From Thermoflexus hugenholtzii JAD2 (lineage in GTDB: Bacteria; Chloroflexota; Anaerolineae; Thermoflexales; Thermoflexaceae), in the NCBI RefSeq assembly GCF_900187885.1, contig NZ_FYEK01000027.1, forward strand, positions 211,630 through 275,629: a stretch of 64,000 nucleotides of DNA. Reading direction: 5' to 3'. This document shows positions 1 to 64,000 of the stretch, piece after piece. Made by a program: the position numbers and the translations under genes. Each line of letters begins with the position of its first letter. Position 1 is the stretch's first letter. The notes beneath the pieces are model-generated. The model saw nothing but the letters and a program-made list of their open reading frames with translations. It was not told where the DNA came from and did no database searches.

Positions 1-684
1 GTGGGGAGCCTCCGGGACGGCGATCAGCACCTCATCGACGTCCCGGGCGTAGACCAAATCCGGGAGATCCTCAGCGGTCCCGATCACCGGGACCCCCGCC
101 ACATGGGTGGCGCCGTTGCCCCGCAGGGCCACCACGCCGATGGGCTCGTAGCCGAACTCGGGCGCGTTCTGGATGCGGCGGATCACCGCCTCCGCCGCCT
201 CGCCCGTCCCCACGATCAGCATGCGGCTGCGGTCCCAGCCCCGGGCCCGCAGGGCGCCCCACAGGCCCCGCACCAGCAGACGGCCGATCGCGACGAGGAG
301 GATCCCCAGGCCCCAGGCATACAGCACCATAGCCCGCGGATAATCGAAACCGAACAGGGTGTCTTTGAACGCCAGGGAGACGGTGGCCACGGTGAAGATC
401 ACCGCGAGGGAGAAGGCCGCCGCGGCCCGGGACAGTTCATCCAGACGGGAGGTGGCCCGGCCGAGATGATAGAGCCGGTGGAGGAAGAACAGGCTGGCCA
501 CGTAAAGGAGCAGCACCCCCAGCATCGGGAGGTAAGCCGGGAAGCCCGGCAGGTTCTGGGGGGGATAGGGCCATGGGAGCCGGGCGCGGATCGCGTAAGC
601 GGCGTAGAAGGCGAGAGCCGTCATCCCCAGATCGTTCAGCAACAGGAGGGCGCTGTGCAGCCACCGGGCACGCTTCCGGTTCAT
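1..684 (-). CDS. Polyprenyl-phosphate sugar transferase, N-terminal part (partial)
   Basis: The reading frame starts at ATG 684 and stays open to the left edge (228 codons, no stop), so only the N-terminal part is present. It shows about four to five hydrophobic helices (for example the segment starting ALLLLNDLGMTALAFYAAYA) followed by a Rossmann-like nucleotide/CoA-binding fold with the loop LIVGTGEAAE near residue 150. This is the usual front half of WbaP/CpsE-type sugar-1-phosphate transferases, which load the first sugar of a repeat unit onto undecaprenyl phosphate at the membrane; the catalytic bacterial sugar transferase domain would lie beyond the window. AGGAGGT sits 7 nt before the start. 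It is the last visible gene of the minus-strand glycan operon, 19 nt after the GT2 stop. The family call rests on topology and the binding fold only. Confidence 0.72.
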   Translation of the reverse strand, partial: MNRKRARWLHSALLLLNDLGMTALAFYAAYAIRARLPWPYPPQNLPGFPAYLPMLGVLLLYVASLFFLHRLYHLGRATSRLDELSRAAAAFSLAVIFTVATVSLAFKDTLFGFDYPRAMVLYAWGLGILLVAIGRLLVRGLWGALRARGWDRSRMLIVGTGEAAEAVIRRIQNAPEFGYEPIGVVALRGNGATHVAGVPVIGTAEDLPDLVYARDVDEVLIAVPEAPH

Positions 685-703
685 CCCGCACCTCCTTTTC
701 CCA

Positions 704-1651
704 TCACCGCTCTGAAGCGGAGAAGGCGGGGGCCTCGCGGCGCTCCCGCAGGTCCCGGCGCATCTCCCGCCACAGCCGCCAGCCTCCCTTCAGCACCAGC
801 CCCACCCGCACCAGCAGATCCAGCCAGGCCGGCGTGGTGGCCTGATAGTGCTTCCGATAGAAGATCCACATCGCCCGGTTGAACTCATAGCGGGCCCGCG
901 GGCTCATCCGGCTGGAGGCGCGCTTGACGTGCAGGACGACCACCTCCGGGTAGTAATAGATCTTCCAGCCGGCTTGCTTGATGCGATACGCCCAGTCCAG
1001 ATCCTCCCCATACATGAAGAACGATTCGTCCAGCAGCCCTACCTGCAGAATGGCCTCGCGGCGCACCATCATGAACGCCCCGACGACGGAATCCACCTCA
1101 TAGGTTTGATCCGGGTCCAGGAAGGTCAGATTGTAGCGGGCGAAGCGAGGGCTCTTCGGGAAGAGCCGGCTCAGGCCGGAGAAGCGGTAGAAGGCCACCT
1201 CCGGGGTGGGGAAGCTGCGCCGGCACGCCAGGTCCAGGGAGCCATCGGGACGAACGATCTTCGGGCCTGCCGCCCCGGCCTCCGGGTGGGCGTCCATGAA
1301 GGCCACCATCCGGGCCAGGGCGTCCGGCGGCACCTCGGTGTCCGGGTTGAGAAGCAGGGCGTAACGGATTCTGGGCGTCCGCCCCGGCTCCCCGAAGCCG
1401 AAAGCGCGCAGCCCCAGGTTGTTCCCATAGGCGTAGCCGCCGTTGACCGGGCTGCGGATCAACCGGACCTGCGGGAATTCCTGCTCCACCATCGCTGCGC
1501 TGCCGTCCTCCGAGGCGTTGTCCACCACGCACACTTCAAAGGTCACGCCCCGGCTGGCCTGCACCGTCTGCAGGCAGCGCCGCAACAGCTCCCGCGTGTT
1601 GTAGTTCACGATGACCACTCCAACGTCCAGCTCCGCCATCGCCTCCCTCAT
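704..1651 (-). CDS. GT2-family glycosyltransferase
   Basis: A 315-residue GT-A fold enzyme. It opens with [20 protein letters not shown], has [10 protein letters not shown] for nucleotide-sugar binding, LLNPDTEVP as the DxD-like metal site and [20 protein letters not shown] as the acceptor/catalytic helix. This pattern is typical of rhamnosyltransferase-like inverting enzymes of O-antigen or exopolysaccharide clusters. The start at 1651 is chosen because its ATG overlaps the stop of the upstream sortase gene (ATGA), with GGGAG a few bases upstream; a longer in-frame start at 1705 would lie inside the sortase gene. The C-terminal 60 residues carry a hydrophobic/basic segment that may sit on the membrane. 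Donor and acceptor sugars cannot be read from sequence. Confidence 0.87.
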
Positions 1652-2553
1652 CGCAGCTCTCCCACCACCACCAGCCGGTGGGTGTCCACCCGATAAGGAT
1701 AACACGTGATCAGGGTAACCACCGGATCGCGGGTGGGGGCCATCACCTCCACCTGGGTGGGGAGGACCACCTGTTTCTGGACCACGACGTAGCGATAGGC
1801 CCGGCTTCCGGCGTAGACCCAGATCTCATCGCCGATGCGGAGCTTCTCGAGGTCCCGGAACACTTCCCCGTAAATGTCGTTATGGCCGGCCAGCACCATG
1901 TTCCCGGGCTCCCCGGGGTTCGCCGTCCCCGGGTGATGTCCCACGCCTTTTTTCAAGGCTTCCCAATCCGTCCCTGGGACCACGGGGGCGTCCACCCCGA
2001 TGGCGGGGATGACGATGCGGGTGGGGCTTCGCGGGCCCGGGGTGATGGGCACCGGAGTGGGGAGGGAGGCCACGAGGGCCCGCAGGTGTTCGGGGATCTC
2101 CTCCGGGTTCGGCGCGGGCTCCCCCGGGGCGGTGGGCGGTCGATGCCCGCCCGGTAGAACCAGGACAGGGATCAAGGGCGTGGGCGTGGGGGTCGCCCGG
2201 GGCCCTTCGCCGGAGGCGGCCGGACGCATGGCCTGCCAGGAAGAGAGCAGCAGGAAAATGGCTCCCAGCACGGCTGTGATCTCCACCCCCAGCAGGAGGT
2301 GGTCCCGCCAGGTTGCCCACGAGATGCGCGGGCGAGGCAGCCGGAACCGCCATCGGGGAGCTTCCCACTCCACCTCCGCGTGGAGGTGAGGATCCGGAGG
2401 GAGGGCCGGCGGCTCCGGGGGGGTGGGCTCCCCGGCGGGGGGCGACGCCTCCAGGGGAAGGCGTCCCTCCCGGATCCATCGTTTCAGGCGGACCTCACGG
2501 CGCTTCAGGGCCAGGGCCCGCTCCAGGTCCTCCAGGCTCGGCTCCTTGCCCAT
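1648..2553 (-). CDS. Class D/E-like sortase
   Basis: A 301-residue membrane-anchored transpeptidase. An unusually long, charged cytoplasmic N-terminus of about 85 residues precedes one membrane helix (around [14 protein letters not shown]), a Pro-rich linker and the sortase beta-barrel. The catalytic triad is visible: His in LAGHNDIYG, Cys in TLITCYPY and Arg in [10 protein letters not shown]. Sortases cleave a C-terminal sorting motif and attach the protein to the envelope. It is unusual in a glycan operon; no LPxTG-like substrate gene is seen in this window. It is translationally coupled to the GT2 gene and preceded by GGGAGG. Class assignment (D versus E) is uncertain. Confidence 0.88.
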
Positions 2554-2570
2554 CCCTTAACGAACCTCCC

Positions 2571-3899
2571 TCATGGGCTTGCCGGCCCGCGATCCAAGAT
2601 CCGATCCTCCAGGCGCATATACCCCCGGATGAGATGCCCGATGGCGAAGCGCAGCGGCTCCGGCGGCCACGGGATCACCCGCCGGTTGACGAAGAACAGC
2701 TCCGTGAGGGGGGTCCGGCGTTCCAGGATCAGATCGCGCACGATCTGGCCGTTCATGGTCGTCAGGGCCACGCCGTGGCCGATGCAACCCAGGGCGTAGA
2801 CCGCCCGGCGGTCCCCCACATATCCAATGGCCGGGGCCATGTCGACGGTGACCGAGACCGGCCCGCCCCATCGATATTCGATCCGCACCCCTTTCAGGGA
2901 GGGGAAGACCTCCGGGATGTAGGCTTCCAGCTCCCGGAAGATCCGTTCGTTCTCGTCGAGATCCATCCGGTTTCCGAAGGGGACGCCGACATCCCCTCCG
3001 CCCATCAGCAGGCGGTTGTCGGGGGTCAGGCGGTAGTAATGCACCAGGTTGCGGGCATCCTCGATCCCCTGCCGGTTCCGCCAGCCGATGGGGGCCAACC
3101 GTTCCGGGGAGAGGGGCTCCGTCACCACGATGTAGGTGAAGGCGGGGACCTGCTTACGGCGGATGAAAGGGAGTCGGTGAGAGTAGGCGTTGGCCGCGAG
3201 CACCAGCTTCTCCGCCCGCAGGATCCCCTGCGGGGTGCGCAGGCGGAAGCCGCCCGGACCGCGCTCGATGGTCTGGACAGGGGTGTGCTCGTAGATGTGG
3301 ACGCCGAGGCCCTCGGCGGCCCGCTTCAGCCCCCGCACATATCGGAGGGGGTGGAGGAGGGCGCAGCGGGGTTCCCACCAGGCTCCCAGGTAGCGGGGCG
3401 AGTTCACCTGTTCCCGCACAGCCTGGGCGTCCAGCCACTCGATCCCGGTCAGCCCCAGGCGATGGGCCAGCTCGATCTCCTCCCGGATCCGTCGGACGTA
3501 AGCTGGGGAGGTGGCCACACGCAGGAACCCCGGCCGCTCGTAATCGCAGGCGATGCCGTAGCGGGCGATGAGCTCTTCCACATAGTCGACGGCCCGCTCC
3601 ATATAGCGATGGGCTTCCGCGGCGGCTTGGCGGCCGAAGCGAAGCGCCGTCAGGGAGAGGGTGAGCCCGAAGAGGGTCATGGCGAAGCCGGCGTTGCGCC
3701 CGCTGGCCCCGTAGCCGATGTAAGCCTGCTCCAAGACAGCGACCTGCAGCCCCGGCTCCGCTTCTTTCAAATGCAGGGCAGCGGAGAGGCCGGTGAACCC
3801 CCCGCCGAGGATCGCCACGTCCGCGTGTACCTCCCCCGTCAGGGGTGGGTTCGGCGTGTAGGGGTCCGCAGTCTGCAACCAGAAGCTCTTCGGTTCCAT
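2571..3899 (-). CDS. DAO-type FAD-dependent oxidoreductase
   Basis: A 442-residue protein of the D-amino-acid oxidase/glycine oxidase/gamma-glutamylputrescine oxidase superfamily. The dinucleotide-binding loop [18 protein letters not shown] lies at residues 27-45, followed by VAVLEQ and [10 protein letters not shown], the classic flavin contact of this family; a second FAD contact ([19 protein letters not shown]) is near the C-terminus. Such enzymes oxidise amines or secondary amino acids with release of H2O2 or imine; the substrate here is unknown. ATG 3899 is chosen because GGGAGGTT lies 8 nt upstream; a longer frame reaches into the methyltransferase gene. It sits between a methyltransferase and a sortase, so a role in modifying an envelope component is possible but unproven. 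Confidence 0.83.
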
Positions 3900-3919
3900 T
3901 CGAACGAACCTCCCAGAGC

Positions 3920-4738
3920 TTATGGCCGGATCGCCACGGCGAACACTTCCCGCTCGAAGAACCAGCGGAAGGGGATCCAGCGGAAGGCGATGTGGCGCAG
4001 CATGCGGAAGAAGGGCCCCTCCTGGCGGTTTTGCGGGGGAGTCGAGAGCCAGACCCGAACCGGGCGGAAGCCTGCCCGGCGCAGGGCCCACCACAGGCCG
4101 AGGGGACCCTGTTCGTTCACATGGACGGCCTCGTTGACCGGGACGTTGAGGGTGCGCGGGTTGGGCGGGTAGAGGTGGCCCAGGCCCTGAAGGGTGCGGA
4201 CCAGGCGGACGAGGGGATAGGCATAGGCATCATACCAGCGGTTCGGAGCGGTGTGGATGACCAGCATCCCGCCGGGCTTCAGCACCCGGTGAGCCTCCCG
4301 CAGCGCCAGGCGGAGCTCCCATGGGAAGAGGTGCTCGACCACGTCGAACATCAGCACCCGGTCGAACACCCCTGCCGGGAAGGGAAGGTATTTGGCGTCG
4401 GCCTGGGCCAGGGCGGCCGGGGCCTGCAGGTCGACAGCCTCTCGGAGCAGGCGGGCCGAAAGCTGAACGGCAGCGGCGGCGTAATCGATGCCGATGGCCC
4501 ATGCGCCCATGCGGGCGCAATGACGGACGATCTCTCCACGCCCGCAGCCGACGTCCAGCACCCGCATGCCGGGGCGGACCTCCGCCACGGCGAAGGCGGC
4601 CTGGAGGCGCCGGGAGAGATGTTCCCCGCGTGTGCGGAGGAACTCCTCATAGCCCTCGCAGGCGGAGAGAAAGTATTCCTCCCCGTAGAGATCGGGCGGC
4701 AGCGAGGGTTTCAAACGCGTCCTCGGTTTGCGGATCAC
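3920..4738 (-). CDS. SAM-dependent methyltransferase, class I
   Basis: A 272-residue type-11 methyltransferase. Motif [13 protein letters not shown], lies near residue 60 and the acidic residue binding the SAM ribose follows in [11 protein letters not shown]; motif IV is [14 protein letters not shown] and post-motif is [16 protein letters not shown]. Proteins of this type next to glycosyltransferases commonly methylate lipid-linked sugars or polyprenyl intermediates. The predicted start is GTG with AGGAG about 10 nt upstream. First gene of the minus-strand glycan operon; the next gene starts 20 nt after its stop. The substrate is not predictable. Confidence 0.82.
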
Positions 4739-4801
4739 GCGACCTGCGCTCCTGTTGAAGGTGCGCTTCCGGGCGGGCCTATCGGCCGGCCCCTTCCCAT
4801 C

Positions 4802-5497
4802 TTAACCCGGGCGGAGCTCTTCCGGAAGGCGAGCGGGCGCGGGGGTTCCCCCGCTGATCCGCCAGCCGGCGACGGCCACCATCCCCCATCCGATCAGGTA
4901 AAGCCATGCGGGGAAGGCGGTGGGACGGGCTCGGGCGACCGCCTCGAGGCCGCCGGGGAGGGCGTGCAGGCCCGGGGCCAGCACGGTATACAGCGCCAGG
5001 AGGGATCCCAGCGCGCCGAGGAGCAACGCGGCCCGGTCGATGCGGAGAACGAACCCCTGCTCGCTGCGCCGGGCCATCCGGGCTCCTACCACCATCATCA
5101 TCGCCGCGGCCAGGACAGGAGCCCAGACCGGCCCCCACCAGGGCAGGGGGATCAGGAAGAGGAGATCCCAGTCCAGCAGCGAGGTGGGCCAGCCGATGAA
5201 AACCCGAAGCCAGACGTAATACAGGATGTCCCAGAGCCCCCACGCGTAGAGGAAGAACCCCCAGCGCGCGGCGGGGGTTCGCCCGGTCAGGGCGCCCACC
5301 GTTCCCAACATCACCAGGGTGGCGATCTCCCGCCCCAGCTCGATGGGGGTGAGCGGATCCGGCTGCGTCGGCACGTCTCGAAGCAGATCCGTGATCCCAT
5401 AGACGTGCCGCAGGTAGACCACCACCGCGCTCTCCACGTAGGCCATCGCGGCCGCGAAGAGGCTCAGCACCAGCAGACGTCCCATCCATCCGGACAT
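4802..5497 (-). CDS. Multipass membrane protein of unknown function
   Basis: A 231-residue integral membrane protein with six or seven hydrophobic helices; I do not recognise a characterised family. Notable are conserved-looking aromatic stretches in the middle (WGLWDILYYVW and WDLLFLIPLPWWGPVW), which resemble periplasmic loop-helix junctions. GGAGGAG lies 8 nt before ATG 5497. It is transcribed in the same direction as the glycan operon and ends 63 nt before it, so it may be cotranscribed. No catalytic motif is visible. Confidence 0.75.
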   Translation of the reverse strand: MSGWMGRLLVLSLFAAAMAYVESAVVVYLRHVYGITDLLRDVPTQPDPLTPIELGREIATLVMLGTVGALTGRTPAARWGFFLYAWGLWDILYYVWLRVFIGWPTSLLDWDLLFLIPLPWWGPVWAPVLAAAMMMVVGARMARRSEQGFVLRIDRAALLLGALGSLLALYTVLAPGLHALPGGLEAVARARPTAFPAWLYLIGWGMVAVAGWRISGGTPAPARLPEELRPG

Positions 5498-5745
5498 CCA
5501 GCGCTCCTCCTTGAGAACTGCGTCGTGAAGGGTTCCACCGAGAACGAAGAGTCCGATAGTCTCCCTCGCTCATGATTTTCCCCTATCTCCCGCGCTGGGC
5601 GGGAGACCTTATCGAGGGCTTGTTATATTGTTATAGGACGCCCGGCCTTCCGGGAAATCCCGGCTTCCCGCTCCGGCGCATTGCAGGCAAAACGCCTCAA
5701 AGCGGGTAAGATCGTGCTTAGCCTGCATTCAGGAGGGGTGGGATC

Positions 5746-6672
5746 ATGTGGAGCCTCCTGTTCAACATCCTGCTCATCCTTCTCAGCGTCCTGGTTTTGT
5801 GGGGAGGCGCGGTCTGGATCGTGGAATCCGCGGCGCGCATCGCCCGGCGTCTGGGGTTGTCCGACCTGGTCATCGGCCTGACAGTGGTGGCCATCGGCAC
5901 CTCATCTCCGGAATTCGCCGTCACGGTAGGCGCTGCCCTGAAGGGCCAGGGAGATATCTCCGTCGGTAACGTGATCGGCTCGAACATTTTCAATCTTGGG
6001 TTCATTCTCGGAGGCGTGGCCATGGTGAGGGCCATCGCCACATCCCGCACCATGGTCATGCGGGACGGCGGGGTGCTCATTGCCATCACTCTGTTGCTGC
6101 TGCTTTTCTTTCTTGACCTGCACATCGCCCGATGGGAGGGGATGATTCTGCTGGCCTTGCTTGTCCTCTACATCGGATCCCTGTTGTATTTCCGAGAAGC
6201 GATTGAAGATGCTCCTCCTGGTGAGTTTCGCTGGTATGAGGTCCCTCGCCTGTTGATCGGACTGGCGCTGGTGATCGGAGGGGGACATTTCATGGTGGAA
6301 GCGGCGGTTGCCTTGGCCCGGATGGTCGGGATCTCCGAGTGGGCGATCGGCGTGACGATCGTGGCGGCAGGCACCTCAGCGCCGGAGTTCGCCACTTCTC
6401 TGGTGGCTGTCCTCCGCGGCCGGCATGGGATCTCCGCTGGCAACCTGATTGGCAGCGACATCTTCAACCTGCTGGGAGTCCTGGGCCTGGCCGCTACCAT
6501 CCGTCCGATGACGGTGGACCCCAGCGTCTACAGCAGCTTATGGATGCTGGCCGGCATGGTGGCGCTGGTAGTCATCTTTCTGATGCGAACGGGCTGGTCG
6601 CTTTCCCGCTGGGAGGGCGCGCTCCTTGTGCTAATTAATTTGATCAGGTGGGTTCTGGATTTTCGCAGCTGA
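5746..6672 (+). CDS. Calcium/sodium antiporter (CaCA family)
   Basis: A 308-residue inner-membrane cation exchanger of the YrbG/NCX type, with about ten helices in two inverted halves. Each half carries the alpha-repeat ion-binding motifs: GTSSPEFAVTV and GNVIGSNIFNLGFILGG in the first, GTSAPEFATSLVAV and GNLIGSDIFNLLGVLG in the second. The acidic residues (two Glu, one Asp) that coordinate Ca2+ or Na+ are intact. AGGAGG lies about 10 nt upstream of the ATG. The gene is monocistronic, converges on the lipid kinase gene, and looks slightly less GC-rich than its neighbours. Confidence 0.92.
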   Translation: MWSLLFNILLILLSVLVLWGGAVWIVESAARIARRLGLSDLVIGLTVVAIGTSSPEFAVTVGAALKGQGDISVGNVIGSNIFNLGFILGGVAMVRAIATSRTMVMRDGGVLIAITLLLLLFFLDLHIARWEGMILLALLVLYIGSLLYFREAIEDAPPGEFRWYEVPRLLIGLALVIGGGHFMVEAAVALARMVGISEWAIGVTIVAAGTSAPEFATSLVAVLRGRHGISAGNLIGSDIFNLLGVLGLAATIRPMTVDPSVYSSLWMLAGMVALVVIFLMRTGWSLSRWEGALLVLINLIRWVLDFRS

Positions 6673-6736
6673 AAACCATTACCAACACATTGCGATGGAT
6701 ACGAGACAGGGGCGTTGAGCTCAGAGTGCGGGGACT

Positions 6737-7687
6737 TCAGGTTGAGTCCCGGAAAAGCGAGGCCGGGGCGGTGGGGGGGACCAGGATGCGCAGGGAGCGG
6801 GGGACGACTTCGAAGACCATAGGGGTGTGGCCGATGGGCTCCCCGTCCACCTGCACCGGGACCACCGGCCGGGTTTCGACCAGGACTTGGCGCCCGGTGA
6901 AGAACTTGACGGCCGGATCCTGGAGATGGCGTCCCCCGAACACGTTGATGAAGTGTCGCAGGGCCCACGGCAGCCCCATCCCCCGGAACACACAGATGTT
7001 GAGGTATCCGTCGTCCAACAGCGCCTGGGGGGCGATGCGGACCAGCCCGCCATACAGCTGGGCGTTGGCCACCAGCACCACCAGGGTGCGGCCCCGGATC
7101 CGGCGACGGCCGTCGATGAACACGGTGGCCCGCATGGCCGGGAAATCCCGGGCGATGAGGGCGGCGGCGATCAGGTAGGCCAGGGCCCCCAGGCGCTTGG
7201 TGCCCCGGTCCCGGGGCTCCATCTGTTGCGCCACCTGGGCATCCAGCCCGATGCCGGCCCAGAGCAGGAAGTAGCGCCCGTTCGCCCGTCCGACATCGAT
7301 GAGGTGGATCCGCGCGGCCTCCAGGAGCTGGGCGGCCACCTGGACGCGTAATGGATGCACCAGGGGATAGGTGGGCAGGCCCAGCTGCCGGGCCCACACG
7401 TTCCCCGTTCCCACGGGCAGCACCCCCAGGGCGCTGGGCAACCCCACCAGGCCGTTGGCTACTTCGTTCACCGTGCCGTCTCCGCCGGCGGCCACCACCC
7501 AGTCGAACCCCTCCAGGGCGGCCTCATGGGCGAGCTCCGTGGCCATCCCGGGACGCTCGGTGATCCGTATGATCACGGACCATCCCCGGCCCTCCCATCT
7601 GCGCGCGACCGCCTGGATCTCCCGGGTCATCTCCCGGGGGCCTGCGGCCGGGTTGTAGATGATCATCACCCGTCGAGGCGGCTGCAT
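6737..7687 (-). CDS. Diacylglycerol/lipid kinase family protein
   Basis: A 316-residue member of the DgkB/YegS/BmrU family, ATP-dependent soluble kinases of diacylglycerol or related lipids. Motifs are MIIYNPAAGP at the N-terminus, VAAGGDGTVNEVANGL (the GGDGT nucleotide site, residues about 57-72) and GVLPVGTGNVWARQLG. A C-terminal beta-sandwich includes VQVDGEPIG. ATG 7687 is chosen because GGGAG lies 7 nt upstream; the longer frame to 7744 would run through a hairpin-rich spacer. It lies downstream of uvrB on the same strand, separated by the hairpin cluster. Confidence 0.88.
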   Translation of the reverse strand: MQPPRRVMIIYNPAAGPREMTREIQAVARRWEGRGWSVIIRITERPGMATELAHEAALEGFDWVVAAGGDGTVNEVANGLVGLPSALGVLPVGTGNVWARQLGLPTYPLVHPLRVQVAAQLLEAARIHLIDVGRANGRYFLLWAGIGLDAQVAQQMEPRDRGTKRLGALAYLIAAALIARDFPAMRATVFIDGRRRIRGRTLVVLVANAQLYGGLVRIAPQALLDDGYLNICVFRGMGLPWALRHFINVFGGRHLQDPAVKFFTGRQVLVETRPVVPVQVDGEPIGHTPMVFEVVPRSLRILVPPTAPASLFRDST

Positions 7688-7708
7688 CCGGGATCTCCCA
7701 TCGAATTC

Positions 7709-7826
7709 GCCGAATGAATTCGGCCTTGGGAGGCCTTCGGCCAACGGTCGGCCTGCGCCGACCGAAAAACATCTTTTGCGTCGGCGGAGGCCGACGCTTA
7801 GCGCACAGCGCCTATAGAGGCCGATT

Positions 7827-7835
<9 letters not shown>
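7709..7835. repeat. Cluster of four perfect palindromic hairpins
   Basis: Four perfect inverted repeats lie in 127 bp: 7709-7724 (7-bp arms GCCGAAT/ATTCGGC), 7745-7764 (8-bp arms CGGTCGGC/GCCGACCG), 7778-7797 (8-bp arms GCGTCGGC/GCCGACGC) and 7820-7835 (7-bp arms GCCGATT/AATCGGC). All share a GCCGA/TCGGC core, and the order is A-B-B-A. The last one overlaps the uvrB stop codon. They may act in transcript processing or termination of uvrB, or be a short mobile repeat. Confidence 0.8.
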
Positions 7836-9953
<2,118 letters not shown>

Positions 9954-9978
9954 CCCCGCTCCTTTTCAATCTGTAGAC

Positions 9979-9992
9979 CGAAATTCATTTCG
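9979..9992. repeat. Short palindrome related to the uvrB 3' hairpins
   Basis: CGAAAT-TC-ATTTCG is a perfect 6-2-6 inverted repeat about 30 nt upstream of the uvrB start. It has the same design (CCGA core, TC spacer) as the hairpin over the uvrB stop codon. It lies in the 5' spacer of uvrB, where it could influence the transcript leader. Confidence 0.55.
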
Positions 9993-10132
9993 ACCACAAA
10001 CTGCAGGAAGCCGTGACCCCGCGTCATCGAAGACAAAGGTTCGAGGCGAAAGCCTCTCCCACACAAAGCTCATCCTTCGCTCCCTAATTACGCCACCAAA
10101 TCCGTCGCCCCTCATTGGGGCGGGCGCTTCTT

Positions 10133-10873
10133 TTATCGGGAAGCATAGCGGGCCGCCAGAACCGCGAGCACGAAGCGGGGCAAGGCGAGCATCCGCCGCC
10201 ACCGCCACGGCTGGCGGATCAGCCGGTAGAGCCACTCCAGGCCGGCCTCCCGCATCCAGCGAGGGGCCCGGGGCACGACGCCGGCGATGAAATCAAAGGC
10301 CCCGCCGACCCCCATGGCGACCGGGATCCGGAGCGCCGGCTGGTGACGGGCGATCCAGAGATCCTGTTGTGGGGCCCCGTATGCGACGAAGAGGAGATCC
10401 GGTCGGGCCTCCTGCAGGCGCTCCCGGATCGCCGGGGCCTCCTCCGGCCGGGGGGAGCCCGCGAAGGTCCCGGCGAGGACCCAGCCCGGATAGCGGGCCT
10501 GCAGGACCTTCGCCGCGCGCTCCGCAACCCCTTCCGCGGCGCCCAGCAGGAACACCCGCCATCCCCGCTCCGCGGCCCGGGCGATCAGGGCCTCCATCAG
10601 ATCCACTCCCGCCACCCGCTCCCGTAGGGGCTGTCCCAGCATCCTCCCGGCCCAGAGCAACCCGACGCCGTCCGGGACGTTCAGGCTGGATCCCTCCAGG
10701 ACCCGGAAGAAGTCCGGGTTCCGACGGGCGTGCATGATGAACTCCGGGTTCACGGTGCAGACCTGATGTGACCCTCCCTCGGCGATGAAGGCCTCCACGA
10801 GCTCTAAGGCTTCGGCCAGGGTAACATCGTGCACCCGGACACTTAGGATGCGTCGGACCGGCGGCTGGATCAT
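10133..10873 (-). CDS. WecG/TagA/CpsF family glycosyltransferase
   Basis: A 246-residue GT26 enzyme. Family signatures are VNPEFIMHARRNPDF, VPDGVGLLWAGRMLG (carrying the catalytic Asp), VFLLGAAEGVAERAA and LLFVAYGAPQQDLWIARH. Members add N-acetylmannosamine or N-acetylmannosaminuronic acid to a lipid-linked acceptor in teichoic acid, enterobacterial common antigen or exopolysaccharide synthesis. It is alone here, about 180 nt from uvrB and 216 nt from fdhD, and has no strong ribosome binding site at ATG 10873. It may work with the glycan operon near the left edge, but this is inference. Confidence 0.92.
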   Translation of the reverse strand: MIQPPVRRILSVRVHDVTLAEALELVEAFIAEGGSHQVCTVNPEFIMHARRNPDFFRVLEGSSLNVPDGVGLLWAGRMLGQPLRERVAGVDLMEALIARAAERGWRVFLLGAAEGVAERAAKVLQARYPGWVLAGTFAGSPRPEEAPAIRERLQEARPDLLFVAYGAPQQDLWIARHQPALRIPVAMGVGGAFDFIAGVVPRAPRWMREAGLEWLYRLIRQPWRWRRMLALPRFVLAVLAARYASR

Positions 10874-11089
10874 ACCACGGATCCCGAGATGTGCCCTGGA
10901 AGTCCATCGGGTCCTGGCTTCGGATGATCTCCCCGAGATTATTATGACGCGGAGTCGCGGGGACGCGGCACGCCGCTCCGGCAGGGCCTTCGGGTCTCTC
11001 TGGATGCGGGGCAGATGAGGGCTTGGGGGATCCGTTCCCGGGCCATGTTCCGGATAAGCATCCTGAGGGCAATCCGGCGGGTCGCCCCC

Positions 11090-11926
11090 CTATCCGGCGA
11101 TCCGCCAGGGGGCGGTGTAGACGTTCGCGCCCTCCGGGCGTAGGAAGCCGACCACCGTCATCCCGGCGGCGTGGGCCAGCTCCAGCGTCAGGCTGGAGGG
11201 GGCACCGAGGGCCGCCAGGATGGGGATGCCCGCCCGCAGCGTTTTCTGGGCGATCTCGAACCCGGCCCGTCCGCTCACCAGCATGATGGCGTGGGAGAGG
11301 GGGATCCGCCCGGCCCGCAGCGCCGCCCCGATGACCTTGTCCACCGCGTTGTGTCGCCCCACGTCCTCCCGCACCCAGAGCAGCTCGCCCGCCGGGTCGA
11401 AGATCGCCGCCGCATGCAGCCCACCGGTCCGATGGAAAAGGCGCTGGGCCTCGCGCATCCGCCGCGGCAGATCCACAAGGAGCGAGAGCGGGATCACCGG
11501 CTCATCCTCCGGCAGCGGGGGATAGCCCTGGACGAACACCGCTTCAACGGCCGCTTTCCCGCATACCCCGCAGCTGCTGGTCATATAGAAGTGACGGGTC
11601 AGCCGCTGCCGGTCAATCCCATGATCCGGAGGGAGCACAACCCGGACGGTGTGAGGGGCCGGGCGCTCCGAGGACAGCCCCGCGCGGATCCATCGAGGAT
11701 CGTCGATCAGACCCTCCGTGTAGAGAAAGCCCAGGGCCAGGTCCTCATCGTCCCCCGGGGTCCGCATCGTGACCGCAACGGGGAGGACCTCCGCGCCTTC
11801 CGCATTGGGGAGGGCGATCTGGATCTCCAGGGGCTCCTCTGCGATCACGGCGTCTTCCTGTCGCTCCCGTCGCCCCGGGCGCAGGCCGGTGACCGGCCAC
11901 GGCTTCCACATCCCGTTCCGCTCCAT
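11090..11926 (-). CDS. fdhD: FdhD, formate dehydrogenase accessory sulfurtransferase
   Basis: A 278-residue protein that passes sulfur to the Mo-bis-MGD cofactor of formate dehydrogenases. The two catalytic cysteines are in TSSCGVCGKAA; other family motifs are EEPLEIQI, RTPGDDEDLALGFLYTEGLI, TGGLHAAAIF, VREDVGRHNAVDKVIG and LVSGRAGFEIAQK. ATG 11926 is chosen over in-frame starts further up because those lie in the preceding gene; AAAGGATGG precedes it. It starts 25 nt after the stop of the molybdoenzyme gene, which is almost certainly its client. Confidence 0.95.
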   Translation of the reverse strand: MERNGMWKPWPVTGLRPGRRERQEDAVIAEEPLEIQIALPNAEGAEVLPVAVTMRTPGDDEDLALGFLYTEGLIDDPRWIRAGLSSERPAPHTVRVVLPPDHGIDRQRLTRHFYMTSSCGVCGKAAVEAVFVQGYPPLPEDEPVIPLSLLVDLPRRMREAQRLFHRTGGLHAAAIFDPAGELLWVREDVGRHNAVDKVIGAALRAGRIPLSHAIMLVSGRAGFEIAQKTLRAGIPILAALGAPSSLTLELAHAAGMTVVGFLRPEGANVYTAPWRIAG

Positions 11927-11951
11927 AGGTCCATCCTTTCCCGCGTCGCGG

Positions 11952-14216
11952 TCAGGAACTTGCATCCCCGTTCGCGCGCTCCACAAAGGCGAAGAGCCCT
12001 TTGTAAGCGGGGATGCCGGCCAGAGGCGAGCGGGCCTCGGGGGCCGCTAAGGCGTTCCCCTCGGGCCAGTGCACCTGAAGGGTGCCGGGCTTCACGTCGG
12101 CCAGGAAGACCCGGCCCCGCAGCTCCCCATGGGCGTTCCAGAGCCGGACGGGGTCCCCGGGCCGCAATCCCAATCGCGCTGCGTCGGCTGGATGCATCAG
12201 CACCGCGTCCCGCGGGAGGCCGTTGATGGGATCGATGTCCTCGTGGATCATGCTGTTGAACTGCTTCCCGCGCCGGGTGGCCACCCGGAACGCCCCCTCC
12301 GGGATGGATGTCCGCGGCAGCGGCACCGCCTTGAAGTGGGCCTTCCCATCCGGGGTGGGGAACTGCCAGCCGGCGCAAAGCAGCGGCCCACCATACTGGA
12401 ACTGATCCCCTTTCTTCCGCAGATGCTGGATCCCGTCATACATCGGGATCACCCGGGCGATCTCCTCCCGGATGGCCTGGGTATCCGGGAAGCGAACCCG
12501 TTCGGCGAGCTCCGGCCGGACGCGGGCGGCCAGCTCTCCGAAGACCCACCATTCGGGACGGGCCTCGCCGATCCGCGGCCCCGGGATCTCCGGGCTGAAG
12601 ATCACGCGGCGTTCGGTGGTGGTCTCGGTCACCCCACCCGGGCCTTCATAGCGGGTGGTCGCCGGGAGCAGGATCACCGCCTCCCCGGGTTCGAAGAACA
12701 TCGGGGGCGAGAGCACGATGTCCATGTGCACCCGCAGGGGGATCCGCTCCAGGGCCTCGCGGACGAAATCGGGATCCGGCAGCACCTCATGGAAGTTGCC
12801 GCCCACGCTGAAGAGGAGGTCCAGCTCCCCGCGATGGGCCGCCTCGATCATCTCCGGAGCGGTGAGGCCGCGCGTGGCGGGGACCTCGAAGCCGTAGAGC
12901 GCGGAGAGGCGGCGGGCGTTCTCTTCGTTGATGGGGAGGCCGCCCGGGAAGGCAGTGGCGTAAGCGCCCATCTCCGCTCCGCCCTGGACCCCCGAGTGGC
13001 CCCGGATGGGCATCAGGCCGCATCCTTCCCGGCCGACGAAGCCCTTCATCAGGGCCAGGTTGATGATGGCGTGGACGTTGTCCTCGCCGTGGGTGTGCTG
13101 GGTGATCCCCATGCTCCAGACGAAAACCGCACGGTCCGCCTCCGCAACCATGCGGGCGAACTCCCTCATCTCCTCCCGGGAGAGCCCCGCACCCTCCTCC
13201 AGCTCCTCCCAAGAGAGACCCTGCAACATCGCCCGCAGCTCCTCGAAGCCTGCGGTGTGGTTGCGGATGAACGCCTCATCCATCCACCCCTGTTCGATCA
13301 TGTGTTTGATCGCCCCGTGGATGAAGGCGATGTCGCCGCCCACCCGGACCTGGAAGAAGCGGTCGGTGATGCGGGTGCCGAAGAGGGCGCTCTCCAGGTC
13401 CGAGGGGACCCAGTAGCGCTCCATAGCCGGTTCCCGGTAGGGGTTGACCAGAGCCACACGGGTCCCGGCCTTGCGGGCGTAGTAGAGGTATTTCATCATC
13501 ACCGGCTGGTTGTTGGCCACGTTGGAGCCGAAGAAGACGATGAGGTCGGTCCCGATGAGGTCGGTGTAGGAACACGTGGTGGCGGCCACGCCCAGGGCGG
13601 CCTTGAGGGCGAGGGTGCTCGGGGCATGGCAGATCCGGGCGGCGTTGTCGATGGAGTTGGTCCCCATGGCCCGCACGGCCTTCTGGGCCACGTAATAGGC
13701 CTCGTTGGGAAGGCCCCGACTCGTGAGGTAGAAGCCCAGGCGCTTCGGGGAGGTGCTGCGGATGAAGGCGGCCATGAGGTCCAGCGCCTCCTCCCAGGAG
13801 ATCCGGCGGAAGCCCTGCTCGCCCCGGCGTCGGATCATCGGGTAGGGCAGCCGGCCCAGCGCCCGCAACGCCCGCGCGGATCGGGATCGCAGGGCCTCCA
13901 CATCCGCCAGCAGCCGGACGTCCAGCGGAGGCATGGTGTTGAGGCGGAGCAGGCGGAGGCGGATGTTGCAGAGGTGGATCCCGGTGATGGTCCAGTCGCG
14001 CATCCCGATGGTGCCCAGGGCGCAGCCGTCGCACACCCCGTCATTCAAAACGCGCCAGGCGTAGCCCAGCCGGCCCCGGTTCTCCCAAATGGCCCGCAGG
14101 ATCTCTAGGTAGTTGTTCGGGCGCTGCTCCCCGATCCCCAGCGGCTTCCAGCTGGCCCACAAGGATGGCATCGGCCGCCGGGCCGGCCATCGCACCGCTT
14201 TCCGCACCCCTCCCAT
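11952..14216 (-). CDS. FdhF/YdeP-family molybdopterin oxidoreductase
   Basis: A 754-residue Mo/W-bis-MGD enzyme of the FdhF/YdeP group. The N-terminus has a Cys cluster (VCDGCALGTIGMRDW, plus a Cys in GIHLCNI); the likely metal ligand Cys sits in ARICHAPSTLAL, the position held by Sec in E. coli FdhH; cofactor segments include FFGSNVANNQPVMMKYL and a C-terminal DPVRLWNAHGELRGRV domain. YdeP-type proteins are formate dehydrogenase-like and often of unproven substrate. GGAGGGG precedes ATG 14216. fdhD follows 25 nt later, and two complex-I/hydrogenase-like membrane genes precede it by 129 nt on the same strand, so it may be part of a membrane-coupled formate oxidation system. Substrate is inferred, not seen. 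Confidence 0.88.
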   Translation of the reverse strand: MGGVRKAVRWPARRPMPSLWASWKPLGIGEQRPNNYLEILRAIWENRGRLGYAWRVLNDGVCDGCALGTIGMRDWTITGIHLCNIRLRLLRLNTMPPLDVRLLADVEALRSRSARALRALGRLPYPMIRRRGEQGFRRISWEEALDLMAAFIRSTSPKRLGFYLTSRGLPNEAYYVAQKAVRAMGTNSIDNAARICHAPSTLALKAALGVAATTCSYTDLIGTDLIVFFGSNVANNQPVMMKYLYYARKAGTRVALVNPYREPAMERYWVPSDLESALFGTRITDRFFQVRVGGDIAFIHGAIKHMIEQGWMDEAFIRNHTAGFEELRAMLQGLSWEELEEGAGLSREEMREFARMVAEADRAVFVWSMGITQHTHGEDNVHAIINLALMKGFVGREGCGLMPIRGHSGVQGGAEMGAYATAFPGGLPINEENARRLSALYGFEVPATRGLTAPEMIEAAHRGELDLLFSVGGNFHEVLPDPDFVREALERIPLRVHMDIVLSPPMFFEPGEAVILLPATTRYEGPGGVTETTTERRVIFSPEIPGPRIGEARPEWWVFGELAARVRPELAERVRFPDTQAIREEIARVIPMYDGIQHLRKKGDQFQYGGPLLCAGWQFPTPDGKAHFKAVPLPRTSIPEGAFRVATRRGKQFNSMIHEDIDPINGLPRDAVLMHPADAARLGLRPGDPVRLWNAHGELRGRVFLADVKPGTLQVHWPEGNALAAPEARSPLAGIPAYKGLFAFVERANGDASS

Positions 14217-14345
14217 CGCTGGCCCCTCCGGGGGTGAGCTTAGAGAGCCGGGGTGGAGCGGGGGAAACGCGCGAAGGCCCGGCCCCGCATTTCATTATAC
14301 GTCGTGATCCAAAATGGGCCGCATTCGGATGAGGGGTGCGCCCGG

Positions 14346-15722
14346 CTACGGCGTTCGGACCCACGCCCGAGCGAGGGACTCCAGCGGGATGCCCAGCCAG
14401 GGGGCGGCGAGAAGCAGGAGCAGCTCAGCGGTCCACCAGGCGATCCCGAACCCGATGGCAGCGCGCGGCATAGGGCGCAGCGGACGGTCCGAAGGCTCCC
14501 GGGCCAGCAGGTTGCGCAACAGCGCCCATCCCAGCAGCCCGGGCAGGCCGATCAGCCCCAGGGCCAGGAGGGGATGGGCCGGCAGCAGCAGCCGGGTCAT
14601 CGCCCATCGCGCCGCGAACCCCGGGAACGGCGGCGCGTCGAGCATCGCCAGGCCGCTGCCCAGCAACAGTCCGATCACCCACGGGCCCTGCGCCATCGAG
14701 ACCCGGCCGGGCTCCGTGGTGCCGGCTATGCGCCGGTAAGCGGCCAGGGCGAAGGCCATGCCCAGCAGCGGCACCACCCGCACCCAGAGCGCCCAGGCGC
14801 TGAGCTGGATCCCGGGTTCCGTCCCCAGGCTGAGGGCCAGCCAAGCCAGCCCGCTGGACGCCAGCCAGCTATAGCCTCCGATGGCTCCCCAGCCCCGCTC
14901 CGCCAGGGCCAGGAGGGCGCTGCTGCCCATCATCAGCACCCCGAGGGCCTGCAGGACGATCCCCCACCCCGGAAGGCGGGGGAGCCAGGGGAACTCTTGG
15001 GCCCACGCCGCCAGCCAGAACCAGGTCCCGTAGTGGATCAGGAGGACGGTGAAAGCGGCGCCGATGGGAGCGCCCTCCGCGAACAGCATCGGTACCCAGC
15101 GATGCGCTGGCCACACGCCCAGCCAGAGGACCATGGCGGCTCCGATTAGCGTGAAGGCGATGGTGGGCCAGAGGGGCTGGCCGGGGTTGAGGACGGCCTG
15201 CTCCGCCGCCCAGGCCGCGGTGGTCCAGGCCAGGAAGCCCAGGCTGGCGGCGATGAGATACTGGGCGGCCCCCTCCATGCCGTGTCCTTCCCCCAGGAGC
15301 GTAAGCGTCAGCAGGAGGGCGGCGGCGCCGATGAAGAAGGCTCCCAGGCTGATGGGACGGGTGAGGAGGCCCAGGGCCCACAGCCCTCCGGCGGCCAGGC
15401 CGATGGGATACAGACGGCGCTCGAACCGGAAAGGCCACGCGCTCAGGAACAGCAATGCGGCGCTTCCCCACAGCGTGCTCAGGGCCCAGCGATCCGTCGC
15501 CGTCAGGCGCAGGGATCGCCCCAGGAGGACCACCGGGGGGCCCAGGGTGCTCGAATCCGCTGAAAGGGCCGCCGGGGGCCAGGGGACCGCCCAGAGAAGC
15601 GCCACGATGCCCAGGGCTGCGCCCGCCGCGAGCGGGGCGGCCAGGGGCGTCCGCCGGAGCGGATACACCAGCGGGGCGGCCAGGAAAGGGATCGCCAGCA
15701 CGAGGAGCAACGGGATGTTCAT
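14346..15722 (-). CDS. NuoN/MrpD-like proton-antiporter membrane subunit
   Basis: A 458-residue protein with about 12-14 hydrophobic helices. It shows degenerate signatures of the complex I/Mrp/hydrogenase antiporter subunits: WPAHRWVPMLFAEGAPIGAAF matches the canonical PFHxWLPDAxxxAPTPVSAxL helix, and AMLDAPPFPGFAARW matches the LPPxxGFxxKW helix. The usual Lys in the following helix appears as His (LLIHYGTW), so proton conduction may be altered. ATG 15722 overlaps the stop of the upstream gene (ATGA), which fixes the start; the upstream open frame is a shadow of that gene. Family placement is by motif only. Confidence 0.68.
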   Translation of the reverse strand: MNIPLLLVLAIPFLAAPLVYPLRRTPLAAPLAAGAALGIVALLWAVPWPPAALSADSSTLGPPVVLLGRSLRLTATDRWALSTLWGSAALLFLSAWPFRFERRLYPIGLAAGGLWALGLLTRPISLGAFFIGAAALLLTLTLLGEGHGMEGAAQYLIAASLGFLAWTTAAWAAEQAVLNPGQPLWPTIAFTLIGAAMVLWLGVWPAHRWVPMLFAEGAPIGAAFTVLLIHYGTWFWLAAWAQEFPWLPRLPGWGIVLQALGVLMMGSSALLALAERGWGAIGGYSWLASSGLAWLALSLGTEPGIQLSAWALWVRVVPLLGMAFALAAYRRIAGTTEPGRVSMAQGPWVIGLLLGSGLAMLDAPPFPGFAARWAMTRLLLPAHPLLALGLIGLPGLLGWALLRNLLAREPSDRPLRPMPRAAIGFGIAWWTAELLLLLAAPWLGIPLESLARAWVRTP

Positions 15723-16318
15723 GCAGAGGCCTCCTGGCGCACCAGGGTGAGGGCGGCGGTGAGGAAGGCGATCACCAGGTTCATCCCCGCCATCAGCCCG
15801 ATGGCCAGCAGGCTGTCCTGAACGGAGAAATAGAAAAGCCCGTAGCCGCTGAACATCGTGAGGATCCCCAGGCCAACCTGCAGCGGAGAACGGCCCAGCG
15901 TGGCGATCAGCAATCCGATCCCGATGAGGGTATAGGTGGTGATCAGGATGGGAGCGGGCGCGATGGGGATCGGGAAGCGGGCAGCGAGGATCCGGGCCAG
16001 GTAATGGAAGAAAAGGGCCGCCAGAGCCCGGAAGCGCCAGTGGACCGGCGGACGGGAGGTCAGGGTCTTCGGAGCCGCCTTCCGGGCCTGCCAGCCGGTC
16101 AGATAGAGCAACAGGGCCAGCAGGGCGCTGGTGAGGACCTGGATGCTTGCCAGCTGGCCGGGCACCCCGGGGGTCTGTTGCAGCAGCCAGCCGCCCCCCG
16201 CGCCCATCAATGCCCAGGCCAGAAGCCAGCCCCGCCAATCCTCCAGCGTCAGCACGAGGGCGGCCAGCCCTGTGATGAGCAGGATCATGAGCTCGGAAAG
16301 GATCTCCTCACCGATCAC
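15719..16318 (-). CDS. HyfE/NuoK-like small membrane subunit
   Basis: A 199-residue hydrophobic protein with about six helices, resembling hydrogenase-4 component E (HyfE) in length and layout. A helix pair near the C-terminus (VGLGILTMFSGYGLFYFSV) resembles NuoK/HyfE. It is translationally coupled to the NuoN-like gene. The start is taken as GTG 16318 because GGAGAGGA lies just upstream; ATG 16288 is the alternative. Together with the next three genes it forms a minus-strand group of two antiporter-like membrane proteins, a molybdoenzyme and FdhD. The family call is tentative. Confidence 0.6.
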   Translation of the reverse strand: MIGEEILSELMILLITGLAALVLTLEDWRGWLLAWALMGAGGGWLLQQTPGVPGQLASIQVLTSALLALLLYLTGWQARKAAPKTLTSRPPVHWRFRALAALFFHYLARILAARFPIPIAPAPILITTYTLIGIGLLIATLGRSPLQVGLGILTMFSGYGLFYFSVQDSLLAIGLMAGMNLVIAFLTAALTLVRQEASA

Positions 16319-16460
16319 GCTGTCCTCTCCGCACCGGGATGAACCAGGGAAATGGCCCCTTTCATTCAGGGCGCGTCGCCCGGCAGGGACCGAACGCCTA
16401 TACTATAACCCAGGTTGGCCGCCGCATGCCGGCGGGCCTATCCCACTTCAGGAGCCACGC

Positions 16461-17801
16461 ATGGCCCGTAAAGCGAACACGCAGAGCGCTCTCCGTTCGT
16501 CAGGACGTCGATGGGCGGTCCCGGGTCCGCACACCATCGCCCGGGAGGTGCTGCCCAATGGGATCGTCGTGCTGGCCTATGAGAACTTCAGCAGTCCTTC
16601 GGTGGTGGTCTCTGGCCTTCTTTGGGCCGGAGCTCTGGACGATCCTCCCGATCGGATCGGTCTGGCGTCGTTCACCGCGGAGGCGCTCACCCGGGGTACA
16701 TCTCATCGCACCTTCCACGAGATCTATGAGGCCATCGAATCCGTCGGGGCCAGCCTGGAGATCGGGGCCGGCTATCACACCACCGGCTTCACCCTGAAGG
16801 CCCTGGCGGAGGATCTGCCCGCCATGCTGGAGATCCTGGCCGATGTCCTGCGGAACCCCACCTTCCCCGAGGAGGGGGTGGAGAAGGTGCGAGGGGAGAT
16901 CCTCACGGATCTGCAGGAGCGGGAGCACGACACCCGGCGGATGGCCGGACTGCGCTTCCGGGAGACCTTGTTTCAGGGTCATCCTTACGGACGGAGCGTG
17001 GATGGATACCCGGAGACCGTGCAGGCGATCACGCGGGAGGATCTGCTCGCCTTCCATCGCACCTTTTACCATCCGGCCCGGATGATCGTGGCTGTGGTCG
17101 GGGCCATCCGGGCGGAGGAGGCGGTCCGGGCCGTGCAGGCGGTTCTGGGGGATTGGGAGGCCCGTCGGCCTGAGCCGCCCCCTCTGCCGCCGGCCGCCCC
17201 GCCGGCGCGTTGGATCTACGTGCATACCCCGATCCCCGGCAAGACCCAGGTGGATCTGGTGATGGGCACCGTGGGACTCGCCCGCAAGGATCCCGAGTAT
17301 TACGCCGCTGCCCTGGCCAACTCCATCCTGGGGGTGTTCGGGATGATGGGGCGGCTGGGGGACCACGTGCGGGATCGGGATGGGCTGGCCTACTACGTCT
17401 ACAGCCGGCTCGACGCCGGGCTGGCCCCCGGTCCGTGGAGCGTCATCGCCGGGGTGGCTCCGGAACATCTCCCCCGGGCGATCCAGGGGATCCGCACGGA
17501 GATCCGCCGGATGCAGGAGCGGCGCGTTCCGGCCCGGGAACTCGAGGAGAACAAGTCTTTCCTGATCGGCTCCTTGCCCCTCCGGCTGGAGACCAATGAG
17601 GGGATCGCCGGGGCGCTGGTAGATATGGAGCTGTTCGAGCTGGGCCTGGATTACCTGGAGCGTTTCCCGGAGATCATCCGCAGCATCACCGCCGCGGAGG
17701 TCCAGGCCGTCGTGCGCAAATACCTGGATCCGGACCGCATGGTCCTCTCCACCGCAGGCCCGGAGCCGGCCCCGCCGATGCCTCAGGAGGGCGCCCCTTA
17801 A
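16461..17801 (+). CDS. M16-family peptidase homologue lacking the zinc motif
   Basis: A 446-residue protein with the two-domain M16 layout. At the position of the zinc-binding HxxEH helix the sequence is GLASFTAEALTRGT, so both His are missing, and the N-terminal half cannot bind zinc in the usual way. The C-terminal half keeps the R/Y signature of the partner subunit (VRDRDGLAYYVYSRL). In many bacteria M16 proteins work as pairs, one with HxxEH and one with R/Y; this looks like the R/Y partner, but no catalytic partner is adjacent. AGGAG lies 9 nt upstream of ATG 16461. It may be a chaperone-like or substrate-capturing subunit. Confidence 0.85.
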   Translation: MARKANTQSALRSSGRRWAVPGPHTIAREVLPNGIVVLAYENFSSPSVVVSGLLWAGALDDPPDRIGLASFTAEALTRGTSHRTFHEIYEAIESVGASLEIGAGYHTTGFTLKALAEDLPAMLEILADVLRNPTFPEEGVEKVRGEILTDLQEREHDTRRMAGLRFRETLFQGHPYGRSVDGYPETVQAITREDLLAFHRTFYHPARMIVAVVGAIRAEEAVRAVQAVLGDWEARRPEPPPLPPAAPPARWIYVHTPIPGKTQVDLVMGTVGLARKDPEYYAAALANSILGVFGMMGRLGDHVRDRDGLAYYVYSRLDAGLAPGPWSVIAGVAPEHLPRAIQGIRTEIRRMQERRVPARELEENKSFLIGSLPLRLETNEGIAGALVDMELFELGLDYLERFPEIIRSITAAEVQAVVRKYLDPDRMVLSTAGPEPAPPMPQEGAP

Positions 17802-17882
17802 ACGTGCGCAGGAGGATTTCGGCCAAAAGACCGACAAGGAAGGAGAGGATGTTGGCTTTACGAACGGAGTCAGGAGGAAGCG

Positions 17883-18251
17883 ATGCCGGCAGAGGTCTAC
17901 ATCGAAGTGGTGGCCCTGGCCGACGAGGCGGTCTGGCTGGTGCAAACCCCCTCCGGGGACTGGAGCCTGCCGGGAGGTCCGCTGGAGGAAGGGGAGGAGC
18001 CCGCCCACGGTGCCCGGCGGTGGATCGCCCGCATGGCCGGCGTAGCGGTCGAGGAGCCGGTGATCTTGGAGGCAACCTCCCGGCATGAGGGGGAACGCTG
18101 GCGACTGATCCTGCGCTACGCCTGCCGGCTGACCCAGGAGCCCCGCCCGGACCCCACGCTTCCCGGATCCGGGTTGTTCCACATCGAGCATCTCCCTCCG
18201 CTGGCCCCGGACCAGCGGGCCGCCATCTACCGCGCCCTGCAAGTCCTCTGA
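17883..18251 (+). CDS. Nudix-fold protein with degenerate Nudix box
   Basis: A 122-residue protein. WSLPGGPLEEGEEPAHGARR matches the first half of the Nudix box (G-x5-E-x7-R), but the second half reads RWIARMAGV in place of REUxEExGU, so the metal-binding Glu residues are missing. It is therefore probably not a standard pyrophosphohydrolase; it may be a binding domain. AGGAGGAAG precedes the ATG closely. It lies 81 nt downstream of the M16 gene and just upstream of the Fur-type regulator's promoter. Confidence 0.65.
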   Translation: MPAEVYIEVVALADEAVWLVQTPSGDWSLPGGPLEEGEEPAHGARRWIARMAGVAVEEPVILEATSRHEGERWRLILRYACRLTQEPRPDPTLPGSGLFHIEHLPPLAPDQRAAIYRALQVL

Positions 18252-18337
18252 GTCCGGTCCCACACCGGGAGGATCCTGAGCAGTTGTCCTGCAAAGCGGC
18301 CGGGTCCGGCGAAATGGAGGCCCACCCCTGCCCCGAT

Positions 18338-18366
18338 TTGACAGGGCCTTTCGCGTTGGGTAAAAT
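18338..18366 (+). promoter_or_regulatory. Sigma70-type promoter of the fur-like/metal ATPase operon
   Basis: TTGACA (18338-18343) and TAAAAT (18361-18366) are separated by exactly 17 bp. Transcription would start near 18373, giving a short leader that contains the Fur-type box. This is one of the best consensus promoters in the window. Confidence 0.85.
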
Positions 18367-18379
18367 TTCCATCGGTTTG

Positions 18380-18392
18380 GAAAATCATTTTC
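18380..18392. promoter_or_regulatory. Fur/PerR-type operator
   Basis: GAAAATCATTTTC is a perfect 6-1-6 inverted repeat resembling the Fur/PerR/Zur box. It starts about 7 nt downstream of the predicted transcription start and 31 nt before the regulator's start codon, so binding there should block early elongation or initiation: autoregulation is likely. Confidence 0.75.
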
Positions 18393-18410
18393 TCCAGAGA
18401 GCGTTTTCAA

Positions 18411-18875
18411 ATGCGACGGAAGCGGGAGCGGCTGGAGGCGATGCTGGAGGGCCTGCGGGCGTCCGGGCTGCGGTTGACGCCCCAGCGGGTGGCTATCTGC
18501 GAGGTGCTGGCGACCAGCCGGAGCCATCCCACCGCCTATGAGATCCACCGCCGGTTGCGCCGGCGGTTCCCCACCATGAGCCTGGCTACGGTTTACAAAA
18601 CCCTGGACGCCCTGGTTCGCCTGGGCCTGGTCAGCGCCCTGGGCGACGCCGGGGACGGGATGGTGCATTACGATGGGGACACGGAGCCCCACATCAATCT
18701 GGTCTGTCTCTCCTGCCATCGGGTGCAGGACCTCGAGGGCGTGGCGGTGCGAGCGCTGCATCGGACGGTGGCCGCCCGCTCCGGCTATGCCCTGAAGGGC
18801 GCCCGCCTGGTGTATTACGGCCTGTGCCCGGAGTGCCAGCGCAAAGCGCAGACTGTTGCATCCCCGGAGGCGTAA
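18411..18875 (+). CDS. Fur-family metal-dependent regulator (PerR-like)
   Basis: A 154-residue regulator with the winged helix (LTPQRVAICEVL, SLATVYKTLDALVRLGLV) and C-terminal dimerisation domain. Two CxxC pairs (C99/C102 and C139/C142) form the structural zinc site. Candidate regulatory-metal residues are H39, H86, H94 and D107; an Asp in CHRVQDLEG at the position of B. subtilis PerR D104 favours PerR over Fur, though PerR's second His (H93) appears as Asn here. It has its own promoter and an operator, and its stop is 3 nt before a P1B-4 ATPase, so the sensor probably controls that pump. Whether it senses peroxide, Fe or Zn cannot be settled from sequence. Confidence 0.9.
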   Translation: MRRKRERLEAMLEGLRASGLRLTPQRVAICEVLATSRSHPTAYEIHRRLRRRFPTMSLATVYKTLDALVRLGLVSALGDAGDGMVHYDGDTEPHINLVCLSCHRVQDLEGVAVRALHRTVAARSGYALKGARLVYYGLCPECQRKAQTVASPEA

Positions 18876-18878
18876 GCG

Positions 18879-20879
18879 ATGGTGCAGAGGATCCGCCGCT
18901 GGGTGCTGGAGGAGCGCCGGCTTGAATTCCCCCTGGTCGGAGTGACCCTTGCCGCCCTCCTCGGAGGGCTGCTCTCCCGTTTCCTGGCTCCGTCCCTGGC
19001 GGGGGTTTTCTGGGCCATCGCCTATTTCGCCGGGGGCTTCTACGGCGTGATCGATGGGGCGGTGGCGTTGCGGAACCGGCGGCTCGATGTCAACCTGCTG
19101 ATGCTTCTCTCCGCCCTGGGAGCGGCCTTCATCGACCACGCCGAGGAGGGCGCCACACTGCTTTTCCTCTTCTCCCTCTCCAACGCCCTGCAGACCATGG
19201 CCCTGGAGCGGACCCGCCAGGCCATCCGCGAGTTGCTGGACCTGCGCCCGGCGATGGCCCGCCGCCTGCGGGAAGGGCGGGAGGAGCAGATCCCCGTGGA
19301 GGAGATCCGGGTCGGGGACCGCCTGCTGGTCCGACCCGGGGAGCGGATCCCGGCGGATGGGCAGGTGGTGGCCGGGTTCTCCGCCATCGATGAATCCATG
19401 CTCACCGGCGAGTCCATCCCGGTCCCCAAAGGGCCCGGAGACCCGGTCTTCGAGGGCACGCTGAACGGCTATGGGGCCCTGGAGATCGAGGTGACATGCC
19501 CGGCTTCGGACACGATGCTCACACGTATCATCCGGCTGGTGGAGGAGGCCCAGGCCCAGCGGGCTCGCACCCAGCAGGCCATCGATCGGTTCGAGCAGCG
19601 CTACGCCTGGGCGGTGCTGGGCGGGGCGGCCCTCACCCTTCTCCTCTCCGGGCTGTTCGGGGAGCCCTTCGATCGATCCTTCTATCGCGCGATGACCTTG
19701 CTGGTGGTGGCCTCGCCTTGCGCGCTGGTGATCAGCACGCCGGCGGCTTTCCTCTCGGCCATCGCCGCCGGAGCCCGCCGGGGGTTGTTGTTCAAGGGCG
19801 GGATGGCCCTGGAGGCCCTGGCCCGCGTGCGGGTGGTGGCGATGGATAAAACCGGGACGCTGACGGAGAACCGGGTGGCCGTGCAGGCCATCCACGCCCT
19901 GGACGGGACGGGGCCGGACCAGGTGCTGGGGCTCGCGGCGGCGGTGGAGGCCCGCTCGGAGCATCCCATCGCCCGGGCGATTCTCGAGGAGGCCCGCGCC
20001 CGGGGTCTCTCCCTGCCTGAGATCCGGGAGGTGGAAGCCCGCCCGGGCCTGGGCGTGATCGGGCGGCGGAATGGGGATCGGATCTGGGTGGGCTCCCCGC
20101 GCCTGTTCCAGCAAGAGGGCATCGCCCTGCCCCCGGAGGTCCACGCACATCTCAAGGCGGCGGAGCAGGCCGGCCGCACCGCCCTGTTGGTCTACGATGG
20201 ACGCTGGCGGGGGGTGATCGAGGTCGCGGATCGCGTGCGTCCGGAGGCGGTCGAGGCGGTGCGGGCGCTGCGACGGCTGGGGGTCGAAGTGGCGATGCTG
20301 ACCGGGGATCATCCCGCTGTCGCTCGGGCTGTGGCCGGGACGGTGGGCATCGCCCGCTTCGAGGCCGGGCTCCTGCCGGAGGAGAAGCTGGAGCGGATCC
20401 GGGCCCTGGCCCGCGAGATCGGGCCGGTGGCGATGGTGGGCGATGGGGTCAACGATGCGCCCGCGCTGGCCGCCGCCTCCGTCGGGATCGCTATGGGGCG
20501 GATGGGCAGCGACGTGGCCATCGAGTCCGCCGATGTGGTCCTGCTGCAAGACGACCTGCGGCGGGTGGCGGAGGCCATCGCCCTGGCCCGCGCCGCCATG
20601 CGGACGGTGTGGCAGAACCTGGCCTTCGCCAGCGGGGTGATCGCCCTCCTGGTCCTGCTCACCTTCGGCGTCGGGCTTCCGTTGCCCTTAGCAGTGGTGG
20701 GACATGAGGGAAGCACCTTGGTAGTGGTTCTTAACGGCTTGCGGCTGCTGCGCTGGAAGGGGATGCCGGCTACGGACAGCGCCAGTCCTGCCGAAGGGAG
20801 CTTTCCCCAGGTGCCCAGCGGAGGATCCGCCATCCGCCTTCCCGGGCAGCCAGCCGATAGATCTCACCCGGGTAGGTGA
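18879..20879 (+). CDS. P1B-4-type heavy-metal efflux ATPase
   Basis: A 666-residue P-type ATPase without an N-terminal metal-binding domain. Visible are the phosphatase loop LTGESIPVPKG, the membrane metal site ASPCALV (about residue 279), the phosphorylation site DKTGTLTE (about 323), SEHPIARA and GDGVNDAPAL. The SPC motif with HEGSTLVVVLNGLRLL in the last helix is the signature of subgroup P1B-4 (Co/Zn/Cd and, in PfeT/FrvA, Fe(II) efflux). Cotranscription with a PerR-like regulator favours an iron-efflux role like B. subtilis PfeT; this is inference. The last 35 or so residues are a non-family extension and overlap the 3' end of the convergent gene by 110 bp. Confidence 0.93.
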   Translation: MVQRIRRWVLEERRLEFPLVGVTLAALLGGLLSRFLAPSLAGVFWAIAYFAGGFYGVIDGAVALRNRRLDVNLLMLLSALGAAFIDHAEEGATLLFLFSLSNALQTMALERTRQAIRELLDLRPAMARRLREGREEQIPVEEIRVGDRLLVRPGERIPADGQVVAGFSAIDESMLTGESIPVPKGPGDPVFEGTLNGYGALEIEVTCPASDTMLTRIIRLVEEAQAQRARTQQAIDRFEQRYAWAVLGGAALTLLLSGLFGEPFDRSFYRAMTLLVVASPCALVISTPAAFLSAIAAGARRGLLFKGGMALEALARVRVVAMDKTGTLTENRVAVQAIHALDGTGPDQVLGLAAAVEARSEHPIARAILEEARARGLSLPEIREVEARPGLGVIGRRNGDRIWVGSPRLFQQEGIALPPEVHAHLKAAEQAGRTALLVYDGRWRGVIEVADRVRPEAVEAVRALRRLGVEVAMLTGDHPAVARAVAGTVGIARFEAGLLPEEKLERIRALAREIGPVAMVGDGVNDAPALAAASVGIAMGRMGSDVAIESADVVLLQDDLRRVAEAIALARAAMRTVWQNLAFASGVIALLVLLTFGVGLPLPLAVVGHEGSTLVVVLNGLRLLRWKGMPATDSASPAEGSFPQVPSGGSAIRLPGQPADRSHPGR

Positions 20880-21579
20880 CGATCCGCTCCGCCCTCGCCG
20901 TCCGCCCCGGGGGACAGTTGAGCGTGGCCACATAGGTCCACGTCTCTTCGGTCCGCACCTCCAGAAGGTCGGGTCCGGGGCGGGCGGAGACGGTGCATGC
21001 GCCGATCTCCCATCGGACATCCGTGAGGGTGGCCCCGCTGGCCTGGGCGGCCTGTCGCAAGCGATCGGCTTGACGCCGAGCCTCAGGAGCGGCGTCTCCC
21101 CAGGCGGCGTTCAGCTGCTCCAGCGTCCCGCGGCCCAGCAGATAATCCTCCTGGGCATGGTTGGCCCGCTCGATGGTCTCCATCACCCCCGGGTCACACG
21201 CAAACGGTGAGGAGGTAGGGGAGGGCGATGGAGAAGGAGAAGGGACGGGCGATGGGGATGCCCGCGGGCTCGTCGGCGTAAGGGGCGCGGAGGGGATCCC
21301 GGTCGGCGAGGGGGATGGAGATGGAAACGGGACCGGCGTGGGATGGAAGGGGGCCGCGGGCGGTGCCGAGGCCGGGGTGGGGCTGATCAAATAGGGGTAA
21401 AGGAGGACCCCGTAGCCCACACTCAAAATGAGGAAGCTGAGGCCCAGGGGCAGCATCCGCCATCCCCATCCCGCAGGCGCAAAGGGGCTTCCGCGCCGTC
21501 CCCATGCGTAGAACAGCCCGAGGGTGAGAAGGCCCAGCGCGATCAGGCCGATGCCGATGATCCGTTCAGATCCCTGCAT
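20770..21579 (-). CDS. Membrane-anchored extracytoplasmic protein, possible ARC6/IMS-like domain
   Basis: A 269-residue protein. Two hydrophobic helices (IGIGLIALGLLTLGLFYAW and LGLSFLILSVGYGVLLYPY) are followed by a long Pro/Ser/Thr-rich linker (about residues 70-125) and a globular C-terminal domain of about 140 residues containing three Cys. The C-terminal domain, with its alternating helix and TWTYVATLNC / GWRILRW strands, resembles ARC6-like IMS domains, but this is a weak impression. Its 3' end overlaps the P1B ATPase gene by 110 bp, convergent. No operon partner; function unknown. Confidence 0.7.
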   Translation of the reverse strand: MQGSERIIGIGLIALGLLTLGLFYAWGRRGSPFAPAGWGWRMLPLGLSFLILSVGYGVLLYPYLISPTPASAPPAAPFHPTPVPFPSPSPSPTGIPSAPLTPTSPRASPSPVPSPSPSPSPTSSPFACDPGVMETIERANHAQEDYLLGRGTLEQLNAAWGDAAPEARRQADRLRQAAQASGATLTDVRWEIGACTVSARPGPDLLEVRTEETWTYVATLNCPPGRTARAERIVTYPGEIYRLAAREGGWRILRWAPGESSLRQDWRCP

Positions 21580-21732
21580 GGCCGGGGAGGATCCTCCGGC
21601 GATGATCCGTGCGCTTCGAAACCCGGTTCATCATGCATCCGGGTTCAGGGGATGGCAAGTCGTCTCCCTTCAACCCGAGGTCCGGCAGCGAGCGCGCTGC
21701 GGTTCCATGAGGCGGCGAATCCGGGAACTCTA

Positions 21733-21738
21733 TATAAT
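21733..21738 (+). promoter_or_regulatory. Candidate -10 element of clpC
   Basis: A perfect TATAAT lies 109 nt upstream of the clpC start, in the 267-nt spacer between divergent genes. No good -35 is seen at 17 bp, so another sigma factor or an activator may contribute. No CIRCE repeat was found. Confidence 0.45.
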
Positions 21739-21846
21739 GAGACTGGAGAAACCCACGCGCTTCGGGCCGGCGGGGCACGGGCTGCGGAGACCGATGCGGG
21801 GTGGAATCCGGAGAAGGATCCTCTGCCATAAGGAAGGCTTCCGACG

Positions 21847-24321
21847 ATGATGCGCTTCGATCATTTCACGGAACGGGCTCAGGACGCGGCCGCGCGGGCT
21901 TATGAGATCCTGCAGCGCTATGGCCACAACCAGGTGGACACGGAGCATCTCCTCCTGGCCCTACTGGAGCAGCCCGACGGCGTGGTCCCTCAGCTCCTCC
22001 AGCGCATGGGGATCAGCGTGGACTGGATGCGGGGGCGGCTGGACGAGGTGCTTCGGGCCAGCCCGCGGGCCTCGATCTACGGTTTCGGGGGGACCGGTCA
22101 GGTGTTCATCACGCCCCGCGTGAAGCGCATCCTGGATCTGGCCAACGAGGAGGCGCGCCGTCTGGGTGATGACTATATCTCCACGGAGCATCTGTTCCTG
22201 GCCATCGCCACCGAGCGGAACACCCCGGCGGCCCGCATCCTGATGGATGCCGGGGTGACGCGGGATCGGATCTACGAGGCCATCAAGGATCTGCGGGGCG
22301 GGGCTCGGGTGACGGACCCGGGGGCGGAGGGCCGTTACCGGATGCTGGAGCGCTACGGGCGGGATCTCACCCGGCTGGCTCGCCAGGGGAAGCTGGACCC
22401 GGTGATCAACCGGGAGGCGGAGATCCTGCGGGTGATCCAGGTGCTGTGCCGGCGGACCAAGAACAACCCGGTGCTGATCGGCGAGGCAGGGGTCGGGAAG
22501 ACGGCCATCGTGGAGGGACTGGCCCAGCGCATCGTGACCAACGACGTCCCGGAGCTGTTGATGGGCAAGCGCATCGTGCAGCTGGACCTGGCGGCCATGG
22601 TGGCCGGAGCGCGGTTCCGGGGCGAGTTCGAAGAGCGCCTGAAAGCGGTCATCGAAGAGGTGCAACGGGCCGAGGGGGAGGTCATCCTCTTCATCGATGA
22701 GATCCACACGGTGGTGGGCGCGGGGGCGGCCTCGGGGGCCCTGGACGCGGCCTCTATGCTGAAGCCCGCCCTGGCCCGCGGGGAGCTGCGCTGCATCGGC
22801 GCCACCACCCTGGACGAATATCGGAAATACATTGAGAAGGATCCCGCTCTGGAACGGCGCTTCGCTCCCATCTTCGTGGAGGAGCCCTCGGTGGAGTCGG
22901 CCATCCAGATGCTCCAGGGCCTGCGGGAGCGCTATGAGGCCCACCATCAGGTCCGCATCAGCGACGCCGCCATCGTCGCCGCGGTCCGCCTCTCCCATCG
23001 CTACATCCCGGATCGGCGGCTTCCGGACAAGGCCATCGATCTGATCGATGAGGCGGCGGCCCGGTTGCGGGTGGCGTTGAACACCCTGCCGCCCGAGCTC
23101 AAGGCCATGAAGGGGGAGATCGAGCGGCTATTGCAGGAGGAGGAGCAGGCCGGGCTGAACCGGGATTACGAGCGGGCGGCCCAGATCCGCATGCGGCGTC
23201 TCCGGCTGCAGAAGGAGTTCGAGGCCCGGCGGGCCCAGTGGCAGCGGGAGCGCAACCTGGACGAGGTGGTTTCCGAGGAGGATGTGGCCCAGGTGGTGGC
23301 GGCGTGGACCGGCATCCCGGTGGCCCAGGTGATGGAGACGGAGGCGGAGAAGCTGCTTCATATGGAGGAGCGGCTGCGAGAGCGGGTGGTGGGGCAGGAT
23401 GAGGCCATCGCGGTGGTGGCGGATGCCATCCGGCGGGCCCGGGCCGGCCTGAAGGACCCCCGGCGGCCCATCGGCTCCTTCCTGTTCCTGGGGCCTACCG
23501 GGGTGGGGAAGACGGAGCTGGCGAAGGCGCTGGCGGAGTATCTCTTCGGCGACGAGGACGCGCTGGTCCGGCTGGACATGAGCGAATACCGGGAATACCA
23601 CACCGTCTCCCGCCTCTTCGGCGCGCCGCCCGGGTATGTGGGCTACGAGGAGGGCGGGCAGCTGACGGAGGCGGTGCGTCGCCGGCCTTACCGGGTGATC
23701 CTGTTCGATGAGATCGAGAAGGCCCATCCCGATGTCTGGAACGCGTTGCTCCAGATCCTGGACGACGGCCGCCTGACGGACGGCCAGGGCCACACGGTGG
23801 ATTTCCGCAACACGATCATCATCATGACCTCCAACGTGGGCACCGAACACCTCCGCCGCAGCGCCACCATCGGCTTCCTCCCGGCGACCTCGGAGCGGGA
23901 GCGCATGGAGGAGCGGCAGCGGATCGAGCGGGCGCTCCGAGAGACCTTCCGGCCGGAGTTCCTGAACCGGATCGATGAGATCGTGGTCTTCAACCGGCTG
24001 ACGATGGAGCACGTGATGCAGATCGTGGATATCCAGATGCGCCAGATCCAGGCGCGTCTGGCCGAGCACGGGCTGCAAGTGATCCTCACCGAGGCCGCGC
24101 GCCGCTGGCTGGCCGAGGAGGGCTACGATCCGTCCTTCGGCGCCCGTCCCCTGAAACGGGTCCTCCAGAAACAGGTGGAGAGCCCCCTGGCGGTCCGCCT
24201 GCTCCGCGGAGAGTTCCGGGCCGGCGATGTGATCGTGGTCGATGTGGGCGAGCAGGGGCTGATCTTCCAGCGTCAGGCTGCGGAGGCAATCCCCCTGATG
24301 GAGCGGGTGCCGCAGGCGTGA
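21847..24321 (+). CDS. clpC: ClpC-type AAA+ unfoldase
   Basis: An 824-residue Hsp100 protein that unfolds substrates for ClpP. Two Clp-N repeats ([40 protein letters not shown]) occupy residues 1-150. The first AAA module has Walker A GEAGVGKT (about 212) and [10 protein letters not shown]; the second has GPTGVGKT (about 549) and [15 protein letters not shown]. Between them lies a short UVR-type middle domain ([18 protein letters not shown]), which separates ClpC from ClpB with its long coiled coil. It probably handles heat-damaged or regulated proteins. The start is set by ATG 21847 preceded by AAGGAAGG. Confidence 0.94.
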
Positions 24322-24332
24322 GGGGAAGCCGG

Positions 24333-24821
24333 ATGCCGTTCCTGATCGATGGGCACAACCTGATCGGGGCTCTGCCGGATTTGGATCTCGACGATCTGGA
24401 TGATGAGGCGCGCTTGGTGGAGCGGTTGCAGCGGCTGGCCTGGCGGACGGGGCGGCGGATCACGGTGGTGTTCGATCGAGGGGCTCCGGGCGGGATGGCC
24501 ACGTCCTTCTCCCGGGGTGGGGTGACGGTGCGTTTCGCCCCTGCGGGCGTGAGCGCGGACGAGCTGATAATCCGGCAGATCCGGGCGGAGCGGAACCCTC
24601 GCGGGCTGATCGTGGTCTCCTCGGATCGGGCGGTGCAGGAGGCGGCCCGGCGACAGGGCGCTTCCGTGTGGTCCGCGGCCCAATTCCGGGCTTATATGGA
24701 GCGGGAGCTGGGTGAGGGGAAGAGGGCGACGGAGGAAGCGGAGGAGAAGCCGGGGGTGAACGAGGCGGAGCTGGAGCAATGGTTGCGGCTGTTTCAAGGG
24801 AAGGGAGGTGTCCGCGAATAG
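24333..24821 (+). CDS. YacP-like NYN domain protein (PIN-like RNase fold)
   Basis: A 162-residue protein. MPFLIDGHNLIG is the NYN/YacP signature with the catalytic-type Asp, followed by VVFDRG and LIVVSSDRAVQEAARRQGA, which supply further acidic residues of the PIN-like site; B. subtilis YacP (Rae1) is a ribosome-associated mRNA endonuclease of this family. A charged C-terminal tail follows. ATG 24333 is chosen because GAGGGGA precedes it; a GTG at 24318 that overlaps the clpC stop is the alternative. Likely cotranscribed with clpC. Confidence 0.85.
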   Translation: MPFLIDGHNLIGALPDLDLDDLDDEARLVERLQRLAWRTGRRITVVFDRGAPGGMATSFSRGGVTVRFAPAGVSADELIIRQIRAERNPRGLIVVSSDRAVQEAARRQGASVWSAAQFRAYMERELGEGKRATEEAEEKPGVNEAELEQWLRLFQGKGGVRE

Positions 24822-24883
24822 GAGCGTGGTGGGTTGCCCTGCGGATCCGGGGGCAAAGGATTCCTGCAACGGGGGAGGTGTCC

Positions 24884-25096
24884 ATGTTCGAGGACATCCG
24901 TCAGCAGCTGTCCGAGGTCCCGGAGGGGGAGGTCATCGAGGAGAGCGTGGGGGAGCGTCCTGTCTTCCCCGGCCTGGCGTTCCTGCGCACGCTGACCCCC
25001 TCCCAGCGTCTGATCCTGTTCGGGATGCTGCTCCTGGACCTGTTCTTGTTGGGGTTCCTGCTCCTCCTCATCGCCGGCGTGCTTCGTCTGGGATAG
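24884..25096 (+). CDS. Small single-helix membrane protein
   Basis: A 70-residue protein with an acidic N-terminal half (EVPEGEVIEESVGERP) and one C-terminal membrane helix made almost only of Leu, Phe and Ile (LILFGMLLLDLFLLGFLLLL). GGGGGAGGTG precedes ATG 24884. The tail-anchor-like topology is notable given the ArsA/Get3-type ATPases elsewhere in the window, but no link is shown. Function unknown. Confidence 0.7.
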   Translation: MFEDIRQQLSEVPEGEVIEESVGERPVFPGLAFLRTLTPSQRLILFGMLLLDLFLLGFLLLLIAGVLRLG

Positions 25097-25130
25097 GGTC
25101 TGCGGGGAGTGCATCCGGTTCTGGATTGTT

Positions 25131-25160
25131 TTGCCAGAGGATCGATTCGTCTGTTACAAT
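25131..25160 (+). promoter_or_regulatory. Sigma70 promoter with extended -10
   Basis: TTGCCA (25131-25136) and TACAAT (25155-25160) are 18 bp apart, and TG one base upstream of the -10 gives an extended -10 (TGTTACAAT). It drives the small gene starting at 25224. Confidence 0.8.
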
Positions 25161-25223
25161 GTAAATATCCAGAGCGCCTGGGTTCGATCCGGGAGCCCCT
25201 GTGTCGGTGGAGGGAGTGCTGCG

Positions 25224-25535
25224 ATGGCCGAGATGGTAAAGCTGCTGATGGCCTGGGACATCAAACCCGGCCACGAACAGGAGTATTTCGAGTTCATCGT
25301 CCGGGAGTTCGCGCCGGGGATGATGCGCCTGGGGATGGAGCCGACGGACGCCTGGTATACGATGTATGGGGAGGGCCCCCAGATCCTCACCGGCGCCATC
25401 GCCCAAGACATGGAAACCCTGCAGCGCATCCTTGCCAGCCCGGAGTGGCAGGAGCTCAAGAAAAAGCTCTTCCGCCACGTCCGGAACTATAAAGAGAAGA
25501 TCGTCAAGGCCACCGGCCGCTTCCAGGTCATCTGA
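25224..25535 (+). CDS. Small ferredoxin-like (ABM/NIPSNAP-type) protein
   Basis: A 103-residue soluble protein with alternating strands and helices typical of the dimeric alpha/beta-barrel superfamily: VKLLMAWDIKPGHEQEYFEF, then GAIAQDMETLQRILASPEWQ (the EFFxSPEWxxL-like helix of this fold), and a basic C-terminus. ATG 25224 is preceded by GGAGGGAG. It has its own strong promoter. Members include monooxygenases and heme-binding proteins, but no catalytic residue can be named here. Confidence 0.75.
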   Translation: MAEMVKLLMAWDIKPGHEQEYFEFIVREFAPGMMRLGMEPTDAWYTMYGEGPQILTGAIAQDMETLQRILASPEWQELKKKLFRHVRNYKEKIVKATGRFQVI

Positions 25536-25635
25536 ACGTCCGGATCCTGTCCTCTTCCTCGTAATCCATCGATCCCTTGTCTATGGATCGGGAGATCCGT
25601 TTCTGTCTCGCAGGAGCGGTCTTCGTAGATTACTT

Positions 25636-25664
25636 TTGAAACCGTGCGCGGATAAAGCTGGATT
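25636..25664 (+). promoter_or_regulatory. Candidate promoter of the T-box/valS transcript
   Basis: TTGAAA (25636-25641) and TGGATT (25659-25664) are 17 bp apart. Transcription would start near 25671, exactly where the T-box leader should begin. The -10 is weak (3 of 6). Confidence 0.45.
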
Positions 25665-25670
25665 CTCCGA

Positions 25671-25926
25671 AAGGCGATGAAGGGGAGGAGTAGGCGCAGG
25701 CGGCGACGTCAGCGAGGGGGGTCGGGTGCGAGCCCCTGTCGTCCGCAGCGCTGAAGGTCGCCCCGGAGCTGGTCGGGTGAACGCCGGGATCGCCGGCCTG
25801 AGCCTGACCCGGGCGCTGCCCGTTACCGCAGCCCGAGGGCAGGGGGATAAGCCCCACCCCCTGAAGCAAGGTGGTACCGCGGGAGGTCCGCCCCCTCTCG
25901 TCCTTGTGACGGGAGGGGGCGTTTTT
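25671..25926 (+). promoter_or_regulatory. T-box riboswitch of valS, GUC (Val) specifier
   Basis: The leader has all T-box landmarks. AGTA (from 25686) and GAA (25753-25755) form the loop-E/S-turn of stem I, and the specifier codon GTC (25757-25759), a valine codon followed by a purine, lies directly after it. The conserved T-box sequence AAGGTGGTACCGCG is at 25868-25881, followed by an intrinsic terminator and valS. Uncharged tRNA-Val(GAC) is expected to pair with the specifier and the T-box bulge, stabilising the antiterminator and turning valS on when valine-tRNA charging falls. Confidence 0.95.
25890..25926 (+). terminator. Regulated terminator of the valS T-box
   Basis: A 13-bp stem (25890-25902 with 25908-25920, one G-U pair, loop CTTGT) followed by GTTTTT. 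It is mutually exclusive with the antiterminator that includes the T-box sequence just upstream. Confidence 0.95.
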
Positions 25927-25952
25927 CATTGAGCGCATGGAGGAGGTGACGG

Positions 25953-28670
25953 ATGGCAATGGAGACGATGGCGCTTCCAAAGACTTTCAACCCCCAGGAG
26001 ATCGAGGAGCCCATCTATCAGTGGTGGGAGCAGCGGGGCTTCTTCACGCCGCGCATCGACCCCGCCCGGCGCCCCTTCGTGATCTCCATGCCGCCCCCCA
26101 ACGTCACCGGGGAGCTGCACATGGGCCACGCCATGTTCGTGACCCTGGAGGACCTGATGATCCGTTATCACCGCATGAAGGGCGAGCCCACCCTCTGGGT
26201 GCCGGGGACGGATCACGCGGGCATCGCCACCCAGGTGATGGTGGAGCGGGAGATCGCGAAGGAGGGGCTCACCCGCCATCAGCTGGGGCGGGAGCGCTTC
26301 CTCGAGCGGGTGTGGGCCTGGAAGGAGAAATACGGCGGCACCATCACCCGCCAGCTGCGCCGGCTCGGGGCCTCCTGCGACTGGACCCGGGAGCGGTTCA
26401 CGATGGATCCGGTCTACTCCCGCGCTGTGCGCGAGGCTTTCGTCCGCCTCTACGAGCGGGGCCTGATCTACCGGGGGGAATACCTGATCAACTGGTGCCC
26501 CCGCTGTGAGACCGCCCTCTCCGACCTCGAAGTGGAGCGCGAGGAGGAAGAGGAAGGCCTCCTCTACTATGTTCGTTATCCTTTGATTGGAGAGGGCTGG
26601 GAAGGACCGACGGCCCCGTGGGGGAGCGGCCGCTGGGCCGAGGGCGCCCGGGACTTCATCACGGTGGCGACCACCCGGCCGGAGACCCTCCTCGGGGACA
26701 CCGCCGTGGCTGTGCATCCGGAGGACGCGCGCTACGCCCAACAGGTGGGGCGGACCGCGGTGTTGCCGGCCCTGGGCCGCCGCATCCCTATCCTCGCCGA
26801 CCCCGCCGTGGACCGGGACTTCGGGACCGGCGCGGTGAAGGTGACGCCGGGGCACGACCCGACGGACTATGAGATCGGGGAGCGGCACGGCCTGCCCCGC
26901 GTCAACGTGATGAACCCGGATGCCACCATCAACGAGAACGGCGGCCCCTACGCCGGGATGGACCGCTTCCGGGCGCGGGAGGCCATCGTGGCGGATCTAC
27001 AAAAGGAGGGACTGCTGGAGAAAATCGAGCCCCACCGCTACGCCCCCGGCCGCTGCCAGCGCTGCGGCACCATCGTGGAGCCCATGCTCTCCCTCCAGTG
27101 GTTCGTGAACGTGAAGCCCCTGGCCGAGGAGGCCATTCGGGCAGTGAAGGAAGGTCGCATCCGTATCCTCCCCGAGCGCTTCGAGAGGGATTACTTCCGC
27201 TGGCTGGAGCACATCCGCCCGTGGTGTATCAGCCGCCAGCTGTGGTGGGGCCACCGCATCCCGGCCTGGTATTGCGACGACTGCGGACACATCACCGTGG
27301 CCCGGGAGGATCCCACCGCCTGCGCCCGCTGCGGAAGCGCGCGCATCCATCAGGATGAGGACGTCCTGGACACCTGGTTCTCCTCCGCTCTCTGGCCCTT
27401 TGCCACCCTGGGCTGGCCGGACGACACGGAGGATCTGCGATACTTTTACCCCACTACGGTGATGGAGACCGGCTACGACATCCTGTTCTTCTGGGTGGCC
27501 CGCATGGTGATGATGGGCCTGGCCATGACCGGGGAGGTGCCCTTCCGCATCGTTTACCTCCACGGCCTGGTACGGGATGAGAAGGGTGAGAAAATGAGCA
27601 AGACGAAGGGCAACGTCATCGATCCCCTGGTGGTCATCCGGGATTACGGGGCGGACGCGTTGCGGTTCACCCTGGCCACCGGCTCCACGCCGGGCAACGA
27701 TATGCGCCTCTCCCTCCAGCGCGTGGAGGGGAACCGCAACTTCGCCAACAAGCTCTGGAACGCAGCCCGCTTCATCCTGGGGGCGCTCTCCGGGCCCCTG
27801 CGCCGCCCGTCCTGGGACGATCCCACGCTCACCCTCCCGGATCGCTGGATCCTCTCCCGTTACCATCGCACCGTGGCGGCGGTCACCCAAGCCCTGGACG
27901 CCTTCGACTTCGGGGAGGCCGGACGGCGGATCTATGAGTTCACTTGGGGTGAGTTCTGCGACTGGTATATTGAGATCGCGAAGGAGCCTCTCTACCGGGG
28001 ATCGGAGGACGACGCGGCCCGGACCCGTGGGATCCTGGTTTACGTGCTGGATGGGATCTTGCGGTTGCTGCATCCCTTCATGCCCTTCATCACGGAGGCG
28101 CTGTGGGGCTATCTCAAGCGGGCGGGAGCGGTGGACGATGCGGAAGCCCTAATCGTGGCCGCATGGCCCATCTCCGGCCCGGTGGATGAGCGGGCGGAGG
28201 CCGAGATGCAGGCCCTTATCGAGACCGTCCGGACGATCCGGAACGCCCGGGAGGCGCATCGGGTGCCCTCGGAGCGTCGCATCCCGGCCTGGATCGCCGC
28301 AAAGGAGGCGCTGCCGGTCCTGGAAGGCCATCGGCATCTCCTGGCCACGCTGGCCCGCGTGGATCCGGACCGGCTGGTCCTGGCGGCGGAGTTCCCGGAA
28401 CCGCCGCCCGAGGCGGTGATCTACCCAGCGGGCTCCATTCAGATTTACCTGCCGGTGGCTGGGCTGGTGGATCGGGCGGCGGAGCGGGCCCGGCTGGAGC
28501 GAGAGCTGGAGGACCTAGAGGCCCGGATCGCGAAGACGGAAGCCCTGCTCGCCTCCGAATTCTCCGTCCGGGCGCCGGCTGCTGTGGTGGAGAAAGAGCG
28601 CCGCAAGCTGGAGGAGCTCAAAGCCCGGCGGGAGCAGCTGCGGGCGGAGTGGGAACGCCTGCGGGAGTGA
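25953..28670 (+). CDS. valS: Valyl-tRNA synthetase
   Basis: A 905-residue class I synthetase that charges tRNA-Val and edits threonyl-tRNA. The HIGH motif is PPPNVTGELHMGHAM (about residues 49-63) and the KMSKS loop is GEKMSKTKGNVIDP (about 545-558). The CP1 editing domain lies between (TTRPETLLGDTAVAVHP). Cys pairs in CQRCGTIVEPM and CDDCG...CARCGSARI suggest two zinc ribbons, as in thermophilic ValRS. The C-terminal 60 residues form the tRNA-binding coiled coil (ARLERELEDLEARIAKTEAL). AGGAGGTGA precedes the ATG. Controlled by the T-box upstream. Confidence 0.98.
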   Translation: MAMETMALPKTFNPQEIEEPIYQWWEQRGFFTPRIDPARRPFVISMPPPNVTGELHMGHAMFVTLEDLMIRYHRMKGEPTLWVPGTDHAGIATQVMVEREIAKEGLTRHQLGRERFLERVWAWKEKYGGTITRQLRRLGASCDWTRERFTMDPVYSRAVREAFVRLYERGLIYRGEYLINWCPRCETALSDLEVEREEEEEGLLYYVRYPLIGEGWEGPTAPWGSGRWAEGARDFITVATTRPETLLGDTAVAVHPEDARYAQQVGRTAVLPALGRRIPILADPAVDRDFGTGAVKVTPGHDPTDYEIGERHGLPRVNVMNPDATINENGGPYAGMDRFRAREAIVADLQKEGLLEKIEPHRYAPGRCQRCGTIVEPMLSLQWFVNVKPLAEEAIRAVKEGRIRILPERFERDYFRWLEHIRPWCISRQLWWGHRIPAWYCDDCGHITVAREDPTACARCGSARIHQDEDVLDTWFSSALWPFATLGWPDDTEDLRYFYPTTVMETGYDILFFWVARMVMMGLAMTGEVPFRIVYLHGLVRDEKGEKMSKTKGNVIDPLVVIRDYGADALRFTLATGSTPGNDMRLSLQRVEGNRNFANKLWNAARFILGALSGPLRRPSWDDPTLTLPDRWILSRYHRTVAAVTQALDAFDFGEAGRRIYEFTWGEFCDWYIEIAKEPLYRGSEDDAARTRGILVYVLDGILRLLHPFMPFITEALWGYLKRAGAVDDAEALIVAAWPISGPVDERAEAEMQALIETVRTIRNAREAHRVPSERRIPAWIAAKEALPVLEGHRHLLATLARVDPDRLVLAAEFPEPPPEAVIYPAGSIQIYLPVAGLVDRAAERARLERELEDLEARIAKTEALLASEFSVRAPAAVVEKERRKLEELKARREQLRAEWERLRE

Positions 28671-28708
28671 AAAAAGTCGGGGGGCGGAAGCTCCTGTCCG
28701 CCCCCCGA
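28670..28708 (-). terminator. Terminator of hsp20
   Basis: A perfect 12-bp stem TCGGGGGGCGGA (28677-28688) with 28697-28708 and an 8-nt loop; on the minus strand it is followed by a run of six T. It starts at the valS stop codon, so it sits between the convergent valS and hsp20 genes. Confidence 0.88.
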
Positions 28709-28721
28709 GGGCTTCGGCCCC

Positions 28722-29180
28722 TCAACGGGCCACCTGCACCTTGATCACCCGCGGCCGCACGGCCTCCGCCTTCGGGACCACCAGGTGCAGGACGCCGTTC
28801 TCCAGACGGGCGTCGATGTGCTCGGCGTCGATGGGATCGCCGAACTCAATGGTCCGGGCGAAGCGCCCACCGGTCCAGTCCCGGCGCAGAACGGCCACGT
28901 TCTTCTCGTTCTCGATCTCCGGCAGGGCCACCTCGCCCCGGATGGTCAGGGAGGAGCCCAGCGCCTGCACCTCCAGGGAATCCGGCCGCACGCCCGGCAG
29001 CAGGATGGCCACGTGATAGCGATCCGGCAGCTCATAGATGTTCACCGGCGCCGCCACGCCCAGCGTGGTGAACCCGTCGAAGGGCCGCACGAAGGCCTGG
29101 TCGAACAGCCGGTCGATGGCCTCACGCAGGGTCATGAACGCCGCATCGAAGGGATCCCGCAGCATCAGCTCGCGCGCCAT
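28722..29180 (-). CDS. Hsp20/alpha-crystallin small heat-shock protein
   Basis: A 152-residue ATP-independent holdase. The alpha-crystallin domain runs from APVNIYELPDRYHVAILLPG to the ARLENGVLHLVVPKAEA end, with GRFARTIEFGDPID as the typical R-F-x-R segment, and a C-terminal VIKV motif (IxI/V type) for oligomerisation. ATG 29180 is chosen because AAGGAGGTG lies 7 nt upstream; a GTG at 29189 would overlap that site. No clear CIRCE or heat-shock promoter is seen upstream. It lies downstream of the AOR gene on the same strand but is separated by a hairpin. Confidence 0.93.
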   Translation of the reverse strand: MARELMLRDPFDAAFMTLREAIDRLFDQAFVRPFDGFTTLGVAAPVNIYELPDRYHVAILLPGVRPDSLEVQALGSSLTIRGEVALPEIENEKNVAVLRRDWTGGRFARTIEFGDPIDAEHIDARLENGVLHLVVPKAEAVRPRVIKVQVAR

Positions 29181-29317
29181 AGGCCTCACCTCCTTTCGTG
29201 ATCGGGTTTCGCTGCACCCCTGTGGGAGTTTCCAGCCCTCATCGTAGGCGGGAGGCCTTAGAGGAGCGTTAGCGCGGGATCAACGTTGCGCAAGCGGTGG
29301 GTTAACGTTTCATTAGA

Positions 29318-29342
29318 GCGGGGGCCGCTCCAGGGCCCCCGC
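29318..29342 (-). terminator. GC-rich hairpin after the aldehyde oxidoreductase gene
   Basis: GCGGGGGCC and GGCCCCCGC form a perfect 9-bp stem with a 7-nt loop just past the AOR stop codon. The minus strand continues TCTAATG, with no clear T-run, so termination is plausible but weak. Confidence 0.45.
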
Positions 29343-29351
29343 CCCGAAGCC

Positions 29352-31241
29352 TCAGAGGAGGATCCAGTCCAACCCCAGCTCCGCCAGCTTCTCCCGGGTG
29401 GGCATCCCGGTGCGGGGGTCCCAGCCGGCCCGCTCATAGTAGCGGATGAGGGCGGCCTCCCACTCCGCGGCGTCCACGCACAGGCCCTCGCTCTTCCCCC
29501 CTTTCAGGGGCTCGAACAGCCGCTTGGGTAGGGTATCCCGATCCCGACCGGCGCCTTCGCGGGCGTTGAAGGCCCGCATCATGTTCAGCCGCCGTTCCCC
29601 GACGCGCATCAGCTCCTCCAGGGTGACCTCCCATCCGGTGACCGCGCGCATGAGCGCCACCAGCTCCTCCGGCCCGTAGAGCTGCCAGGAGGGCCCGAAA
29701 ACGAACTGGCAGAGGTCCGCGGTGTCCAGGAAGCTGTAGAACTTCTGGGTCTCATAGGCGAAGCGGATCTTCTCCTCGTTGAGGGCGCGAGGGGGTTGTG
29801 GATCGGTCAGGCCGAGGGCGGCCAGCCGGTCCAGGAACAAGCGGGGGGACTTCGGCATATAGAGGGTATCGTGCTCGCTGGACTGGTGATCCGCACCGAA
29901 GGGATTGACGGCGTAGATCAGGGCCAGGGAGCGCTTGAGCTGGGGCATGTGAGCGGGGAGCTCCTGGCCCTTGACCGCCACCACACAGTCCTCCGCGCCA
30001 CGCCCGAGGCGCTGGGCGGCCCGGGCGGAGCCCTCCGCCAGCAGGTCCCCGATTCCCTCCCGGCGCACGATCATCTCCAGCAGGCGGAGCATCGCCTCCG
30101 CGTCCCCGAAGCGCAGGGGGAAGCCCACCTCGGCCTCGGAGAGGATCCCCCGCTCGAAGCACTCCATGGCGAAGGCGATGGTCGCCCCGCATGAGATGGT
30201 GTCGACCCCATACTGGGCGCAGATCTGGTGCGCCAGGGCGATGGCCTCCAGATCGCTCACCCCGCAGTAGGAGCCGAAGGTGGAGAGGGTCTCGTATTCC
30301 GGCCCGCCGTAGCGGGGCTCCACCTTGCGGCCGTTCCACTCCGTCTCCACCACCCGCTTGCAGCGGACGATACAGGCGTAGCAGGTGTCGCGCTCCTTGA
30401 GGATGGTCTCAGCCATCCGCTCACCGGTGATGCGGTCGGCTTCTTCGAAGAAGCCGCTGGTGTAGTTGCGGGTGGGCTGGCCGCCCGCCGCGTTCTGGTA
30501 GGCCAGGATGTTGGCGGTGCCGTAGACGCCCAGGTTCTTCACGGCCGGGTTGGCCTCGTAGGCGGCCGGCCCCTGCCGATTCAGGCGCTGAAGGGCCTCC
30601 GGATCATAGACGGGCGGGCGCCAGCGGCCCCGGACGGCGATGGCTTTGAGGTTCTTGGAGCCCATCACCGCGCCCAACCCGGTGCGGCCGTGGGCGCGGC
30701 TGGCCATGTTGATGATGGCGGCGAAGCGGACGAGGCGTTCGCCGGCCGGTCCGATCTGGGCGATCTCGATCTGATCGTCCCCCAGCTCCTCGTAAAGGAT
30801 ATCCTCCACCTCGCCGGTGGTGCGCCCCCAGAGGTGGGAGGCATCCCGCAGCTCCGCCTCGCCGTCGTGGATCCAGAGGTAAACGGGCCTGGGCGCCCGT
30901 CCGTAGAGGACGATGCCGTCGAAGCGGGCGAACTTGAGCTCAGCGGGCCAGAAGCCGCCGGCCTGGGAGTCGCCGATCAGGCCGGTGAGAGGGGATTTGG
31001 CGTTGGCCGTGGCCCGGCTCTGGCCGGAGATCGGGACGCCGGTGGTGGCGCTGAGGAAGAAGGTGAGGGTGTTGCGGGGGTCGAAGGGATCGATGCCGGG
31101 CGGCGTGTGCTTCAGCACGTAATACAGCCCCATCGCGCTGCCGCCCCAGTAGGTCCGATAGAACGTCTCATCGGGCTCCTCCACCCAGAGGCGCCCTTCC
31201 GTGAGATCCACATGGAGGATGCGTCCGGCATATCCGAACAT
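29352..31241 (-). CDS. Aldehyde:ferredoxin oxidoreductase (tungsten AOR family)
   Basis: A 629-residue enzyme that oxidises aldehydes to acids with ferredoxin, using a tungsto-bispterin and one [4Fe-4S] cluster. The N-terminal AOR domain begins GYAGRILHVDLTEG and contains GDSQAGGFWPAELKFARFDG and RAHGRTGLGAVMGSKNLKAI. The cluster Cys are in CYACIVRC (about residues 287-294) with the fourth in DTADLCQF (about 512). Length is standard. It needs tungstate uptake and molybdopterin genes from elsewhere. It stands alone, with a TAAAAT -10-like element (31278-31283, minus) upstream. Confidence 0.93.
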   Translation of the reverse strand: MFGYAGRILHVDLTEGRLWVEEPDETFYRTYWGGSAMGLYYVLKHTPPGIDPFDPRNTLTFFLSATTGVPISGQSRATANAKSPLTGLIGDSQAGGFWPAELKFARFDGIVLYGRAPRPVYLWIHDGEAELRDASHLWGRTTGEVEDILYEELGDDQIEIAQIGPAGERLVRFAAIINMASRAHGRTGLGAVMGSKNLKAIAVRGRWRPPVYDPEALQRLNRQGPAAYEANPAVKNLGVYGTANILAYQNAAGGQPTRNYTSGFFEEADRITGERMAETILKERDTCYACIVRCKRVVETEWNGRKVEPRYGGPEYETLSTFGSYCGVSDLEAIALAHQICAQYGVDTISCGATIAFAMECFERGILSEAEVGFPLRFGDAEAMLRLLEMIVRREGIGDLLAEGSARAAQRLGRGAEDCVVAVKGQELPAHMPQLKRSLALIYAVNPFGADHQSSEHDTLYMPKSPRLFLDRLAALGLTDPQPPRALNEEKIRFAYETQKFYSFLDTADLCQFVFGPSWQLYGPEELVALMRAVTGWEVTLEELMRVGERRLNMMRAFNAREGAGRDRDTLPKRLFEPLKGGKSEGLCVDAAEWEAALIRYYERAGWDPRTGMPTREKLAELGLDWILL

Positions 31242-31383
31242 CCGGCCCCTCCCGGAACAGGATGATGGAACATCACTATTTTAGCCGGAGGGAACAGGAT
31301 TCGAAGGGATATCCCCGCATGGGAGGACACGCGCTCTCCTCCGGGATCATCCTGCCCCCAGGGGATCCATAATCCATCCGTTT

Positions 31384-32175
31384 CTACCGGAACCGGCGGC
31401 GCCATTCTTCTTTGAGGGCGATCTGGGAAGGATCGGGCAGGGTGAGGAAGTCCTCGGCCAGGCGCTGGAACCGAGCGGGGTGCTCCAGCATGGGGAAATG
31501 CTCCCCCTCCTCCAGGATCATCAGGCGCGCCGAGGGATCCAGGGCCCCGTTCAGGAAGAGGGGCGGCGGGATCAACGGGTCCCGCCCGCCGTAAAGGAGC
31601 AGCAGCGGCCGGTCGATCCGCTGGAGCCACTCGATCAGCTCCTCCCGCCGGCGGATGGCCTCCTCCAGCCCCCACTCGACGGCCTGGGGATCCGCCCGGC
31701 CGTGATCCGGATGCACTTCGGCGTGGACCTGAGCCAGGCGCCCCAGCCGCTCCGCCAGCCACGCCCGCGCGTTCGGGGCGGGAAGACGGGGCGGATCCAG
31801 GGAGATCGGATAGCCGACCATGAGGATCCGGTCCACGCGGTCAGGGTCCATCAGCGCCAGCCGGACGGCCACCATGGCCCCCAGGGTATGGCCGATGAAG
31901 TGGGCCCGGGGGATGCCCATGACCTCCATCCATCCTCGGACGATCTCGGTCTGCTGCTCCAGACGATAGGCGGTCTCCGCCTCCCGGCGAGGCTTGGCCG
32001 AATCCCCGAAGCCCAGAAGGTCTAAGGCGTAGGTTCGGAAGCGATGGGAGAGCGTCCGCATGGTGGGCAGCCAGTAGCGCCATGAGCCGGCCCACCCGTG
32101 GAGGAAGATCACGGGCTCCCCCCGGCCCAGGGCCTCGTAATGGATCAGGCGCTCTCCTACCGTCGCGATGCTCAC
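31384..32175 (-). CDS. Alpha/beta hydrolase with Thr at the nucleophile position
   Basis: A 263-residue alpha/beta hydrolase. The oxyanion-hole segment is VIFLHGWAGSWRYW, the acid is in LLLYGGRDPLIPP and the catalytic His in LEEGEHFPMLEHP. The nucleophile elbow, normally GHSxGG, reads IGHTLGAMVA, so Thr97 replaces Ser (codon ACC). Thr nucleophiles are rare in this fold; the enzyme may be inactive, slow or specialised. It lies 27 nt upstream of the CheY-like gene on the same strand. Substrate unknown. Confidence 0.85.
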   Translation of the reverse strand: MSIATVGERLIHYEALGRGEPVIFLHGWAGSWRYWLPTMRTLSHRFRTYALDLLGFGDSAKPRREAETAYRLEQQTEIVRGWMEVMGIPRAHFIGHTLGAMVAVRLALMDPDRVDRILMVGYPISLDPPRLPAPNARAWLAERLGRLAQVHAEVHPDHGRADPQAVEWGLEEAIRRREELIEWLQRIDRPLLLLYGGRDPLIPPPLFLNGALDPSARLMILEEGEHFPMLEHPARFQRLAEDFLTLPDPSQIALKEEWRRRFR

Positions 32176-32202
32176 GGCCCGCTCCGTCGACTCTAGGATC
32201 CC

Positions 32203-32586
32203 TCAACGAGGGGTTGGCGTCCGGCGATCCAGGATGGCCCGGACCTGCTGGATCAGCTCATCGGGCGCGAAGGGCTTGAGGATATAGGCGTCGGCCCCTG
32301 CCTCCATCCCCTGGCGGATCTCCGCCTCCTGGCCCTTGGCGGAGAGAAAGACCACGGGGATGCTCCGCGTCTCCTCTTGAGATTTCAGGAGGCGGCATGC
32401 TTCGTAGCCGGTCATCTTCGGCATGCGGACATCCAGGATGATGAGATCCGGGCGGTGCTGACGTGCCAGCTCCACCGCCTCCTCGCCGTTCGTCGCCGAG
32501 AGCACCTGGAAGCCTCCGAACTCCAGGGTGAAGATGATGAGCTCCCGGATATCCCGTTCATCTTCCGCGATCAGGATCCTGGCCAT
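32203..32586 (-). CDS. CheY-like single-domain response regulator
   Basis: A 127-residue stand-alone receiver. The acidic pocket is in ILIAEDERDIREL, the phosphorylated Asp in LIILDVRMPKMTGYEA, the switch Thr/Ser in VVFLSAKGQ and the Lys in YILKPFAPDEL. No output domain. It starts 28 nt after the stop of the giant hybrid kinase and is probably cotranscribed with it, so it is likely one of its phosphoryl targets. Confidence 0.93.
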   Translation of the reverse strand: MARILIAEDERDIRELIIFTLEFGGFQVLSATNGEEAVELARQHRPDLIILDVRMPKMTGYEACRLLKSQEETRSIPVVFLSAKGQEAEIRQGMEAGADAYILKPFAPDELIQQVRAILDRRTPTPR

Positions 32587-32614
32587 CGTCGCATTCCCCT
32601 CCGGGTCTCGAGCT

Positions 32615-35600
32615 TTATTCGCTTTCCGGCTGGGCTGCCAGCAGCCGCCGGATGGCGGCGACGAACTCCTCCAGCGGGAAGGGTTTGAGGAAGAAATCCG
32701 CCGCCCCCATGGCCAGCGCCTGCCGGCGCTTGCCTATGGGATCCGTGGCGCTGGCGGTCATGATCACCACCGGGATGTCCGCGGTCTTCGGGTTGGCCTT
32801 CAGGCGGGCCAGGGCGTCCAGCCCGCTCAGCCCGGCAGGCTTGAGATCGAGCAGCACGAGATCCGGGTGATGATCCTCGATCCAGGCCAGGGCCTCCTGG
32901 GCGTTCCCGAAGGCGATCACTTCGAACCCATGGCCCCGCAGGGTGTCCTGAAGCAGTGTCCGCGTTCCCGCATCGTCGTCCACGATGACGATGCGGGCGT
33001 GGCGCCGTGCATACTGGGCGACGACCTCCAACAGCCGGTCCGCGTCCACCGGCTTGCCCAGCACGTCCACGGCCCCCAGGCGAACTCCCCGCTGGCGGTC
33101 GGCCAGGACGGAGACGATGATCACCGGGATCTCCGCGGTGGCCGGATCCGCCTTCAGGCGCTCCAGCACGGTGAAGCCGTCCACGTCCGGCAGGTAGATG
33201 TCCAGGGTGATCAGCTGAGGGCGCTCCTCCCGGGCCAGGCGGAGGGCGTCCTCGCCCCGGTGGGCGACCAGGGTGCGGTAGCCGGCCCGCTCCAGGTGCT
33301 GCACCAGCAGATCGGCGATGTGCCGGTCGTCCTCCACGATGAGGATGGGGGTGGCTCCATCGGTTTGGGCCTGGGGAGCGGGTCGGGTGCCCGGCTCCGG
33401 CTCCGGCATGGACACAGCCGGCCGGGCGATGGGCAACGTGAAGTAGAAGGTGGAGCCTTTGCCCATCTCGCTCTCCACGCCGATCTGCCCGCCATGCAAC
33501 TCCACCAGGGCCTTCACGATGGAGAGGCCCAGGCCGGTCCCCGGCGTCTCCTGGACGCGGGGGTCGTCCACCCGATAGAAGCGCTCAAAGATGCGGGGGA
33601 GGGCCTCCGGCGGGATCCCGATGCCGGTGTCCTCGACCTCCACCCGGACCATCTCCCCCTGGGGCCGGGCGCGGATCCGGATCCGCCCTCCCTCCGGCGT
33701 GTATTTGTGGGCGTTGCTGACCAGGTTCATCAGGATCTGGATCAGGCGGTCCTTGTCGGCCATCACGGGCGGGAGGGCATCCGGAAGGTCGACCTCCAGC
33801 TGCTGACGCTTCTCATCCAATCGGGCTTTGAGGGAAGCCACCACGGCCTCCACAGCGGCCTCCAAGGGGACCGGCCGGAGGTCCAGCTGGAGGCGCCCGC
33901 TTTCGATGCGGGAGATGTCCAGCAGATCGTCGACCAACATCTTCAGGCGATCGGCGTTGGCGCGGACGATCTGGAGGAAGCGCCGCTGCATCTCGGAGAG
34001 CGGGCCTGCGGACCCCATCAGCAGCAGATCCACGTAGCCCTTGATGGAGGTCATGGGAGTGCGCAGCTCGTGGGAGACGGTGGAGATGAACTCGGCCTTG
34101 GCGCGGTCGGCCTCCACCTCAGCCGTGATGTCCCGGAAGACCGATACGATGCCCAGGAACTCGGTGCCCATCATCACCGGGGCGGCGTGGACGGTGATGA
34201 AGCGGCCCTCCGGCTCCAGCTCGTGGCGCATGAAGAGGGTGGGGGGCTGGCCACGGGGAGCGGAGAGCCAGCGCTGGAGGGAGCCCATCCATTCCTGCCA
34301 GGCCGGGCCGTAGAGGCCGGTGAAGTGACGGATGGGGCGGCCGAGGACCTCCTCCCGGCGCAGGCCCAGGATGCGCTCGGCGGCCGCGTTCATCATGATC
34401 ACCTCGCCCCGGGCGTCGGCCACCATCACGCCCTCGGCGATGGACTCCAGGATCGCTTGGCGCTTAGAGGCCTCCTCCTGAGCGGCCCGCAGGGTGTTGC
34501 CCAGCTGCTCCGCTTGTTGGGTGATCAGCTGGTAGAGGGCCGCGTTGTGGATGGCTTGCGCCATCTGGGCCCCCACGGTCTCCAGCAACTGGATGCGCTC
34601 CGGGTGGAAGCGGCCGGGCTGAGGATGGGTCAGCACCAGAACGCCCAGCACATCGAGGCCCAGGACGAGGGGAATGGCCACGGCGGACTGCGGGCGCAGG
34701 TTCTGCCAGGCGGGAGGCAGGCGCTCCGGCGAGACCTCCTCCGGGCATTGCGTCCGCCGCTGGCGGATGGCGTCCCGCACCAGCCCGGGGTCCTCCCGAA
34801 GGGACCACGAGGCCCCGAGCAGATGGGCGCTCCCCGGACCGACCCCCGCACGCACCTGCAGGCGGCCGGACTCCGGATCCAGCAGGATCGCGGCGGCGGT
34901 CTCCCCTTCCTCAGTGAGCAGGGAAAGGGCCTGTCGGAGCGTCGCCTCCAGCTCCAGACTGGCCGTGAGGGCTAAGGTGGCCTGATAGAGCAACTCCAGC
35001 TGGCGATGGCGGGCGGAGAGGTCCGTTAGGGCTTTCTCCAGGGCTTCGGTGCGCTCACGAACCAGTTGCTCCAGCTCCTCGCTGAAGCGCCGGGTTTGCT
35101 CGTAAAGCCGGGCGTTTTCAAGGGCCACGGCCGCCTGTTCCGCCAGGGTCTGGAGCAGGATCTGCTCTGTCTCATCGAAGGCCCCTCGGTCCGGGTGGGC
35201 CACGGCGATCAGCCCGACCGTCCGTCCGGCGGTGCGCATCGGAAGGAGGAGCAGAGAGCGGATCCCCTCCCCTTTGGTTTCCAGGATCTCCGTCAGATCG
35301 CGCAGGTAGAGGGCCCGCCCCGAGTGCCACACCTGATCGACCCATGCCGGGTCCAAGAGGTCCTCCGGAGAGGGGCCTGTGGGCGCAGCCTCGGATGGAA
35401 AGCGGGCCTGGATCTGGGGGGCTCCGGTCGGTCCGAACCCCAGCACGGCGGCCCAGGCCGCCCGGCTCAGCGTCGCCGCGGCCTGGGCGATGGTCTCCAG
35501 AAGGGCACCCGGCTCCAGGCGCGCGGCGATCAGACGGCTGGCTTCGTTGAGGCGGGTGAGCCCCTCGATCCGCGCCGTCAGGCTCTCATACAGACGGGCG

Positions 35601-38587
35601 TTCTCGATGATGATGCCGGTCTGGCTGGCAAGGAGCTCCAGCATCTCCGCGATCTCGCGGGTCGGCGCCCGCCCGTCCCGGGGCTCACCCACCGAAATGA
35701 TCCCCAGGAGGTGCCCACCCGTTCCGTAAATCGGCACGAAGAGGAGATCCTCCGGGTGCCAGCGGGTGGGATCCGGCCGTGGCTCCCGCGTCGGCGTAGC
35801 GGTCCAGGTGTCCAGCAGGTCGGTGAGGTTCTCGGGTTGCCGCTCGTAGGGGATGTAGTAACAGGTCCCCAGGCGGAACTCCTCCCGCAGGAGCTGCTGC
35901 ATGTTGCGCCAGGGCTGGGTGATCCGGCGCATCCGCTCGAAAACGGGGAGGGGGAGCCCGGCCTGGGCCACTCGACGCAGAACGGGCGGCTCTCCTTCGA
36001 TCAGGCTGATGAGCACGCGCTCGAAGCCCAGGGATTCTCGGATGGTGTGGGCGATGGCGTCCAGGGCGTTCTCCAGGGGGCGCTCGGCGCGCAGGGCCTG
36101 GCTGACCTCCAGCATCCCGCGCATCAATTCGACGCGCTGGCGGTAGCGCTCGCTCCGCTGGGCTTCTTCCTGCAGGCGCAGCGCGTTGCCGATGGCCACC
36201 GCGGCCTGGGCGGCCAGGGCCTCCAGGAAGGCGATCTGCTCCTCCCGGAAGCCGTCCACTTGGCGGCTCTGGAGATCCAGGACGCCCACCACCAGGGTGC
36301 CATACCAGATGGGGACGGCGATCTCGGACAGGGTGTCCGGCGTCGCCGGGAGATAGTGAGGATCCTGTCGGACATCCCGCACCAGCAGGACCCGGCCGGT
36401 CTGGAAGGCCTGGCCGATCAACCCCTCGCCGGGCCGCTGGCGGTCGAGGCCTCGGGCCTGCAGATGCTCCAGGGTGAGGTGGCGCAGGAGGCGGGGGCGC
36501 AGGAGATCATGCTGCGGGTCATGTAGCAGGATCATCCCGTAATCCGCCCCGGTGACCTGCATGGCGGAGTCCAGCACGAGGTTGAGGATGTGATCCAGAT
36601 CCAGGTTCGCGTTCAGCTCCTGCCAGATGCGGTTGAGGGCCAGCAACTGCTGGATGCGGGCTTCCAGCCGTTCCCGCACCTCCCCATAAAGCCGGGCGTT
36701 CTCCACCGCAATGGCCGCATAGTGAGCGATGGCCTGCAGCAGCTCCAGGTCCTCTTCATCAAAGGCGTCCTCTTCCTCGTGCTGCACCGCGATCATGCCG
36801 ATAACGCGGTCGCCCCGCCGCATGGGCACGCCCATCCAGAGCCGGGCAGGGGACCCAACGGGCTCGATGCCCAGGGCGCGGGCCTGCTCCATCACATCTC
36901 CCCGCAGCAGCAAGGGCCGGCCGGTTCGGAGCACATACTCGGTCAGGCCGCGGCCGCCGCGTCGCTTCGGCCGCTCGGTGAGCCGTTCCCCCCGATGCAC
37001 GTAGAACACGAAGGAGATCTCATCGTTCTCCGGGTCGTAGAGGGCGGCGTAGAAATTCCGCGCGTCCAGGATCCGCCCGAGCTCCTCTTGGATGGTCTCG
37101 AACAGAGCGTCCAGGTCCAGGGCCGCGGTGATCCGTTGTCCGATCTCCATCAGCGTCCGCATGCGGGCGGCGCGGCGCTGGACCCGCTCGATCAGCTGGA
37201 GGTTATGCAAGGTGGTCCCCAGGATGGCCCCCATAGCCATCCCCAGCCGTTCGTCCTCCCGCGTGAAGCGGCCTTCCAGGCGGTTGATCAGATGGACCTC
37301 GCCGATGGGCTGCTCGCGGGCCATCAGGGGGATAGAGAGGACCGATCGGACCCCGAAGCGGGCGATGAGCTCCCGGTAAGGCAGGATCACCCGCCGATCC
37401 TCCGGCGCCCGGTTGGAGCGGAAGGGCTGCCCGCTGCGGAACACGCTCTGCGCGAACACGGGGTCGCCCACGGGCAGCCGGAAGCGCAGGTCCTCCGGCG
37501 ACCACGGTCCGTAGACCCCTGCCGGATGGGGGGCCAGCTCCTGGCGCTTTGGATCGTAAAGCAACACCACCACCCGCTCCACTCGGAACCAGCGGGCGAG
37601 CTCGGCGACGGCCGGGCGGAGGAACTCCTCCAGGGAGCGGGAGGCGGCGCTCATGGCAGCGATGCGGAACAGCGTCTCCAGCCCCTCCGCATACTGGCGG
37701 GTCGCCTCATAGAGGCGGACATTGTGGATGGCGATGGCGGCCTGGGCGCCGATGGCCTCCAGCAGGCGCAGATGGTCTTCGGTGAACGCGCCCGGCCGAT
37801 ACGCGCTCAGCTCCAGGGTCCCCACCAGCTCCTCGCCCGCCTGCAGGGGGATCCCCAGGAAAGCCCGGAAGGGAAGGACAGCCAGCGGCGCCCGGGGACG
37901 GGCTTCGGTGAAGCGCTGGAGATCCTCGATCCGCAGGGGGCGTCGGTGGGCGAACAGCCAACCGGTGAGGCCCTCCTCCAGGCGATGGAGGTCGCTGCCC
38001 TGGGCCAGCTGGGCCACGACCTGGGGATCTCCATCCCGGGCTCGGGTGCGCAGGCGCCGCTCCCCCGGCTCCCACAGATGGATCTCCGCCAGGTCGTAGG
38101 GGATCACCTGCCGGATCGCGAACAGGATCGCGTCCAGGGTGGATTCCAGATCCAGGGAAGCGCGGAGCAGGCGGGCGATCCCGGTGACCAGGGCCAGTTC
38201 GCGGGACTGAGGGATGAGGGAGGAGGAAATAGGAGCCTCTGGGGAGACCTGCAGAACGATGAAGTGACCGGGATGTCCGTCCAGGGAGAGGGGGAGGACG
38301 TGGGCATGCACGCGCTGCCCGTTCACGAGGGCGGGTTCCGACGAGCCCCGCAGCCAGCGTTCCAGGATCCCGGAAGGCTGGAGGCGGGTTTCCAGATCCT
38401 GTCGGGAGGTCGGCGGAGGATCTCCCAGGTGCGCCCGGGCGGCGGCGTTCAGGAACACCCGACCGCCGCCGGCCTCTACCCACAGGACCGGCTCCGCCCA
38501 GCGATCCAGGAAAGAGGCCTCCGCGGCGGCCGCCGCGGGGCGAGGGGATCTTCCTCCCAGGAATCTCCGCAAGCGTGCCCACCCCAT
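32615..38587 (-). CDS. Giant PAS-(GAF)7-PAS hybrid histidine kinase with two receivers
   Basis: A 1990-residue soluble sensor with no membrane helix. Order by eye: PAS-like (about 20-125), GAF repeats starting near 139, 302, 475, 645, 819, 1005 and 1195, a PAS domain near 1382 ([20 protein letters not shown]), HisKA with [20 protein letters not shown] (His near 1507), HATPase_c (about 1616-1722; [20 protein letters not shown]), then two receivers (about 1745-1850, [13 protein letters not shown]; 1865-1980, [13 protein letters not shown]). Many GAF units end in the connecting helix (A)VAIxNARLYE. Such arrays bind small ligands, chromophores or redox cofactors; which ones is unknown. It is flanked by a CheY-like protein and a REC-GGDEF protein on the same strand, suggesting one phosphorelay. 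Confidence 0.92.
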
Positions 38588-38624
38588 CGCCGCTCCCCTC
38601 CGGGATTCGGACTCAGGCGTCGGG

Positions 38625-39524
38625 TTAGCCAGGCAGGAGCATCTCCCGGCGCCGGGCCTCCGCGGCGATCTCCGTCAGCTCCCGGATGTCGTGGAAGACT
38701 GAGTCGCCCGCCCGCACGATGCCGATCGCCAGAGACATCAAAGGCACGCGCCGTTCGTTCCCCTCGGAATCCGTGAGCACTAGGTAGCCCCGCTCGCGAT
38801 CCGGGAAGGCGTAGTGGGTGCCGACGCCTTCCGCGAAGCGCTGGCGCAGGGCCTGGGCGATGGCCTCCGCCCGGTCCGCCCGGGTGATCACCACGAAGTC
38901 GTCCCCGCCGACGTGGCCGATGAAATCCTCTGAGGTTCCGAGCTCATCGACCACCTCCCCGATGAGCATGGCCGTCCAGCGCAGCACCTCGTCGGCGGCC
39001 ACGAATCCGTAGACTTCCCTGAAGGCCTCCAGGCCGTTGATCCCGATGTAGAGCAGCCCCCAGTCGGAGCGGCGCAGGAGCTCCCGCAGCTGGTCCTCGA
39101 TCAGGCGCCCGCTGGGAAGGCCGGTGACGGGGCTGGTGAGGCTCTCCCGCTCCGCCCGCCGGAGGGCGTTCTGGACCCGCAGGCGCAGCTCCTCGATGTC
39201 GAAGGGCTTGGTGATGTAGTCGTCAGCGCCCAGCTCCAGCCCAGCGATGCGGTCGCTGCGCTCGTCCCGTTGGGTGAGGAACAGAATAGGGATGTGGCGA
39301 GTGCGCAGGTGGGTGCGCAGGCGGCGGCACACCTCGTAGCCGTCGATGTCTGGGAGGACGATGTCCAGGAGGATCAAGTGGGGGAGCTGTTGCCGCGTTC
39401 TCTCCAGCGCCTCCTGGCCCCGCGTGGCCGTCTGGACCTCGTAGTCCAGGGAGGTGAAGTAGGTCTTCAGCAGGTTGGCGATGTCGGGATCATCTTCCAC
39501 GATCAGGATCCGCCCTTTGCTCAT
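38625..39524 (-). CDS. Response regulator with GGDEF domain (diguanylate cyclase)
   Basis: A 299-residue protein: receiver ([39 protein letters not shown]) followed by a GGDEF domain in which the active-site loop reads VGGDDFVVI, with the first turns [18 protein letters not shown]. Asp in place of the usual Glu (GGDDF) is seen in some active cyclases, but activity is uncertain. ATG 39524 is set by GGGAGGA upstream. It starts the transcription unit that continues into the giant kinase after 37 nt, linking the sensor to c-di-GMP. Confidence 0.9.
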
Positions 39525-39753
39525 CGCGTCCTCCCTCACGCGCAGAAGCCTCATGGCTCGATCCCCCGCCGGCCTGCGCCAAGCCCCCTCCGAACCCAAG
39601 GGATGGGAACAGGCGCTTCCGATATTAAAAAACCGAAATGGAGAGGTCCCTGGATGCCGGCCGGGTTAGTTCTATTTTAACCTCAATGGGCCGCTTCCGG
39701 GAACCCGCAGGCTTTGGGGGTCCCCGGGAAGCCCTTCGAAAGGGGATGTGGGA

Positions 39754-40101
39754 TCACAGCAGGCCTAGCCCGAGCCCGAGGGCCAAGCAGAGGAGGGCGG
39801 CCAGGCCGAAGCGCCAGGAGACCGCCATCCAGGGGGCGTAGCGGGCGCGTTGCTCGCGGAGGACATCCGGAAGGGGGCGTTGCTCCCGGAGGGCCTGCCA
39901 CGGGGCGGCCATGTTCCCGCCCATCTCCGCCACCGCCGGGAAGGCGGCGATCAGCATGTAGAGCACGCCGACCCAGAACAGCCCGTCGGAGATCCCCCGG
40001 AAGGTGAGCGCTCCCTGCGCCCCGCTGAGGAGCGCCGCCAGCCCCACGGCGAGGATGAGCAGGCCGACGATCTCCAACCCACCTCGATAGAAACGAGTCA
40101 T
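39754..40101 (-). CDS. Small three-helix membrane protein
   Basis: A 115-residue protein with three hydrophobic helices (LEIVGLLILAVGLAALLSG, LFWVGVLYMLIAAFPAV and FGLAALLCLALGLGLGLL), and a polar loop of about 30 residues between helices two and three. AGGAGG precedes ATG 40101. It follows the P1 peptidase gene by 20 nt and is probably cotranscribed. No family recognised. Confidence 0.72.
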   Translation of the reverse strand: MTRFYRGGLEIVGLLILAVGLAALLSGAQGALTFRGISDGLFWVGVLYMLIAAFPAVAEMGGNMAAPWQALREQRPLPDVLREQRARYAPWMAVSWRFGLAALLCLALGLGLGLL

Positions 40102-40121
40102 CAGTCCTCCTGGTGCTGTCG

Positions 40122-41126
40122 CTATGCGGGATCGGAGGTCTCCCCGGCGAGATCCCGCCATGCGGGGATCCCGGCCACCCCTTCGGCCGCCCGGATCGCC
40201 CGGACGATGGCCTCGGCCACCACCTCTGCCGCGAAGGCGCCGACGATGCTGACGTCGGCCTCTTTCTCGCCAGTGGCCAGGGCGAAGAGGGTGTCGCCAT
40301 CCACCATGGTATGGGCCGGCCGGATGGCGCGGGCCAGGCCGTTGTGAGCCATCTGGGCCACCTTGTTGGCCTCCTCTTTGGTCAGCGCCGCGTTGGTGGC
40401 CACAACCCCGATGACGGTGCTCTCCGGGACCCGTCGGCGGAAGCTCAGGGAGATCTGGCCGGCCAGGGCCTCCAGGACCGCCATGGTGTCGGCGAACCCG
40501 GTGCCGTCCGGCCGTCGAGCGCCCGCCAGGATTTTCCCGGTGTGGGGGTCCACCACATCTCCCAGGGCGTTCACCGCCACCAGGGCGCCGATCCGGATGC
40601 CCCCGCCGATCTCCAGCGCCGCGGTCCCGATCCCTCCCTTCATCGCATACGCCATGCCCAGGATCTTCCCCACCGTGGCGCCGGTCCCGGCCCCTACGTT
40701 CCCCTCCGGCACCGGGCCGTCGGTGGCGGCCTGGCAGGCCGCGTAACCCATCGCGGCGTCCGGGCGGACCCGCGGATCGCCGATGGCCAGGTCATACAGG
40801 ATGGCGGCCGGAACGATGGGCACGCGCCCGCCGGGGGTTTCAAAGCCCACCCCGCGCTCCTCCAGGTAGCGCATCACCCCGGAGGCGGCCTCCAGGCCGA
40901 AGGCGCTGCCGCCGGCCAGCACCACCGCGTGCACTTCCTGGACCAGGTGCATCGGCCGGAGGGCGTCCGTCTCCCGGGTCCCGGGTGCCCCTCCCCGCTG
41001 ATCCATCCCCGCCACTGCGCCCTTCTCGCAGAGCACCACCGTCACTCCGGTCAGGGCCTCAAGATCCTGGGCGTGGCCCACCCGGATCCCGGGCACGTCC
41101 GTGATCCCATGTAGACGCCGGGCCAT
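40122..41126 (-). CDS. P1-family (DmpA/BapA) Ntn-type aminopeptidase
   Basis: A 334-residue self-processing hydrolase homologue. The N-terminus GITDVPGIRVGHAQD is diagnostic; further motifs are LAGGSAFGLEAASGVMRYLEE, GAGTGATVGKI and VVATNAALTKEEANKVAQMA. In DmpA-like enzymes a Ser/Thr generated by autocleavage is the nucleophile; here the equivalent stretch is VIGVVATNAALTK, so Thr is the probable nucleophile, as in the nylon-oligomer hydrolase NylC group. Substrates of the family are beta- or D-amino peptides. Divergent from the LysM/M23 gene. Confidence 0.9.
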   Translation of the reverse strand: MARRLHGITDVPGIRVGHAQDLEALTGVTVVLCEKGAVAGMDQRGGAPGTRETDALRPMHLVQEVHAVVLAGGSAFGLEAASGVMRYLEERGVGFETPGGRVPIVPAAILYDLAIGDPRVRPDAAMGYAACQAATDGPVPEGNVGAGTGATVGKILGMAYAMKGGIGTAALEIGGGIRIGALVAVNALGDVVDPHTGKILAGARRPDGTGFADTMAVLEALAGQISLSFRRRVPESTVIGVVATNAALTKEEANKVAQMAHNGLARAIRPAHTMVDGDTLFALATGEKEADVSIVGAFAAEVVAEAIVRAIRAAEGVAGIPAWRDLAGETSDPA

Positions 41127-41268
41127 TTCCTCCCTCCGAATGCGCGCTTACGTCTCTCATCTTAGGGGCAAGACCGGGCGTGGACAAGCCGGGGTTGCCC
41201 GCCTCGGAGGATCCGGGTATACCTTGCGTCATCCAACCTCGATCCATGCCGTTCGCTCCCGAAAACGG

Positions 41269-42777
41269 ATGGAGGATCCCTTGCGCAGGCGAGGAGATCG
41301 CGAGGCCCGCAGGCCCGGGCGCTCAAGGGGGTTTCTCCTTCTCTTCTTGCTGGTGCTGATCTCATGTCGGGGGGAGGGCGCCCGGCCGTCGTCCGCGCCG
41401 CCTGAACCGGAGAGGGCGCTCCCCGGATCCGGAGGCCCCGCCGCGCCGGTTCCCCGGACGCCCACGCCGGATCCCCCGCGTCCGGGGGTCTCGCCCCATC
41501 GGGAGCTGTATCTGGTGCAGCCCGGGGATACGCTGAGCGCCATCGCCGCACAATTCCGGACCACCGTCGAAGCGATCCAGGCGCTGAACCCCGGCGTGGA
41601 CCCCCAGCGGCTGGCGGTGGGCCAGCCCCTCTGGATCCCCCTCGGCGTTCAGGAAAGGGGTCCATCGGAGAAATTGATCCCGGATTCGGAGCTGGTCTAC
41701 GGGCCGGCGTATCTCCGCTTCTCCGTTGCGGGTGCGATCCGCCACTTCGGGGGGTATCTGAGCCGCTATCAGGAGACGGTGGGCGGGCGAACGCTGACCG
41801 GAGCCCAGATCGTAGAGGAGGTGGCGCGGAACCACAGCGTGGGGCCGCGGGTGTTGCTCACCCTGCTGGAGATGCAGAGCGGATGGGTCCGGGGGGAGCC
41901 GGCCGATGACCGGGCCCGCTTGTATCCGATGGGATGGGAGCGGCCGGGCGCGGAGGGCCTCTACCGGCAGCTGAACTGGGCCGCGGATCGCCTGAACGAC
42001 GGCTACTACGGTTTTAAGGGACGCTGGATGTGGACCATCCGGTTCGCCGACGGGCGGCGGGTTCGGGTGGCGGAGGGGGTGAACGCCGGGACGGTGGCGG
42101 TGCAGGCCTTCCTGGCCGCCGTGCGGGCCCCGGAGGACTGGGCGCGGGCGGTGGGCCCCCAGGGGTTCCCGGCCGTCTATCGGGCCCTGTTCGGGGATCC
42201 GTTCCGGGAGGAGCCTCCCGTGTCCGTTCCTCCAGAGCCAGCGTGGCGGCTGCCGTGGGCGGATGGGGAGATGTGGTATTTCACAGGCGGGCCGCACGGG
42301 GGATGGGGGAACGGCGCAGCCTGGGGCGCGCTGGACTTCGCGCCGCCGGATGTGGAGGGCTGCGCCCCCTCCCGTTACTGGGCGCGGGCAGCCGCGGACG
42401 GCATCATCGCGCGCACCGGGGAAGGCGTGGTGGTCCTGGACACGGATGGCGATGGCCATGAGGAGACCGGATGGGTGATGGTGTATCTCCACATTGCCGC
42501 AGAGGGCCGGATCCCGCCGGGGACTCGCGTTCGGGCCGGGGATCCTCTGGGTCATCCTTCCTGCGAAGGCGGGTTCGCGGACGCCGCGCACGTGCATCTC
42601 GCCCGGCGATTGAACGGGGAGTGGGTGCCCATCGCCCCCGGGCAGCCGTTCCGGCTGGGGGGATGGGAGGCGCTTCCCAGCTTCGCCCTTTATGAGGGGG
42701 CCCTGGTGCGGGATGGGGAGCGCAAAACCGCCTGCGCCTGCAAGGACGACGCCCGCAACGGCATCCCGGCGCCATAG
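41269..42777 (+). CDS. Lipoprotein with LysM and M23-type endopeptidase domains
   Basis: A 502-residue envelope protein. An N-terminal signal peptide ends in the lipobox LVLISC, followed by a Pro-rich linker, a LysM domain for peptidoglycan binding (LVQPGDTLSAIAAQFRTTVE, about residues 85-130), a middle domain of about 200 residues, and a C-terminal M23-like domain. The latter keeps the metal ligands: H and D in PHGGWGNGAAWGALDFAPP, His in YLHIAAEG and HxH in AAHVHLARR. It probably cuts cell-wall cross-links. ATG 41269 has no clear ribosome binding site. Confidence 0.87.
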   Translation: MEDPLRRRGDREARRPGRSRGFLLLFLLVLISCRGEGARPSSAPPEPERALPGSGGPAAPVPRTPTPDPPRPGVSPHRELYLVQPGDTLSAIAAQFRTTVEAIQALNPGVDPQRLAVGQPLWIPLGVQERGPSEKLIPDSELVYGPAYLRFSVAGAIRHFGGYLSRYQETVGGRTLTGAQIVEEVARNHSVGPRVLLTLLEMQSGWVRGEPADDRARLYPMGWERPGAEGLYRQLNWAADRLNDGYYGFKGRWMWTIRFADGRRVRVAEGVNAGTVAVQAFLAAVRAPEDWARAVGPQGFPAVYRALFGDPFREEPPVSVPPEPAWRLPWADGEMWYFTGGPHGGWGNGAAWGALDFAPPDVEGCAPSRYWARAAADGIIARTGEGVVVLDTDGDGHEETGWVMVYLHIAAEGRIPPGTRVRAGDPLGHPSCEGGFADAAHVHLARRLNGEWVPIAPGQPFRLGGWEALPSFALYEGALVRDGERKTACACKDDARNGIPAP

Positions 42778-42829
42778 CCGGATTCCGCCCTTCCTCACTC
42801 ACTGTGGAACGCTCCGAATCCGGGGCGGC

Positions 42830-42835
42830 TATAAT
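42830..42835 (+). promoter_or_regulatory. Candidate -10 element (TATAAT)
   Basis: A perfect TATAAT 84 nt upstream of the AlbA_2 gene start; no recognisable -35 at 17 bp. Confidence 0.45.
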
Positions 42836-42918
42836 GGGGGAAGCGGGGAAGGCTCCGCCTTCCCACGCTTGGTGCCGTGGAATCGAACCCAGAGGTCTGG
42901 CAGGCCGGAGGGGATGGG

Positions 42919-44274
42919 ATGGGAGAGGGATGGCGCAGGCCGGGCGCGCTGCAGGCCTTCCTGAGGGAACCGGATCCTGAGGCCATGGCGGAGACGCTGG
43001 TGGCCTTCGCCAACACCGATGGCGGGGCCCTGCTCATCGGCGTGGATCCGGAAGGGAGAGCGGTGGGGGTGGATCCGCAGGAAGTGGAGGACGCCCTCCG
43101 CCGCGCCCTTGCCCAATGCCGGCCTCCGGTGAAGACGCGGTGGGAGCAGGGCGAGGTGGATGGCCGGACCGTGATCATCCTCCACGTCCCCCGCAGTCCG
43201 GAGCTCCACAGCCTGGCCGACGGGCGCGTGCTGATCCGTCGGGGCGCGGAGAACCGCCCCCTGGAAGGCCGGGAGATCCAGCAGCTGGCGGCCACCAAAG
43301 CCGTCGGCGATTACGAGGCGGAGGTAGTCCCCGGCGCAGGGCGCGAGGACCTGGATGAGGCGATGATCGAGGAATATGTGAGCAAGCGAGAGGCCCGCCA
43401 GCGCCGGCGGATCAGCGGAACGGTGGAGGACCTCCTGGTGGAGATCGGGGCGCTGACCCCGGATGGGCGGCCCACGGTGGCTGGGATCCTGCTGTTCGGC
43501 AAGCAACCGCAGCGGTTCCTCCCCCAGAGCGGCGTGGTCTTCGTGAAGTTTCCCGGGGTTGGGCTCCAGGGCGAGGGCGGGCTCCCGGGCTATGCCCGAC
43601 GGGAGGAGATCGGAGGTCCCCTGGCGCGCGTCATCGAGCGGGCCTGGGAAGTCGTCTGGGAGGAGATGCAGCTGGGGGCCGTGGTGCGCGGCCTGGAACG
43701 AGAGGAGCGGCCGGAGTATCCGCCCTTTGCGGTGCGGGAGGCCATCGTGAACGCGGTGTGCCATCGGGATTACCGGCTGCGGGGCCGGCGCATCGAGATC
43801 CGCAAGTTCGCCGACCGCCTAGAGGTGATCAGCCCGGGCGGGCTGCCGGGTCACATTACCCTGGACAACATCGTGGAGGAGCATTACTCCCGCAACCCGC
43901 GCATCGTCTCCGGTCTGTTCTACTGGGGCTACATCGAGGAGCTGGGCCTGGGGATCGATCGGATGATCGAGGAGATGGTCCGGGCGGGCCACCCCCAGCC
44001 GAAGTTCCAGGAGACACCCTATTCCTTCACCGTCACCCTCTACAACCGGCAGGAACGTCCCCCGATCCCGGCGGGGGAGCCCCCGATGAACGAACGGCAG
44101 CTGAAGGCGCTGCAGTATGTCCGGGAGCACGGGCGCATCACCAACCGGGAATACCAGCAGCTCTGTCCGGGCGTCTCCCCCGAAACCCTGCGCCTGGACC
44201 TCGCGGACCTGGTCCGCCGGGGGATCCTGCTCAAGATCGGCGACAAGCGCGGGACCTACTACATCCTGAAGTAG
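42919..44274 (+). CDS. AlbA_2 (Schlafen-like)/ATPase/winged-helix regulator
   Basis: A 451-residue protein of the bacterial AlbA_2 'ATP-binding/transcriptional regulator' family. The N-terminal AlbA_2 domain has AMAETLVAFANTDGGALLIGV and RVLIRRGAENRPLE; the middle HATPase-like region has REAIVNAVCHRDYRLRG and RLEVISPGGLPGHIT; the C-terminus is a winged helix (ALQYVREHGRITNREYQQL). ATG 42919 is chosen because GGAGGGG lies 7 nt upstream; GTG 42877 is the alternative. Members are mostly uncharacterised; some lie in defence or stress loci. It is followed 62 nt later by a histidine kinase. Confidence 0.88.
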   Translation: MGEGWRRPGALQAFLREPDPEAMAETLVAFANTDGGALLIGVDPEGRAVGVDPQEVEDALRRALAQCRPPVKTRWEQGEVDGRTVIILHVPRSPELHSLADGRVLIRRGAENRPLEGREIQQLAATKAVGDYEAEVVPGAGREDLDEAMIEEYVSKREARQRRRISGTVEDLLVEIGALTPDGRPTVAGILLFGKQPQRFLPQSGVVFVKFPGVGLQGEGGLPGYARREEIGGPLARVIERAWEVVWEEMQLGAVVRGLEREERPEYPPFAVREAIVNAVCHRDYRLRGRRIEIRKFADRLEVISPGGLPGHITLDNIVEEHYSRNPRIVSGLFYWGYIEELGLGIDRMIEEMVRAGHPQPKFQETPYSFTVTLYNRQERPPIPAGEPPMNERQLKALQYVREHGRITNREYQQLCPGVSPETLRLDLADLVRRGILLKIGDKRGTYYILK

Positions 44275-44336
44275 GCTGTGGCGCATCTCGGCGGCGATTT
44301 CCCAAAGATTTCCCAAAAGGGGTTTGGGATAACAAC

Positions 44337-46622
44337 ATGGTGAACTGGACGCCCGGTTTTCCGGTCCTGAGTGGGGTGCAAATCGGGGTGATCTTGGCCC
44401 TGGGGTGGGCGGTCTGGCAAATGGGGCTCCTGGCCCGGATGGCCGGGGGAAGGGAAGAGGGGTTGCCGTGGGAGGCCTGGGTCTATAGCGGGCTGGGGAT
44501 CCTGTGGCAGGGGCTATGGGCGGTCGCCATCTGGCAGGGGGTTCCCCCTCTTATCCGGTTCACCGCCTGGAACCTCGCGGGCTGGGCGCTCTCCCTCTTG
44601 CCGATGGGGCTCCTCCTATGGATCGGATGGTTTCTCGAGCGCCCGCTTCCCCGCTGGGCGATCCTGCTGATGGGTCTGGGGGCGGGGGTCACGCTGATCG
44701 CGGCAACCTTGCCCTATCGGCCGGAGACCGGCCCGGCGCTTTCCGCGTGGTGGAACGCCAGGCGCATCCCCGGCGACCTGGTCCTGTGGTCCTGGGGGAT
44801 CCGGGAGGGGATCTGGGGGATCGGGACGGCCCTGGGGCTGGGATGGCTGGGATGGGCCTACCTTCACATCCCCCGACCTCTCCATCGGAACCGGGTCGCC
44901 TATGAGTTTCTGGGGACGGGGCTGGTGGCCCTGGGCGAAGGCCTGGCCTGGACCCCTCGGAGCGACTGGATCGCGCTGGGGTGGGGGGTCCGGGGGATCG
45001 GGGTCACGATCCTGGCGCTCCCGATGGGATGGCTGGAGCTGCCCTCCTTGCGGCAGGTCGGGCGATCCCTGCTGGCATGGGGGCTCAGCGCGATCCTGCA
45101 GATCGGCCTAATCTTGGGGATCCTGGCGGGGGCAGCAGCTCTGCGGACCTCCTTGCCCGGGGTGGTCCCGGTGGGGCTGGAGTGGGGAGGGATCGCGCTG
45201 GCCATCGTCCTGGCGCAATGGTGGATCGGATGGCCGTTGCACAGGTGGCTCCGGCGTCGGCTGTTGCCCGCCGTGGACGAGCCCGCTGCTGCGGTCCGGC
45301 GATATGGTCAGACGATCAGCAACCTGCTGGATGTGGAGGCGCTGGCGCAGGCCGCCTTCACGGTGCTGCAGGAGACCTTCGGGCTCCGGCAGGGGGTCCT
45401 CCTGCTGTTCGAAGAGCAGCCGGACGCGTCGCTGCAGGCCCGAGTGATCCGGGGCCTGGGGGAAGCGCCGGATGACCCGGGTCGCTTCGCCCCTGATAGC
45501 CCAATCCTGCGGGCGTGGCAGGAGGGCCGTTCCCTCACCCAGTATGAGATCGACTTCGGAAAGGCGTTCCAACGGGCAGATCCCGCGGAGCGGCGGTGGC
45601 TGCAACGCCTGGGCGTCGAGCTCTTCGTCCCCATCCGCGCGCAGGCGGTGCTCCTGGGGTGTTTGGCCCTGGGGGCTCGCAGCGGGGCAGAGGCCTATAG
45701 CTCAGCGGATCGGGATCTGCTGGCCTCCATGGCGGAGCAGACAGCCGCGGTGCTGCAGAACATCCGCCTGGTGGAAGATCTACGGCGCCTGAACGCGCGC
45801 ATGGCCGAGCTGAACGAGGACCTGGCCCGGGCGGCCCGACGGCTGGAGAAGCTGGATCGGGTCAAGACCCACTTCATCGAGATCGCCTCCCACGAGCTCC
45901 GGACCCCCCTCACCCACATCCGGGGGTATGCGGATCTGCTGGCCGAAACCCTGAGCGGGCAGGACGAGCCCAATGGCTCCCTGGAGCGCATCCTGCAGGG
46001 CCTCCGCCGTGCCGCCCTGCGCCTGGAGGAGATCATCAGCGCCATGCTGGACGTCTCTCAGATCGACGCGGAGGCCCTCTCTATCTACCCCATCTCCATC
46101 CAGATCCCCACGCTGGTCCGCATGGCGGTGGAGCCGCTGGAGGGGGCGATCGCGGAGCGACGGCAGAAGCTAGTCGTGGAGCCGATGGAAGACCTGCCGG
46201 TGATCTACGGAGATCTGACCCGGCTGGTGCAGGCCCTGCGTCACGTGGTGCAGAACGCCATCAAGTTCACCCCGGACGGGGGGACGATCACCCTGCGCGC
46301 CCGCCGGGTCCCGGCGGAGGAGGCCGGCAGCTCCACGGACTATGTGGAGATCGCAGTGCAGGACACGGGGATCGGCATCGATCCGGAGGATCAAGCCCTG
46401 ATCTTCGAGAAGTTCTACCGGGTGGGGCCAATTGAGCGGCATTCCACTGGCGCGATCAAGTTCAAGGGCGCGGGCCCCGGGCTGGGGTTGCCCCTGGCGC
46501 GGGGGATCATCGAGGCCCACGGAGGGCGGATCTGGGTGGAGAGCCCGGGCTACGACGAGGTTCGCTGCCCGGGGAGCACCTTTTACATCTGGCTGCCGGT
46601 GGTCTCGCGCTCCGAGGATTAG
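44337..46622 (+). CDS. Membrane GAF histidine kinase
   Basis: A 761-residue sensor kinase. The first 310 residues carry about eight hydrophobic helices (7TM-type sensor input), then a GAF domain (about 330-475), a coiled coil (LNARMAELNEDLARAARRLE), HisKA with IASHELRTPLTHIRGYADLL (His near 518) and a HATPase domain (VQDTGIGIDPEDQALIFEKF; GAGPGLGLPLARGIIEAHGG). ATG 44337 has only a weak ribosome binding site; it is preceded by an inverted repeat TCCCAAA/TTTGGGA. No response regulator is adjacent. Its stop overlaps the chrA stop by 3 nt. Confidence 0.9.
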   Translation: MVNWTPGFPVLSGVQIGVILALGWAVWQMGLLARMAGGREEGLPWEAWVYSGLGILWQGLWAVAIWQGVPPLIRFTAWNLAGWALSLLPMGLLLWIGWFLERPLPRWAILLMGLGAGVTLIAATLPYRPETGPALSAWWNARRIPGDLVLWSWGIREGIWGIGTALGLGWLGWAYLHIPRPLHRNRVAYEFLGTGLVALGEGLAWTPRSDWIALGWGVRGIGVTILALPMGWLELPSLRQVGRSLLAWGLSAILQIGLILGILAGAAALRTSLPGVVPVGLEWGGIALAIVLAQWWIGWPLHRWLRRRLLPAVDEPAAAVRRYGQTISNLLDVEALAQAAFTVLQETFGLRQGVLLLFEEQPDASLQARVIRGLGEAPDDPGRFAPDSPILRAWQEGRSLTQYEIDFGKAFQRADPAERRWLQRLGVELFVPIRAQAVLLGCLALGARSGAEAYSSADRDLLASMAEQTAAVLQNIRLVEDLRRLNARMAELNEDLARAARRLEKLDRVKTHFIEIASHELRTPLTHIRGYADLLAETLSGQDEPNGSLERILQGLRRAALRLEEIISAMLDVSQIDAEALSIYPISIQIPTLVRMAVEPLEGAIAERRQKLVVEPMEDLPVIYGDLTRLVQALRHVVQNAIKFTPDGGTITLRARRVPAEEAGSSTDYVEIAVQDTGIGIDPEDQALIFEKFYRVGPIERHSTGAIKFKGAGPGLGLPLARGIIEAHGGRIWVESPGYDEVRCPGSTFYIWLPVVSRSED

Positions 46623-47809
46623 ACCCGGCTTTTCAGCCAGCCCAGGGCGGCCCCAGCGAGCACCAGATAGGTCGCGTTGACAGGGGTTCGAATCAGGAGA
46701 AGGAAGCTGAGGACGCTGATCGCTACCGCAAGGGGGTCCACCAGGGAGGCCGAGGCCAGCTGGATTAGCACGCCGGCCATCAGCCCGAGGGAGGCTCCGT
46801 TCACGCCATCCGGGAAGGCTGCCAGGATCGGGGAGCGCCGCATCTGAGGGATCCACGGGCCGGTCAGGGCGACCAAGACGAAGGCGGGGAGGAAGATCCC
46901 CAAGGTGGCCAGCAGCGCCCCCGGGATGCCTGCGAGCAGGTAGCCGATGAAGGTGGCCGTCGTGAGCACCGGCCCCGGGGTCACCTGACCAATGGCCACG
47001 GCGTCCAGCAGCTGGGGCTCCGTCAGCCACCCCAAGCGGGCGACGAAATCCGCCCGCAGGAAGGCCACCAGCACATAGCCGCTCCCATACAGGGTCGCCC
47101 CGATCTTGAGGAAGAGCAGGAACATCCATAGGAGGTGGAACGGGACAGGCGAGGTGGAGAGTGAGGTGAGGGCCAGTCCGGCGGCCCCGATCAGGGGAAG
47201 TCCGGGTCGGCGGACCTGCCGGAGGGTGAGCATGGCCAGCCCGGCGCCCAGCAGCAGCAGGAGCTCGTGGACCCCGCGCAGATACAGCGCCCCGACAGCT
47301 AGGCTGATGAGGATGACGCGGGGGTCCCGCGCCGTCCGCCGTCCTAGGTCGATGATCGCCTGAGCGATCAGGGCCAGGACCACTGGCTTGACCCCGTAAA
47401 GGATGCCGGCGAGGTCCGGCGTAGCTCGGAAGTGGACATAGAGGGCGGCCAAGGCCATCACCATCAGCATGGCCGGGGTGATGAAAGCAGCCCCTGCGGC
47501 GACGAGGCCCGGCCAGCCGGCCCGGACGAACCCCAGGTGGATGGCCATCTCGGTGGAGTTCGGGCCAGGGATGAGATAGGTGGCGCTGAGAAGGTCGAGG
47601 AACTGGGCTTCCGTGACCCATCGCCGGCGACGGACCAGCTCGTGATGCATGAGGGCGATGTGGGCCGCGGGGCCTCCGAAGGCGGTGCAGCCCAGCCGGA
47701 GGGAGAAGGCCAGCACTTCCTCCACCCGGCCCGGGTAGGCCTTTCCTAAGGCCTGGGGAGCAGAGGGGCTCTGTTTGATGGCCTGCTCGTCCGAGGGGTC
47801 TGGGATCAT
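46619..47809 (-). CDS. chrA: ChrA-type chromate transporter
   Basis: A 396-residue two-domain CHR protein. The N-terminal half has the family signature LRLGCTAFGGPAAHIALMHHE and YLIPGPNSTEMAIHLGF; the C-terminal half repeats it (FLKIGATLYGSGYVLVAFL; AIGQVTPGPVLTTATFIGYL). About ten to twelve helices. It exports chromate or related oxyanions; some members have other roles. ATG 47809 is chosen over GTG 47836 because GGAG lies upstream. Convergent overlap of stops with the histidine kinase gene. Confidence 0.9.
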   Translation of the reverse strand: MIPDPSDEQAIKQSPSAPQALGKAYPGRVEEVLAFSLRLGCTAFGGPAAHIALMHHELVRRRRWVTEAQFLDLLSATYLIPGPNSTEMAIHLGFVRAGWPGLVAAGAAFITPAMLMVMALAALYVHFRATPDLAGILYGVKPVVLALIAQAIIDLGRRTARDPRVILISLAVGALYLRGVHELLLLLGAGLAMLTLRQVRRPGLPLIGAAGLALTSLSTSPVPFHLLWMFLLFLKIGATLYGSGYVLVAFLRADFVARLGWLTEPQLLDAVAIGQVTPGPVLTTATFIGYLLAGIPGALLATLGIFLPAFVLVALTGPWIPQMRRSPILAAFPDGVNGASLGLMAGVLIQLASASLVDPLAVAISVLSFLLLIRTPVNATYLVLAGAALGWLKSRV

Positions 47810-47853
47810 TTTCGAGGGCTCCGGCGTGCTCTGCACAGCGTTGAATTACGTTC

Positions 47854-47859
47854 AGTATA
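47854..47859 (-). promoter_or_regulatory. Candidate -10 element of chrA
   Basis: TATACT on the minus strand, 45 nt upstream of the chosen chrA start; no good -35 seen. Confidence 0.4.
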
Positions 47860-47920
47860 TCACAGGGTGACTGGAAAGCCCTTGGGGATGCGCACCGCCC
47901 TGGCCTTCCTGTGGGGCTTT

Positions 47921-47929
47921 TGTTATAAT
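47921..47929 (+). promoter_or_regulatory. Extended -10 promoter of the ArsA-like cassette
   Basis: TGTTATAAT is an extended -10 (TGn + perfect TATAAT) 34 nt before the first small gene of the cassette; the -35 region is poor, as is common for extended -10 promoters. Confidence 0.65.
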
Positions 47930-47962
47930 TGGATGTGATCTGCACCTCTGGGGGCAGGGCAG

Positions 47963-48259
47963 ATGGCGCTCTTCCTGTTGAGGGAACGTTGGCGGGCCTG
48001 GCGTCAGGCGTTCCAGGAGTTCTTCTACGGCTTCGCCGCCTACGATGTGGTCCAGCATCTCCTGGAGATGCGGGCCGCCACGGAGAACCTGTTCATCGCC
48101 GCCCTCTTCGGCGATCTCATCGGCCTTCCCATCATGCCGCCCTATTACAGCCTGCGCCTGCTGCCCTATGTCGTCCCGGTCCTCAGCACCTGGAAGCGAC
48201 GGGTCTTGCGGGAGCGCGAGTTCACCGACGAGCACGATTTCCATTTGCACGGCCTGTGA
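47963..48259 (+). CDS. Small protein A of the ArsA-like cassette
   Basis: A 98-residue protein of unrecognised family. A basic, aromatic N-terminus (RERWRAWRQAFQEFFYGFAA) is followed by a moderately hydrophobic central segment (LFIAALFGDLIGLPIMPPYY) and the C-terminal SLRLLPYVVPVLSTWKRR, then an acidic/His tail. It is paralogous to the next gene (shared GDLIG.PI.PPYYSLR.LPYVVP.ISTWKRR pattern). No Cys. It could be a membrane-associated helical hairpin. First gene of a four-gene plus-strand unit with two ArsA/Get3-type ATPases. Confidence 0.85.
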   Translation: MALFLLRERWRAWRQAFQEFFYGFAAYDVVQHLLEMRAATENLFIAALFGDLIGLPIMPPYYSLRLLPYVVPVLSTWKRRVLREREFTDEHDFHLHGL

Positions 48260-48329
48260 GGGACGGCTTGCGGCATCGATCCCGATGCCGGATCGTTGCC
48301 GTGAGGGATCTCTGAGGAGGTGTGAAGAC

Positions 48330-48611
48330 ATGACGGAGCAGAAGACACGGGAGGGGTTGCTGCGTCGGGTGGTGAATTTCGTGCAGGAGCTGACCTACGG
48401 CATGGCGGCCCACGACATGGCTCGCTACGCCCTCCGCACCCGGGCCAGCATGGAGCATCTGTTCATCCTGATCACCATGGGCGACCTCATCGGCGTCCCC
48501 ATCCTGCCGCCTTATTACAGCCTGCGCATCCTGCCCTACGTGGTGCCCCAGATCAGCACCTGGAAGCGCCGCATGCTCCGGGAGCGGGATGTGGCGGACG
48601 CGATGTTCTGA
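48330..48611 (+). CDS. Small protein B of the ArsA-like cassette
   Basis: A 93-residue paralogue of the preceding protein. Conserved parts are YGMAAHDMARYALRTRASME, LFILITMGDLIGVPILPPYY and SLRILPYVVPQISTWKRR. No Cys and no signal peptide. GAGGAGGTG lies about 7 nt upstream of ATG 48330. The tandem pair mirrors the tandem ATPases downstream, suggesting one small subunit per ATPase. Family not recognised. Confidence 0.85.
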   Translation: MTEQKTREGLLRRVVNFVQELTYGMAAHDMARYALRTRASMEHLFILITMGDLIGVPILPPYYSLRILPYVVPQISTWKRRMLRERDVADAMF

Positions 48612-48645
48612 ACGTCAAGTGAATCCCCTCATGAGGTGAGCTGGA

Positions 48646-49632
48646 ATGGCCACTGCGTTGGCAAAATTGCTCCGGGAGAACTCTGAGCGCCGTTACATCA
48701 TGTTCGGCGGCAAGGGCGGGCTGGGGAAGACCACCTTCTCGGCGGCCACGGCTTATTGGCTCGCCAAGCAGGGCTATAAGGTGCTGGTTTTTTCCGTCGA
48801 TCCCCAGGCCAGCCTCTCGGACATCTTCCAGCGGGATATCTTCGGCAAGGGCCCGGTGGAGATCATGCCCAACCTCTGGGCCCAGGAGATCGACGCCGAT
48901 CGCCGGATCAAGGAGTATCAGGAGGAGATCCGGCGCAAGATCTTGGACATGTATGGCCTGGATCAGGTGCCCCAGGAGATCGAGGACTACATCCAGGCGG
49001 CCTCCGCCGAGCCGGCCATGGAGGAGAGCGCCATCTTCGACGCGGTGGTGGACATCGTGGTTGAGGGCCGCTACGACTACTACATTTACGACCTGGTCCC
49101 TCTGGGGCACGCCCTGTATTACCTGAGTATGGCCAAGGTCTACGACGAGTGGATCACCAAGATCACGAAGCTGCGGGAGGAGATGCGGGAGTATGAAGAG
49201 ATGGTGGCCCGCATCCGCCGCCAGCAGACCGAGGAGGACCGCATCCTGGAGGAGCTGCAGTATATCCGGCAGCGGATCAACATGTCCTCCAGCATCCTCA
49301 CCGACAGCCGCCGCACGGCTTTCTTCTTCGTGTTGATCCCGGAGGAGCTGGTGATCCTGGACACGTTGAAGGCGGCCGAGCTGTTCCGTCGGTTCGACGT
49401 GCCCATCTCCGGCTACGTGGTCAACCGGGTCCTTCCGACGGAGCTGCTGGGCCAGAACATCCCCGAATATCTGCGCAACCGCATCGAGATGCAGCGCCGG
49501 CACCTGGAGGAGATCCGCGCCCGCTTCGGCGACCAGGTCCTGGCCTATGTGCCCGAGCTGGAGCGGGATGTCACCGGACTGGACATGATCGCCCGGGTGG
49601 CGGATCTGCTCTTCGGAAACGGGAAGGCGTGA
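48646..49632 (+). CDS. ArsA/Get3-family ATPase 1 (switch II altered)
   Basis: A 328-residue deviant-Walker ATPase. The P-loop with signature Lys is GGKGGLGKT (21-29). Switch I is SVDPQASLSDIF with the catalytic-type Asp52, but switch II, normally DTAPTGH, reads DLVPLGH (149-155). The adenine-recognition segment is YVVNRVLP. A long, charged helical insert (about 165-225) replaces the client-binding region of Get3. There is no Cys at all, so neither the arsenite site of ArsA nor the zinc CxxC of Get3 is present. GAGGTGAG precedes the ATG. Confidence 0.9.
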   Translation: MATALAKLLRENSERRYIMFGGKGGLGKTTFSAATAYWLAKQGYKVLVFSVDPQASLSDIFQRDIFGKGPVEIMPNLWAQEIDADRRIKEYQEEIRRKILDMYGLDQVPQEIEDYIQAASAEPAMEESAIFDAVVDIVVEGRYDYYIYDLVPLGHALYYLSMAKVYDEWITKITKLREEMREYEEMVARIRRQQTEEDRILEELQYIRQRINMSSSILTDSRRTAFFFVLIPEELVILDTLKAAELFRRFDVPISGYVVNRVLPTELLGQNIPEYLRNRIEMQRRHLEEIRARFGDQVLAYVPELERDVTGLDMIARVADLLFGNGKA

Positions 49633-49655
49633 GATCGATCCGGGAGGGGAGAGGG

Positions 49656-50645
49656 ATGATCCGCATCGAGAAGACGATGGTGGATTTCCTGCGGGAGCAT
49701 CCTCGCCTGAAGTATGTGTTCTTCGGCGGGAAGGGCGGGGTCGGGAAGACGGTGATGGCAGGGGCCACAGCCCTCTGGTTCGCCCGGCAGGGCCGCCGCA
49801 CCCTCCTGGCCTCTACCAACCCGGTCCACAGCCTCTCCGGGCTGTTGGACCAGAACGTCTTCGGCAAGCCGACGCCGGTGGCCGGGGTGCCGAACCTGTG
49901 GGCTTATGAGATCGACACCAAGGACACCATCGAGCGCTCCAAGCGGGAGATCCGGGAGAAGATCCAGTGGTTTCTCAAGTTCGCCGAGATCTCCACGCGG
50001 GCCGACGAGTTCGTGGAATCGGCCACCATGAACCCGGCCTTCGAGGAGTCGGCGATGTTCGAGAACATGATCGACCTCATGTTCCGAGACGAATACGAGG
50101 TCTATGTGTTCGACACTGCCCCCACAGCCAACGCCCGCCGGCTCCTCGGGATGTCCAAAGTCTACGCCCTCTGGGTGAACAAGATGATCAAGTCCCGCCA
50201 GGAGGCCCAGGCCCTCCGCAAGTTGCTCTCCTTCACCAAGAAGGAGGAGCCGGACCCCCTGATGGATTACCTGATCAGCTTCCGCGATCGGATGGAGCGG
50301 GCCCGGAAGCTGATCACCGATCCGGAGCTCACCGCTTTCTTCTTCGTGACCCTGCCGGAGGCGCTGCCCATCGCGGTGATCCGCCGTTTCATCCACTGGT
50401 TCCACGACTTCGGCATCCCGGTGGGCGGCGTGATCGTCAACGGCCTCATCGATCGGTCCTTCCTGGGGGAGAACACCCCCGACTTCGTCCGCAACCGCAT
50501 CGAGATGCAGGCACGCTATCTCCAGGAGATCGAGGCGCTCTTCGACGGCTTGGTGCGGGGGATGACCCCCCTCCTGGAGAACGAGGTGCGTGGCGTCCCC
50601 ATGCTGGAGCGCTTCGCCGGCTATCTGTTTGCCAGCTCCTCGTGA
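49656..50645 (+). CDS. ArsA/Get3-family ATPase 2 (switch I altered)
   Basis: A 329-residue paralogue of the preceding ATPase. P-loop GGKGGVGKT (24-32). Switch I reads STNPVHSLSGLL, so the catalytic-type Asp is Asn55; switch II DTAPTAN (153-159) is canonical. Recognition segment VIVNGLID. Again Cys-free. Its defects complement those of ATPase 1, which suggests a heterodimer with composite sites. ATG 49656 is set by GGGAGGGGAGAGGG just upstream; the gap to ATPase 1 is 23 nt. It ends the cassette, followed by a strong terminator. Confidence 0.9.
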   Translation: MIRIEKTMVDFLREHPRLKYVFFGGKGGVGKTVMAGATALWFARQGRRTLLASTNPVHSLSGLLDQNVFGKPTPVAGVPNLWAYEIDTKDTIERSKREIREKIQWFLKFAEISTRADEFVESATMNPAFEESAMFENMIDLMFRDEYEVYVFDTAPTANARRLLGMSKVYALWVNKMIKSRQEAQALRKLLSFTKKEEPDPLMDYLISFRDRMERARKLITDPELTAFFFVTLPEALPIAVIRRFIHWFHDFGIPVGGVIVNGLIDRSFLGENTPDFVRNRIEMQARYLQEIEALFDGLVRGMTPLLENEVRGVPMLERFAGYLFASSS

Positions 50646-50669
50646 GAAACCCGGGGATTTCAGAGAGAT

Positions 50670-50708
50670 GGGCCGGGCGGCTTGATCGCCGCCCGGCCCG
50701 TTGTTTTC
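50670..50708 (+). terminator. Terminator of the ArsA-like cassette
   Basis: A perfect 12-bp stem (50670-50681 with 50688-50699, loop TTGATC) followed by GTTGTTTT. It separates the cassette from the convergent heme-copper operon. Confidence 0.88.
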
Positions 50709-50716
50709 GGAAGCGC

Positions 50717-52264
50717 TCAGGCAGGCCGTTGCTGGAGGGAGGGGGATGGTTCCCCGGAGGGGGAAGGGCGAGGGGCGATGGTTGCGGGTTGGGGTGGCCG
50801 GAGGAGATGGACCACAAACAGGACCTGAGCCAGGGCGAAGAGCACCCCAAACAGCAGCATGGCGACCCCAAACCCCGGGCCATCCCCCGGCCAGGGATAA
50901 GCCCGGCGGGGGATCCCCGCCGCTCCGGCCCGCAGCAAGGTGTAGAACATCCCCAGCGCGCCCAGGAAGGTGAGCCCGGCGTGGAGGAATCCCCGGCGCG
51001 CCTCCAGGGGCCACCCTCGCAGCCCGGGGTGATGGTGATACAACATCCCCAGCCAGATCATCCCAACGGCGATCAGGATGGTCATCGTATGGGCGGTCAC
51101 GTAAAGGGTGCCGTGAAGGCGCAGGTTCCAGGCCCGGGTGGCCAACTGGAGGGCCACGAAGCCATCGATGAGGTAGAGAAGGAACCCGCCCAGCACGAAC
51201 AGCGGGGCCGGGTGAAGCCGCAGGCCATCCCGCCAGAGGGTGGCCCCGATGTTGAAGGCGGTGAAGGCGGCGGCGAAGCCCGTCAGCCACGAGGCCGCCT
51301 GGGCCAGCGCGGTGAACCCCGGTGGGGAGGTTGAGATCATCGTGTAAAGATGGTGCCCGAAGGCGGGGATTGCGGAGAGGGTATACAGGCCGACGGCCAA
51401 CACCCCCATGCCCGGGCTATACAAGCGAGGTGTTGGGGCTCGCGTGTAGAGCGGGACCAGGGCGTAGACCGCTGCCAGGGCCATGATCCCCATCGCCTCC
51501 ATCAGGTTGTGGGCGAACAGCCAGAACGCCACGTTGAAAGGCCACGGATCCACCTCCGGACGGATCTGCGGGAGAAGAGGGCCCAGAGGGATCCGGCACC
51601 AGGAGGGGAGCTGTTCCGGTCGAAGGAGGCCCAGGACGACCGCGAAGACCACTGCCGCCAGCAGGAACACCGGGAGCCCGAGGATCGGCATCATCCCGAC
51701 GTAGGCGGCCATCCCCAGCATCCCCGGATCCCTGCGCATGCGCTCCCACTGCCTCCGGGAAGGATAAAGCCGCCCCCACATCGTCCGGGCCAGCGCGGCG
51801 GGGTAGAGGTAGAGGACCGCGAGCAAGACCAGCGCGATCCCCACGAGGGCGAGGATCAGCGGACCACGCCCCCACATCCCCCGGGCAGGTCCTACGGTCG
51901 GCAGCGGATACATCAGGGTATAGGAGGGGGCGAATCCCTGCAGGTTGGCTAGGGTGAGGAGGATCAATCCGCCGTTCAGGAGCCCATACAGCCAGCGGGG
52001 CAGGAGACGAGGCGGAGAGGATCCTGTCTCCTCCATGCAGGAGCGGGCTTGAAGCAGGCTCAGGCCGACCATCAGCTGGAACAGGCCGCCGAAAACGAAG
52101 GCCACCCCGTGCCCGGTCAGGGCGATGGCATACAGGCGAGCGGCGCCTCCCTGGGGGAGGAACGCCTGCAAGGCGGGCAGAAACAGCCCCAGGATCCCGC
52201 CCGCCGCGAACCAGACCAGGGCGGTGAGGATCAGCCACCCGGAGAGCCGTTCCGGGCGTGCCAT
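50717..52264 (-). CDS. ba3-like heme-copper protein with NO-reductase-type active site, subunit I
   Basis: A 515-residue membrane protein with about 13 helices, aligned by eye with Thermus ba3 oxidase subunit I (shared landmarks such as IPRRAYPW near the C-terminus). Low-spin heme ligand H52 is in LTGHGVAFVF; the CuB pair is H304/H305 (FGHHLYTM); heme a3-type ligand H392 is in VTAHTM. Two canonical residues differ: helix VI reads AHNLMEAMG, so the cross-linked Tyr of oxidases (HPxVY) is Glu256 four residues after H252, as in NO reductases (HxxxE); and the second His of HFH in helix X is Met394. It is therefore unlikely to be a normal oxidase; NO reduction is a candidate. AGGAGGAAG precedes ATG 52264. 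The C-terminal tail is Pro/Ser-rich. Confidence 0.85.
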   Translation of the reverse strand: MARPERLSGWLILTALVWFAAGGILGLFLPALQAFLPQGGAARLYAIALTGHGVAFVFGGLFQLMVGLSLLQARSCMEETGSSPPRLLPRWLYGLLNGGLILLTLANLQGFAPSYTLMYPLPTVGPARGMWGRGPLILALVGIALVLLAVLYLYPAALARTMWGRLYPSRRQWERMRRDPGMLGMAAYVGMMPILGLPVFLLAAVVFAVVLGLLRPEQLPSWCRIPLGPLLPQIRPEVDPWPFNVAFWLFAHNLMEAMGIMALAAVYALVPLYTRAPTPRLYSPGMGVLAVGLYTLSAIPAFGHHLYTMISTSPPGFTALAQAASWLTGFAAAFTAFNIGATLWRDGLRLHPAPLFVLGGFLLYLIDGFVALQLATRAWNLRLHGTLYVTAHTMTILIAVGMIWLGMLYHHHPGLRGWPLEARRGFLHAGLTFLGALGMFYTLLRAGAAGIPRRAYPWPGDGPGFGVAMLLFGVLFALAQVLFVVHLLRPPQPATIAPRPSPSGEPSPSLQQRPA

Positions 52265-52265
52265 C

Positions 52266-52790
52266 TCACTTCCTCCTTTCCACCAGGAATTCGGTCACCA
52301 TCCGACCGTGGCCGACCCCGCAATATTCCAGACAGCGCACGGTATATCGTCCGGGATCGGTGAAACGAAAACGCAGGCGCTCTTCATGGCCCGGCATGGC
52401 CATCACCGTGAACAGGAGACGGTTGTGGGGATCGTAAACCCCGAAGGAGTGCAGGGTGTCCAGGCTGGACACCCGGAAGACCACCGGAGTGTCCGCAGGC
52501 ACTGAGCGGGGGACGATCCGATAGTTCCAGGTCCAGGCCACCACCTCAACGGTAGATGCTTCCTCCGCCTGAGGGCGCTCGGCCTGGGCCCAGCGCAGGC
52601 TGCTCAGGTTGAGGCCTAACCCGAGCAGCGCAAACAATCCGAGCCAGAGCCCCCGGGCAACCCATGGCCGTGGAAGATCCCCACGGGCTCCTCGCAGCGC
52701 CCGCCAGAGGAGCCCGAACGCGGCTCCCAAGAGCAACAGGGAGATCCCCAGCGCGCTGATCCACGCTCCATCGGGTCCTTCCAGCCGCAT
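52266..52790 (-). CDS. CuA-containing subunit II of the heme-copper protein
   Basis: A 174-residue protein with two N-terminal membrane helices (GISLLLLGAAFGLLWRAL; LGLFALLGLGLNL) and a periplasmic cupredoxin domain. The binuclear CuA ligands are all present: H114 (DTLHSFGV), C153, E155, C157, H161 and M164 in CLEYCGVGHGRM. It should accept electrons from a cytochrome c or cupredoxin and pass them to subunit I. Its stop is 1 nt before the subunit I start. AAAGGAGGAG lies 5 nt before ATG 52790, directly after the attenuator. A CuA site rules out a cNOR- or quinol-only scheme. Confidence 0.92.
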   Translation of the reverse strand: MRLEGPDGAWISALGISLLLLGAAFGLLWRALRGARGDLPRPWVARGLWLGLFALLGLGLNLSSLRWAQAERPQAEEASTVEVVAWTWNYRIVPRSVPADTPVVFRVSSLDTLHSFGVYDPHNRLLFTVMAMPGHEERLRFRFTDPGRYTVRCLEYCGVGHGRMVTEFLVERRK

Positions 52791-53056
52791 CGCTTCTCCT
52801 CCTTTGAATGGGAATTAAAAAACCTCCCCCGGCCGATTTCGGGCCGGGGGAGGAGCTGGGACAGAATTTCTCGGTCGCTTCTCAGGCGATATGGGGAAGG
52901 TCTGTTGGAGGCAAGAATAAACGGCTGCCCCCCGCCGGCCCGAACAGTCGACCGGGACAACACGCCGTGTCCGGCCCGCCCTGGAGGCAGCCGTTCATCA
53001 GAGACCGGAGACTCCGATCCTGCTCTGCCATCCAACGCGTCCTTTTCATCGGCTTT
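52791..53056 (-). ncRNA. Structured 5' leader of the heme-copper operon (candidate riboregulator)
   Basis: The promoter at 53063-53091 would start RNA near 53056, leaving a 266-nt leader before the ATG. It contains a short stem CAGAG/CTCTG near the 5' end, then a long arm closed by ACGGCTGCC (pairing near 52990) with GGCAGCCGT (near 52921) that encloses further helices (GGACA/TGTCC), a 65-nt linker, and an intrinsic terminator right before the ribosome binding site. I matched it to no riboswitch class known to me. No convincing leader peptide was found. Confidence 0.7.
52817..52853 (-). terminator. Attenuator terminator before subunit II
   Basis: A perfect 12-bp GC stem (52823-52834 with 52842-52853, 7-nt loop) followed on the minus strand by six T (52822-52817). 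It ends only 11 nt before the ribosome binding site of subunit II, too close for a promoter between, so it must be bypassed for the operon to be expressed. Confidence 0.88.
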
Positions 53057-53062
53057 TTCAGC

Positions 53063-53091
53063 ATCGTATGCATGGGGCCTGGATCTGTCAA
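53063..53091 (-). promoter_or_regulatory. Sigma70 promoter of the heme-copper operon leader
   Basis: On the minus strand TTGACA (53091-53086) and TACGAT (53068-53063) are 17 bp apart, in the spacer just after the gltB stop codon (53122). Confidence 0.82.
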
Positions 53092-53121
53092 ATTCCGAGG
53101 TCCAATTTTCGATGATTCAAT

Positions 53122-56100
53122 TCAGCGAAATGAGAAGCCCATAGGCTCCGGGAGCCGGACGGAGAAGCCCTGCAGATCGAGGGGCGTGGGGATGGCGAGC
53201 TCCGCCGCGGGCAGCGCGTCCGGCGGAGGGAGGAAAATCCGGGCCAGGCCCCGAGGCTGCACCCGCCGGAAGCGGGCCAGGGGCTCCGGCCAGCGGGCGA
53301 GCAGCTCCTGTGCCCGCGGGCTCCCGGTGAGCCGGGCATGCCGCTCCAGGATCGCCTGCAGGAACGCGATCTCCTGTGGATCCTCCACCGGCTCGATGCG
53401 GACGAGCTGGGGGTTGTAGCGCCGCTCCAGTTCCTCCCGCTCGTCCAGGACATAGGCCACGCCTCCGGTCATCCCCGCCCCAAAGTTGTCCCCCACCGGA
53501 CCCAGGATCACGGCGCCGCCGCCGGTCATATACTCACAGCCGTGATCCCCCACGCCTTCCACGACGGCCCACGCCCCGCTGTTGCGCACCGCGAAGCGAT
53601 CGCCGGCCCGCCCGGCGACGAAGAGCCACCCGCCGGTAGCCCCATACAGGGCGGCGTTGCCGATCAGCACCGGGTTCGGATCCCGCAGATCGTGGGGCGG
53701 GCGGATGATGAGCTCCCCACCCCCCAGCCCTTTGCCTACGCCGTCGTTGGCGGCCCCGATCAGGATCAGCCGCATGCCCCGATGGGCGAAGGCCCCGAAG
53801 CTCTGGCCAGCTTCCCCGATGAACAACAAGGTGACGGTGCCTTCCGGCAGCCCGGCCTCCCGATACCGCCGGGCGATCTCCCCGGCCAGCCGCGCCCCCA
53901 CCGCGCGATCCACGTTGCGGATCCGGTAAATCCCCCGCACCGGCCGGCCCTCCATCCGCGCGTGGACCGCGTCGCGCACGATCTGATCGTTGAGGGCGAA
54001 AGACCAGACCCGGGGGGCGGCGGGAACGGCCGGGGGCGGCGTCGCCGGGCGGAGCACCGCCTCCCAGTCCACCGAATCATCCACCGCCTTCAGCAGATCC
54101 GTCCGTCCGATCACTTCCCCCAGGCGGGTGTAGCCCATGGAGGCCAGGATCTCCCGCACCTCATGCGCCACCATCCGGAAGTAGACCATCACGTGCTCCG
54201 GGCGCCCGGCGAACTTCGCCCGGCGCTCCGGATCCTGGGTGGCCACCCCGGTCGGACAGGTGTTCTGATGGCAGACCCGGGCCATCACGCATCCCAGGGC
54301 GATGAGGGGAACGGTGCCGAAGGAGAACTCATCCGCCCCCAGGAGGGCGGCGATCACCACATCCCGTCCGGTGCGCAGGCCCCCGTCCACGCGCAGCCGC
54401 ACGCGGTCCCGGAGCCCGCAGGCCACCAGCATCCGGTGGGCCTCCGCCAGCCCGACCTCCCACGGTATCCCCGCGTTCTTGATCGAGGACCAGGGCGAGG
54501 CCCCGGTCCCGCCGGCGTGGCCGCTGATCAGGATGATGTCCGCCCCGGCCTTGGCCACGCCGGCCGCGATCACCCCCACTCCGATGGTGGAGACCAGCTT
54601 CACGGAGACCTGAGCCCGCGGGTGGATGGCCTTGAGGTCGTAGATCAGCTGGGCCAGATCCTCAATGCTGTAGATGTCGTGATGTGGAGGCGGCGAGATC
54701 AGGTCGATGCCGGGCTGGGCGAAGCGCAGCCGGGCGATCTCGGCCGTCACCTTGGTGGCCGGCAGGTGCCCGCCCTCACCGGGCTTGGAGCCCTGGGCCA
54801 TCTTGATCTGGAGCTCCTCGGCGGAGATCAGGTAATACGGCGTGACGCCGAAGCGGGCGGAGGCCACCTGCTTGGCCCGGCTGTTCCGCTCGGTCTCGTA
54901 GCGGTCGGGATCCTCGCCGCCCTCCCCGCTGTTGGAGCGCAGCCCCAGGCGGTTCATGGCGATGGCCAGGGCCTCGTGGGCCTCTGGGGAGAGGGCGCCG
55001 TGGGACATCGCCGCCGTGGAGAAGCGGCGGAGGATCGCCTCCTCCGGCTCCACCCGGTCCAGCGGGATCGGCGGGCGGTCGCTCTCCCAGCGCAGCCGAT
55101 CCCGCAGATCCACCGACTCCCGATGGACATGGGCGGCGAAGGCTCGGTAGCGGCGATAGGCCTCGGGGAAACCTTCCCCCAGGGCCTCAGGGGTCCGAAC
55201 GGCCTCCTGGAGCGCTCGAATGGCCTCCGGGTTCAGGGCGTGGAACTCCCCGCGCGTCCGGTGTTTGTAGAACCCCGGGGAGGGGAGCTCCGGGCGTTCC
55301 GAGGCGAAGGCCGCCCGATGCCAGATCGCCACACGCCGGGCGATCTCCTCCAGGCCGACCGGGCCGAAGACCGCGGGGGTGCCGGCGAAGGCCCATTCCA
55401 CCAGCTCCCGTTGCAGGCCGATGATCTCGAAGATCTGGGCCCCTGTGTAGGCGTCCAGGGTGGAGATCCCCATGCGGGCCATCACTTTGAGCAGGCCCTT
55501 CTCGACCGCCTGGATGTAACGCCGGATCGCCTCCTCCGGGCTTCCGGCGCGCCCGCCTTCGCCTTCGCGCATCGCCAGGGCGGCGACGGTCTCGAGGGCC
55601 AGATAGGGGCAGATCGCCGAGGCGCCATACCCGATCAAGCAGGCGAAATGGTGGACCTCCCGGGGCTCCCCGGAGACCACGATCAGGCTCGCCTGGGTCC
55701 GCTGGCCGGTCCGGATCAGGTGGTGGTGCACCGCGCCGACGGCCAGCAGGGCTGGGATGGGGGCGTGGGCTGTGTCGACCGTTTCATCGCTGAGGATCAG
55801 CAGGGCGCATCCCTCCCGAACGGCCTGCTCGGCGGCCCGACACAGCTCCGCCAGGGCCTGTCGCAATCCATCCGGCCCGGCCGCCATCGGCCACACCATG
55901 GGGAGCGTGGCGGAGCGGAAGCGGGGATCCGGCAAGGCCCGCAGGGCGGCGACCTGGGCCGGGGTGAGGATCGGCCCCGGGAGCTCGATGAGGCGAGCGG
56001 CCTCCTCATCCGGGTTCAGCAGGTTGCCACGGGCGCCCAGCAGCACGGTCAGGGACATCACCCGGGTCTCCCGCAGGGGATCGATGGGCGGGTTCGTCAC

Positions 56101-57627
56101 CTGGGCGAAGCGCTGCTTAAAAAAGTTGTAAAGGGGGCGGGGCCACCCGGAGAGCATCGCCAGCGGCGTGTCATCGCCCATGGAGCCGATGGGCTCTTGG
56201 CCGGTCCAGGCCATCGGGCGGAGCAGGAGGGCCAGCTCCTCCGCCGTGTAGCCGAACGCGATCTGCCGCCGGAGGAGCGCCTCCGGTTCGGAGGGCGGGA
56301 TATGGGCGGGCGCCTCCGGAAGACGCACCCGATGGCGGCGCACCCACTCCGCGTAGGGACGCTGGGCGCTGAGCTCGGCCCGCAGGGCGGTGGGATCCTG
56401 CACCCGGCCGGTGCGGAGATCCACTGCCAGCATCTGGCCCGGCCCCAGGCGGTCCAGCCGCAGGATCCGTTCGGGGGGGATCTCCAGGGCCCCGATCTCG
56501 GAGCCGCAGTAGAGCAGGCCGTCCACCGTTCGCAGCACCCGCAACGGGCGCAGGCCGTTGCGGTCCAGCAGCGCGCCCACCACGCGCCCATCGGTGAACA
56601 GCACCGCGGCCGGGCCATCCCACGGCTCGATCAGGCCCTGATGGTAAGCGTAGAAGCCCCATGCTGCCTCATCCAGCTCGGGGGATTTCTCCCAGGCCTC
56701 CGGGATCAGCATGCGCAGGGCGTGGCGGATGTCGTAGCCGGAGTGGACCAGGAACTCCACCACGTTGTCCAGCATGGCGGAGTCCGAGCCCTCGGGGTCG
56801 ATGATCGGCCGCAGGTCCTCGATGGAGTCTCCCCAGAGCGGGGAAGCCAGCCTGGCCTCCCGGGCGCGCATCCCATGGATGTTCCCCTGGAGGGTGTTGA
56901 TCTCCCCGTTGTGGCAGAGGGTGCGGAAGGGCTGAGCCCGGGTCCAGGCGGGCAGGGTATTGGTGCTGAAACGCTGGTGGAAGATCACGAAGTCCGTCTC
57001 GAAGGCCGGGTCCTCCAGATCCGGATAGAAACGCGGCAGATCTCGGGAGAGGACCAGGGCTTTATAAACGATGGTTCGGGAGGAGGCGGAGGCAACATAG
57101 AGGGAGAGCCCTTCGGCGGCCGCCTCCCGCTCGCTCCGGCGGCGGGCCCGATACAGCCGGCGGTCAATTCCCTCCGGGTTGTCGCTTCGCTCATCCGCCA
57201 GCAGGGCCTGAACGATGGCCGGGCATGTGGCCCGGGCCCGGGGGCCGAGGACCTCCGTCCGGATCGGCACGGGGCGCCAGGCCAGGAGAGCGAATCCCTG
57301 CTCCCCGAAGGAAGCCTTCAAGAGGGCGCGGGCCTTTTCCTGAGCGGAGGGATCCGGAGGCAGGAACAGCATGGCGGCAGCCAAACGTTCAGGAGCGACG
57401 CCCAGGCCCTGGGCCTCCAGGAAACGCAGGAGCAACCGGCGGGGGAGGGCGGTCAGCACCCCCGCCCCATCGCCGGTCCGCCCATCATCTGCGGTGGCCC
57501 CGCGATGGGCCATGCGGTCCAGGGCCTGAAGGGCCATCCAGAGCAATTCGTGATCCGCTGGGCCTCCGGGACGGGCGAGCAGCCCGATCCCGCATGCGTC
57601 GCGCTCCCGTCGGTGGATTCCCTCCAT
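53122..57627 (-). CDS. gltB: Glutamate synthase, large subunit
   Basis: A 1501-residue GOGAT. The class II amidotransferase domain begins near the N-terminus with the catalytic Cys in RRERDACGIGLLA and contains HQRFSTNTLPAW and CHNGEINTLQGN. The central domain follows; the FMN domain has RFSTAAMSHGALSPEAHEA and SNSGEGGEDPDRY; the [3Fe-4S] Cys are in VCHQNTCPTGVATQ (about 1115); the C-terminal beta-helix is rich in Gly (GATGGWLFVAGRAGDRFAVRNSG). It makes two glutamates from glutamine and 2-oxoglutarate. No gltD is adjacent in the window. AGGAGGAA precedes the ATG. Full-length for the family. Confidence 0.97.
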   Translation of the reverse strand: MEGIHRRERDACGIGLLARPGGPADHELLWMALQALDRMAHRGATADDGRTGDGAGVLTALPRRLLLRFLEAQGLGVAPERLAAAMLFLPPDPSAQEKARALLKASFGEQGFALLAWRPVPIRTEVLGPRARATCPAIVQALLADERSDNPEGIDRRLYRARRRSEREAAAEGLSLYVASASSRTIVYKALVLSRDLPRFYPDLEDPAFETDFVIFHQRFSTNTLPAWTRAQPFRTLCHNGEINTLQGNIHGMRAREARLASPLWGDSIEDLRPIIDPEGSDSAMLDNVVEFLVHSGYDIRHALRMLIPEAWEKSPELDEAAWGFYAYHQGLIEPWDGPAAVLFTDGRVVGALLDRNGLRPLRVLRTVDGLLYCGSEIGALEIPPERILRLDRLGPGQMLAVDLRTGRVQDPTALRAELSAQRPYAEWVRRHRVRLPEAPAHIPPSEPEALLRRQIAFGYTAEELALLLRPMAWTGQEPIGSMGDDTPLAMLSGWPRPLYNFFKQRFAQVTNPPIDPLRETRVMSLTVLLGARGNLLNPDEEAARLIELPGPILTPAQVAALRALPDPRFRSATLPMVWPMAAGPDGLRQALAELCRAAEQAVREGCALLILSDETVDTAHAPIPALLAVGAVHHHLIRTGQRTQASLIVVSGEPREVHHFACLIGYGASAICPYLALETVAALAMREGEGGRAGSPEEAIRRYIQAVEKGLLKVMARMGISTLDAYTGAQIFEIIGLQRELVEWAFAGTPAVFGPVGLEEIARRVAIWHRAAFASERPELPSPGFYKHRTRGEFHALNPEAIRALQEAVRTPEALGEGFPEAYRRYRAFAAHVHRESVDLRDRLRWESDRPPIPLDRVEPEEAILRRFSTAAMSHGALSPEAHEALAIAMNRLGLRSNSGEGGEDPDRYETERNSRAKQVASARFGVTPYYLISAEELQIKMAQGSKPGEGGHLPATKVTAEIARLRFAQPGIDLISPPPHHDIYSIEDLAQLIYDLKAIHPRAQVSVKLVSTIGVGVIAAGVAKAGADIILISGHAGGTGASPWSSIKNAGIPWEVGLAEAHRMLVACGLRDRVRLRVDGGLRTGRDVVIAALLGADEFSFGTVPLIALGCVMARVCHQNTCPTGVATQDPERRAKFAGRPEHVMVYFRMVAHEVREILASMGYTRLGEVIGRTDLLKAVDDSVDWEAVLRPATPPPAVPAAPRVWSFALNDQIVRDAVHARMEGRPVRGIYRIRNVDRAVGARLAGEIARRYREAGLPEGTVTLLFIGEAGQSFGAFAHRGMRLILIGAANDGVGKGLGGGELIIRPPHDLRDPNPVLIGNAALYGATGGWLFVAGRAGDRFAVRNSGAWAVVEGVGDHGCEYMTGGGAVILGPVGDNFGAGMTGGVAYVLDEREELERRYNPQLVRIEPVEDPQEIAFLQAILERHARLTGSPRAQELLARWPEPLARFRRVQPRGLARIFLPPPDALPAAELAIPTPLDLQGFSVRLPEPMGFSFR

Positions 57628-57720
57628 CGGATTCCTCCTGGCTGCGCCCCTATGGCGTTCCCGCGAGGGATCCTTCCGCGTCCGGGTGGCCCCCGGGGTT
57701 AACGAACATTTTCACAAGGG

Positions 57721-58505
57721 GTGGGGGGAGTTGTCATCCCCCGTTTGGGCCATTTTGGTCCCCCTGAACTGGCCATTCGCCTCCAGGCCCGGCGCGCGGA
57801 GCTCGAGGAGGCGCGCCCGCTGCTGTTGCGCAGCATCGTCCATGAGTTCGGCCGGCTGATCGGCGCCCTGCAAGCGGCGCTGCACGCCCTTCAGGCCGGC
57901 GCGGCCGAGGACCCTCGCTTGCGGGGGGAGCTGCTCCAGGGGATGTCCCAGGTCGCCGGGGATCTGACCCGGTTGCTGGACGATCTGGCGCAGACCTATC
58001 GGCAGACACGGGAGCCGCTTTCTCTTCGCGCCCAGCCGCTGGATCCGGGGAGCTGGCTGCGGGCGCGGATCCCCCTCTGGGCCGGGATGGCCCGGGAGCA
58101 GGGATTGCGCTGGGAGGATGCGGTTCCGTCCGAACTCCCCTCGATCGTGGCGGATCCCGACCGGCTGGCCCAGGCGCTGGACAACTTGGTGGACAACGCC
58201 GTGAAGTTCACGCCGCCTGGGGATGCGTGCGGATGGAGGCCGGGAGTGGGGATGGGAGGGTATGGATCCGGGTTCAGGACACCGGGCCGGGGATCCCGCC
58301 GGAGGAACTGCCCCGGCTGTTCGAGCCCTTTTATCGGGGGCGTCAGGGAGGGCGGCCCGGCTTGGGGCTGGGCCTGTTCCTGGCCCGGACCATCGTGGAA
58401 GCCCATGGAGGGCATCTGGAGATAACCAGTGAGCCGGGGGCGGGGAGCGCTTTCACCCTGATCCTGCCGGCAGCCCATCCGGATCGAAGGGGGAGCGCAT
58501 GCTGA
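57721..58505 (+). pseudogene. Frameshifted histidine kinase
   Basis: The frame from GTG 57721 encodes a dimerisation helix with H-box IVHEFGRLIGALQAAL and the N-box of the ATPase domain (LAQALDNLVDNAVKFTPPG). At the run GGGG near 58220 the frame is lost; the rest of the ATPase domain (VWIRVQDTGPGIPPEELPRL; GLGLGLFLARTIVEAHGGHL) continues one base back (-1) and ends at 58505. One extra G would restore a 260-residue kinase core. It is either a one-base deletion, an assembly error or a programmed -1 shift. No sensor domain or partner regulator is adjacent. Confidence 0.8.
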
Positions 58506-58583
58506 GCCTGGGGATTCCTGCAGCTCCATCCGCGTGATCCCGACCAGCGGGACCATCTCTCGCATCCCGCCGTCCGATCAAGA

Positions 58584-58706
58584 TAGGACTTACGCAGTTG
58601 GCGGAAAGGGACCCCCACATATGGTGGGCAATCGGCCAGAATATTATATGGCAGTGGGATGTTCCCAATCGGGCCTCAACTGCGTAACTCCTATGCGTAA
58701 CTCCTA
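58584..58706. repeat. MITE-like element with terminal inverted repeats
   Basis: TAGGACTTACGCAGTTG at 58584-58600 and the inverted copy CAACTGCGTAACTCCTA at 58677-58693 match at 16 of 17 positions. The 110-bp interior has no gene and is less GC-rich than its surroundings. The right end is followed by a second, tandem copy of its terminal TGCGTAACTCCTA (58694-58706). Ends like this, bordered by TA, are common for small insertion elements; no transposase is present. Confidence 0.75.
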
Positions 58707-58712
58707 CAAGAT

Positions 58713-59216
58713 TTATTCCGGTCTCAACCCGATCACCCAGATTGGGCATGGGAGGACACTTCGATAGATTTCCAGATCCCGTCGAACCTTACTCAAACGA
58801 GGGAGATTCGTCCCCTTTACACTATCATCATACACGATTTCTACTGCAACATCAATAACCTCAAGATTATAGGCAAGCAAAAATTTCAAAAAATCGTTGT
58901 AACAATCAGAAGGATCTGAAAGTTGTATTTCTATCGCAACCTTGTCCTTTTTAAGATCAAACTTTAGGCGCTTATGTTGAGGAGTAACGGGTTGCTGGCG
59001 TTGCCAGCCTTTCCGAGCGAGCAACTCTTCCAAAATTTGTGCGGGAGTTGGACGTGTTCCTCTTCCCAATTTTGTCTTACCTAAGAATAGCATATGTTGT
59101 AGCTGTTTGATTGAATCTTCTATCTCATCCATAAATCCAGGAAAGTGTTGTTTCAGTATAGTTTTTGCGAATTTAAAATCGTAGTCTGAATATCCCATTT
59201 TTCCTACCTTAGGCAT
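58713..59216 (-). CDS. BglII/BstYI-type restriction endonuclease, orphan
   Basis: A 167-residue protein whose core matches the BglII/BstYI fold: KRLKFDLKKDKVAIEIQLSD has Asp87, Glu96 and Gln98 spaced exactly as the catalytic D-x8-E-x-Q of BglII (D84, E93, Q95), followed by FLLAYNLEVIDVAVEIV and a C-terminal PIWVIGL strand. It is shorter than BglII (223) or BstYI (203). Codon use is AT-rich (roughly 40% G+C by eye), unlike every neighbour, so it was recently acquired. No modification methylase is in the window. ATG 59216 is used; ATG 59198 is an alternative. Recognition site and activity are unknown. Confidence 0.82.
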   Translation of the reverse strand: MPKVGKMGYSDYDFKFAKTILKQHFPGFMDEIEDSIKQLQHMLFLGKTKLGRGTRPTPAQILEELLARKGWQRQQPVTPQHKRLKFDLKKDKVAIEIQLSDPSDCYNDFLKFLLAYNLEVIDVAVEIVYDDSVKGTNLPRLSKVRRDLEIYRSVLPCPIWVIGLRPE

Positions 59217-59451
59217 AAGAGTTTAGGCTGTTATTTCAGGATACCAGCACTTAAAGACCAGTGGCTCCCGCATCGGCTCCTCCGCTCCTCCGCGTCTCTG
59301 GCCCTGCTTCAAATTATAGCCGGTCGGATCCGGAAAAGCAGCCCACGTCTTTAAGGTCTTCTTAAGCTTGGCTTGAGCTGCTCTTCAGGCAGCGGGCCTG
59401 CCTGCGGGGTAAGTTCTTTTCAGGAAATCCGGCTGAAAGGAGGAGAGGCCC

Positions 59452-59820
59452 ATGGCGCATTATGGGATCCGACGGTTCGGCTTTGCCGCGGTCATGCTGG
59501 CTCTGGCGGCTTGTGCCCCGGCCACGCCCACATTGGCTCCGACTGCAACGCCTGCGCCTGCGGCGACACCAGCTCCCTCACCGACCCCCCAGCCGGCTAT
59601 GGTGAAGGTGGGTGAGAGTAAGGAGCTGGGGCAGTTCCTGACGGATGGGGAGGGGCGCACCCTCTATGTGTTCTTGAAGGATCCGGAGAATGCGAGCGTG
59701 TATGAGGGGGAGTGTGCGCAGAAGTGGCCGCCTTTGCTGACCACTCAAAAAGCACACTCATTAAGAGGGGTGGTGGCGAGCCCACCACCCCCTGCTTCTT
59801 GTGTGGCGGGCGATCTCTGA
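59452..59820 (+). CDS. Truncated COG4315-type lipoprotein
   Basis: A 122-residue secreted lipoprotein (lipobox ALAAC) with a Pro/Thr/Ala linker and one COG4315 unit (LGQFLTDGEGRTLYVFLKD; CAQKWPPLLT). Family members normally continue for another 60-70 residues with a second aromatic-rich repeat; here the homology stops after WPPLLT and the last 25 residues are unrelated, running through a hairpin. It is probably a truncated remnant joined to foreign sequence. AAAGGAGGAGAGG precedes the ATG. Confidence 0.75.
   Translation: MAHYGIRRFGFAAVMLALAACAPATPTLAPTATPAPAATPAPSPTPQPAMVKVGESKELGQFLTDGEGRTLYVFLKDPENASVYEGECAQKWPPLLTTQKAHSLRGVVASPPPPASCVAGDL
59767..59791. terminator. Hairpin inside the truncated lipoprotein frame
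   Basis: GGGGTGGTGG and CCACCACCCC form a perfect 10-bp stem (loop CGAGC). It lies inside the aberrant 3' end of the lipoprotein gene and looks like a terminator brought in from another locus; the following T-run is weak. Confidence 0.4.
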
Positions 59821-60034
59821 ACCCCGATGAAAAGGAGCTCCTGCCGAAAGATCCCAACCCGGGGGTCTGGTGACTGGCAGATGGGATCCTCCTGAGAGGT
59901 CCCTCGTCGCTCCCTGGGTGGATCCCTCGGGGAAGGCGCCCGGCGGCTTGAGTTTTTGACGCTTTCCCGCCTTGTGCATACACTCAATGCGTCCACGGGA
60001 TGGGCTCCATCCATTCGCGTCGGAGGAGTTTGCT

Positions 60035-60238
60035 ATGGCCGACCATGAGACCACGTGGGGAGATCATCCGCGGACGACGGTGCGTCTCCGGCCCGGCGAG
60101 CGGGTCACCCTGTGCCGGTGCTTTCAGTCGAAGAACTTCCCGTTCTGCGATGGGTCCCATCGGGAGGTCGCGGGACGGGGCCCGGTGACGGTAGTCGTGC
60201 TGCAGGAAGAGCCCTCCGAGTCGAGGGGCGTCATCTGA
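60035..60238 (+). CDS. CDGSH iron-sulfur domain protein
   Basis: A 67-residue protein with the CDGSH [2Fe-2S] signature: LCRCFQSKNFPFCDGSHREV gives the three Cys and one His ligands. Such small proteins transfer clusters or electrons. ATG 60035 is preceded by GGAGGAG. It lies 61 nt upstream of thioredoxin and is probably cotranscribed, suggesting a redox link. Confidence 0.9.
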   Translation: MADHETTWGDHPRTTVRLRPGERVTLCRCFQSKNFPFCDGSHREVAGRGPVTVVVLQEEPSESRGVI

Positions 60239-60299
60239 GGCGCGGCGCAGGCCCGCAGGCCTGCGCATCCGAGAAAACCCCAAGGGAGGGGAACGACCG

Positions 60300-60644
60300 A
60301 TGGGTGAGCATGAGGTGACCATCACGGCACAGAATTTCGAGCAGGAAGTCCTGAAGTCCGACAAGCCGGTGCTGGTGGATTTCTGGGCGGAGTGGTGCGG
60401 GCCGTGCAAGGCCCTGGAACCCATCGTGGCCCAGATCGCTCGGGAATACGTTCAGGTCCTGAAGGTGGGCAAGTTAAATGTGGACGATTACCCCGAGCTG
60501 GCCATGCGCTATGGGGTGATGGGGATCCCCACCCTCATCCTGTTCAAGGACGGGCGGGAGGTGGCGCGGATCGTCGGCTACCAGCCCCGGGAGCGCCTGC
60601 TCCGGCAGATCCTCCCGCATCTCCAGCCAGCCCCACAACGGTAA
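60300..60644 (+). CDS. trxA: Thioredoxin
   Basis: A 114-residue protein with the active site WAEWCGPCKALEPI, the cis-Pro loop GVMGIPTLILFKDG and a standard thioredoxin fold length. It reduces protein disulfides with thioredoxin reductase (not in the window). GGGAGGGGA lies upstream. Followed by a terminator. Confidence 0.96.
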   Translation: MGEHEVTITAQNFEQEVLKSDKPVLVDFWAEWCGPCKALEPIVAQIAREYVQVLKVGKLNVDDYPELAMRYGVMGIPTLILFKDGREVARIVGYQPRERLLRQILPHLQPAPQR

Positions 60645-60658
60645 GCGGAGCCGGACCA

Positions 60659-60697
60659 GGGGTCGGGGGGAGCCGGAGATCCCCGACCCCCGGTTTT
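60659..60697 (+). terminator. Terminator of trxA
   Basis: GGGGTCGGGG (60659-60668) pairs with CCCCGACCCC (60681-60690), followed by CGGTTTTC. It separates trxA from the convergent permease gene. Confidence 0.85.
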
Positions 60698-60708
60698 CTT
60701 CACCTCAT

Positions 60709-61974
60709 TCATTCATAGCGCAGGGCGACGATGGGGTCGAGCCGGGCGGCGCGCCAGGCCGGGTAAAGACCGGCGGCTAGGCCCACCGCGGAGCTGATCC
60801 CCACCGCCAGTAGGATCGCCTCCGGGGTCACGATAGCCCGGAACGCCCCTCCAGCCAGCGTGGAGATCAGGAAAGCCACCCCGATCCCCAGCAATACCCC
60901 CAGGAACCCCCCGATGAGGGCCAGGAGAACCGTCTCGATCAGGAACTGGAGCATGATGTCCCGTCGCCGCGCTCCCACGGCCTTGCGCAGGCCGATCTCC
61001 CGTGTCCGCTCCCGCACGGAAACCAGAGTGATGTTCATGATACCGATTCCCCCTACCAGCAGGGAGATCCCGGCGATGGCGGAGAGGAAGGCCGTCAGGA
61101 TCAGAGTGAGGTTGCCGAAGAGGTTCAGAATCTCCTCCTGGGAGACCACGGTGAAATCCTCGTCCTCCCGGAAGCGGATGCCGTGGCGCTCCCGCAAGAC
61201 GGCGGTGGCCTGCTCCTGCGCCGCCCGGATGCGGTCCGGGGAGCGGGCGACCAGCACGATGGCCGAGAGGCCGGGTTCCCCGCCGCGCCCCCGCACCGAG
61301 TAGAGATACTGATGCATGGCGCTTAAGGGGATGAGGATCACCTCATCGTCGTTCCCGAAGGAGGTGCCCCCTTTGCGGCTCAGGATCCCGATGACCCGGA
61401 AGGGGACATCCCGGATGCGGATCAGCTGCCCGACGGGATCGGCTTCCCCGAACAGCCTTCGGGCGGCCTCCACGCCCAGGAGCGCCACCCGGGCCGCGGT
61501 CCGCTCGTCCTCCGGGGTGAGGAAGCGGCCCCGCGTCACCGCCCAGTTCCGGGCGATCTGATATTCCGGCGTCACCCCGCGCACGGTGATGACCATCCGC
61601 TCCTTGGTGGAGGCCACCGGGAGCGTCTGGGCCACCACCGGGGCCACCATGACAATGTCTGGCGCCCGGGTGGGATCCTGCAACGCCCGGGCATCCCCCA
61701 GGGTCAGGGCGGGTCGCATCAGGCCGGACTGCTGGGCGGCGGCCCGGGTGATCCCGCTCTGGGAGAATCCTCCCGGGAAGACGAACAGCACGTTGGGCCC
61801 GATGGCCTCCACCTGACGTTGGATGTAGTCCCGGACGCCCTGGCCAGCGGCGAGCAGGGCCACGACGGCGCCGACCCCGATCAGGATGCCCAGCAGGCTG
61901 AGGGCGGTGCGCAGTTTGTTGGCCAACAGGCTCTGAAGGGCTGTCTGCAGGTTCTCTTGAAATTGCGCAATCAT
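60709..61974 (-). CDS. MacB/FtsX-type ABC transporter permease 2
   Basis: A 421-residue permease with one N-terminal helix (TALSLLGILIGVGAVVALLA), a large periplasmic MacB-core domain (about 45-270) and three C-terminal helices (ILTAFLSAIAGISLLVGGIG; AGLYPAWRAARLDPIVALRYE end). The conserved coupling motif VRERTREIGLRKAVGARRRD is present. Mechanotransmission exporters of this type move peptides, lipids or drugs. ATG 61974 is preferred over TTG 61992. It follows a paralogous permease. Confidence 0.92.
   Translation of the reverse strand: MIAQFQENLQTALQSLLANKLRTALSLLGILIGVGAVVALLAAGQGVRDYIQRQVEAIGPNVLFVFPGGFSQSGITRAAAQQSGLMRPALTLGDARALQDPTRAPDIVMVAPVVAQTLPVASTKERMVITVRGVTPEYQIARNWAVTRGRFLTPEDERTAARVALLGVEAARRLFGEADPVGQLIRIRDVPFRVIGILSRKGGTSFGNDDEVILIPLSAMHQYLYSVRGRGGEPGLSAIVLVARSPDRIRAAQEQATAVLRERHGIRFREDEDFTVVSQEEILNLFGNLTLILTAFLSAIAGISLLVGGIGIMNITLVSVRERTREIGLRKAVGARRRDIMLQFLIETVLLALIGGFLGVLLGIGVAFLISTLAGGAFRAIVTPEAILLAVGISSAVGLAAGLYPAWRAARLDPIVALRYE
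60722..60765. repeat. 44-bp repeat, copy 1 (permease 2 C-terminus)
   Basis: The 44 bp are identical to 62027-62070. They encode the C-terminal YPAWRAARLDPIVAL of each permease and mark a tandem duplication or gene conversion. Confidence 0.85.
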
Positions 61975-62013
61975 GGCTTCCGGTCCTCTCAAGCGATGCG
62001 GTCGCTCCCCCGG

Positions 62014-63273
62014 TCATTCGTAGCGGAGGGCGACGATGGGGTCGAGCCGGGCGGCGCGCCAGGCCGGGTAGAGGCCGAAGAAGAGCCCGACGGCGGCGCT
62101 CACCCCCACGGCCAGGAGCACGGTATCCAGGCCCACCGCCGCCCGCACCTCTCCGCCGCTCAGGGCGTTGATCGTCGAGGCCAGGGCGATCCCGGCCCCG
62201 GTCCCCAGGATGCCGCCGAGCATCGTGATTAGGATGGCCTCGGTAAGGAACTGGAGCAGGATGTCTCGCTGACGGGCTCCCACGGCCTTGCGCAGGCCGA
62301 TCTCCCGCGTCCGCTCGGTCACCGACACCAGCATGATGTTCATGATCCCGATGCCCCCCACGATCAGGGAGATGGCGCCCAGCGCCCCCAGGAACACGGT
62401 AAGCACGCTGGAGATCTGCCCGAAGATCGAGATCAGCTCGAACTGGGTCAGGATGGCGAAGTCGTCTTCATCCCAGAAGCGAATGCGGTGTCGCTCCCGC
62501 AGGAGCTCCGTGATCCGCCGGACGATTTCGTCCGTGTATTCCGATCGGGCGGCTTGGAGCATGATCCCGGTCACCAGCAGCTCCCCGGTTCGCGGATCCC
62601 GGGCGTCGTAGAGCATCTCCTGGGCCACCGTGATCGGGATGAAGGCCAGGTCGTTGTAGTCCCCGAAGGCGTTGCCGCCCTTATCCGACATCACCCCGAT
62701 CACCCGGAAGGGGACCCCGTTGATGCGCACCGTCCGCCCCACCGGGTTGGGGACGTCCGGGAAGAGGCGGCGGGCTGGGGTGAGGCCCAGCACGATCACC
62801 CGGGAGCGGTTGAGGAGATGGGCCTCCTCGAGGAATGTGCCGTGCTGGGGAGGCCAGTTGCGGGCGGGAGCGTAGCCCGGGGTGGTCCCCAGGATCACCG
62901 TCACCGCCTCCCGGCCCTCGCTCTCCAGAGGCCCGAAACGCTGGATCACCGGGACGACGACGGTGACCCGGCCGCGCACCTCTTGTTCGATGGCGCGCAC
63001 ATCCCGCATGGTGAGGGAGGAGATATCCTGCAGCGCGGCCCCTGCGGATGGGCCCTCCGCCGCCGCCCGTGGGATCACGAAGATCAAGTTGGTGCCGAGG
63101 GCGGCGAACTGGTCCTGGATGTAATTCTGCACCCCGCGGCCGATGGCCACCATGGCGATGACGGCAGCCACCCCGATCAGGATGCCCAGGAGGGTGAGGA
63201 CCGCCCGCAGGCGGTTGGCGGCCAGAGTCTCGAAGGCCTGCTGGATGTTCTCCCTCCACAGCGCCGTCCGCAT
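62014..63273 (-). CDS. MacB/FtsX-type ABC transporter permease 1
   Basis: A 419-residue paralogue of the next permease with the same plan: N-terminal helix (LTLLGILIGVAAVIAMVAIG), MacB core, C-terminal three helices and coupling motif VTERTREIGLRKAVGARQRD. AAGGAGC precedes ATG 63273. It lies 35 nt after the adaptor gene. Two different permeases in a row suggest a heterodimeric transporter, whereas MacB-type transporters are usually homodimers. The ATP-binding subunit is not in the window; it may lie beyond the right edge. Confidence 0.92.
   Translation of the reverse strand: MRTALWRENIQQAFETLAANRLRAVLTLLGILIGVAAVIAMVAIGRGVQNYIQDQFAALGTNLIFVIPRAAAEGPSAGAALQDISSLTMRDVRAIEQEVRGRVTVVVPVIQRFGPLESEGREAVTVILGTTPGYAPARNWPPQHGTFLEEAHLLNRSRVIVLGLTPARRLFPDVPNPVGRTVRINGVPFRVIGVMSDKGGNAFGDYNDLAFIPITVAQEMLYDARDPRTGELLVTGIMLQAARSEYTDEIVRRITELLRERHRIRFWDEDDFAILTQFELISIFGQISSVLTVFLGALGAISLIVGGIGIMNIMLVSVTERTREIGLRKAVGARQRDILLQFLTEAILITMLGGILGTGAGIALASTINALSGGEVRAAVGLDTVLLAVGVSAAVGLFFGLYPAWRAARLDPIVALRYE
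62027..62070. repeat. 44-bp repeat, copy 2 (permease 1 C-terminus)
   Basis: Identical over 44 bp to 60722-60765; encodes the conserved C-terminus of permease 1. Confidence 0.85.
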
Positions 63274-63308
63274 TCAAAGCTCCTTTCCGAAGGATGGCAC
63301 AGGTAGGA

Positions 63309-64000
63309 TCAGCGCCCGAAGAAGATCCGGAAGGAGGAGGCCGGTTGCACCTCGCTCAGGGCCACTCGGTCGCCCTCCTGCAGCCCTTCCAGGACCTCGC
63401 TCTCCGTCTCCCCCTGGGCGCCCAGGCGGATCTCGACTTCCTCCACCCGGTCGCCGATCACCCGATACACGAAAGCCCGGCCGGTCTCCCGATCCCGCCG
63501 GACGGCGGCGTTGGGCACCAGGAGCACGTTCTCCCGGCGCTCCACCTCGATCTCCACAGTGGCGCTCATGCCGGCGCGCAGAACGGGATCCCGCTCATCC
63601 AGCACCACGCGGACCCGGTAGGTGGCGGCGCCGCCGGTCTCCGTGGCGGCGGGGGCGATGGCGTCGATGTGCCCGCGGAAGGACCGGCCCGGCAGGGCGT
63701 CCAGGGTGATCTCCACCGGCATCCCTTCCTTCAAGCGCACGACATCGACTTCATCGACGGTCAGGTCCAGATAGAGATCGCTCAAATCAGCCAGGATGAT
63801 GGCCCCGCCGGGGATGCCGGCCCCGACCACCTGGCCGATTTCGATGTTCACCGCGATGACGGTGCCATCGAAGGGAGCCAGCAGCGTCGCCTGCTCTAGG
63901 CGGCGGCGGGCCTGCTCCAGCTGCAGGCGGGCCTGCTCCAGCTGCAGCCGCGTCCGCTCCACGGTGAGGGCGTCCGGCTGAAGCCGGGCCAGGCTGGCCT
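63309..64000 (-). CDS. HlyD/MacA-type periplasmic adaptor (partial)
   Basis: The frame is open at the right edge, so the N-terminus (signal peptide and first part of the hairpin) is missing; about 230 codons are visible. A coiled coil with repeated heptads (LQLEQARLQLEQARRRLEQA) is followed by the lipoyl half-motif LLAPFDGTVIAVNIEIGQVV, a beta-barrel (DLSDLYLDLTVDEVDVVRLK) and the membrane-proximal domain (ENVLLVPNAAVRRD). It links an inner-membrane ABC pump to the envelope. It precedes permease 1 in the same operon. Confidence 0.9.
   Translation of the reverse strand, partial: ASLARLQPDALTVERTRLQLEQARLQLEQARRRLEQATLLAPFDGTVIAVNIEIGQVVGAGIPGGAIILADLSDLYLDLTVDEVDVVRLKEGMPVEITLDALPGRSFRGHIDAIAPAATETGGAATYRVRVVLDERDPVLRAGMSATVEIEVERRENVLLVPNAAVRRDRETGRAFVYRVIGDRVEEVEIRLGAQGETESEVLEGLQEGDRVALSEVQPASSFRIFFGR

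Follow-up and report, generated by a model that had tools for sequence, protein, structure and literature searches.

Our analysis of the window, the whole 64,000-nucleotide stretch of Thermoflexus hugenholtzii JAD2 DNA considered here, suggests that two adjacent genes encode a nitric oxide reductase that depends on CuA and represents a heme-copper family of its own, with sNOR as its sister group; judging from sequence comparisons, we give this reading a probability of about 0.55. We favor NO reduction because a Glu stands four residues after the helix VI His (position H+4), with the spacing found in cNOR and qNOR, because no other active-site Tyr is evident, because the three metal-B His are kept and the CuA site is intact, because the sister clade is sNOR, and because the NO-making nitrite reductases of the NirS type and NirK co-occur with the family. 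The first-pass annotation had already pointed to a non-canonical NO reductase, which stays plausible as a predicted function. The gene pair and its features are as follows.

50717..52264 (-): heme-copper catalytic subunit I, 515 aa, of the H-x3-E and H-x-M family (ORF, PF00115, AlphaFold model)
52109..52111 (-): helix II H52, the other low-spin-heme ligand (invariant in 73/73)
51497..51511 (-): helix VI H252-N-L-M-E256, a metal-B His ligand and a Glu at the cross-linked-Tyr position (alignments)
51350..51355 (-): helix VII H304-H305, the remaining two metal-B ligands (invariant in 73/73)
51083..51091 (-): helix X H392-T-M394, the high-spin-heme His and, at H+2, a Met in the place of the low-spin-heme ligand (invariant in 73/73)
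52266..52790 (-): CuA subunit II, 174 aa (PF00116; CuA ligands in 54/54; best PDB match the Thermus ba3 CuA domain)
52299..52334 (-): CuA loop C153-L-E-Y-C157-x3-H161-x2-M164 (alignment of 54 homologues)
52823..52853 (-): strong intrinsic-terminator-like hairpin, ~32 nt before the start codon of subunit II (sequence)
53063..53091 (-): match to a sigma-70-like promoter, TTGACA-17-TACGAT, located between the genes gltB and subunit II (10/12 matches)

Subunit I starts with ATG, contains zero internal stops and matches PF00115 with 142 bits (cut-off 34.8). Its AlphaFold model, based on 39 family sequences (pLDDT 86, pTM 0.89), shares the 12-helix fold of the heme-copper superfamily; the best PDB matches in Foldseek are aa3 cytochrome oxidases (TM ~0.78), and ba3 (1ehk) reaches a TM of 0.76. 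Given the gap of only one base to the upstream gene for subunit II, the two genes are translationally close. The presence of a CuA subunit, as proposed in the first-pass annotation, was borne out: H114, C153, E155, C157, H161 and M164, that is, the C-x-E-x-C-x3-H-x2-M loop for electron entry together with its upstream His, are invariant in all 54 homologues, and the match to the Thermus ba3 CuA domain has an E-value of 2.5e-13. Upstream of the pair, the promoter match agrees at 10 of 12 positions, with 0.2 such matches expected in shuffled sequences. The hairpin, a 12-pair GC stem followed by a T-run, lies ~200 nt after it and could be an attenuator or a distant terminator of gltB; in an Rfam search around the operon every match fell below the gathering score, and no known Rfam element was found. 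Convergent with the pair, tandem ArsA/Get3-type ATPases (48646-49632 and 49629-50645, within 47963-50645 on the (+) strand) are preceded by small paralogous proteins with the common motif PPYYSLR-LPYVVP-STWKRR-LRER.

Within the genus of the window organism, only one other genome, G004, has a family member. Its copy (L020) occupies the same place after gltB and lacks an equivalent of the hairpin; subunit II is without its CuA part and subunit I carries stops and frameshifts, a decay that may be partly an artefact of the poor assembly (84% complete, 6% contaminated). This copy could indicate that the gene pair is a relic, unimportant in the genus and on its way to loss. However, both genes of the window copy are fully intact and keep every ligand, and the decayed copy comes from that poor assembly, so that we regard such a fate as very improbable.

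Beyond the genus, a different family of the phylum has two homologues with 56-58% identity. When 85,000 species genomes were scanned, 74 loci emerged, 73 of them with near-full-length proteins; the loci span Chloroflexota/Thermomicrobium, Caldarchaeum/Calditenuis archaea (Caldarchaeales), Alpha-, Beta-, Gamma- and Deltaproteobacteria and SAR324. Within one proteobacterial class, 321 genomes were searched with a profile, which found four members, including the genome on which the search was centred. Because these scored 792-804 bits and the next protein 87 bits, the family is discrete, and with four members in 321 genomes it is rare, at ~1% of the sampled class. Searching plasmids for close members gave none, only weak partial oxidase matches of ~28%. 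In three loci (L029:9508-10746 (-), L035 and L094), a 412-aa membrane protein without a Pfam family adjoins the archaeal copies.

Two substitutions in subunit I set the family apart. In helix VI, LFAHNLMEAMG aligns without gaps with GHPIVYFW and GHPLVYFW of B-type oxidases, so that E256 falls exactly on their Tyr column, as the first-pass annotation had stated, and it falls on the same Tyr/Gln column relative to aa3 (L001), ba3 (L002) and eNOR (L003) of the same genome. Invariant in all 73 near-full-length proteins are H52, H252, E256, H304, H305, H392, M394, D367, Y364, R453 and R454, and thus all three metal-B His; for E256 this count is partly by construction, since the scan used two patterns, one of them HNLMEAM. 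Mere ascertainment by this pattern was rejected as an explanation of the conservation, because the pattern-free HMM scan of the 321 genomes still recovered H-x3-E in all four members, three of them new and one reading HNLMEVM. On the evidence of these alignments, a chance origin of E256 is excluded. In known NOR families, the H+4 column holds Glu, Gln, Asn or Asp (PMC8756737 Table A4; PMC3475470). Oxygen reductases carry a cross-linked Tyr in helix VI or, in cbb3, in helix VII; the possibility raised in the first-pass annotation, that a Tyr from another helix takes over, was checked by alignment and found no support, as the cbb3 helix VII column is A, S or G in the family and Y307 is not conserved (Y/F/I).

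The second substitution, in helix X, had been missed by the first-pass annotation. This helix reads LHGTLYVTAHTMT; H392 of the high-spin heme is kept, and two residues on, at the low-spin-heme position, stands M394, where every other heme-copper family aligned has His. The family thus has five invariant His and M394, in place of the six invariant His which define the heme-copper superfamily (PMC3475470). An alignment artefact was considered and dismissed: MAFFT at times opens a gap after H392-T, because the family has a helix X shorter by one residue, but the raw sequence still has Met at H+2, and phmmer aligns the H392-T-M394 segment to AHFH of known oxidases. Moreover, H-x-M was in no scan pattern, so its occurrence in 73 of 73 proteins is free of pattern selection.

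Phylogenetic analysis (IQ-TREE, LG+C20) of A, B, C, eNOR, sNOR, cNOR and qNOR rows placed the family as a monophyletic group (100/100) with a long stem, sister to sNOR (99/95), a position which holds among these rows, gNOR, bNOR and nNOR being absent from the tree. The sNOR rows were identified by the Ruegeria (Silicibacter) pomeroyi megaplasmid protein and by the Asn signature (PMC8756737). The closeness to the B (ba3) family that had been claimed in the first-pass annotation was not upheld: eNOR groups with B (100/99) and the family lies outside this clade, AU tests rejecting its union with B alone (p 2.4e-5) and with B and eNOR (p 0.023), so that membership in the B family is ruled out. Union with the A family was likewise rejected (p 0.036). 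Descent from cNOR/qNOR, which H-x3-E might suggest, was rejected as well with six cNOR/qNOR rows (p 0.015), though not yet when cNOR was one long branch (p 0.059), in agreement with the first-pass annotation. The His-x3-Glu site looks convergent because cNOR and qNOR group with cbb3 (98/97) and the family groups with sNOR; from these trees, it would have arisen independently of the cNOR/qNOR site. Profile-profile scores agree with the tree (sNOR 236, A 213, B 147, eNOR 124, C 77, cNOR 39), and among solved structures the family profile found aa3 and ba3 but neither NOR nor cbb3 at E<=1.

Residue by residue, the sister clade sNOR (Silicibacter/Ruegeria pomeroyi megaplasmid type; norSY of ammonia oxidisers) shares with the family, besides the top profile score of 236, two subunits with CuA, a length of ~480-510 aa and H-x-T before the helix X His. 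However, sNOR has Asn at H+4 and a bis-His low-spin heme (HFH) where the family has Glu and H-x-M, and since both groups are monophyletic (100/100) and the family is not nested within sNOR, it does not belong there. With cNOR and qNOR it has in common H-x3-E in helix VI (HLWVE there, Glu at H+4), HH in helix VII and HGT...AH in helix X; it differs from them in its CuA subunit, where they have NorC or a fused quinol part, in H-x-M as opposed to H-x-H at the low-spin heme, in a profile score of only 39 and in its separate clade. As in eNOR, the active-site Tyr is replaced, and eNOR also has a cupredoxin subunit II for electron entry (PMC8756737), but there Gln stands at H+4 (GHPAQQ/GHSSQQ), the heme is bis-His and the clade is shared with the B oxidases. 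B-type (ba3) oxidases resemble the family in fold, in the CuA domain, which is nearest that of Thermus ba3, and in the His before T in helix X, whereas Tyr to Glu, low-spin His to Met and the separate clade distinguish it from them, including the ba3-type enzyme of the same genome (L002). Compared by signature residue, gNOR has Asp (PMC8756737) and bNOR, the CuA-NOR of Bacillus, has Asn (PMC3475470) at H+4, as against Glu here; neither was in the tree.

There is an even chance that the family is the "nNOR" of Murali and co-workers, catalogued though uncharacterised, an identity compatible with any function. Lists of putative NORs that are related to B and have public HMMs include nNOR beside bNOR, eNOR, gNOR and sNOR (PMC11388526; PMC10359470; PMC12569097), and a systematic survey would hardly overlook a family with His-x3-Glu that occurs in cultured genera, Sedimenticola among them; however, these three papers name nNOR without its residues. 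Somewhat doubtful, in comparison, is the full set of novelties, namely an unnamed, CuA-fed family with an independent His3-Glu site on the A/B/sNOR side and the only known His/Met low-spin heme, which would break the "six histidine" rule. We found no assayed enzyme of the H-x3-E/H-x-M family in the literature.

The Thermoflexus genome holds four heme-copper enzymes, namely an aa3 (L001), a ba3-type (L002), an eNOR with GHPAQQ (L003) and the H-x3-E/H-x-M protein. Two further loci of this genome with weak PF00115 matches (L005/L006) were discarded as oxidases, their only plausible long ORF being a 254-aa membrane protein. A separate heme-copper-like family of ~470 aa reads GHxLQF in helix VI and PAHYHG in helix X and lacks the HH pair of helix VII (L129:5198-6592 in reverse-complement coordinates, L132:7738-9156, L133:3453-4874, L135 and L136:824-2251); it is sister to eNOR (100/99), lies within 5-6 kb of eNOR in several genomes and, from its sequence, seems to be without a metal-B site.

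Genome content fits a source of NO. NirS-type heme-d1 genes occur in 16 of the 25 member genomes (G134 and G745 being one genome) and, within the class sample, in four of four members as compared with 63 of 321 genomes overall (20%), which by chance has a probability of ~0.0015, or of 0.008 without the centre genome, kinship ignored. The window genome encodes NirK (315 bits, over the cut-off), as do four of the nine genomes of its genus, and a separate eNOR. Among 18 member genomes examined, 14 have eNOR, whereas the class sample has it in 25 of its 321 genomes and in only one of its four members. Several members carry their own eNOR or cNOR, so the family enzyme is not needed as sole NOR.

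The gene neighbourhood is more equivocal. Against NO reduction, no recurrent nir, nor or nos gene was found in the immediate neighbourhood of the family loci. In addition, proteobacterial loci have as their strongest neighbours a Cu-type P-ATPase (48 loci) and the heme O synthase gene ctaB (TIGR01473; 36 loci), which would equally fit a copper/heme-O oxidase. An oxygen reductase without the Tyr, with CuB, heme O and a Glu that supplies protons for slow or high-affinity O2 reduction, would explain why these two genes adjoin most proteobacterial loci; for the sister family sNOR, too, an oxidase function has been argued (PMC6967387), and the solved structures nearest the family profile are aa3 and ba3. 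Nevertheless, we consider such an enzyme unlikely, as the cross-linked Tyr, which the members studied require for complete O2 reduction (PMC6431628), is gone with no substitute found, and the member genomes examined already carry Tyr-bearing oxidases among their other heme-copper proteins.

The class III ADH gene adhC lies nearby in 21 loci from several proteobacterial classes and SAR324. Other recurrent neighbours are genes for glutathione reductase (10 loci), S-formylglutathione hydrolase (9), GFA (8), formate dehydrogenase (6), the methanethiol oxidase MtoX (6; 734 bits over a cut-off of 650) and SCO1 (5) as well as a kinase/regulator pair (20/14 loci), which also stands downstream in the chloroflexotan locus L025. 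The proteobacterial neighbourhood can thus be read as nitrosative/GSNO defence or as methanethiol and formaldehyde oxidation, and AdhC, formylglutathione hydrolase, GFA, formate dehydrogenase and methanethiol oxidase, which point to C1/sulfur metabolism, speak against a simple denitrification role. All of these neighbours could belong to a terminal reductase dedicated to C1-sulfur oxidation, with NO, O2 or another acceptor. However, none of the neighbours named for the proteobacterial loci stands near the window, Thermomicrobium and archaeal copies, the window genome is without SBP56/MtoX, and the adhC family is also the GSNO-reductase family; this dedicated role appears slightly less probable still than O2 reduction. 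The eNOR in those 14 of 18 member genomes and the adhC near 21 loci also count in favor of NO reduction.

In a CuA-fed NO reductase of this kind, cytochrome c or a cupredoxin would reduce CuA in subunit II, and the electron would pass to the low-spin heme held by H52 and M394 and on to the high-spin heme on H392. This heme would face a second metal, probably Fe, on H252, H304, H305 and E256, and 2 NO + 2 e- + 2 H+ -> N2O + H2O would proceed between the two; the ctaB neighbour in Proteobacteria suggests heme O as the heme type.

Like sNOR and eNOR, the family is likely to be annotated as no more than a subunit of cytochrome c oxidase. If it reduces NO, the His3-Glu iron site was built at least twice from oxidase-like ancestors, and convergence in the switch between NO and O2 becomes testable by comparing two unrelated solutions. 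Moreover, the invariant Met would offer a natural test of the way in which the potential of the low-spin heme sets electron delivery. An NO-reducing family would also represent an added source of N2O, both among denitrifiers that oxidise sulfur and C1 compounds and among the archaea and bacteria of hot springs. Overall, in this rare but widespread family the metal site of the classical NO reductases may have been invented a second time, independently.
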